From: a virus
DNA length: 29,413 nucleotides
Reading direction: 5' to 3' (one strand)
Virus record (IMG/VR): IMGVR_UViG_3300003885_000030
Coordinates: 1 to 29,413 of that record
This document shows, in pieces, positions 1 to 29,413 of this stretch (position 1 is its first letter; the number at the start of each line of letters is the position of its first letter). Made by a program: the position numbers and the translations under genes. The notes below the pieces were generated by a model, which did not search any database, had not been told where the DNA came from, and saw only the letters and a list, made by a program, of their open reading frames with translations.

Positions 1-66
1 GGTATCCATGAGCCCGTTTTATACTTAGTTACTGGGCAATTTTCAAGCCCTTCACTTCGTGAATAG
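1..66 (+). CDS. C-terminal end of an unidentified upstream gene (partial)
   Basis: Frame 1 is open from the first base to a TAG at 64-66, encoding 21 residues that end in PSLRE. The stop directly abuts the ATG at 67, as expected for translational coupling in a tight phage operon. The fragment is too short to identify, and an accidental open frame of this length is possible. Confidence 0.3.
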   Translation, partial: GIHEPVLYLVTGQFSSPSLRE

Positions 67-672
67 ATGGAAAGCATTATGGATTTTGATATAAATTTTG
101 ACATAGACCTTGACGTTCCTGAATCAGCCCATACGTTTTTTCATAAGGAAAAGTTCTCAAAAGCTTTCATCAAAAAACTGAGGATTGAAGACCTAAAAAA
201 GCAAATGCCTGGGTTGCCAAAACGGAATGAAGTCTTACATATTCTCACAGAAGGTGAATTCAATTCTATCACAATTATCTGTATGATTTTAGAAAGCATT
301 TCAGGTAAGGTCAATTTTGCCGCTTCCATGCTCGGCATGAATCAGCAATCATTTCTGAAATTGATGGAATATTATGATAACGAGAAAATAAGTTCTATTG
401 ATTTAATATGCGATAAAGATATTATGAATATCCGGCACGATGGCGTCCAGGAAATGATAGAAGCCAAAGCAAAGACAATCAATCTAAGATTTGCCAGTGT
501 AAGAAATCACACCAAAATTACACTTATCGAAAATGGCATTGAATATTATGTGATAATATCATCAGCGAATTATTTAACTAATATTCAATACGAGCAATAT
601 GCTATTTTCAATTCAAAAAGCCTACACGAATTTTATAAATCGTGGTTTGAAAAACATCTAAATGGGAAATGA
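67..672 (+). CDS. Phospholipase D-like (single HKD) phage protein
   Basis: The 201-residue product carries one HKD-type motif near its C-terminus: H148, K150 and E155 (HxKx4E), then S165, S166 and N168, and E176 in an EQY motif. This is the layout of phospholipase D-superfamily phosphodiesterases with one motif per chain, which normally act as dimers (Nuc, BfiI). The preceding region (about 55-125) resembles the strand-helix half seen in phage PLD-like proteins encoded next to terminases. The N-terminal 25 residues are acidic and probably disordered. There is no signal peptide, so it should be cytoplasmic. A nuclease or DNA-binding role near packaging is inference; the substrate is unknown. 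Glu replaces the usual Asp of HKD. The ATG abuts the upstream stop; an alternative ATG is at 79. It overlaps the next gene by 11 nt. Confidence 0.65.
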   Translation: MESIMDFDINFDIDLDVPESAHTFFHKEKFSKAFIKKLRIEDLKKQMPGLPKRNEVLHILTEGEFNSITIICMILESISGKVNFAASMLGMNQQSFLKLMEYYDNEKISSIDLICDKDIMNIRHDGVQEMIEAKAKTINLRFASVRNHTKITLIENGIEYYVIISSANYLTNIQYEQYAIFNSKSLHEFYKSWFEKHLNGK

Positions 673-1255
673 AGTTCCACTTGAGAAAGTAGCACAACAG
701 ATATTTGGCATAACACCCCGCAGATATCGACAGATGGCGGCGGATGAGATTGTTCCCCCTGTAAAAAAGGGATTAATAGATTTCCCCGTTGCCGTGAAGC
801 AATATGTTATCTATCTAAAAAAGCTTGCTGAAGGGCATGGTTCGTTATCTCTTACAGATGAGCGGGTGCGCTTGACACGTCTGAACGCAGACCTGAAAGA
901 ACAGCAGTTGCGCCGTGAAAAGGGATTGCTGTTAGATGTTTCAACAGCCATGAAATTGTGGGGGATTATCATACAGAAAATCAGGACTAAATTATTAGCG
1001 TTCGGGGTGAAACTGCCATCACTCCTAATCGGATTAAAATCCCAGTCTAAAATAAAAACAAAGATAGACGACATTGTTAGGGAGGTGTTAAACGAGCTTA
1101 CAAGTCCAGACCTTAAAGAAATTGCCAGAATGGCAAGCAATAGCGGAGATACTGACAACACTACGGCCCCCCCCGCAATACAGCATCAGCGAATGGGCGG
1201 AAGAAAGAAGACAACTAAGTCCAGAGGCCACGGCAAGCCACGGGAAATGGTATAA
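662..1255 (+). CDS. terS: Terminase small subunit, Nu1-like
   Basis: The 197-residue product starts with a winged-helix-like segment (about 5-50: VAQQIFGITPRRYRQM, then a PVKKGLIDFP wing), followed by a long helical charged segment (about 60-95, with RLTRLNADLKEQQLR). This is the arrangement of lambda Nu1-type subunits, which recognise the packaging site and load the large subunit. Position directly before a GpA-type large subunit supports the call. The last 45 codons overlap the large-subunit gene in another frame, and there the protein becomes a basic, low-complexity tail (GGRKKTTKSRGHGKPREMV). That tail is probably a by-product of the overlap rather than a conserved domain. The overlap contains a run of eight C (1167-1174), so an indel could change where this protein truly ends. 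Confidence 0.8.
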   Translation: MGNEVPLEKVAQQIFGITPRRYRQMAADEIVPPVKKGLIDFPVAVKQYVIYLKKLAEGHGSLSLTDERVRLTRLNADLKEQQLRREKGLLLDVSTAMKLWGIIIQKIRTKLLAFGVKLPSLLIGLKSQSKIKTKIDDIVREVLNELTSPDLKEIARMASNSGDTDNTTAPPAIQHQRMGGRKKTTKSRGHGKPREMV

Positions 1256-2996
1256 CGATGTTACGCCGTATCTGGTCGAAATCATGGACGCCATGTCTGA
1301 CCCCGAAATTGAAGAGGTCATTTTTATGGCTCCGGCGCAAATTGGGAAAACTGAAGCCATCCTCAATGCAATCGGATATTATATTGATCAAGACCCATCT
1401 CCGATTTTGGCAGTTATAGCAACGCTTGACCTTGCAAAAGCGTTTTCAAAGGATAGATTATCTCCAATGTTCAGGGATACTCCGGCATTGCAAAATAAAG
1501 TCACGGATTCAAAAACCCGTGATGGCGATAATACTATTTTGCATAAGGTTTTTTCGGGTGGACATGTAACCCTGACAGGTGCAAATTCCCCAGCTTCTTT
1601 ATCTTCAAGACCAATCAGAATAGTATCGCTGGATGAAGTCGACAAATATCCACCAGGAGCAGTCGAGCTTGCCAAAAAGAGGGCTACAACATTTTGGAAT
1701 AGGAAATTCTTTCTAACATCAACCCCGCTGGAGAAAAGCACATCCACTATTGAGAGGGCATATCTTGCATCGGATAGGCGGAAGTATCATGTACCCTGTT
1801 ATTTCTGTGAAACACCGTTAATTTTGAAATGGTCAATGGTTAAATGGGAAAAGGAGCACAGTAAACCCATTTTTGAATCGGCACATCTTGAATGCCCTAA
1901 ATGCAAAGAAAAAACATATGATGCCGAACGAATCGAAATGGTCAGAAATGGCAAATGGATTGCCGAAAGAGAAACGAAAAAGAAAGCGGGATTTTGGCTG
2001 AATCAATTATATTCGGCATGGGTTCCATTATCATCCACAGTCGAAGAATTCTATGAGAAAAAAGATTCCCCTGAAACTTTCCAAACATTTATAAATGAAG
2101 TTTTGGCTGAAACATGGGAAGAGGGCACTAATGAGATTGATGATACGGCATTGTCTTCACGCTGTGAGGATTTCGGAAATACAATACCTGCTAATGTTTT
2201 AGTTCTTACTCTTGCAGTTGATATACAGGTTGATAGGTTTGAAATGGAGCTGGTAGGATGGGGGGTTAACGAGGAGAGCTATGGGATTGAGTATAAAATA
2301 TTATATGGCAATCCCTCTCAACAGCAAATTTGGCAGGACTTGGAAGAGTATATCACACAGACATTTCAATACATTAATGGATTTCAGATGATAATTTCAG
2401 CAGTGGCTATTGATTCAGGATATAAAACTGATGAAGTTTATGCGTTTGCGCTTCAGAAACAATCCAGAATAGTTCACGGCCAAAAACAAAGAATAATAGT
2501 AATCAAAGGCTCAAAGGATGCAACCGCCCCGATTATCCCCGCCAGAGCCTCACGTGTAGGGCCACAGAAGAGAATACCACTTTGGAACATCGGAGTTAAT
2601 CAGGCAAAAGATTTACTTAATAACAGGCTACAATTACAAAAAACCGGATCAGGATATATGCATTTTTCATTAAATTATGATGACCAATATTTTAAACAGT
2701 TTACAAATGAGTATGTTAAAATGGATAAGGGTATTCGCCGCTGGATTCCTCGGCGTGAAGGGCTGAAAGTTGAAGCGATTGACATTAAGAATTATGGGCT
2801 TGCAGCGTTGAGGATTGGGATTTTCAAAACAATGAAACCTAATTGGGATAAAATTCTGAAACAACATCAACAAAGAATTGAAAAAGTACAAAGGGAAAAA
2901 GAAGAAATAGATATCCCCGTAATAGAAAAAGACAGGCCCGTTATTAAAAGAAAATTTAAGGGTGGGAAAAGGAGAGGGTTTGTCTCAAGTTGGTAA
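1122..2996 (+). CDS. terL: Terminase large subunit, GpA family
   Basis: This is the packaging ATPase and nuclease, which cuts concatemers and pumps DNA into the prohead. In order along 624 residues: the GpA-family opening SEWAEERRQLSPEA at 23-36; Walker A-like APAQIGKT at 70-77; Walker B VSLDE at 168-172; the coupling segment LTSTP at 198-202; a Cys4 zinc-ribbon-like insert C226, C229, C258, C261; and an RNase H-fold nuclease with D367 (LAVDIQ) and D431 (AIDSG). The C-terminus is basic (KRKFKGGKRRG). The start is a TTG with 22 residues before SEWAEE, which suits the family; no ATG lies upstream before the in-frame stop at 1089. The family motif reads through the C8 run without interruption, so this frame is intact. 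It overlaps the small subunit by 134 nt. Confidence 0.93.
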   Translation: MPEWQAIAEILTTLRPPPQYSISEWAEERRQLSPEATASHGKWYNDVTPYLVEIMDAMSDPEIEEVIFMAPAQIGKTEAILNAIGYYIDQDPSPILAVIATLDLAKAFSKDRLSPMFRDTPALQNKVTDSKTRDGDNTILHKVFSGGHVTLTGANSPASLSSRPIRIVSLDEVDKYPPGAVELAKKRATTFWNRKFFLTSTPLEKSTSTIERAYLASDRRKYHVPCYFCETPLILKWSMVKWEKEHSKPIFESAHLECPKCKEKTYDAERIEMVRNGKWIAERETKKKAGFWLNQLYSAWVPLSSTVEEFYEKKDSPETFQTFINEVLAETWEEGTNEIDDTALSSRCEDFGNTIPANVLVLTLAVDIQVDRFEMELVGWGVNEESYGIEYKILYGNPSQQQIWQDLEEYITQTFQYINGFQMIISAVAIDSGYKTDEVYAFALQKQSRIVHGQKQRIIVIKGSKDATAPIIPARASRVGPQKRIPLWNIGVNQAKDLLNNRLQLQKTGSGYMHFSLNYDDQYFKQFTNEYVKMDKGIRRWIPRREGLKVEAIDIKNYGLAALRIGIFKTMKPNWDKILKQHQQRIEKVQREKEEIDIPVIEKDRPVIKRKFKGGKRRGFVSSW

Positions 2997-3279
2997 ATTG
3001 GAAATCAAACCGCATTTGTTGACACTTAGGCAAGTAGCTATTATGATTTCGTGTCATATCCGAACTGTAAGGAGGTATGTGGAGGAAGGGAAATTAATAG
3101 GCCATAATCCAAATAGTGATAAAAAAGGACTCAGGATAACAAGTGCCTCGGTAGAGGAATATCTACAAAAATATACATTAAACAAATTAAATGATTTAAA
3201 TTTACAAGAAAAAACATTAAAAGATAATAAAAAAACTGTTTTTAGTTTAAAAAGAAAAGGATTTGTTAAGAATTTTTAG
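2980..3279 (+). CDS. Small MerR/excisionase-type helix-turn-helix protein
   Basis: I chose the TTG at 2980 because GGAGAGGG lies just upstream (2971-2978); a GTG at 2962 is also in frame but lacks such a site. The product is 99 residues. Its core LLTLRQVAIMISCHIRTVRRYVEEGKL, GHNP and a LRITSASVEEYL strand-helix matches the excisionase/MerR-like 'helix-turn-helix 17' fold, so it probably binds DNA. The C-terminal 35 residues are rich in Lys and Asn and look disordered. It sits between terminase and connector genes, where lambda has gpW, so it could be a regulator, a packaging accessory or a moron. The function is unknown. Confidence 0.7.
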   Translation: MSQVGKLEIKPHLLTLRQVAIMISCHIRTVRRYVEEGKLIGHNPNSDKKGLRITSASVEEYLQKYTLNKLNDLNLQEKTLKDNKKTVFSLKRKGFVKNF

Positions 3280-3284
3280 TGACA

Positions 3285-3304
3285 ATGCTACCCTATGCTA
3301 CCCT
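3285..3304 (+). repeat. Tandem 10-bp repeat (ATGCTACCCT x2)
   Basis: ATGCTACCCT occurs twice head to tail, followed by ATGATA, in the 68-nt gap between the helix-turn-helix gene and the head protein. It could be a binding site for the neighbouring DNA-binding protein or replication slippage. Nothing else is evident in the gap. Confidence 0.5.
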
Positions 3305-3347
3305 ATGATACGTTGTTATTCTGATTTAATCATGATAATCTTAGGGT

Positions 3348-3914
3348 ATGTTAGATGCAGATGCCCCGTTAACTGAGCCCACAGAAATTAGGGCAGGCGA
3401 TACTATCAAGTGGCGCCGGTCTGATTTAACCGGCGATTATCCTGCTTCGGATGGATGGGCACTCGAATATTATTTTGTCAATTCGGCAGGTCAAATCACA
3501 ATAACCGCTGCAACATATTCAACAGATGAATTTCTTGTAACGCTTACCGCCGCAATAACCGCCGCATATACAACAGGTATTTACAAATGGATTTCCAAGG
3601 CCGTCAAGGGCACAGAAAAATATACCGACAGACAGGGGACTATAGAAATATTGGCAGACCTTGAGGCCGCTACAACAGGGCTTGAGACAAGGTCTGATAC
3701 AAAGATTGCGCTTGATAATGTTGAAACAATTATCAAGGCCGTCAAAAAGCACTCCTCATATTCGCTTAGTGGAAGGACGTATGTTCTTAAGGATATTCCA
3801 GATTTATTAGAATTAAGAAAAAAATTAACCGCTGAATATAAAGCAGAACTCGATAAAGAAAATCGAGACCGTGGAATTAAAACAGGGAATAAAATAAAAT
3901 ATAAGTTCACTTAA
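3348..3914 (+). CDS. Head-tail connector protein with Ig-like N-terminal domain
   Basis: The 188-residue product has two parts. Residues 10-105 look like a beta-sandwich (AGDTIKWRRSDLTGDYPASDGW, split by strands), a module common in connector-region proteins of proteobacterial prophages. Residues 107-188 contain helices followed by SYSLSGRTYVLKDIPDLLEL, a charged helix, and the ending NKIKYKF. That C-terminal layout resembles gpW/DUF6148-type head-completion proteins. Its position directly before the portal, where lambda gpW lies, agrees. It would close the packaged head and prepare it for the tail. The ATG follows an in-frame stop at 3342, and the ribosome binding site is weak (TTAGGG). Confidence 0.65.
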   Translation: MLDADAPLTEPTEIRAGDTIKWRRSDLTGDYPASDGWALEYYFVNSAGQITITAATYSTDEFLVTLTAAITAAYTTGIYKWISKAVKGTEKYTDRQGTIEILADLEAATTGLETRSDTKIALDNVETIIKAVKKHSSYSLSGRTYVLKDIPDLLELRKKLTAEYKAELDKENRDRGIKTGNKIKYKFT

Positions 3915-3918
3915 AAAA

Positions 3919-5424
3919 ATGTTTAAATGGTTATCAAATAAATTTAGAGGTAAAACTAAAATTCGCAACTCTTATCAAGCTGCGAAGAATGACAGATTTA
4001 CGTCTGACTGGTCAACCAACAATTTTACATCTGATGAGGTTTTACGCTCCGCTCTTGTCACAGTAAGGCAGCGAAGTCGTGACCTTGCTATCAACAATGA
4101 TTATGCCCGCAGCTTTTTTAGAAAATTGAAGGTCAATACAGTCGGGCCAAATGGCATAAAATTACAGTCCAAAGTTCGTAAGAAAAACGGCAAACTTGAT
4201 AATAGGGCAAATAAAATAATTGAAACCGCATGGGCGCAGTGGATTAAAAAACGGAATTGCTCGGTATGTGCAACCATGTCGATTAAGGATATTCTCAATA
4301 CGGCAATAGAAACAATCGCTCGTGATGGAGAAATCATAATTAGAAAAATCAAAGGGTATGATAATAGTTTTAGGTTTGCGCTCCAGATTCTGGAGGCTGA
4401 CCACCTTGATGAGAAATTATACCGTGATGTTCCGAATGGCAATAAAATCAGACTTGGGATAGAAAAAAATTCATGGGGTAAACCTGTATATTATCATTTA
4501 TTTCAGGCGCATCCTGGGGATAGAACATCCCTAACTGGTTATCGTTATGTTTCAGTGCCAGCGGCTGAGATTATACATCCATTCATTAAGGAGCGCCCTT
4601 CTCAATCCAGAGGTGTACCGTGGATACATACCGCAGTTATTAAATTGCGCATGATAGGAGCGTTTGAAGAGGCCGCTGTAATCAATGCTCGTGTTGGTGC
4701 TTCAAAAATGGGATTTTTTATCCCGAACGAACTATACACTGGGGATGCTAAAGACTCAGATGAAAATATTATTTCAGAAGTTGAACCGGCAGTTTTAGAA
4801 CAACTCCCTGAAGGTCTTGACTTCAAAGAATTCAATCCGAAATATCCAGATGGTGATTTTGCGCCGTTTAATAAAGCCATGCTTCGGGGGGTATCATCAG
4901 GAATAGGATGTTCATATAATTTACTAACCAATGATTTAGAGGGGGTCAATTTTTCTTCTCTCAGGTCAGGAGCTTTAGAAGATAGAGACGCCTGGAAAGT
5001 TTTACAACAGTTTACAATTGAAAATATTCTTGATGAAGTATACCCTGAATGGCTGGAGATGGCAATAATAACTAATCAAGTGCCGTTGAACTATGCAGAC
5101 CTACAACGCCTGACCGCTGCGAAATTTCAGGCTCGGACGTGGGACTGGGTTGATCCGCTTAAGGATATGAAGGCCATAGAGTTGGAGCTCAATGCAAATA
5201 TAACATCTCCGCAGCGTGTATGCGCTAAACGTGGAGAGGATTTTGAGGAAGTACTTGAAGAAATTGCAGAAGCAAAAGAAATGATGAAAGAAAAAGGAAT
5301 TATAACAGAAAATAAACCAGTATCTGATAATCAAGAAAAAGAGAAGGATAATCTAAAAGATGAAATATTAGATTCTGTCCTTGAAGAACTTGAAATTGAT
5401 AATAAAGGGAATGGGAGGCATTAA
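3919..5424 (+). CDS. Portal protein, lambda (gpB) family
   Basis: The 501-residue protein opens with a basic stretch and the segment RSALVTVRQRSRDLAINNDYARSFF, split here only for quoting; it continues KLKVNTVGPNGI and has a central LEADHLDE, all typical of lambda-family portals (PF05136). Portals form the dodecameric ring through which DNA enters and to which terminase and connector bind. The C-terminus (about 440-501) is strongly acidic and helical. The upstream region is A-rich without a clear Shine-Dalgarno, so coupling to the preceding gene is likely. The length is close to the lambda protein. Placement between connector and protease-capsid genes is standard. Confidence 0.92.
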   Translation: MFKWLSNKFRGKTKIRNSYQAAKNDRFTSDWSTNNFTSDEVLRSALVTVRQRSRDLAINNDYARSFFRKLKVNTVGPNGIKLQSKVRKKNGKLDNRANKIIETAWAQWIKKRNCSVCATMSIKDILNTAIETIARDGEIIIRKIKGYDNSFRFALQILEADHLDEKLYRDVPNGNKIRLGIEKNSWGKPVYYHLFQAHPGDRTSLTGYRYVSVPAAEIIHPFIKERPSQSRGVPWIHTAVIKLRMIGAFEEAAVINARVGASKMGFFIPNELYTGDAKDSDENIISEVEPAVLEQLPEGLDFKEFNPKYPDGDFAPFNKAMLRGVSSGIGCSYNLLTNDLEGVNFSSLRSGALEDRDAWKVLQQFTIENILDEVYPEWLEMAIITNQVPLNYADLQRLTAAKFQARTWDWVDPLKDMKAIELELNANITSPQRVCAKRGEDFEEVLEEIAEAKEMMKEKGIITENKPVSDNQEKEKDNLKDEILDSVLEELEIDNKGNGRH

Positions 5425-5426
5425 AT

Positions 5427-7493
5427 ATGGAAAAGTATTGGCAATTTCTAAACAAAAAAAATGACTCAGTTGAAATTCTCCTGTATGGCGAAATAGGGGA
5501 AAGTATGTGGTCTAACGGCATAGGCGCAAAGCAATTTGCCGAGGATTTGCAAGCCCTCGGAAAGGGCATTAAAAATATTGTTCTCAGGATTAATTCCCCT
5601 GGTGGGTCTGTTTTTGAAGGACTTGCCATATATAATCTCCTGAAAAATCATCAGGCTAATATTGAGGTTCATGTTGATGGCATTGCCGCTTCAATAGCGT
5701 CGGTTATTGCGATGGCAGGCGATAAAATTATTATGCCTGAAAATGCGATTATTATGATACATGACCCAATGGGATTAGTACAGGGGACATCAGATGATAT
5801 GCAAAAAATGGTAGAAGCTCTTGGTAAAATTAAGCTTGGTATTATTTCAGCATATCGAGATAAGACTGGATTAGAAGATAAGGAAATCAGCAAACTCATG
5901 AACCATGAAACATGGTTTACTGCTTCTGAAGCAGTGGAACAAGGCTTTGCTGATGAAGTCCAGGAAGCTATGAAAATAGCAGCTTCTTTTGATTTATCAA
6001 AATTTCAAAACATTCCTAAAAAAGTTCTTAATCAATACGATAGGATAATCAATGAAGACAATAATATTATTCTATTATCTGATGAACTCAAACAAGCCCT
6101 CGGAGACATTAAGTCTGCGATTATAAATAATCCAACAAAAAAGGAGGACACTAAAATGATGTGTTCAAAATGTAGCAAAGAACATGCAAATCTGGTTAAT
6201 GGTATTTGCCCGGATTGCATACAGGCGCAAACAAATATTGATGTAGCTATCAATGATACAAGACAAGCAGAACAAACAAGAGTAGCTGATATACTTGCCA
6301 TGGGTGATTCCCACAAATGTCTTGATGTAGCCAGACAGCATATCAAGGACGGGAAATCCGTAGAGGAATTCAAAACTGAAATACTCACAAAGGTATACAA
6401 TGCAAAACCGGCCACCCCCATTTCTCCGGAACTGGGCATGTCGGGAAGTGAAGTGGAACAATTTTCAATTGTCAAGGCGATCAGGCAGATTTCAGAATTC
6501 AAACCCCTCGATGGGATTGAAAAAGAGGCTTCCGATGCAACTGCAAAAATTGCAAGAAGAGAGCCTAAAGGATTTTTCATCCCTCATGATGTTATGAGGC
6601 AGCAGCTAAATCTTGCAAGGGCAATGCAGATTAAAAATGCCTTATCGGCTGGAGACTCAACCGCTGGAGGCTATCTGATTGGTACTGATGTGCTGGTATC
6701 GGATATGATTGAGTTGCTTAGAAATAAAACTCTCGTTGCGCAGCTTGGGGCAAGGGTATTGTCAGGACTTGTTGGTAATATCGCTATCCCGAGGATAACT
6801 GGTGGAGCAACCGCATATTGGCTGCCAGAAACTGGAACTGTAACGGCATCAACTCAGTCATTCGGGCAGCTTGGTTTAGTTCCCCGGAGACTTGTAGCAG
6901 ACACTGCATACTCAAAAGAGCTAATGATGCAGACATCGTTGGATATTGAATCGTTTGTAAGAGAAGACCTTATGAGAGTGCTCGGCCTTGCAAAAGATTT
7001 AGCGGCTATCAATGGCGCTGGGTCGGACGGCGAACCTCTTGGAATCATGAACGTAACAGGAATAGGTTCTGTAACGTTTGGAGCAGCCCCTACATGGGCA
7101 AAAGTCGTTGAGTTTGAGACTGACGTAGCCAATGCAAATGCAGACCTCGGGCCAATGGCATATCTCACAACCCCGAATGTTAGAGGTTCATGGAAAACTA
7201 CCCCAAAAGTAACTGCACAGCCTGTATATCTATGGCAAGATGGGGCAACGCCTGGATCAGGAGTTGTAAACGGTTATCGTGCAGAGGCAACAAAGCAGGT
7301 ACCATCTGATAAAGTTATTTTCGGAAACTGGAATGACCTGATACTTGCAGACTGGGCAGGTGTTGACGTTGTGGTTGACCCGTACTCCCTGAAGAAATCA
7401 GGCCAGATTGAAATTACAATCACAATACACAGTGACTCAGGCGTCAGACATGCAGCGTCATTCAGCGTGTCGAGCGATGCAGGAAATCAGTAG
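5427..7493 (+). CDS. ClpP-like prohead protease fused to HK97-fold major capsid protein
   Basis: One 688-residue frame joins two head proteins. Residues 1-185 are a ClpP/S49-type serine protease: INSPGGSVFEG at 55-65, nucleophile S89 in GIAAS, H112 in MIHDPMG, and TWFTASEAVEQGFADE at 162-177. Residues 244-268 hold a Cys4 cluster (C246, C249, C261, C264). Residues 270-400 are helical, like a scaffolding delta domain. From about 405 the HK97 capsid fold is recognisable (AGGYLIGTD, IPRITGG, NGAGSDGEPLGI, NWNDLILADWAGVDV). The protease would cleave scaffold from capsid during maturation. A strong Shine-Dalgarno (GGGAGG, 5413-5418) precedes the start. A second strong site lies inside the frame (see 6141-6158), so the capsid may also be made separately. 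Fused protease-capsid genes are known in other phages. Confidence 0.92.
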   Translation: MEKYWQFLNKKNDSVEILLYGEIGESMWSNGIGAKQFAEDLQALGKGIKNIVLRINSPGGSVFEGLAIYNLLKNHQANIEVHVDGIAASIASVIAMAGDKIIMPENAIIMIHDPMGLVQGTSDDMQKMVEALGKIKLGIISAYRDKTGLEDKEISKLMNHETWFTASEAVEQGFADEVQEAMKIAASFDLSKFQNIPKKVLNQYDRIINEDNNIILLSDELKQALGDIKSAIINNPTKKEDTKMMCSKCSKEHANLVNGICPDCIQAQTNIDVAINDTRQAEQTRVADILAMGDSHKCLDVARQHIKDGKSVEEFKTEILTKVYNAKPATPISPELGMSGSEVEQFSIVKAIRQISEFKPLDGIEKEASDATAKIARREPKGFFIPHDVMRQQLNLARAMQIKNALSAGDSTAGGYLIGTDVLVSDMIELLRNKTLVAQLGARVLSGLVGNIAIPRITGGATAYWLPETGTVTASTQSFGQLGLVPRRLVADTAYSKELMMQTSLDIESFVREDLMRVLGLAKDLAAINGAGSDGEPLGIMNVTGIGSVTFGAAPTWAKVVEFETDVANANADLGPMAYLTTPNVRGSWKTTPKVTAQPVYLWQDGATPGSGVVNGYRAEATKQVPSDKVIFGNWNDLILADWAGVDVVVDPYSLKKSGQIEITITIHSDSGVRHAASFSVSSDAGNQ
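6141..6158 (+). promoter_or_regulatory. Internal ribosome binding site and in-frame ATG within the protease-capsid gene
   Basis: AAGGAGG (6141-6147) lies 8 nt before an in-frame ATG at 6156, which is Met244 of the fusion. This is a near-perfect anti-Shine-Dalgarno match, better than those of most real starts nearby. Initiation here would give a 445-residue protein of Cys4 cluster, scaffold-like helices and capsid, without the protease. It resembles lambda Nu3 nested in gene C. Confidence 0.7.
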
Positions 7494-7502
7494 TAAAGAA
7501 TC

Positions 7503-7531
7503 GGGGCTGATTAATTTCAGCCCCTTAATTT
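7503..7531 (+). terminator. Hairpin after the capsid gene, possible weak terminator
   Basis: GGGGCTGA (7503-7510) and TCAGCCCC (7517-7524) form a perfect 8-bp stem with a 6-nt loop, followed by TTAATTT. The T tract is broken, so termination is probably partial. An alternative weaker pairing joins CCCC (7521-7524) to GGGG (7533-7536) in the next gene's ribosome binding site. Confidence 0.55.
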
Positions 7532-7543
7532 AGGGGGAGGGCG

Positions 7544-7774
7544 ATGAAAGTTAGGATAATTTCGGACACATTCATAAATGGGAAAACGATTTCAGCAAGC
7601 TCTAAAACTATAATCCTCGATGATAAGACAGCAAAAGAATTGATTATCAATTCCAAGGCTGTTGAACTTCATGAAGTGGAGGCCGAAGAAGATGACAGCA
7701 AAGAGCTTAATAAACCGGCAGAATTCAAAGAAATCCCATTAAAAAGAAAATACAATAAAAAAGGAGGAAAGTAA
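7544..7774 (+). CDS. Small head-region protein of unknown function
   Basis: The 76-residue product starts MKVRIISDTFINGKTISASS and has a short strand-rich N-terminal half (1-45), ending in an acidic then basic Lys-rich tail (EAEEDDSKELN, then LKRKYNKKGGK). Similar 'MKV...' proteins of 40-90 residues are often found directly after phage capsid genes; their role is unknown. A very strong GGGGGAGGG Shine-Dalgarno (7533-7541) precedes the ATG. It ends directly at the next start, so the two are co-translated. Confidence 0.65.
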   Translation: MKVRIISDTFINGKTISASSKTIILDDKTAKELIINSKAVELHEVEAEEDDSKELNKPAEFKEIPLKRKYNKKGGK

Positions 7775-8155
7775 ATGATAACAATAGACTTACAGAATGA
7801 ATTGAACCTTGTATCGTTGATACCGGGCCAGCTTGCAACATCAACGGTAACAGGTACAGGAGTAGATATATCTGAATACATCGGAAAACTTAAGGTGATT
7901 CTTGATTCAGCGGCTGGTGGCTCAAGTGATACCCTAAATGTAAAACTGCAAGAAAGCGATGCGCTTTCCTCTGGTTACACTGATATTTCAGGCGCAACTT
8001 TCACCGAGGTCACAGATGCAGCGGCTGCGCTTGAGGCAATAGCGCAAGATACTCGTAATTGCAAGAAGTATCTCAGAGCAGTAGGAACAATAGCGTTTAC
8101 AACTACTGGATTCAGTTTCGCAGTGCATTTTGTCGGGCAGAAACAAACTCAATAA
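7775..8155 (+). CDS. Probable head decoration or minor capsid protein
   Basis: The 126-residue protein is predicted all-beta: GTGVDISEYIGKLKVILDSA, LNVKLQESD, YTDISGATFTEV, KKYLRAVGTIAFTT. This pattern (TGxD near the start, then xLQES and a final YLRxxxT strand) belongs to a family of small proteins that accompany HK97-type capsids and is often annotated as a head protein. A decoration role is inferred from position and fold. AAGGAGG upstream and a terminator-like hairpin downstream suggest high expression. Confidence 0.6.
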   Translation: MITIDLQNELNLVSLIPGQLATSTVTGTGVDISEYIGKLKVILDSAAGGSSDTLNVKLQESDALSSGYTDISGATFTEVTDAAAALEAIAQDTRNCKKYLRAVGTIAFTTTGFSFAVHFVGQKQTQ

Positions 8156-8170
8156 GTTTAATAAGTTTAG

Positions 8171-8195
8171 GCGGGGCTGAAATGCCCCGCTTTAT
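8171..8195 (+). terminator. Intrinsic terminator-like hairpin
   Basis: GCGGGGC (8171-8177) and GCCCCGC (8184-8190) form a perfect 7-bp GC stem around TGAAAT, followed by TTTAT. It lies in the gap after the putative decoration gene. The short T tract suggests partial termination that lowers expression of downstream tail genes. The same GGGGCTGA sequence occurs in the hairpin at 7503. Confidence 0.65.
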
Positions 8196-8201
8196 AAAAC
8201 T

Positions 8202-8480
8202 ATGGCATTCTGGGAAGATGATTTAGAAGAGTTCTTTCAGGACTTGAGCGTTGACGCTACTTATAATAGTGCAACCATAAAAGTCCTTTTTGATAATGTA
8301 TATATTGAGACAGAAGGCGTTGAATCAAGAGAGCCTCAATGCATTTGCATGTCAAGCGATGTTTCTGGAGCGGCGCATGGTGATGAAATAATAATCAGCG
8401 GTACAACATATAAAATCAGGGGTATCCATCCTGATATTCCGTCCTTGGATGTGACAACCTTAATTTTGAGCAAGGATTAA
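8202..8480 (+). CDS. Head-tail joining protein, gpFII/Gifsy-2-like
   Basis: The 92-residue protein ends in a compact beta-barrel: CICMSSDVSGAAHGDEIIISGTTYKIRGIHPD, split in the DNA between codons 50 and 80. The G-D-x-I-x-I-x-G-x-x-Y-x-I pattern is typical of lambda FII and Gifsy-2-like head-tail joining proteins. These bind the completed head and provide the tail attachment surface. The N-terminus (MAFWEDDLEEFFQDL) is an acidic helix. Its place between head and tail-terminator genes is canonical. It abuts the next gene at its stop. Confidence 0.7.
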   Translation: MAFWEDDLEEFFQDLSVDATYNSATIKVLFDNVYIETEGVESREPQCICMSSDVSGAAHGDEIIISGTTYKIRGIHPDIPSLDVTTLILSKD

Positions 8481-8921
8481 ATGGCAAATACGAGGCAATC
8501 AATAATTGATGCTATTGACACACAGCTTAAGACTATCCTGATAGCTAATGGATATGATACGGATTTAGGCAGTAACGTTTTTGAATGGCGTCAAGTGCCA
8601 TTGCAAGAGTCAGAATTACCCGCATTAATTTATCGAGACGTAACTTCTGAAATTGAAATTATAGTTTTAGATAGACATACTCATATTTTGAATCTCGAAG
8701 TTGAAGTCAAAACACAACCAGGCTCAACCTCTGGTTCGTTAGCGAGAAAAATGATAGCCGATGTCATTAAGGCAATCGGTGTTGACCATACATGGGGGGC
8801 ATTAGCGATCAAAACAGACCCTGTAAGTTCTGAGATAGTTTTTGAACAACATGAAAAAATAATAACAGGTGCGATAATTAATTTTGAAATTACATATCGC
8901 ACTGACCTATGGAGGCTATAA
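8481..8921 (+). CDS. Tail terminator / minor tail protein (gpU-like)
   Basis: The 146-residue product has an N-terminal helix (IIDAIDTQLKTIL), then a strand-rich core with ELPALIYRDVTSE and a long central helix (SGSLARKMIADVIKAIGVD), ending in INFEITYRTDLWRL. The order helix, strands, helix, strands and the ELPA motif match the tail terminator/completion family that caps the tail tube at the head-proximal end. Position between the head-tail joiner and the tube protein is standard. It overlaps the next small gene by one base. Confidence 0.7.
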   Translation: MANTRQSIIDAIDTQLKTILIANGYDTDLGSNVFEWRQVPLQESELPALIYRDVTSEIEIIVLDRHTHILNLEVEVKTQPGSTSGSLARKMIADVIKAIGVDHTWGALAIKTDPVSSEIVFEQHEKIITGAIINFEITYRTDLWRL

Positions 8922-9028
8922 TGAAAGGACTGAAAATTACAGTTAATGATGCATCCGAAACGAAAATTGTCAAAGCAGAAAAGAAAAAAGAAGAGTTTAA
9001 GAAACAAGATAAAGGGGGTAAGGAATAA
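8921..9028 (+). CDS. 35-residue basic peptide before the tail tube gene
   Basis: The ATG at 8921 overlaps the previous TAA, with GGAGG at 8911-8915. The product begins MKGLKITVNDASETKIVK and continues with a very Lys/Glu-rich helix, ending GGKE. Its TAA overlaps the ATG of the tail tube gene (TAATG), so it is translated in the same chain. Short charged proteins at this position are common in lambda-like tail operons; no function is known. Confidence 0.65.
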   Translation: MKGLKITVNDASETKIVKAEKKKEEFKKQDKGGKE

Positions 9029-9969
9029 TGTTAACAACACGGAGAGTAATAGCAGCAAAAATTGAGGTAACGGAGGGCACCGGAGAAACATTAACAGATA
9101 GCGAAGGGGGAATTCTCGTTATTGACCCAAAAGTTGATGTCGATATAAAGATGAATCCACGGAATCCCGTCATGGCAACTCTCAGCAAGTTTGCTGATAT
9201 TGCAGGGTCACAGCTTGCAAGGATAACATTCAGAGCAGAACTTAAAGGCGTTGGCTCTGCGTATGCAGCAGCCAATCTACCAGCCCTAAGTCCATATCTC
9301 AGAGCATGTGGATTCGCCGAAACACTTGATGTAACAGTCGATGCCGAGACCGTAACATATCAGCCTGCATCTACTGGAGTACCAACTATAACTATAGGTG
9401 CATACGAAGATGGTGTCATCAAACGTATTATAGGTGCCCGGGGAAATGTAAAATTTGCAGGCGTTGCAGGTGAGGTTGTATATGCTGATTTTGATTTCCT
9501 GGGTGTATGGGATGGCGCTACAGACGGCGCTTTGCTTGCGCCTACCTATGAGAGCACTATTCCGCCGACTTTTTTATCAGCTAATTTTTCAGTAGCTGCC
9601 TATGCCGCAATAATCAATAGTTTCAATGTTGATATGGCAAATGAGCTGAAACTCAGGGAAGATGCCAATAAATCTACTGGATATATATCCACCGTAATTA
9701 CCGGCAGAGACCCTAACGGAACTTTTGACCCTGAAATGGTGACTGTAGCTGCATATGATTGGTACGGAAAATGGAAAGCCGGAACTACAGGAGCATTAAA
9801 TGTCGGGAGTGTAGGAGCTACACAATACAACAAATTCAAAATCACAGCCCCGAAACTTCTACCTCGTAAGGTTTCGGATAGTGATAGAGAAGGCATAGTA
9901 GTTGCAGAAAATGCTTTTCAGCTTGCTATGGACAGTGGAGATGATGAGATTGTAATTCTATTCGATTAA
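9028..9969 (+). CDS. Major tail tube protein
   Basis: The 313-residue, mostly beta protein lies between the tail terminator and the G/GT chaperones, the fixed position of the tail tube gene. Recognisable features are KVDVDIKMNPRNPVMATLSK near residues 36-55, ARITFRAELKG at about 64-74, LPALSPYLRACGF at about 84-96, and GEVVYADFDFLGVWDG at about 149-164. This resembles the 'phage tail tube protein' family of proteobacterial siphophages. It stacks as hexameric rings along the tape measure to form the tail. The start overlaps the previous stop. Confidence 0.82.
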   Translation: MLTTRRVIAAKIEVTEGTGETLTDSEGGILVIDPKVDVDIKMNPRNPVMATLSKFADIAGSQLARITFRAELKGVGSAYAAANLPALSPYLRACGFAETLDVTVDAETVTYQPASTGVPTITIGAYEDGVIKRIIGARGNVKFAGVAGEVVYADFDFLGVWDGATDGALLAPTYESTIPPTFLSANFSVAAYAAIINSFNVDMANELKLREDANKSTGYISTVITGRDPNGTFDPEMVTVAAYDWYGKWKAGTTGALNVGSVGATQYNKFKITAPKLLPRKVSDSDREGIVVAENAFQLAMDSGDDEIVILFD

Positions 9970-9982
9970 TGGAGGAGAATAC

Positions 9983-10447
9983 ATGAGCGAATACAAATAT
10001 GAGATAGGTGATAAGACCTATATTCAAAAACCGCTTGTCTGGGGACAAATAACTCAGTTGACGACCCTCCTTCAGGATATAGAGATACCAGAAGATATTA
10101 ATGTGCAGAGTATGGTATTAATACTTGGCGGTAAATTGCCTCAAGCCCTTTCCATTTGCCTCACCGAGGAAGGTAAATCTCCCAGGGACAAGGACATTCA
10201 AAAATTGGCTTCTGAAATAGAATATGAGATTGAGGCAGAGACAACTATCGAGGTGATAGAGGATTTTTTCGACTGCAACCCGGTAGCTTCGATTTTGGAG
10301 AAGTTAAGCGGGATGATAAGGAAAATCACAGAGAGCATCAGCAAGGCTGGATTGAAGAAATCTGTGTCATCCTCACAGGCGGAGACATCACCAAAAGAGA
10401 TAAAATCCTCTGGGGATATACCCCCGAAGACTGCGAACCCTACCTAA
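9983..10447 (+). CDS. Tail assembly chaperone, gpG-like
   Basis: The 154-residue protein keeps FFDCNPVASILEKL at about 95-108, typical of G-type chaperones between tube and tape measure genes. Its C-terminal 35 residues (after SISKAG) are Ser/Pro/Lys-rich and unfolded, as expected downstream of a frameshift point. A second frame, -1 relative to this one, is open from 10234 to 10644. A perfect X-XXY-YYZ heptamer T TTT TTC lies in frame at 10264-10270. GGAGG at 9971-9975 precedes the ATG. Both G and G-T would coat the tape measure and recruit tube subunits. Confidence 0.8.
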   Translation: MSEYKYEIGDKTYIQKPLVWGQITQLTTLLQDIEIPEDINVQSMVLILGGKLPQALSICLTEEGKSPRDKDIQKLASEIEYEIEAETTIEVIEDFFDCNPVASILEKLSGMIRKITESISKAGLKKSVSSSQAETSPKEIKSSGDIPPKTANPT

Positions 10448-10644
10448 AACATAGGAATAGGGAAATTATGTTTCGGGAGGCCGTCATGGCTTTTCTTGGG
10501 GTCAAAGATACAGAAGGAAAAAATCAATCTAAACCTAAAAACCAGAATGTAGGACAGTATTGTAAAGGCAACAGCCTTACAGAATGCAGCCAATATTTTG
10601 GAGAAGCCCTATTGAAGCGGGTCTGCGCCACCTGCCCGACTTAA
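10234..10644 (+). CDS. T extension of the tail chaperone, reached by -1 frameshift
   Basis: This frame is open after a TGA at 10231 and has no credible start of its own in its first half. It encodes GWIEEICVILTGGDITKRDKILWGYTPEDCEPYL (in two parts around 10360-10450), a motif set characteristic of GT-type chaperone extensions, then REAVMAFLGVKDTEG. The last 30 residues add four Cys (YCKGN, ECSQ, RVCATCP), a possible metal site. It should be made as a G-T fusion by a -1 ribosomal shift between 10264 and about 10360. The coordinates give the whole open frame; only the part after the shift is translated. Confidence 0.75.
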   Translation, partial: GRDNYRGDRGFFRLQPGSFDFGEVKRDDKENHREHQQGWIEEICVILTGGDITKRDKILWGYTPEDCEPYLKHRNREIMFREAVMAFLGVKDTEGKNQSKPKNQNVGQYCKGNSLTECSQYFGEALLKRVCATCPT

Positions 10645-10647
10645 AGA

Positions 10648-10679
10648 GAGGTTGAGAAATTAAGAGGTTGAGAAGTTAA
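10648..10679 (+). repeat. Tandem 16-bp repeat before the tape measure gene
   Basis: GAGGTTGAGAAATTAA (10648-10663) is followed at once by GAGGTTGAGAAGTTAA (10664-10679), with one mismatch. It fills the gap between chaperone and tape measure genes. Each copy has GAGG, but both are too far from the ATG at 10702 to be its ribosome binding site. Confidence 0.6.
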
Positions 10680-10701
10680 GAAATAAATAAGGCGTAAAAT
10701 A

Positions 10702-13080
10702 ATGCCACAAAATGAAATTAAAATAATTTTAAAGGCTCTTGGCAGTAAGCAGGTTCAAGGCGAACTTAATAAAGTCAAAGGGGCTTTTGGGAAGCTCAGG
10801 GATTCATCAAAGAGATTAAAGGATTCTCTTTTTACGCTTAAGGGGGCTTTTTTTGCTTTAGGCGCCGGGGTTGTAGCAAGGCAATTTGTCTCTACAGTCA
10901 CTCAATTTGAGAGTGCCATGACAAATGTAGCGACTCTTGTCGATACCTCTGTCGTGAATATGCAGAGGTTTAGCAAAGAAGTTATCTCGATGTCCACCCG
11001 CGTGAATAAGTCTGCTAAGGATTTAGCAGACGGTCTCTATCAGGTCATCTCTGCAGGGGTAGATGCAAGTGAAGCTCTGGTCGTATTGGAAGTATCAGCT
11101 AAGGCAGCTAAGGCCGGGCTTACTACTACTGAGCAGGCAGTTCTTACAATAACAAAAGCTCTGAATATTTACAATTTAAATGCCAGTGATGCCAGCTATG
11201 TATCTGATCTTCTGTTTAAAACGATTGAAAAGGGTCAGACGACTTTTCCACAACTTGCTACTCAGATAGGTAGAATTCTGCCTTTTGCGAAAAACCTCGG
11301 CGTAAGTATGGAAGATGCCCTGTCTGTGTTCGCCGGCATGACAACAATCCTTGGTACCACTGAACAGGCAGCCACAGCTCTGGAAGCAACTTTTAGGGCG
11401 TTTATCACCAGTGGTCAAAAGTTCAGGGATGCAGGGCTTGATATAAATAAAATTCTTGCTGAAGAAGGCATGGTTGGTGCATTAAAAGCTCTTAAGCAGT
11501 TGACAGGAGGTAACGCCGAGTCATTAAGAAAACTGGGGATTGAAACTGAGGCTCTACGAGGTATTTTAGGTCTATTCGGAGGCAAGTTGGAGGATGTTGT
11601 AGATAATTTAGAAGAAATGGAAAAAGCATCAGGGGCTACTGAGGCAGCATTTAAAAAACAGATGGATACTGCACAGTCCTCTATGGATGCTGTTAATTTG
11701 GCGTTTCAAGAACTTGCATTAACTATGAGTGGAGAAGGATTGCCTGCGATAAAAAATATATCCAAAGCAATAGTATGGGCAATGAAAGCATTTATAGGGT
11801 TTGGTAAGGCTATTGGTGAAGGTACATATTTTGTAACTAAAGCATTTGGAATTATTTTAAGAAGGGTTAACCTTGTAATAAATGCTTTTATGGATTGGGC
11901 TAAAATTGCCTATAATGTTGCCAAGATAGTTACAGATGCCTTAACTTTCAACTGGGAGGGCGTGAAAAAATCATGGAATGCCGCTCAAACAAATTTCAGA
12001 AATGCTGGTATACGCATAGCAAAGGCTCTAACTGATCCTATACAGGCTGAAATAGATGCCCTTAAAAACTTATGGGCTGATTTTACAACACCAGAAGCTC
12101 TTCCAACAAAAAGAGGGAAACCTGCACTTAAAAAAACACCTCCCCCAAAAAAAGAAAAACCATACTTGGGGCTCACCCCAGAGGAAAGAAAAAAGAGACT
12201 TGCAGCTATCAAAAAATATTATGCTGATTGGGCTGCAATGAAGGCTAACCTTACAGATAAGCTCAAACAATTAACTCTGTCTGAGACTAATTATGCCAAA
12301 TGGAAGTTGAATGAATTTGTAAAAAAGAATGAAGCCGCTTATGGAGATATGTTATGGTTCAGGGAATACGTTAAAGCCGAGAAAATAAAAATCATCAGAG
12401 AAGAGGTTGAGGCCGAAAAGCAAGCAGCCGAAGAATCAGCAGAAGCATACAAACAATCATTACAGCAACAGTATGAACATGGTAGCACAGTATATGAATC
12501 TCTATCAGCAAAGTTTAAATTGATGACTGATGAAATGGATAGTGATATTAAAATCACTACTGATTTCATTGTCGATTCATTCAAGAAGATGGAACAAACT
12601 TTTTCAGATGTTTTTTATGATGCCATGACCGGCAAACTCAAAAGTTTACAGGATTATTGGAGGGCTTTTTCTCAGGCGGTTATGCGTATGTTGTCACAAA
12701 TGATAGCAAAAGCATTAATAGCAAAAGCAGTAGGGGCATTAGGTGGAGGCATTTTCCATCAGGGCGGCGTGGTGATGCATCAAGGCGGAATGGTGCCTAA
12801 ATTCGTGCCTCGCTTCCATACTGGAGGGCTTGCAGGTGATGAGCGGATGATTATTGCACAGACCGGCGAAGGGGTGCTTTCGAGACGTGGAATGCAAGCG
12901 CTTGGAGATTTAAATAAAGGAAATGCCGGACGTTCCTCACCGCCGGTAATTGTCAATATGAATGTTTCAGCGATGGACGCTTCATCCTTTGGACAATTCA
13001 CAATGCAAAATAAAGAAGCACTGGCAGAAGCATTAGGAGCAGCTATGGCAGATAATAATCCGATCAGAAGGAGTAGATAA
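10702..13080 (+). CDS. Tape measure protein
   Basis: The 792-residue protein has the TP901-type core: an N-terminal coiled coil (MPQNEIKIILKALGSKQVQG), the hydrophobic FFALGAGVVARQFV at about 50-63, then TQFESAMTNVATLV and alanine-rich helices to about 340. Residues 350-440 hold several hydrophobic segments. From 445 to 625 there are long charged helices. The C-terminal part (about 640-760) contains LKSLQDYWRAFSQAVMRML and Gly/His-rich GGVVMHQGGMVPKF repeats. Tape measures set tail length and are ejected ahead of DNA. At the usual 1.5 angstrom per residue the tail would be roughly 120 nm (inference). Its stop overlaps the next start (TAATG). Confidence 0.9.
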   Translation: MPQNEIKIILKALGSKQVQGELNKVKGAFGKLRDSSKRLKDSLFTLKGAFFALGAGVVARQFVSTVTQFESAMTNVATLVDTSVVNMQRFSKEVISMSTRVNKSAKDLADGLYQVISAGVDASEALVVLEVSAKAAKAGLTTTEQAVLTITKALNIYNLNASDASYVSDLLFKTIEKGQTTFPQLATQIGRILPFAKNLGVSMEDALSVFAGMTTILGTTEQAATALEATFRAFITSGQKFRDAGLDINKILAEEGMVGALKALKQLTGGNAESLRKLGIETEALRGILGLFGGKLEDVVDNLEEMEKASGATEAAFKKQMDTAQSSMDAVNLAFQELALTMSGEGLPAIKNISKAIVWAMKAFIGFGKAIGEGTYFVTKAFGIILRRVNLVINAFMDWAKIAYNVAKIVTDALTFNWEGVKKSWNAAQTNFRNAGIRIAKALTDPIQAEIDALKNLWADFTTPEALPTKRGKPALKKTPPPKKEKPYLGLTPEERKKRLAAIKKYYADWAAMKANLTDKLKQLTLSETNYAKWKLNEFVKKNEAAYGDMLWFREYVKAEKIKIIREEVEAEKQAAEESAEAYKQSLQQQYEHGSTVYESLSAKFKLMTDEMDSDIKITTDFIVDSFKKMEQTFSDVFYDAMTGKLKSLQDYWRAFSQAVMRMLSQMIAKALIAKAVGALGGGIFHQGGVVMHQGGMVPKFVPRFHTGGLAGDERMIIAQTGEGVLSRRGMQALGDLNKGNAGRSSPPVIVNMNVSAMDASSFGQFTMQNKEALAEALGAAMADNNPIRRSR

Positions 13081-13607
13081 TGGCTGTATGGCCGGACATT
13101 CAAAACCCATCATTTCCAATTCTAAAGATTCCTGAATTTTCTACAAATATAATCTCTTATGGAAATTCAGTGGAACAAAGGATTGCACAATGGGCAGGGG
13201 TAAGACATCAATTCAGGTTGTCTTTTCAAACGTTATCACAAGCTGATGCAGATACAATAAGGAAGTTTTTCATATTAAGAAAAGGGGCATATGAATCATT
13301 CTATTGGCCAAATCCTGAAGAGGCTTCGGGCTCTCCTGAGTGGCAAGCTTCATCTCCATATGAGCTTAATGATATTATAAGGCCCATAACTGCAAATGGC
13401 CGGTCTTATATTGCCACAGTTGCAGGCACATCAGCCGCTTCAGAACCAACATGGCCAACAACAGAGGGCGGAACTGTAGTTGATGGAGGGGTAACTTGGC
13501 AGGAAAATAGCTATAAGGTTCGTTTCAAAACAGACCTTATTAATTTCGATTATTTTTCATTTCAACTATATGACCTCAATGAAGTCTCATTCGTAGAGGT
13601 GGCATAA
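13080..13607 (+). CDS. Distal tail / tail-tip protein (DUF2460-like) with inserted carbohydrate-binding-like module
   Basis: Residues 1-80 and 142-175 form one split domain: ISYGNSVEQRIAQWAGVRHQ, FRLSFQTLSQADADTI, FFILRKGAYESFYWPNP, and the closing YKVRFKTDLINFDYFSFQLY. This matches DUF2460/minor tail proteins that follow tape measures in GTA-like and lambda-like tails. Residues 84-141 are an insertion with PITANGRSYIATVAGTSAAS, EPTWPTTEGGTVVDGG and VTW. This pattern is common in phage tail proteins and resembles small sugar-binding modules. The insertion could add host-surface binding at the tail tip, which is inference. It overlaps its neighbours by one base on each side. Confidence 0.75.
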   Translation: MAVWPDIQNPSFPILKIPEFSTNIISYGNSVEQRIAQWAGVRHQFRLSFQTLSQADADTIRKFFILRKGAYESFYWPNPEEASGSPEWQASSPYELNDIIRPITANGRSYIATVAGTSAASEPTWPTTEGGTVVDGGVTWQENSYKVRFKTDLINFDYFSFQLYDLNEVSFVEVA

Positions 13608-14440
13608 TGGCTATAGATTTTACACCTACAAAATTAACGCTTACCGAGATATATGAGATTACTTTTGCAGATGGCGCAATAGCATATTTCACTTCCCATG
13701 ATAAGGATATTATCTATGACGCTAACACGTACCAGGCAATTCCGATTACACGGGGGCCAGTCAGATACCACACAAACTTACAGGTCGATAAAGTAGATAT
13801 TTCTTTTGGACTTGTGGGAGTAAAAATCGGGACAAAGCAGTTATCTATTCCTGAAGTTATCAGACGTGATTTTATCCGCAACGCCCACGTTAAAATATAC
13901 ATCATAGATTATATTACCCTCACTGACACCAAATTAATATTTGAGGGCTGGGTAACAGGGAAAATTTCCCACAACGCAGGTATTATTACTGTAGGCGTTG
14001 GATCGTTACTCGATAAACTCAAAGAGAAATTCCCCAAATTGATATATTCTGAATTCTGCAATCATCAATTGTATAACTCATATTGTGGACTGACAAAAGC
14101 CAATTATCTCGTGCAAGATAGTGCAGCTACAAATAGCGATAGGCAAAACATCTATTCAACTGTATTCGCTTTCTCTACTCAAGCTGAGGGCTATTGGGAT
14201 AAAGGCGAACTCAAAATGACATCTGGCAATAATAACGGGGTTTCTCGTTCTATTCTCAAACACTATGATGGCCATATTAAATTGACTCTGCCTTTTTCCG
14301 AGGACATTCAAATTGCAGATACATTTGACGTTTGGCCTGGCTGTGATAAATCCGGTCAGACATGTGATGAGAAATTCAGTAATTATAACAATTTTTTTGG
14401 CTTTGAATATATTCCGAAACCGGAGGTGTTGATACCATGA
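13607..14440 (+). CDS. Tail-tip hub protein, DUF2163/BR0599 family (gpL analogue)
   Basis: The 277-residue protein has the DUF2163 N-terminal region (FADGAIAYFTSHDKDI, YQAIPITRGPVRY) and the BR0599-type C-terminus (GCDKSGQTCDEKFSNY, NNFFGFEYIP). These proteins form the tail-tip hub in gene transfer agents and in lambda-like phages. Four cysteines are visible: C151 and C160 (FCNHQLYNSYC), C246 and C253. The same spacing type is seen in lambda gpL, which binds an iron-sulfur cluster. It lies between the distal-tail protein and the NlpC/P60 protein, as in lambda L-K-J. It overlaps the next gene by 4 nt. Confidence 0.8.
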   Translation: MAIDFTPTKLTLTEIYEITFADGAIAYFTSHDKDIIYDANTYQAIPITRGPVRYHTNLQVDKVDISFGLVGVKIGTKQLSIPEVIRRDFIRNAHVKIYIIDYITLTDTKLIFEGWVTGKISHNAGIITVGVGSLLDKLKEKFPKLIYSEFCNHQLYNSYCGLTKANYLVQDSAATNSDRQNIYSTVFAFSTQAEGYWDKGELKMTSGNNNGVSRSILKHYDGHIKLTLPFSEDIQIADTFDVWPGCDKSGQTCDEKFSNYNNFFGFEYIPKPEVLIP

Positions 14441-14856
14441 CAGATAAAGAAATCATAAAGGAATGCCAATCATGGAAGGGCACAAAGTGGGGACACAATG
14501 TGGCCCTGAAGGGGTACAAGACCGATTGTATACAATTTATAGTTGCTGTATATATCAATCTTGGATTATTACCAAAGAATTTCAAGACCATAAAATACAA
14601 TCGGGACTGGGCTTTGCATAATGCCGCGAGTGTGCTCATAAAAACAATACGGATTTATTGTAATGAAATAACATTTGACAAAATCAAGACTGGAGATATA
14701 TTAATTTTTAAATACGGAAAATGTGCGTCTCATGGCGGAATATATATTGGCAATAATATGTTTTATCAATCCCTTATTCGTCAAGGGGTTGTGGAATCAA
14801 ATCTGAAAGATTATAGAAGTAAGTTTGTTTCGGCTTGGAGATTAAAAAATGGCTAA
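14437..14856 (+). CDS. NlpC/P60-type tail peptidase (gpK analogue)
   Basis: The 139-residue protein carries the NlpC/P60 catalytic pair: C31 in KTDCIQF and H99 in CASHGGIYIG. The KIKTGDILIFKYGK segment between them is typical. These enzymes cut peptidoglycan peptides, letting the tail tip cross the murein during infection. The gene lies between the gpL-like and tip-attachment genes, as in lambda. No signal peptide is present, in line with a virion-borne enzyme. It overlaps both neighbours (ATGA-type at its start, 8 nt at its end). Confidence 0.85.
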   Translation: MTDKEIIKECQSWKGTKWGHNVALKGYKTDCIQFIVAVYINLGLLPKNFKTIKYNRDWALHNAASVLIKTIRIYCNEITFDKIKTGDILIFKYGKCASHGGIYIGNNMFYQSLIRQGVVESNLKDYRSKFVSAWRLKNG

Positions 14857-17800
14857 TGCAGGGCAGGTTGTAACAGGCATTATTGGTGGAGTTATAGGGT
14901 TTATAGTAGCGGGTCCTGCAGGGGCATTATACGGGGCCGGTATAGGGCTTTCTATCGGTGCTGCTCTTTATCCGCCGGATATAGAAATCGAAACTCCTAC
15001 CCCGATGGATTTACAACTTCAATCTTCGCAATATGGAAAAACAATCCCCGTATTGTATGGTACAAGAAAAATAGCTGGTAATCTTATTTGGTATGGCAAT
15101 TTTCAGACCATTGAGAATACTGAGGAGGTAGGGGGAAAGGGCGGAGACCCTGTGACTTATACTAATTATACCTATTCAGTATCTCTCGCTATAGGCTTGT
15201 GTATGGGGCCAGCGACTGTTGTCAGGGCATGGGCTGGTAAAAAACTAATCCCAAGCCTTGCATACCGTATTTATGAGGGAGATCAGGTAGCAGCGGACTC
15301 ACATATTGCGTCTTTTGTTTCAAGAGCTCCGGTATGGAAAAATCTTTGTTATGTTGTCTTGGAGAATTACCCACTTGGTGCATCACCATATATCCCTAAT
15401 TTTACGTTCGAGGTTACTACTGCCCTAACTGTGCCTGTGGGTGCTCCAATAACTGCATATATAGGATTTTCAGATCATATATTTGCTATGGCTTTAGATG
15501 ATGATTATCTCTATGTTTTAACGTATTACGATAACAAAGTTGTGAAATTCAATCGCAGTGACGGCAGCATAGTTTTAACTTTTATCACCGAACAATCGAG
15601 TTATGCGACAGGCGCTTATTCTGTTGATGGAGAAGATATCGCAGTTGATGATAACTATGTTTATATAGGATTAACAACGTTGTCCCAAGTGTGTAGTCTG
15701 CCGAACGCTTTCCCCCCAAAAATGAATAGTGCAGTTATAGAAAAATATGATAAAAACACAGGTGTTTTTGTGAGTGCTTTCAGCACTTTTGAGGATCAAA
15801 CTTTTGGATGTCCCTATCAATTTTCTAATCAATTTCTTTACACAGCCGGCTCAGTACAGGAGCATATATGGCTTAATCCTTTTGAAGGGAATAATGCCAC
15901 ACAGGGAGGCATTGCTATATCAGAAGGAATAGTCTATTTTACTGCAAAATATACAAAACGGACACAGTTAACAACAGGGGCTGAAGATTGGGGCCCATTG
16001 GAGGTAAAATATCGTATTTATAAAAATCTAATACCATTAAATGTAGAGCAAACACCTTTAGGCAGAATAGCGATAGACAACAATAATGATTTGTTGTTCA
16101 TAACAACGTATAACGAAGGGGATATAAATTCAGGACGAGTTGGGATATATAGTAAAACAAGTGGTTTGTTTAAAAACGAGATTGCAGTTGGGAAAGAGGT
16201 GATGGATGTTGATATTGATGATTTTAACTTTGTTTATATAACCTCGGGATTCTGGGATAAATTTCAAATATTAACAAAGCAGGGAAGAATAATACAGGAA
16301 GTTGGTACAAAAGTAAAGTCTGTTGCCGCTGATAGGTTGGGATATGCGAGAGTAGAATTTACAACAGGATATTTATCGGACACGGCCTATATATCCCCCA
16401 GCACAGGTATAGGAGAAGACGCTTTCCCTTCTGATGTATCAAAAAGTATCTTGACCAATGACCTGTACGGACTGGGCCTTGATGAATCATACCTTGATTT
16501 AACCGTGTTTGATGAAACCAGAACCCATAATGAAACCAATGACCTAAAGGTTTCTATGAAATTTAACAGGCAAATTAGTGTCCTTGATGCCCTTCAATAC
16601 ATTTTACAACATCATGATGGTTTTATAACTTATATGGATGGGCTGATTGCCCATCGGCAGCTTAAAAGCGAAACTTCAACAGGAGCCTTAAGTTCAGCTA
16701 ATAATGATTTTGTTCAACAAAAGAAACAATTCCCTATCCAGATGTCTAAACAGGGCAGTAGGGATTACAACAATAAAATACGAGTAGAATATACAAAGCG
16801 AAAAAACGATTATGCAATCGGTACTGCTATAGCTGATGATATTGTCGATATTGATAAATACGGCACGAAAGATGTAGCGGTGAAATTGGATGGTCTGACA
16901 ACGTTTACAAGAGCAGCCAAGATGGCAAATTTATTACTACGGAAAAGTTTATCAAGTCCCGAAAACCTATCGTTTAAACTCGGCGTTAAAAATCTTACTA
17001 TCAAGCCTGGTGAGGTCTGGGATATAACAGATGGAAACCTTGAGCTTATTGCCCTACCTGCAAGAATTTCGGCTATTAGGGAAGGGAAGGATTATATCAT
17101 TGAGGTTGAATCTATTGAGGAAAAAGATATATACGATTACATAACATATGGTGATGATACATCAGACCCCCCTGATCTGCCGGTTTTAACTGATGACCCA
17201 GGAAATGTCGTAAGACCTCTCATTATTGAATTGCCGGCATTGTACTCCGGCGATATCAACAAAATTGCAGTCAGCTATTCCAGGTCGGCTGAGGAGTCCT
17301 GGGCAGGTGCTTCGTTATATCAGGCGTACAGCGCAGGCGGCAGCTACACAAAAATAGAATCCAAGGCGTGGTCGGGAATTACAGGGGATGTCATTGCGCT
17401 TGGGAATGATGGGCTTGCTCAGGGAATTTCATATTCTCATTACATAGATATTGAATTAGATAGCGATGCAGGGTTATCGTCTGCAACTGATTTTGATGAT
17501 TTAATTACAACGGCAGGGAAAAATCTAATTATAATCAGTACTTCATCAGGCAATAAATTTATTAGGTTTCAAGATGCTGATTTAATTGGCACACGGCAAT
17601 GGAGACTGTCTGGTTTGATATATGATACCGTTGGATTCCCAGAATTAAATACCTATGGCGATGTGACAATTGATGACGATGTTGCTTTTCATGAAAATGC
17701 TCCATTTATTATTAATATATTAGATGCTGATAGAGGCAAAACGTTATTTTTTAAAGTTCCCTCATTTAATTTTGCAGGGGAGGAGCAGAGTCTTGCAGAT

Positions 17801-18205
17801 GTAGATTATATCTCAGAATATATAGATGCCCTTGACGATAAGCCACTTGAGATTGCTAATATGCAAATTAATTCTATTGGGGTTGATGGTGATGATGAAA
17901 TCACTATCCCTGCCGGCGATATTGCGCTTGAATGGATAACACGGAATAGATATAATACTGGAGGCTATAATTATGAGAGGACTGATACGATAATTGATGA
18001 TAGCGATTTTCAGGATTTTGTGATTGAAATATATAATGGAGCGAATCTTTTGAGAACTATAACGCAGACGGCAAAATCATATACTTATACTACAGCTCAA
18101 CAGACAACAGACGGCGGCCCCTATAACCAATATGATTTTAAGATAAAAGTTAACACAATTTCATTGACAAGTGATATTAAAATTATTACTGTTAATACAG
18201 TATAG
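14849..18205 (+). CDS. Tail tip attachment protein (gpJ-like) with inserted beta-propeller
   Basis: The 1118-residue protein starts with a Gly/Ala-rich hydrophobic segment (8-40), as in gpJ/TipJ proteins and possibly related to membrane insertion. The region LQSSQYGKTIPVLYGTRKIAG (split at 58-78) is the typical TipJ opening. Residues about 200-510 do not fit TipJ. They contain repeated blades such as FAMALDDDYLYVLT, IAVDDNYVYIG, GRIAIDNNNDLLFITT and VDIDDFNFVYITSG, which is a six- or seven-bladed beta-propeller pattern (NHL-like). The TipJ scaffold resumes at LDESYLDLTVFDE with NRQISVLDALQYILQHHDGF at about 575-600. Fibronectin-like domains make up the C-terminus. The protein forms the central spike that contacts the host; the propeller may add receptor binding (inference). 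Confidence 0.85.
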   Translation: MANAGQVVTGIIGGVIGFIVAGPAGALYGAGIGLSIGAALYPPDIEIETPTPMDLQLQSSQYGKTIPVLYGTRKIAGNLIWYGNFQTIENTEEVGGKGGDPVTYTNYTYSVSLAIGLCMGPATVVRAWAGKKLIPSLAYRIYEGDQVAADSHIASFVSRAPVWKNLCYVVLENYPLGASPYIPNFTFEVTTALTVPVGAPITAYIGFSDHIFAMALDDDYLYVLTYYDNKVVKFNRSDGSIVLTFITEQSSYATGAYSVDGEDIAVDDNYVYIGLTTLSQVCSLPNAFPPKMNSAVIEKYDKNTGVFVSAFSTFEDQTFGCPYQFSNQFLYTAGSVQEHIWLNPFEGNNATQGGIAISEGIVYFTAKYTKRTQLTTGAEDWGPLEVKYRIYKNLIPLNVEQTPLGRIAIDNNNDLLFITTYNEGDINSGRVGIYSKTSGLFKNEIAVGKEVMDVDIDDFNFVYITSGFWDKFQILTKQGRIIQEVGTKVKSVAADRLGYARVEFTTGYLSDTAYISPSTGIGEDAFPSDVSKSILTNDLYGLGLDESYLDLTVFDETRTHNETNDLKVSMKFNRQISVLDALQYILQHHDGFITYMDGLIAHRQLKSETSTGALSSANNDFVQQKKQFPIQMSKQGSRDYNNKIRVEYTKRKNDYAIGTAIADDIVDIDKYGTKDVAVKLDGLTTFTRAAKMANLLLRKSLSSPENLSFKLGVKNLTIKPGEVWDITDGNLELIALPARISAIREGKDYIIEVESIEEKDIYDYITYGDDTSDPPDLPVLTDDPGNVVRPLIIELPALYSGDINKIAVSYSRSAEESWAGASLYQAYSAGGSYTKIESKAWSGITGDVIALGNDGLAQGISYSHYIDIELDSDAGLSSATDFDDLITTAGKNLIIISTSSGNKFIRFQDADLIGTRQWRLSGLIYDTVGFPELNTYGDVTIDDDVAFHENAPFIINILDADRGKTLFFKVPSFNFAGEEQSLADVDYISEYIDALDDKPLEIANMQINSIGVDGDDEITIPAGDIALEWITRNRYNTGGYNYERTDTIIDDSDFQDFVIEIYNGANLLRTITQTAKSYTYTTAQQTTDGGPYNQYDFKIKVNTISLTSDIKIITVNTV

Positions 18206-18213
18206 GAGGAAAT

Positions 18214-20298
18214 ATGGCTTTCACAACAAATTACAATTTACCGGATATGCCCACAGGCGCAGTAGATTGGCCAGCACTATTTAACGATTTTGTAAATAAG
18301 ATAGAAGCCGGCAGAACAATTAAAATAACCGCAGGTGAAGCACTTACCGCAGGACAGCCTTTTAAAATTTCCTCAGATACAAAAGCTTACAAAGCAATCA
18401 ATACTGATATATGCGCCGGTATTGTAAAATCCGATATTGCGCTTGATGCAGAAGGATTTGGTTATACTGGGAAGGGCAATATTATTACTACAGGGGCTGG
18501 CTGGACTGTAGGTGGATTAATCTATGTGGGCACTACAGCAGGCACTCTCACACAAACCGAGCCTATATCAACGACTATAGGAGTTGCTCCTATTGCTATT
18601 GCCAAAACTGCTACAAGCATCATGCTTCTTTCCGGTACAATTTCCAACACCACGGGTCTTCTTTTTTCGGCAGCTCTCCCCGCTCATTATGAAAGAGACC
18701 AAAAATGGCAAATTAAAGGATACACTGTAAAAGGCTCAATCACCGCCTTTGCTGACTCAACAACAGCCCCTGGAGTGGATACAACTGTGACCTCAGCATC
18801 TCATGGATTATCCAATGGAGAGGTAGTAGTGATAACAGGCACTACGAGTTATAACGGGACATGGACTATCGAAAATGTAACAACTGATACATTTGATATA
18901 ATTATTGCCTTTGTAGCTGATGATGCCACAGGGACATGGCAAAAAGAGCCTGCCAGGAGATATACCCTTTTATCACCCAACCGACTGACAGTTAATATTG
19001 ACGATTTGGGCTATGCATTACTAATTCAATCGGAAATTGACTTATCAGCGGCGGCAAGTTGGGATACTCAGAGTCCAATTGATTATACTACTGGAGCTAA
19101 TGTAGTTAGCACCCCTGCATTTACAGGTTCGGGGCTTGATGATATGAGTCTCGGGGCTGATACCAATTACGCAGGACCTGACATTAAAAATTACAGGGTT
19201 GAAATATATGCCACAGGCACGCCTGATACGTTCAAATGGTCAAATGATGGCGGTTCTACGTGGGAGGCTACCGGTGTTGCTATTACAGGCTCTGCTCAGC
19301 TTCTTGAAAATAGGATATATGTTACCTTTGCGGCTACTACAGGGCATACGGTAGGGGATTACTGGGATGAGACCGCTACCCCTGGGAGGGCAGGAAAATC
19401 GTTCTATATTTATGCGTGTCAGCCTTCATCCGGCTTAACTCCAGTTTTTGTAATTAGCGCTAATAGCACTGTTCCGAGCGGATATACTGCTGATAATTCA
19501 AGAAAAATAGGATGCTTCAATTGTGAATGTGCTGATGTAGGCACAATTTCAGGGCATTCACTTGATGGGTTTGTAGCAGGGGATATCTTACCTGCTTCAA
19601 TTGCAGACCTAAAACATAGACCAAAAGAGCGGTGGAATGAGGGAATGGTTTACGATGAGTCTACCCAACTATGGGTTGATATATACTTAGCCTCCGGGAC
19701 TGGGAGTTCTGCAGAATCTGTATATAATGGGACTATTACGGATTCCAGAAACTGGATGGATGTTGTAGATGATGGGGCTGCGGTTAAGAAAAGAATGCTC
19801 AGGGATAGGGAGTTTCAGATTGCCGCTACGGGCAGTAATGAGGAGACAAACATTAATGGCTCAGCCGACGCTGTAACAACCGGAGGTCATTCTGATACGG
19901 CTGGAAGGCGTATGGTCAGCAATATTGGCTGTGAAGACTGCTGCGGGGTGATGTGGCAGTGGCTGGATGAGCAGTCTTTTAGGGTTGAGAGTGATCATAG
20001 TCATACTGAGAACCAGGAAGCGTCGTATACCCAAAGTGTGCAAACCGAATCGAAGGATTTAGCTGCGTGGGGCTGGTACAATCTTCCAGGAAGTAAAGGA
20101 AGGTTATATCGTCAGGGCGCTTACGGTGATGTGAAGCTGCTGGCGGGTGCGAATTGGAGTAATAGTTCGAATTCCGGCTCGCGGGCTCGTTATGCGTATA
20201 GCTATCGCTGGTTTGCGGATACGGCTGTCAGCGGTCGGTTCGCGGCGGATACAGGACTTAGAGTTAAACTCCTGGCTGGGTCTATTAGCCTTGCCTAA
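18214..20298 (+). CDS. Receptor-binding tail fibre protein with DGR-type C-lectin variable domain
   Basis: The 694-residue protein directly follows the tip protein and has AGGAGG before its ATG. The N-terminus (TNYNLPDMPTGAVDWP) looks like a virion-attachment domain. Residues about 180-245 are a beta module (SASHGLSNGEVVVITGT). The C-terminal 170 residues match formylglycine-enzyme/C-type-lectin folds of retroelement variable proteins: RDREFQIAATGSNEETNING, CCGVMWQWLDEQ, AAWGWYNLPGSKGRLYRQG, YGDVKLLAGANW, and SGSRAR. The last part (about 646-681) shows variable-region codon use (see 20141-20260). The fold tolerates many surface residues and binds the host receptor. The reverse transcriptase normally found nearby seems truncated. 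Confidence 0.8.
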   Translation: MAFTTNYNLPDMPTGAVDWPALFNDFVNKIEAGRTIKITAGEALTAGQPFKISSDTKAYKAINTDICAGIVKSDIALDAEGFGYTGKGNIITTGAGWTVGGLIYVGTTAGTLTQTEPISTTIGVAPIAIAKTATSIMLLSGTISNTTGLLFSAALPAHYERDQKWQIKGYTVKGSITAFADSTTAPGVDTTVTSASHGLSNGEVVVITGTTSYNGTWTIENVTTDTFDIIIAFVADDATGTWQKEPARRYTLLSPNRLTVNIDDLGYALLIQSEIDLSAAASWDTQSPIDYTTGANVVSTPAFTGSGLDDMSLGADTNYAGPDIKNYRVEIYATGTPDTFKWSNDGGSTWEATGVAITGSAQLLENRIYVTFAATTGHTVGDYWDETATPGRAGKSFYIYACQPSSGLTPVFVISANSTVPSGYTADNSRKIGCFNCECADVGTISGHSLDGFVAGDILPASIADLKHRPKERWNEGMVYDESTQLWVDIYLASGTGSSAESVYNGTITDSRNWMDVVDDGAAVKKRMLRDREFQIAATGSNEETNINGSADAVTTGGHSDTAGRRMVSNIGCEDCCGVMWQWLDEQSFRVESDHSHTENQEASYTQSVQTESKDLAAWGWYNLPGSKGRLYRQGAYGDVKLLAGANWSNSSNSGSRARYAYSYRWFADTAVSGRFAADTGLRVKLLAGSISLA
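20141..20260 (+). other. Putative DGR variable region (VR)
   Basis: Codons for residues 646-678 are unlike the rest of the AT-rich gene and rich in G and C. Around the invariant GSR (655-657), W666 and R675 there are 14 codons of form NNY: 658-660, 662-665, 667, 669, 671-674 and 676, encoding A, R, Y, Y, S, Y, R, F, D, A, V, S, G, F. This is what adenine mutagenesis of AAY codons in a template repeat would produce. No template repeat is found in the window, so the assignment rests on pattern only. Confidence 0.65.
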
Positions 20299-20360
20299 AA
20301 GGCAAAACGGAGGGATTGGGTGATTAGTAGCTATGGCGAACGTCATCCAATTTAAAGAAA

Positions 20361-20543
20361 ATGAAAAGACATGGAAATTTATTTGACAGGATTGTTGAGA
20401 TGGATAATTTAAGACTGGCATATAAAAATGCTAAGAGAGGAAAATCTTGGCAAAGATTCGAAAGAGCTTATTGGACAAATCATTTCATACATCGATTAAG
20501 AAAATTGATAGATATTATACTTTTTATTAGAGAGGAGGCATGA
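20361..20543 (+). pseudogene. N-terminal remnant of a DGR reverse transcriptase
   Basis: The 60-codon frame begins MKRHGNLFDRIVEMDNLRLA and continues YKNAKRGKSWQ. This is the usual opening of retroelement reverse transcriptases; Bordetella Brt starts with a similar KRHRNL-x-ENLL-x-AYRK pattern. After about residue 35 the similarity fades, and a TGA ends the frame. The finger, palm (YxDD) and thumb regions are absent here and everywhere else in the window. It lies 62 nt after the variable-protein gene, where such enzymes are often encoded. The likely history is a deletion that removed the RT core and template repeat. A small unrelated protein with chance similarity is possible. Confidence 0.6.
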
Positions 20544-20544
20544 A

Positions 20545-20883
20545 ATGAGAGGATTTCCTAAATACATAAACACTAAGGAAGATGTAGCTATTTTGCAGAA
20601 TGGGACGGTTGAATTAGGCAATAAAAAGAACTACCCCTCTGAAATGGCTGAATATACTCGCAAGATGCAAGAAGAAAGGTTCTGTTGGCAGGTAGTAAAA
20701 GAGCTTGCCAAAGATAAAATCGGGATTGAAGATAAAACACATCAGATAACCACAGAAGAGATGGAAGATGGACAGGCTAAACGGTTGCAGGTGCAGTTAG
20801 TTGAGGACAAAAACGCAAAGTTCTTTAGACTATCATTGATAGATACAGCTAAGGATGCTAAAGATGCCACTGACGGAAGCTGA
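20545..20883 (+). CDS. Conserved phage protein of unknown function (MRGFPKYINTKED family)
   Basis: The 112-residue acidic protein opens MRGFPKYINTKEDVAIL. I recognise this opening from small proteins encoded directly after tail-fibre or retroelement variable-protein genes in other phages. The central VVKELAKDKIGIEDKTH and the late KLQVQL-type strand, KFFRLSLID, suggest one alpha/beta domain. A chaperone role for the fibre is possible from position only. GAGGAGG (20532-20538) gives a strong ribosome binding site. Its last 20 nt overlap the next gene. Confidence 0.6.
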   Translation: MRGFPKYINTKEDVAILQNGTVELGNKKNYPSEMAEYTRKMQEERFCWQVVKELAKDKIGIEDKTHQITTEEMEDGQAKRLQVQLVEDKNAKFFRLSLIDTAKDAKDATDGS

Positions 20884-21070
20884 GACAAAACAAATAATCC
20901 AGGAATACATGAACTCTAAAGTTGTCTATCGAGACAATTGCAAAGAGCGACATAAGGGGGTTGACAAATTGGAAAAGAAAGTCGATAGTATTTCCAATAG
21001 GCTATGGTTGATATTAATAGGATTGCTAAGCAATTCAATTGCCTTAATTTTATTTTTAGCAACAAGATGA
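20864..21070 (+). CDS. XhlA-like membrane protein of the lysis module
   Basis: I chose the ATG at 20864 because AAGGA (20851-20855) is spaced correctly for it; an ATG at 20855 would have that site overlapping it. The 68-residue product has a soluble charged helix with KGVDKLEKKVDSISNRL (coiled coil) and one C-terminal membrane segment (LWLILIGLLSNSIALILFLA). This is the layout of hemolysin XhlA-type proteins that accompany holins. It would sit in the inner membrane with its N-terminus in the cytoplasm. The place just before endolysin and holin genes agrees. Confidence 0.6.
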   Translation: MPLTEAETKQIIQEYMNSKVVYRDNCKERHKGVDKLEKKVDSISNRLWLILIGLLSNSIALILFLATR

Positions 21071-21252
21071 AAATTTTAAAAATAGAAAATTTGGAAGTTA
21101 TTGAGGCTGTAAATATTATCTATCAACTTGACGTAGGTTATAAAGGCTCTATGATAGCACCTTTTAAATTTAAAGATCTATCGAGAGCTATCAAGGAAGA
21201 AGAACAAAAAACAAGAGACCAAAGGAGAAAGAATGAAAAAGTTAATTCTTAG
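21067..21252 (+). CDS. Small unknown protein (61 residues)
   Basis: The frame is open further upstream (ATG at 21004), but the ATG at 21067 overlaps the previous TGA as ATGA, a typical coupled start. The product, MKILKIENLEVIEAVNIIYQ and onward, looks alpha/beta at first and ends in a highly charged helix (KEEEQKTRDQRRKNEK). I do not recognise it. It overlaps the secreted-protein gene by 20 nt. Confidence 0.55.
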   Translation: MKILKIENLEVIEAVNIIYQLDVGYKGSMIAPFKFKDLSRAIKEEEQKTRDQRRKNEKVNS

Positions 21253-21646
21253 TTTAATATTATTTTCAATGCTATTTGTAACACCGGCTTTTGCAGCAGA
21301 TGTTTCGTTGTCATGGGATGCACCAACCACGAATGAGGATGGAACACCACTTACTGACCTTGCAGGGTATACGGTCTACTACGGCATAGAATCAGCTAAT
21401 TATACCGAAAACATTGATGTGGGCAATGTACTGACTTACACCGTTACAAATCTATCAGACGGCACTTATTATTTTGCTGTCACTGCTTATGATACATCAG
21501 GGAATGAAAGTGATTATTCCAATGAAGTTAATGAGTCTATAGTAATTGCGCCTGCTGCCCCAGTACTACGAAATGCAGAGATAGTGGCAGTAATAAAAGA
21601 TGGTCAGTTAGTAAATATCTACGTTAGGAATATAGATGATAATTAA
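21233..21646 (+). CDS. Secreted fibronectin type III domain protein
   Basis: The 137-residue protein has a clear Sec signal peptide: MKK, a hydrophobic core LILSLILFSMLFV, and cleavage at TPAFA before ADV (residue 21/22). The mature part is one fibronectin-III domain at about 22-105, with VSLSWDAP, GYTVYYGIES, LTYTVTNLSDGTYYFAVTAY and SDYSNEV. A 30-residue tail follows. AGGAG precedes the ATG. Phage fibronectin domains usually sit on virion proteins; here a signal peptide sends it out of the cytoplasm of the infected cell. A lysogenic-conversion, superinfection or spanin-like role is possible. There is no lipobox Cys at the cleavage site. Confidence 0.75.
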   Translation: MKKLILSLILFSMLFVTPAFAADVSLSWDAPTTNEDGTPLTDLAGYTVYYGIESANYTENIDVGNVLTYTVTNLSDGTYYFAVTAYDTSGNESDYSNEVNESIVIAPAAPVLRNAEIVAVIKDGQLVNIYVRNIDDN

Positions 21647-21794
21647 ACCTGATAGCGCAGAACCAGAATTAATAGATATGTGTCAGGATTGTAAATTATG
21701 GGAGTTATGCAAATATAGTTTCATGAATATTAACAAAAACATAGAGATCGTAGTGAGACAATGTAATGAAGACTATCAAAAAGGGAAACAATGA
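21636..21794 (+). CDS. 52-residue Cys-rich protein, possible zinc-binding
   Basis: The ATG at 21636 lies inside the end of the secreted-protein gene and the TGA overlaps the endolysin start (ATGA). The product has four cysteines in two groups: MCQDCKLWELC (C16, C19, C25) and QCN (C43), compatible with a small metal site. No membrane segment is seen. No function is recognised. Tight overlap on both sides and the Cys pattern support it as real. Confidence 0.6.
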   Translation: MIIKPDSAEPELIDMCQDCKLWELCKYSFMNINKNIEIVVRQCNEDYQKGKQ

Positions 21795-22150
21795 GAACTC
21801 AATGTAGATGTGGCTGTGGAATAAATAACTTACACCCTCGGCTCTCAGAAATGCTTAGTATGGCTAAAAAACGCTATATTGAACTATACAATGAGTCTAT
21901 TGAATTTAGTTCAGTCTGTAGGTGTCCGGCATGGAATAAAAAAGTTGGAGGAAGTCGGACATCATCTCATTTGACTACTAAGAAAAAACAATGCCTTGCA
22001 GCCGATGTAGTTTGTAAAACTTCCAGAAAACGTTATAGATTAATGGCGGTATTACATGAAGTGGGGTTCAGGCGTTTTGGGGTGGCAAGTACCTTTCTCC
22101 ATGCAGATATAGATGATAAGAAAGCTTCTCCAATAATTTTTGTATATTAG
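21791..22150 (+). CDS. Endolysin, peptidase M15 (D-Ala-D-Ala carboxypeptidase-like)
   Basis: The 119-residue protein has the M15 zinc site: H60 in SSH, D72 in CLAADVV (a variant of the usual GxAxDI motif), and H104 in FLHADID. The opening CRCGCG and SVCRCPAWNKKVGGSRTSSH are typical of the M15A phage branch. These enzymes cut peptide bonds in peptidoglycan and cause host lysis. It lacks a signal peptide, so it relies on the holin encoded just after it. Cys5, 7, 9, 43, 45, 68 and 75 are unusually many and may bind a second metal or form disulfides. Confidence 0.85.
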   Translation: MRTQCRCGCGINNLHPRLSEMLSMAKKRYIELYNESIEFSSVCRCPAWNKKVGGSRTSSHLTTKKKQCLAADVVCKTSRKRYRLMAVLHEVGFRRFGVASTFLHADIDDKKASPIIFVY

Positions 22151-22159
22151 GAGGGTAAT

Positions 22160-22546
22160 ATGTTAGGTGTTTTTTCACTCATAAAAACAGTAATTAGTGG
22201 TGTTACTGGTTATGTAGAGAAAAAGCAGGAACTTAAAAGAGCAGTTATAGATAATAAAATTTTTCTTGCCCGAAACAAACAATCGCATAATCAAGACTGG
22301 GAAATGAAAAGCCTTGAAAACGCTGGCTGGAAAGATGAAGTATTATTTCTTTCCATTATCGGCATGTTTATATGGGCTGGGTTCGATCCGGATGGCGCAA
22401 GAGAATATTTCGAGAATCTAAAAGTTTTACCTGAATGGTTTGTTAAAATATTCATGTGGTTAGTGGCGTCTATTTTAGGAGTTAAAAAAATAGGAGACTA
22501 TCTTCCTTCACTTGTAAAAAGCGTAAAATCAGCCATTAAACAATGA
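22160..22546 (+). CDS. Probable holin, GTA-type 3TM family
   Basis: The 128-residue protein has the family core HNQDWEMKSLENAGWKDEVLF followed by two hydrophobic segments: LSIIGMFIWAGF (about 63-75) and WFVKIFMWLVASILGV (about 92-107). A weakly hydrophobic N-terminus (LGVFSLIKTVISGVTGY) may be the third. This matches GTA_holin_3TM-type proteins. It would form inner-membrane holes releasing the endolysin encoded 9 nt upstream. GGAGG at 22151-22155 precedes the ATG. Confidence 0.75.
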   Translation: MLGVFSLIKTVISGVTGYVEKKQELKRAVIDNKIFLARNKQSHNQDWEMKSLENAGWKDEVLFLSIIGMFIWAGFDPDGAREYFENLKVLPEWFVKIFMWLVASILGVKKIGDYLPSLVKSVKSAIKQ

Positions 22547-22806
22547 CCATACTACAAACCATAGGCTTAATAATAGTAATCCCATGCATAGGATTAGTTT
22601 GCTATCTCATATGCAAACGATTGTATCAGGTAGGTTTTGGTGATGGCACAGAATATTATCAGAATATATGGCACAAAGAACGATTGCGTTTAGAAGTAGA
22701 ACTCCGCAGAATCAAGAAAAAACACAATTTAAATCCTCATCCTTGTATTGGTTGTAATCAGGGATGGGCTACAGATAACAGTGACAAGCAAAAAAAAATC
22801 TTGTAG
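22543..22806 (+). CDS. Small inner-membrane protein, possible spanin component
   Basis: The 87-residue product has one N-terminal membrane helix (IGLIIVIPCIGLVCYLIC, about 7-24), then a charged periplasmic-type helix (HKERLRLEVELRRIKKKH) and a CIGC motif. The type II topology and position after endolysin and holin fit an Rz-like inner-membrane spanin. No overlapping lipoprotein partner is visible, so this is tentative. It overlaps the holin gene by 4 nt. It is the last gene before the regulated accessory island. Confidence 0.55.
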   Translation: MTILQTIGLIIVIPCIGLVCYLICKRLYQVGFGDGTEYYQNIWHKERLRLEVELRRIKKKHNLNPHPCIGCNQGWATDNSDKQKKIL

Positions 22807-22860
22807 TGACAACTGTAGAATATTAATGAATTATTTACATCAGCCCCCTGTAAAAAATAC

Positions 22861-22876
22861 TTTTGTACCTACAAAA
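22861..22876. promoter_or_regulatory. Perfect inverted repeat upstream of the dam promoter, possible operator
   Basis: TTTTGTACCTACAAAA has 7-nt perfect arms around a CC centre. It lies 41 nt upstream of the -35 box at 22918. It could be a repressor or activator site. There is no T tract after it, so it is not a terminator. Confidence 0.45.
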
Positions 22877-22917
22877 CACCCCTAATAAAATAATTTTGTT
22901 CCCCCTCAAAATAATCC

Positions 22918-22946
22918 TTGACATTCAGCCTCAACGTGTGTATGAT
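22918..22946 (+). promoter_or_regulatory. Sigma-70 type promoter for the methyltransferase gene
   Basis: TTGACA (22918-22923) is followed after exactly 17 nt by TATGAT (22941-22946), one base from consensus. Transcription should start near 22953. This excludes the ATG at 22949 as a start for the downstream gene and supports 23018. Confidence 0.8.
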
Positions 22947-23017
22947 GTATGTATGAATCAGACGTTGTGCAGACAGAATTAAAACGTTTGATTGATGAAA
23001 TATCTTCAGGAGTTTAC

Positions 23018-23455
23018 ATGGACCATACAATGACTGTAATGACATCAACCAGAGATATGACATGGGCAACACCTCAGAAATGGTTTGACTATCTTAACCT
23101 TGAGTTTAAGTTTACGCTTGATCCTTGCTGTGTAGCACAGACAGCAAAGTGCAAAAAATATTTTACCCCTGAGTCTGACGGACTTAAGCAAAGTTGGGCT
23201 GCAGAACGTGTGTTTATGAACCCGCCATACGGTAAGGAGATACCTAAATGGATGAAAAAAGCATATGAATCGGCAAGGGATGAGGGGGCTCTTGTTGTCT
23301 GTTTAGTTCCTGCCAGGGTAGATACTGAATGGTGGCATAGATATGCTGCTAAAGCAACAGACATTAGATTCCCGATAGGACGATTAAAATTTGCAGGTGC
23401 GGAACATGCAGCCCCTTTTCCGGTGGCAATAGTGATATTCCGGCCTAAAATATAA
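23018..23455 (+). CDS. Phage Dam-type DNA N6-adenine methyltransferase
   Basis: The ATG at 23018 has CAGGAG (23007-23012) upstream; the longer frame from 22949 begins before the predicted transcription start. The 145-residue product has TWATPQKWFDYL, FTLDPCC, KYFTPESDGLKQSW, catalytic NPPY at 68-71 (MNPPYGK), LVPARVDTEWWH and IGRLKFAG. This is the small phage Dam family (PF05869). It methylates adenine in DNA and may protect phage DNA from restriction or mark it for packaging or mismatch repair. The usual DPPY first residue is Asn here, which is normal in this family. Its TAA lies inside the attC-like palindrome at 23451, so gene and site form a cassette-like unit. Its own strong promoter sets it apart from the late operon. 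Confidence 0.88.
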   Translation: MDHTMTVMTSTRDMTWATPQKWFDYLNLEFKFTLDPCCVAQTAKCKKYFTPESDGLKQSWAAERVFMNPPYGKEIPKWMKKAYESARDEGALVVCLVPARVDTEWWHRYAAKATDIRFPIGRLKFAGAEHAAPFPVAIVIFRPKI

Positions 23456-23578
23456 CGCAAAGCTCACGGGCAAGTGCCTGTAAAAGTTTAACATGGAAAA
23501 GAAACGTTTGCATACTAAAAACACAGCAAGTCAGAAAAGAGACTTGCGGTACTTGTCACGTGCAGTGATAGGTTATAC
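23451..23578 (+). other. attC-like imperfect palindrome 1
   Basis: The outer arms are TATAAC (23451-23456) and GTTATA (23572-23577). Inside them CACG (23465-23468) pairs with CGTG (23559-23562), and CAAGTGCC (23471-23478) pairs with GGTACTTG (23548-23555) with one G-U. A spacer and mismatches separate the paired blocks, and a loop of about 70 nt remains. Length (128 bp), TATAAC/GTTATA ends and position exactly at a stop codon match integron attC sites, including Vibrio-type TATAAC ends. No integron integrase gene is in the window. Confidence 0.6.
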
Positions 23579-23599
23579 GTTTTTTAATTGGAGAGAATA

Positions 23600-23851
23600 A
23601 TGAGGATATTGAAAAATCAAACAGTATATCAATGTGAATATTGCAATAAACGACTTTTGTCAAGGAATGGAGCAAAATTACATGAAGAGAAATATTGTGG
23701 GCATATAGATTCACCACACCAGAAAAATATAGCCAAGAAAAAAAGAGAATGCGCACATAAAAATACTGAGACTCAATATTCTTATATTCCCGGGGAAGCA
23801 GTAAAGGAACCTAATCATAAATTATGTATTGACTGCAATTCTGTCGTATAA
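23600..23851 (+). CDS. Small two-zinc-finger protein in a cassette-like unit
   Basis: The ATG at 23600 has GGAGAG just upstream; an in-frame TTG at 23588 would lie on that site. The 83-residue basic protein has a C2H2/C2HC-type finger (C12, C15, H28, C33; H35 also close) and a second Cys/His set (C51, H53, H73, C76, C79) with CIDC. Such fingers usually bind nucleic acid or hold a small fold. I do not recognise a specific family. Its TAA lies in the second attC-like palindrome, and the gene is thus bounded on both sides by such sites, as one gene cassette would be. Confidence 0.7.
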   Translation: MRILKNQTVYQCEYCNKRLLSRNGAKLHEEKYCGHIDSPHQKNIAKKKRECAHKNTETQYSYIPGEAVKEPNHKLCIDCNSVV

Positions 23852-23978
23852 CGTAAAGATGAGGGGTGCAGACCTGTAAAGGTATTGAAGGCATGAATGA
23901 CGATTTGAAAAACATGCAACATTCAAAAGGCGAAAAAGAGCCCGCTGGTCTGCATCCCTCTCCAGCGCTTTGTTATAT
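23847..23978 (+). other. attC-like imperfect palindrome 2
   Basis: TATAAC (23847-23852) pairs with GTTATA (23972-23977). After a two-base bulge AAAG (23855-23858) pairs with CTTT (23968-23971). GAGGGGTGCAGACC (23861-23874) pairs with GGTCTGCATCCCTC (23947-23960) over 14 positions with one G-U. The loop of 72 nt is AT-rich. Both sites begin TATAACGYAAAG. Unequal spacers next to the inner stem give the unpaired bases typical of folded attC sites. This is the better of the two sites. Confidence 0.65.
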
Positions 23979-24004
23979 TTTGACATTTGAAAGGAGAAGA
24001 ATAT

Positions 24005-24204
24005 ATGGCAATAAAATGTGTAGCTAATTTACCTGTAAATATATCTGACAATGAAGTACCCTCAGGGACATAGGCGAGATAGTAAAAAGTATGGAAGAGT
24101 TGTACATAAACTTTGATACATTTGCAATAAGTGGGCACGCTCTCTTTTTGAAAGGACAAAAAGATATGCTTGGACAAATCATAAGGTATCTACGGAGAAT
24201 ATAA
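24005..24204 (+). pseudogene. Small gene broken by a frameshift, or two tiny genes
   Basis: An ATG at 24005 with AAGGAG upstream reads 22 codons (MAIKCVANLPVNISDNEVPS) to a TAG at 24071. A second frame, open from 24055, continues LRDIGEIVKSMEELYINFDT and runs to a TAA at 24202 (internal ATG at 24091, 37 codons). The two parts together look like one helical protein of about 65 residues, joined by a -1 shift between 24055 and 24073. Sequencing error, real mutation or two peptides cannot be told apart here. It is the first coding sequence after palindrome 2. Confidence 0.4.
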
Positions 24205-24220
24205 ACGGAATCAATATAGC

Positions 24221-24541
24221 ATGGCAATAAGGTTAAATCAAATAAGACACAAATACTCTGCAAAAAGAGTTGAACTTGATGGTATTAAATTTGCCTCCAA
24301 GAAAGAGGCAAAATATTATAAAGATTTATTATTAAGGCAAGCAAATGGTGAGATTATATTTTTTCTGAGACAAACCTTTTTTCACCTGCCGGGTGGAGTT
24401 AAATATGTTTGTGATTTTATGGAATTTCACAAAGACGGCACTGTGCACTTCGTGGATACAAAAGGATTTGATACTCCTACGGGAAAAACGAAACGCAGGT
24501 TGACAGAAAGTATATATCCAATAAAAATAGAATTAACTTAA
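24221..24541 (+). CDS. DUF1064-family phage endonuclease-like protein
   Basis: The 106-residue protein has the DUF1064 pattern: KYSAKRVELDGIKFASKKEA at 11-30 (E29), GEIIFFLRQTFF at 43-54, KYVCDF at 61-66 (D65) and VDTKGF at 78-83 (D79, K81). This is a PD-(D/E)XK-like set with E29, D65, D79 and K81 as the candidate metal and catalytic residues. It probably cleaves DNA, perhaps branched structures, in phage replication or recombination. The start ATG lacks a strong Shine-Dalgarno. The next 115 nt (24542-24656) hold no convincing gene. Confidence 0.7.
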   Translation: MAIRLNQIRHKYSAKRVELDGIKFASKKEAKYYKDLLLRQANGEIIFFLRQTFFHLPGGVKYVCDFMEFHKDGTVHFVDTKGFDTPTGKTKRRLTESIYPIKIELT

Positions 24542-24656
24542 AAATTTAGGCTATGGAGACAGGCAGGTGGCGGGCTAAAGTTAGGTAGAAAGATAGTGGA
24601 CATAAGCTTTTACAAACCTTTAGTTGCGCACTGCCATTAACAATAATGGAGGTTAA

Positions 24657-24860
24657 ATGTTCAACCTATTCAACAGCAAAGAGAAACAGTTACAGAAGAA
24701 GATTGAAGAGCAGGATAAGGTTATAGAGCGCTTGAATAAACAAATGGTGAATCTTGCAAATCATCTTATAACTACATTGCCGGATAAGTCAATCGTAGCG
24801 GTATCTGACACTAAGTTTGACCGGCCGTTTGAATTACCGTTCTGGATGAAGGGGGATTAA
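24657..24860 (+). CDS. Small coiled-coil protein
   Basis: The 67-residue product has an N-terminal coiled coil (KEKQLQKKIEEQDKVIERLN, about 8-27) and a C-terminal segment FDRPFELPFWMKGD. GGAGG (24648-24652) is a strong ribosome binding site. Its TAA overlaps the next ATG (TAATG). It resembles small phage accessory proteins with no assigned function. Confidence 0.65.
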   Translation: MFNLFNSKEKQLQKKIEEQDKVIERLNKQMVNLANHLITTLPDKSIVAVSDTKFDRPFELPFWMKGD

Positions 24861-24988
24861 TGATACGCTGGAACTTTTGGGTAGAAGAAATATACAAACA
24901 CAAAGTGAAGCGCCGGGCTGCAAAATTAGGCTTAAAAACTTCGCAGTTGTTACGGAAAATAATTCGGGAGTATTTCAAGGGAAAATAA
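24860..24988 (+). CDS. 42-residue basic protein, ribbon-helix-helix-like
   Basis: The ATG overlaps the previous TAA. The product MIRWNFWVEEIYKHKVKRRA continues AKLGLKTSQLLRKIIREYFK. A short N-terminal strand followed by two helices joined by GLKTS resembles CopG/Arc-type ribbon-helix-helix DNA-binding proteins. It ends 6 nt before the strong promoter at 24994, so it might regulate that promoter or be its neighbour by chance. Confidence 0.55.
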   Translation: MIRWNFWVEEIYKHKVKRRAAKLGLKTSQLLRKIIREYFKGK

Positions 24989-24993
24989 AGGTC

Positions 24994-25022
24994 TTGACAA
25001 AAATAAAAAGGAATGGTATAAT
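24994..25022 (+). promoter_or_regulatory. Perfect-consensus sigma-70 promoter
   Basis: TTGACA (24994-24999), a 17-nt spacer and TATAAT (25017-25022) match consensus at all twelve positions. Transcription should begin near 25029. It reads into the structured RNA at 25029-25140. Confidence 0.9.
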
Positions 25023-25028
25023 TTTGGT

Positions 25029-25140
25029 ATGAGTAAGGGTAGCTTGCTTATAAATCAAAATACTTTGAGAGGCGTACAAGAATCCTGCAACCCTTGTAGG
25101 ATAATGAAGGCTACCCCTTCGTCTTGTACGTCTCTTTTTG
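25029..25140 (+). ncRNA. Structured small RNA, c4-antisense-like, with intrinsic terminator
   Basis: AGAGGCGTACAAGA (25068-25081) pairs with TCTTGTACGTCTCT (25122-25135), 14 bp with one G-U, followed by TTTTG. Two hairpins lie inside: ATCCTGCAA/TTGTAGGAT (25082-25102, loop CCC) and GAAGG/CCTTC (25106-25120, loop CTACC). This three-way junction with C-rich loops matches the shape of phage P1/P7/P4 c4 antisense RNAs. AAGGGTAGC (25035-25043), just 5' of it, can pair with GCTACCC (25110-25116), and its AAGGGT with ACCCTT (25090-25095), like the a1/b1 targets of c4. A further match is GGGTTGT at 25486-25492 to GCAACCC (25087-25093). It probably controls downstream expression by antisense pairing. 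Confidence 0.65.
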
Positions 25141-25563
25141 TATTTCCAAAGGATACCAGTCTTAACCGTTTTCTATCTGGTGCGCTCTGTAAAGAGAAAA
25201 TGAAAGCCGAGACAAGCGAATATTCCCCCACAGCTAACGCTCTCTTAAAGTGGGAGTGGGTTGACTCTACTAACCGGTGTATAACCATTGCTGAAACAGG
25301 CTATAACCCCCCAGCATGTCGGAACAAGAGAATCAGCACACTTATAGTTAACAACGATCTTAGCTTAAAATCAAAAAATCTGAACTTGCTCTTTCAAGGG
25401 ACCGGTTTGTCTGTTTGATTGTTCCTGTATATTAAGTTAAGTAATTTAGTTAATACTATAATTGTAAGAATTCAGTAAAGAGGGGGGGTTGTTAAAAAAA
25501 ACATACACACGTTACCATTTACCAAAAGCACAGTTACTATTAGAGCAAAGAGAGGGAGAAATA
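25141..25563 (+). other. Leader-like region with no convincing gene
   Basis: The stretch follows the small RNA. An open frame from 25029 to 25418 crosses it but lacks a ribosome binding site and has unusual composition. A TATAAT at 25457-25462 has no good -35 box; TTAAGT at 25432 is 19 nt upstream, so any promoter is weak. A run of seven G (25482-25488) followed by TTGTT could pair with the C-rich loop of the small RNA. An A8 run follows. This fits an untranslated leader ahead of the small genes from 25564. Confidence 0.4.
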
Positions 25564-25650
25564 ATGCTATTAAAATGGAGTCTGATAGTTTTCAATGTTA
25601 CAATTTGGAGTTATATTATAATTCAAACAGCTAAAATTTTTCTGAATTAA
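25564..25650 (+). CDS. 28-residue membrane peptide
   Basis: The ATG has GAGGGAG just upstream. The product MLLKWSLIVFNVTIWSYIII QTAKIFLN (28 residues) is a single membrane helix with little else. It is the first gene after the leader, and the next ATG has its own AAGGAG. Tiny membrane peptides are common in early phage regions, with varied roles. Function unknown. Confidence 0.5.
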   Translation: MLLKWSLIVFNVTIWSYIIIQTAKIFLN

Positions 25651-25664
25651 AAGGAGACTAAACC

Positions 25665-25718
25665 ATGTGGTTCCTAATAGATGGCAATAGAGATATTAAG
25701 GCAGGTGTAGATGGATAA
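25665..25718 (+). CDS. 17-residue possible leader peptide
   Basis: ATG at 25665 with AAGGAG (25651-25656) encodes MWFLIDGNRDIKAGVDG. Its TAA overlaps the ATG of the next gene at 25711 (ATGGATAA), so its translation could help start the next gene, which has no strong ribosome binding site of its own. It is too short to judge further. Confidence 0.35.
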   Translation: MWFLIDGNRDIKAGVDG

Positions 25719-25869
25719 AAAATATAAATGTAGAACATGTAAGGATTTAGGCTATTACGGGGATAATGGCCCAGGCATAACCAGTGATTTGTTATCTGCT
25801 ACGCTGACAGAGTTTTGTCAGAGATTTCAGGAATTGTTGAGTTTGAAACTAAACAAAAGGGAGGATTAA
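25711..25869 (+). CDS. 52-residue protein with CxxC motif
   Basis: The product begins MDKKYKCRTCKDLGYYGDNG and has a second half rich in Leu and charged residues (LTEFCQRFQELLSLKLNKRED). The CRTCKDLGYYG segment resembles the start of small zinc ribbons of phage origin, with C7, C10 and C36 as candidates. It ends by TAATG overlap with the next gene. No function is recognised. Confidence 0.55.
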   Translation: MDKKYKCRTCKDLGYYGDNGPGITSDLLSATLTEFCQRFQELLSLKLNKRED

Positions 25870-26000
25870 TGCAGAAAAATAATACACGAAAATGGTTTTA
25901 TATCGGGAAATGGTATCTATTTATTACGCTGAGGAAGCCTAAAGTTTATTTATCGAGGATGCCGGTTAGATATAAGAAAATTAAGTTAAAGGGGGAATAA
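25869..26000 (+). CDS. 43-residue basic protein
   Basis: The ATG at 25869 overlaps the preceding TAA and has AGGGAGGA upstream; the longer in-frame start at 25815 is unlikely because it lies deep in the previous gene. The product MQKNNTRKWFYIGKWYLFIT continues LRKPKVYLSRMPVRYKKIKL. It is very basic and aromatic with strand-like alternation, which could suggest nucleic-acid binding. Its TAA overlaps the recT start. Confidence 0.5.
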   Translation: MQKNNTRKWFYIGKWYLFITLRKPKVYLSRMPVRYKKIKLKGE

Positions 26001-26962
26001 TGTCAGAAATAGTTAAATATCAAACATCAGGGGGCGAGATAACATTATCGCCTGCAATCATCAAGAAGTATCTTGTGTCAGGACAAGGGAGGGTAACGGA
26101 TCAGGAGTGCATGATGTTTCTTGCACTCTGCAAATATCAGAAACTTAATCCGTTTTTGAGAGAAGTCTATCTCATTAAATATGGTAATGAAGCAGCTACG
26201 ATGGTAACAGGCAAAGAGACATTTCTAAAAAGAGCGGCCAAAAACGAGAAATATGCCGGGCATAAAACAGGAATAAGTGCGGATAGTAAAATAGCATGGG
26301 CAGAAGTTTATTGTCATGGGTATCAGGTACCTATCCGGTGTGAGGTTGATTATGCAGAATATGTCGGGAGAAAAAAAGATGGCACGCCAAATCGCATGTG
26401 GAAAGAAAAACCCCGGACGATGCTGAAAAAAGTGGCTTTGCTTCAAAGTTTGCGAGAAGCTTTCCCTCAAGATTTTGGGGGCATGTATTCCCAGGAAGAA
26501 ATCAATACCATAACAGAGCCATTACCAGTTGGTACTGTAGACATTGAATCAACAGAACCAATTGAAACAGGTGAAGGGGTGGAGACCACACAAAAGCCAT
26601 TATCAGAAGAACAGACAAAACTATGGACTTGCCTTGTTAAATTCTGTGATGGAAGTAAGCCTGAAATCGCTCAGGAACTAAAAGCCCGCACTGCCTTTAC
26701 CGTGACTAAGGGTAAGGACAAAGGGAAGCAGATAGACGGCAAGGACTCATTGTATGACGTTTCTGATAGCCAAGCACAAACAGTTAGGCATCAGATTGAG
26801 AATGAACTTAAAAAAAAGGAGCCTGAATCATCAAAAGAAGAGCCGGAGACTAACAAATGTCTCTCATGCGATAGATTCAGTGGCTGTCAGATGTTACAAA
26901 ATCCTTCCCAAGTTAAAATATGTAAGGGGCCGTTTGCAGAAACGCAACAAGAGGCGTTTTAA
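26000..26962 (+). CDS. recT: RecT/Bet-family single-strand annealing protein
   Basis: The 320-residue protein has the RecT/Red-beta family core at about 30-165: VTDQECMMFLALCKYQKLNP, FLREVYLIKYG, MVTGKETFLKRAAKNEKYAG, CEVDYAEYVGRKKDG, KPRTMLKKVALLQSLREAFP. Such proteins coat single strands produced by a partner exonuclease and anneal them in phage recombination. The C-terminal part is acidic and repetitive to about 285, then has a Cys cluster (KCLSCDRFSGCQ, KICKGP), a possible zinc site not found in classical Bet. GGGGGA lies just before the ATG. The adjacent exonuclease gene completes the usual two-gene recombination cassette. Confidence 0.88.
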   Translation: MSEIVKYQTSGGEITLSPAIIKKYLVSGQGRVTDQECMMFLALCKYQKLNPFLREVYLIKYGNEAATMVTGKETFLKRAAKNEKYAGHKTGISADSKIAWAEVYCHGYQVPIRCEVDYAEYVGRKKDGTPNRMWKEKPRTMLKKVALLQSLREAFPQDFGGMYSQEEINTITEPLPVGTVDIESTEPIETGEGVETTQKPLSEEQTKLWTCLVKFCDGSKPEIAQELKARTAFTVTKGKDKGKQIDGKDSLYDVSDSQAQTVRHQIENELKKKEPESSKEEPETNKCLSCDRFSGCQMLQNPSQVKICKGPFAETQQEAF

Positions 26963-27552
26963 TGCCTGAATTTAAATTTGCAGAGGATACTCATACGTAT
27001 ACATTGGACGGTGTAGTTTTACCGTCAATTACAACTGTTCTCCCATATTCCTCATATGGAGATAACACAGAGGCAATGGAGAGGGGTAAAGCAGTGCATA
27101 GGGCCTGTTATCTTGCCAATATAGGTAAGTCGGACATTGAGATAATGACGGACACTGAACTGGCGATATGGTTTCAAAACGACAACTTCGAGAATTATTT
27201 ATGGGCTTATAGGGATTTTCTTGACTCAGGCTCAATTGAAGGGTGTATCGATATCAAAAGTGGCAGTCCGCATCCGACAACGCCGTTACAATTAGCTGCC
27301 CAGAATTTACTGGTAAAAGAAGCAATATTAGAGATAAAAATACCTATCTTTGAAACGCCGCTATATCATCAGACATATAAATTTGCTGGAACTCCTGATA
27401 TTGTTACAAACGTAGATAGGGTATATGCCCTATATCTCAAGGACAATGGAAAGTTTAAGCTCGAAGACCACACAAAAGACCTGCGTAAGAATACGCAGAT
27501 TTTTTTATCATTTTTGACATGCCATCGCTGGCAGAAGGAGCACAATTTATGA
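26962..27552 (+). CDS. PD-(D/E)XK phage exonuclease with swapped motif blocks
   Basis: The 196-residue protein belongs to the PD-(D/E)XK exonucleases that partner RecT. It starts THTYTLDGVVLPSITTVL and has the helix motif RGKAVHRAC (H46). Normally a strand pair with E and GTPD comes next, then DIKTG and a Q-containing helix. Here the order is reversed: CIDIKSGSPHPTTPLQLAAQ (95-114; D97, K99, Q110) comes before EIKIPIF (125-131; E125) and FAGTPDIVTN (141-150; D146). The end, VYALYLKDNGKFKLEDH and LSFLTCHRWQ, is in the usual place. The swapped blocks (91-121 and 122-152) are of equal length. It would digest one DNA strand to give the annealing protein its substrate, if the permuted fold works. 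ATG overlaps the recT stop. Confidence 0.8.
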   Translation: MPEFKFAEDTHTYTLDGVVLPSITTVLPYSSYGDNTEAMERGKAVHRACYLANIGKSDIEIMTDTELAIWFQNDNFENYLWAYRDFLDSGSIEGCIDIKSGSPHPTTPLQLAAQNLLVKEAILEIKIPIFETPLYHQTYKFAGTPDIVTNVDRVYALYLKDNGKFKLEDHTKDLRKNTQIFLSFLTCHRWQKEHNL

Positions 27553-28196
27553 AAGATGTAAAAAAAGAAATTGAAAGTAATATTATAAAATCAACAGAGC
27601 AAACAATAGCCCTGAAAGTAATAGACAATATTACTTATGTAAAGGCCGGGGAATTTTTGGTATCCCTAAAGAGTCTTGAAAAAAAAATTAAGGGATATTT
27701 CGGGCCTATTAAGAAAAAAGCCCATGAAGCATGGAAAGGAATTTGTGTCCTCGAAAATGAAGAATTAGGCAAGATTCAACCCGCCCTCAAACACCTCAAT
27801 GAGGAAATGACAATGTGGAATATTTTGCAAGAGGAAAAAAGGAGGATGGAAGAGGACCGTCTCCGCCGTGAAGTTGAGAAATCAGCGGAAGAAAAGCGGC
27901 TGGCTGCAGCCATAGAAGCTGAGAAATCAGGCAACAAAAAAGAGGCAGAGGAAATTTTGGACGAGCCTATTTTTGTACCGCCTCCGATTGTGTCTAAAAC
28001 AGTCCCAAAAATAGTCGGACAGTCCATGGCCACTACTTACAAATGGCGTCTTCTCGACATAGAAAAAGTTCCCCGGCAATATTTAATAATTGACGAAAAG
28101 GCTATAAATGTAGTGGTCGGGGCGTTGAAAGGGAAAACAAGGATTGAGGGGATAGAAGTATACGCTGTATCATCAATGCGAGGTGTAAGGCAATGA
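27549..28196 (+). CDS. Phage recombination-region coiled-coil protein of unknown function
   Basis: I chose ATG 27549, which overlaps the exonuclease TGA and has AAGGAG (27535-27540); an upstream ATG at 27519 has no site. The 215-residue product has a helical charged N-terminal half (PIKKKAHEAWKGICVLENEE), a long Arg/Glu coiled coil at about 90-145, and an alpha/beta C-terminal part: KIVGQSMATTYKWRLLDIEK, VPRQYLIIDEKAI and IEGIEVYAVSSMRGVR. This architecture is widely found between RecT and replication genes in phages, without an assigned function. A role in recombination or replication is inferred from the neighbourhood. Confidence 0.75.
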   Translation: MKDVKKEIESNIIKSTEQTIALKVIDNITYVKAGEFLVSLKSLEKKIKGYFGPIKKKAHEAWKGICVLENEELGKIQPALKHLNEEMTMWNILQEEKRRMEEDRLRREVEKSAEEKRLAAAIEAEKSGNKKEAEEILDEPIFVPPPIVSKTVPKIVGQSMATTYKWRLLDIEKVPRQYLIIDEKAINVVVGALKGKTRIEGIEVYAVSSMRGVRQ

Positions 28197-28426
28197 TGCC
28201 CGAAAAAGGGACTGCAGGTAGTGAGGAAAAAATTGAAACATCAATGGAACAGATACAGGCCATGTCGGATGAGGAGCATAGCGAGCTAACAAGGAATGTT
28301 GAAAAGATGAAATTACAGGATTCCACTGCACAGGCTGAGAAAGACCGGCAGAAAAAAGAAGAGGAAGACCGGCTGGTCAATGACCGAGCCGAAAAGCTGG
28401 ATGATAAAATAAAGGAGGTTATATGA
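28193..28426 (+). CDS. Small acidic coiled-coil protein
   Basis: The 77-residue product is almost wholly charged helix (KIETSMEQIQAMSDEEHSEL and KDRQKKEEEDRLVNDRAEKL). ATG overlaps the previous TGA; a second ATG follows at once (28196). No membrane segment or motif is seen. It is likely to form a coiled-coil oligomer or bind a partner. Function unknown. Confidence 0.6.
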   Translation: MMPEKGTAGSEEKIETSMEQIQAMSDEEHSELTRNVEKMKLQDSTAQAEKDRQKKEEEDRLVNDRAEKLDDKIKEVI

Positions 28427-28617
28427 AAAACAAGGAAGTAATTGAGGCACTAAAAAGAGCGTGCCCTGCTTATGAAGTAGCGCCATGTGATTGTGGAGAA
28501 AGCGGCTGTGATTGTAAAAATATTGATGACGCCCAAACAATGGCGAGATGGCAAGAGAGAATGAGCATTGCAGATAGCATAGGCAAACTCATTAAGGAGT
28601 ATTCAACACAAGATTAA
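28423..28617 (+). CDS. Small Cys-rich protein
   Basis: The 64-residue protein has a helix (KEVIEALKRACPAYEV), a tight Cys cluster CDCGESGCDCKN (four Cys in ten residues) and a C-terminal helix MARWQERMSIADSIGKLIKE. The cluster could bind zinc or an iron-sulfur centre. GGAGG (28414-28418) precedes the ATG. No family recognised. The next 65 nt show no feature. Confidence 0.6.
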   Translation: MKNKEVIEALKRACPAYEVAPCDCGESGCDCKNIDDAQTMARWQERMSIADSIGKLIKEYSTQD

Positions 28618-28682
28618 CCGAATTGCAGCTATGGTTCGTACCTTGACGACCTGCTCAAAGCTGCGCTCAGGATTAAGAAGAA

Positions 28683-29183
28683 ATGATATTCAAAAATCCC
28701 GTTAAGGGGGAAATAAAACTTTCAACTCTTGACATGGAATTGCTGGTTGGGCAATTCCTGAATCCAAGGATTAATCTAATAATCCCTAATGTCAGTTGGG
28801 GGTTTTGCATACACGAATGTGATCTATTATGCGTAACGAAAAATAGGTATTTGTGGGAAGTGGAGATAAAAATTTCCAAATCCGATCTCATTAAGGATAA
28901 GGGAAAACGGCACAATCATAAAAATAACAAAATTAAACGTTTATATTTTGCTATTCCAGATTATTTGCAGTCTGAAATCGAGCATATTCCTGAACCGGCA
29001 GGAATTATTGTGGTCAATACCCAAAACGAATATCTTTATGTGAAAAAAATTAGAGAGGCAAAGCAATGTGGACAATATAGGATCACCGAAAGGGAATATA
29101 TCAAACTCATGCATCTCGGTGCGATGAGAATTTGGGGATTGAAGGCGAAATTACAGAGATTAATAGAGGGGGTTAAGAAATGA
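28683..29183 (+). CDS. MmcB-like PD-(D/E)XK nuclease
   Basis: The 166-residue protein has HECDLLCVTKNRYLWEVEIK at 44-63, with D47 and E61-x-K63, then SKSDLIKDKGKRHNH and IKRLYFAIPDYL. This arrangement (D, then ExK, then a K/H-rich helix and a yFavP strand) matches the MmcB/DUF-type PD-(D/E)XK proteins linked to DNA repair and found in many phages. It probably cuts DNA or processes repair intermediates. The C-terminal part is basic. Weak ribosome binding site (AAGAAG); its TGA overlaps the next ATG. Confidence 0.65.
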   Translation: MIFKNPVKGEIKLSTLDMELLVGQFLNPRINLIIPNVSWGFCIHECDLLCVTKNRYLWEVEIKISKSDLIKDKGKRHNHKNNKIKRLYFAIPDYLQSEIEHIPEPAGIIVVNTQNEYLYVKKIREAKQCGQYRITEREYIKLMHLGAMRIWGLKAKLQRLIEGVKK

Positions 29184-29311
29184 AATATACCCTTTTAGAC
29201 CTCTTTATGATCCGGAAAGAGCTTGACCAGGCCATTCCGCCGGCATATACGGAATGGATAGGGGAAAAATTATTAACCATATTGGAGGGGAAAAATGGCG
29301 TCCAAGAATAG
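29180..29311 (+). CDS. 43-residue protein of unknown function
   Basis: ATG overlaps the previous TGA (ATGA), with GAGGGGG upstream. The product MKYTLLDLFMIRKELDQAIP continues PAYTEWIGEKLLTILEGKNG. Two short helices are likely. It overlaps the next gene by 17 nt. Nothing in it is recognised. Confidence 0.5.
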   Translation: MKYTLLDLFMIRKELDQAIPPAYTEWIGEKLLTILEGKNGVQE

Positions 29312-29413
29312 CATTATTGAGGTAGCAAAGACGAAGAGAGAAGAAAAATATATCACGCCAGAAGACGTGGTCGATGCTCTTAATAAGGGTCGGGTTACAA
29401 TTGAATTAATACG
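29295..29413 (+). CDS. Unidentified gene cut by the window end (partial)
   Basis: ATG at 29295 with GGAGG (29284-29288) opens a frame that runs to the end of the window. The 39 complete codons read MASKNSIIEVAKTKREEKYI then TPEDVVDALNKGRVTIEL. Good ribosome binding site and open frame support a gene. It is too short to identify. Confidence 0.55.
   Translation, partial: MASKNSIIEVAKTKREEKYITPEDVVDALNKGRVTIELI

Follow-up and report, generated by a model that had tools for sequence, protein, structure and literature searches.

A decayed DGR beside an intact, once-diversified phage receptor-binding gene, with repeated cassette loss among its relatives

Introduction

Can a phage receptor-binding protein that bears the marks of a diversity-generating retroelement (DGR) still be diversified when only the opening of a reverse transcriptase (RT) lies beyond its gene? 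The question is raised by the IMG/VR virus record IMGVR_UViG_3300003885_000030, all 29,413 bases of which were analysed here (the window); the record is linear, and so possibly a fragment. A sequence-only reading had described a fibre protein with the C-lectin scaffold and the variable region (VR) of a DGR target, a truncated RT downstream and no template repeat (TR), and had left two options, a receptor binder left frozen when its enzyme was lost or one served in trans by another element. We compared the locus with relatives of its receptor-binding protein and with known DGRs.

Results

By terminase, no near viral relatives of the phage were found among viral contigs; the phage relatives of its terminase are 37-45% identical. 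Rfam gave no match, nor did exact-pattern DNA searches for the TR flank and the RT stub. The features of the region are collected in Table 1. Elsewhere in the window, a Dam-type DNA adenine methyltransferase is found at 22949-23455 (PF05869, E 8e-27).

Table 1. Features of the decayed cassette and its surroundings (positions in the window)
Feature	Position	Strand	Evidence
Mtd-like receptor-binding protein gene, 694 aa, target of the lost DGR	18214..20298	+	Pfam, PHROG, sequence match, AF2 model
VR, repeat with A-directed mutation footprint	20142..20246	+	alignment with 34 TRs; codons against L137 TR and VR
Former TR 3' flank, now C-terminal tail of receptor protein (DTGLRVKLLAGSISLA)	20247..20298	+	matches relatives' TR flank, not VR flank
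Rest of the old cassette's TR-to-RT spacer	20299..20360	+	aligned with L050, L057, L030 and L137 spacers
RT stub, codons 1-31 of DGR RT	20361..20453	+	PHROG_1423; at most 77% identity to full-length DGR RTs
TTGGCAAA, 8 bp common to both RT frames, inferred joint of ~46-nt frameshifting deletion	20447..20454	+	frames; tblastn placement
RT residues ~45-60 (LAKIRKSLLDKSFHTS), other frame	20447..20494	+	65% identity to L023 RT over 20 residues
C-terminal 11 codons plus stop codon (IKKIDRYYTFY) from the small gene after RT in intact cassettes	20495..20530	+	L050 and L030 ends
Downstream gene (MRGFPKYINTKED..., 112 aa), conserved next gene past the cassette in many relatives	20545..20883	+	tblastn E 2.9e-9 to L050 gene
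RecT/Bet-like single-strand annealing protein	26000..26962	+	PHROG_10056 E 1.8e-47

The receptor ORF matched Pfam PF21916 mtd_2nd (E 3.9e-13), PHROG_11262 'tail protein' (E 3.6e-52) and, by sequence, solved Mtd (1yu1; E 2.9e-8). For an AlphaFold2 model of residues 381-694 (pLDDT 80.7), the top Foldseek match was to Bordetella phage Mtd variants (E 4.8e-18), and alignment of the model with Mtd by VIA-align gave Z 26 and an rmsd of 2.7-3.3 over 251-259 residues; the next-best structural matches were formylglycine-generating enzymes and other DGR variable proteins, which have the C-type-lectin fold in common. As modelled, the protein is an Mtd-type DGR variable protein with a C-type-lectin end, which agrees with the scaffold originally proposed for it, and the GSR motif and W666 lie where they had been placed.

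Since the window's own TR is lost, the mutational footprint was scored against the TRs of 34 relatives: of the columns conserved among these TRs, the window VR departs from 10 of the 22 that are A and from 2 of the 44 that are not (Fisher p = 1.3e-4). When TRs were compared with one another in leave-one-out controls, A columns were the most conserved, with 36/748 changed versus 150/1448 for non-A columns. Against the single TR of L137, changes were found at 15/28 A and 12/69 non-A positions (p = 5e-4), a few of the latter being due to divergence between the two phages, which dilutes the footprint; AAY codons of that TR appear in the window as AAT, AGT, TAT, AGC, TTT, GAT and GCT. The changes are thus A-directed rather than evenly spread, and on this alignment evidence the 3' end of the receptor gene is a real DGR VR, as had been suspected from its codons.

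Complete cassettes in relatives consist of VR, TR, RT and a gene of ~100 aa, followed in many by a gene beginning MRGFPK or MVGYPR; in close relatives, VR and TR are similar direct repeats with 143-180 bp between them. One such cassette is carried by Caudoviricetes sp. vir525 (BK063673), a virus of Methanosarcinales, which shares the receptor family (58% identity over residues 385-644) and the VR-TR-RT-small gene layout but differs from the window in being complete, with an RT of 339 aa and a TR 180 bp after VR that shows 12 A-type mismatches and no others in the scored stretch. The gene of ~100 aa, present after RT in most cassettes (L050:10560-10868 and relatives), had only sub-threshold matches in Pfam and none in PHROG, and may encode an uncharacterised DGR accessory protein. 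At loci L004-L014 (e.g., L004:9683), the RT ORF is 426-429 aa long and apparently fused to the downstream gene (KLFRLGF... ending), without an intervening small gene. A VR/TR-like pair near 14970-15100 of L081 falls in a repetitive stretch and was judged to be noise.

No TR was found on either strand of the window, the best non-self 60-mer, with 8 non-A mismatches, being at background level, and no RVT_1 domain was found in the 29.4-kb record, which bears out the reported absence of a template repeat and of a YxDD protein. The sequence after TR in intact relatives reads ...GATACAGG...AACTCCTGGCTGG...TTGGCC..., and the one after VR is different; the VR end carries GAGCC in 36 of 50 loci, the TR end a GATACAG-like sequence in 42 of 50. 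The 3' boundary of the window VR is the TR-type GGATACAGG, not the recipient type (IMH); the sequence is VR-type to about 20229 and TR-type flank from 20247, continuing through the TR-RT spacer to the RT start, which places the crossover into TR-type flank between about 20230 and 20247. A single crossover between VR and TR that deleted TR would explain this fused boundary in one step. The receptor ORF remains open through the flank, from which its last ~16 residues derive, and this tail is mostly outside the Mtd-like fold (alignment of the model ends at residues 303-304 of 314; low pLDDT). A DNA hairpin after the window's VR received no z-score support, in a test that scored the flanks of relatives little better.

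The 60-codon ORF beyond this boundary, which starts at 20361, 62 bases past the receptor ORF end at 20298 as originally given, matches the DGR RT profile PHROG_1423 at codons 1-47 (E 1.8e-6), and its relatives are encoded at 79 viral loci, mostly as full-length RTs with a YxDD motif. By tblastn, RT residues 45-64 were placed at 20447-20506; the sequence that follows resembles the small-gene C-termini of relatives, which end in KKIDRYYTLS (L050) and KKIDKFYTFS (L030). We infer that a deletion of ~46 nt between 8-bp repeats (TTGGCAAA) shifted the RT frame; a second, larger deletion, as judged from the same alignments, is what brought RT residue ~60 up against the C-terminal 11 residues of the small gene. 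Because no close relative with an intact ancestral cassette was found, the deletion lengths are estimated from more distant relatives. The second half of the ORF was ruled out as the RT's own C-terminus, as BLAST against 53 RT ORFs gave no match. The earlier description of a frame that opens like a DGR RT and stops before the catalytic domain is therefore right as to the RT N-terminus and the missing core, but the ORF is no simple early stop: it is a frameshifted deletion scar, the second half of which is out-of-frame sequence covering RT residues ~45-60 and the C-terminus of the next gene.

The scan for relatives was led by the receptor-protein scaffold, not by RT, and took the 80 loci nearest to the window's protein of 291 candidates. 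In 57 loci the sequence continues for at least 2 kb past the receptor gene; an RT core lies within 4.5 kb in 35 of these and not in the other 22, a fraction that applies to the neighbourhood of this protein and to a set in which a few loci are near-copies; RVT_1 was absent from the whole of 24 RT-less records of up to 123 kb. The remains of the cassette take many forms. RT residues 1-39 are fused to the next gene with TR kept in L030 and L175, residues 1-9 are left in L179, and residues 1-56 are left with TR kept in L022. Half a TR precedes the downstream gene in L116, and a TR stub precedes the middle of the small gene in L107 (a Sporomusaceae MAG). VR is followed by a complete small gene in L130 and L132, and directly by the downstream gene in L119, L163 and others. 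Against close intact sisters, L127 shows a deletion of ~1.45 kb (sister L015) and L154 lacks ~1.7 kb (sister L129). These RT-less relatives from IMG/VR and GTDB resemble the window in receptor family, kept VR and lost RT, but they differ in their joints and several keep TR; among them there was no second receptor gene ending in a TR flank.

In a 58-scaffold tree, at least 10 changes of RT state fall on well-supported branches and parsimony gives 18; the state is not clustered, and since stubs are present, at least many of these changes are losses. The same kind of cassette loss has thus been repeated in this receptor-protein family. Three candidate cases were rejected as RT losses: L036/L037 carry a short insertion with a frameshift, L077 a single in-frame stop, and L059 a likely recoded TAG. 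In the L059 phage (IMGVR_UViG_2936390555_000003; 10001-11640), the RT gene, the small gene and the downstream gene, which are consecutive, each contain a single in-frame TAG, and if TAG is read as sense the longest frame of the locus grows to 1305 codons instead of 459; from its sequence, this phage probably recodes TAG. Other loci show further rearrangements. HNH-type homing endonuclease-like genes (assigned by eye) replace the cassette in L114 (6983-7615) and L169 (about 2200-2700), directly after VR or a TR stub, and in L172 the place of TR, past the stop codon of the receptor gene at 6780, is taken by another VR-like copy, which has a VR-type end and may be VR copied over TR.

Pairs of related loci indicate how VR behaves with and without the enzyme. 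Near-identical DGR-bearing pairs differ mainly in VR: L142/L147 at 0/1450 positions upstream and 4/130 in VR, L139/L170 at 1/1450 and 4/130, and L152/L170 at 41/1450 upstream, 18/130 in VR and 0/1520 downstream (for L139 and L147, the contig stops short of RT but includes TR). In the RT-less pair L118/L122, VR differs at only 3/130 positions, all synonymous, while the flanks differ by ~10% (145/1449 upstream, 155/1520 downstream), and this conservation marks its VR as frozen. L130/L132, also RT-less, are identical throughout, and the sole difference between L149 and L151 is one A/G in VR.

Discussion

We consider it very probable that the region is the wreck of a VR-TR-RT-accessory DGR in which diversification has stopped, leaving the phage with one fixed receptor variant. 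The decayed DGR beside an intact, once-diversified receptor gene is directly apparent from the alignments, and the A-directed VR footprint, the RT stub with two deletion joints and the removal of TR all favor the proposal of a receptor binder frozen by enzyme loss. The freezing itself is seen in relatives; for the population of this phage, we infer that the protein is made and fixed.

The following history would account for the locus. In an ancestor, the C-type-lectin end of an Mtd-like protein would have been diversified by writing adenine-mutated cDNA of TR into VR. Recombination between the direct repeats, as the alignment shows, later deleted TR and joined VR to the downstream flank of TR; the phage's own RecT/Bet-like protein, together with the exonuclease encoded by the neighboring gene, is a plausible catalyst. 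Deletions, recognizable in the RT stub and the frameshift, removed most of the small gene along with the RT core, and this scheme sets no order between the TR-removing and RT-removing events. Because TR and RT are gone and the former VR ends in a TR-type 3' boundary, diversification has stopped, and the intact ORF suggests that the phage now makes a single receptor variant with a ~16-residue tail.

The best-studied comparison is the DGR of Bordetella phage BPP-1 (mtd, TR, avd, brt), with which the window shares the Mtd fold (Z 26), a VR at the 3' end and adenine-directed variation. Unlike BPP-1, the window lacks TR and the RT core and its receptor gene ends in TR-type flank, and the cassette of its relatives, as read here, has no avd but a small gene after RT. 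In BPP-1, which way sequence is transferred depends on a 21-bp element at the end of VR, the recipient requires a VR-type boundary (IMH) and a hairpin after VR, and a phage deleted for the cassette can be served from a plasmid (PMC3240598). The last point is one argument that the VR of the window could still be diversified in trans, with TR and RT supplied from genome sequence missing from the record, from a co-resident prophage or from the host. The record may be incomplete, as a linear sequence, so that an RT could lie elsewhere, and where RT-less relatives have kept TR, non-A mismatches are not clearly in excess (3/568 vs 16/5237), which means that their losses are recent or, less likely, that they are served in trans. 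Here, however, TR is gone, and by the BPP-1 rules a VR with a TR-type end would not be expected to serve as recipient, so by analogy this end should also block service in trans; moreover, no RT was found in the RT-less sister records, and VR is conserved in the RT-less pair L118/L122. We therefore regard service in trans, the second option of the sequence-only reading, as improbable, and favor the first, freezing by loss of the enzyme. The outcome that had been set as refuting that reading, no RT match together with evenly spread substitutions, was not obtained.

The VR-TR fusion might alternatively be an assembly collapse, the real genome keeping TR with or without RT. Similar direct repeats are a known assembly hazard, and VR and TR of close relatives are exactly such repeats at short distance. 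Yet a collapse would neither remove the RT core nor create the frameshifting deletion at TTGGCAAA, and relatives show real losses, TR loss included, at many different joints, so this explanation is equally improbable. That the 60-codon ORF is a functional small protein with a kept or borrowed RT N-terminus is scarcely credible: it runs uninterrupted from its ATG to a stop, with a well-conserved start, but the second half is out of frame, recognizable RT and small-gene sequence being found in the other frame, and in RT-less relatives the stub is 9, 39 or 56 residues long or missing.

The decayed DGR of the window has precedents. The DiGReF survey of 2012 described DGR RTs inactivated by nonsense mutation, frameshift or insertion, with VR and TR intact, and inferred recent loss (PMC3521204). 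Its cases, in Ruminococcus gnavus, Acaryochloris marina and Bacteroides, resemble the window in that RT is disrupted while the diversified target remains, but they have an intact VR/TR pair and point mutations or insertions, whereas in the window TR was lost by VR-TR recombination and the RT core was deleted. Inactivated DGR RTs were therefore already known; what appears to be new is the fusion of VR with TR and how often loss occurs, and we found no survey or frequency of RT-less VRs in the open-access literature, most subscription journals being outside the search.

One could envision cassette loss as a recurrent "diversify, then lock" step rather than mere decay, in which phages of this family repeatedly shed TR and RT by recombination, the last receptor variant comes under purifying selection, and lineages alternate between diversifying and fixed states. 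We put this forward tentatively, as a possibility that is rather less likely to be right than wrong. DGRs are usually detected through their RT, so targets without RT are missed; if the proposal is true, RT-first surveys would miss the fixed lineages. Whatever the cause of loss, the sampled receptor relatives, about two fifths of which (22/57) have no nearby RT, with many independent deletion joints, form a natural before-and-after set, in which one receptor scaffold occurs with its diversifier present, just lost or long lost. The set offers a way to test if diversification costs enough to be discarded, for what time a fixed specificity persists, and if recombination between VR and TR commonly serves as an off-switch.
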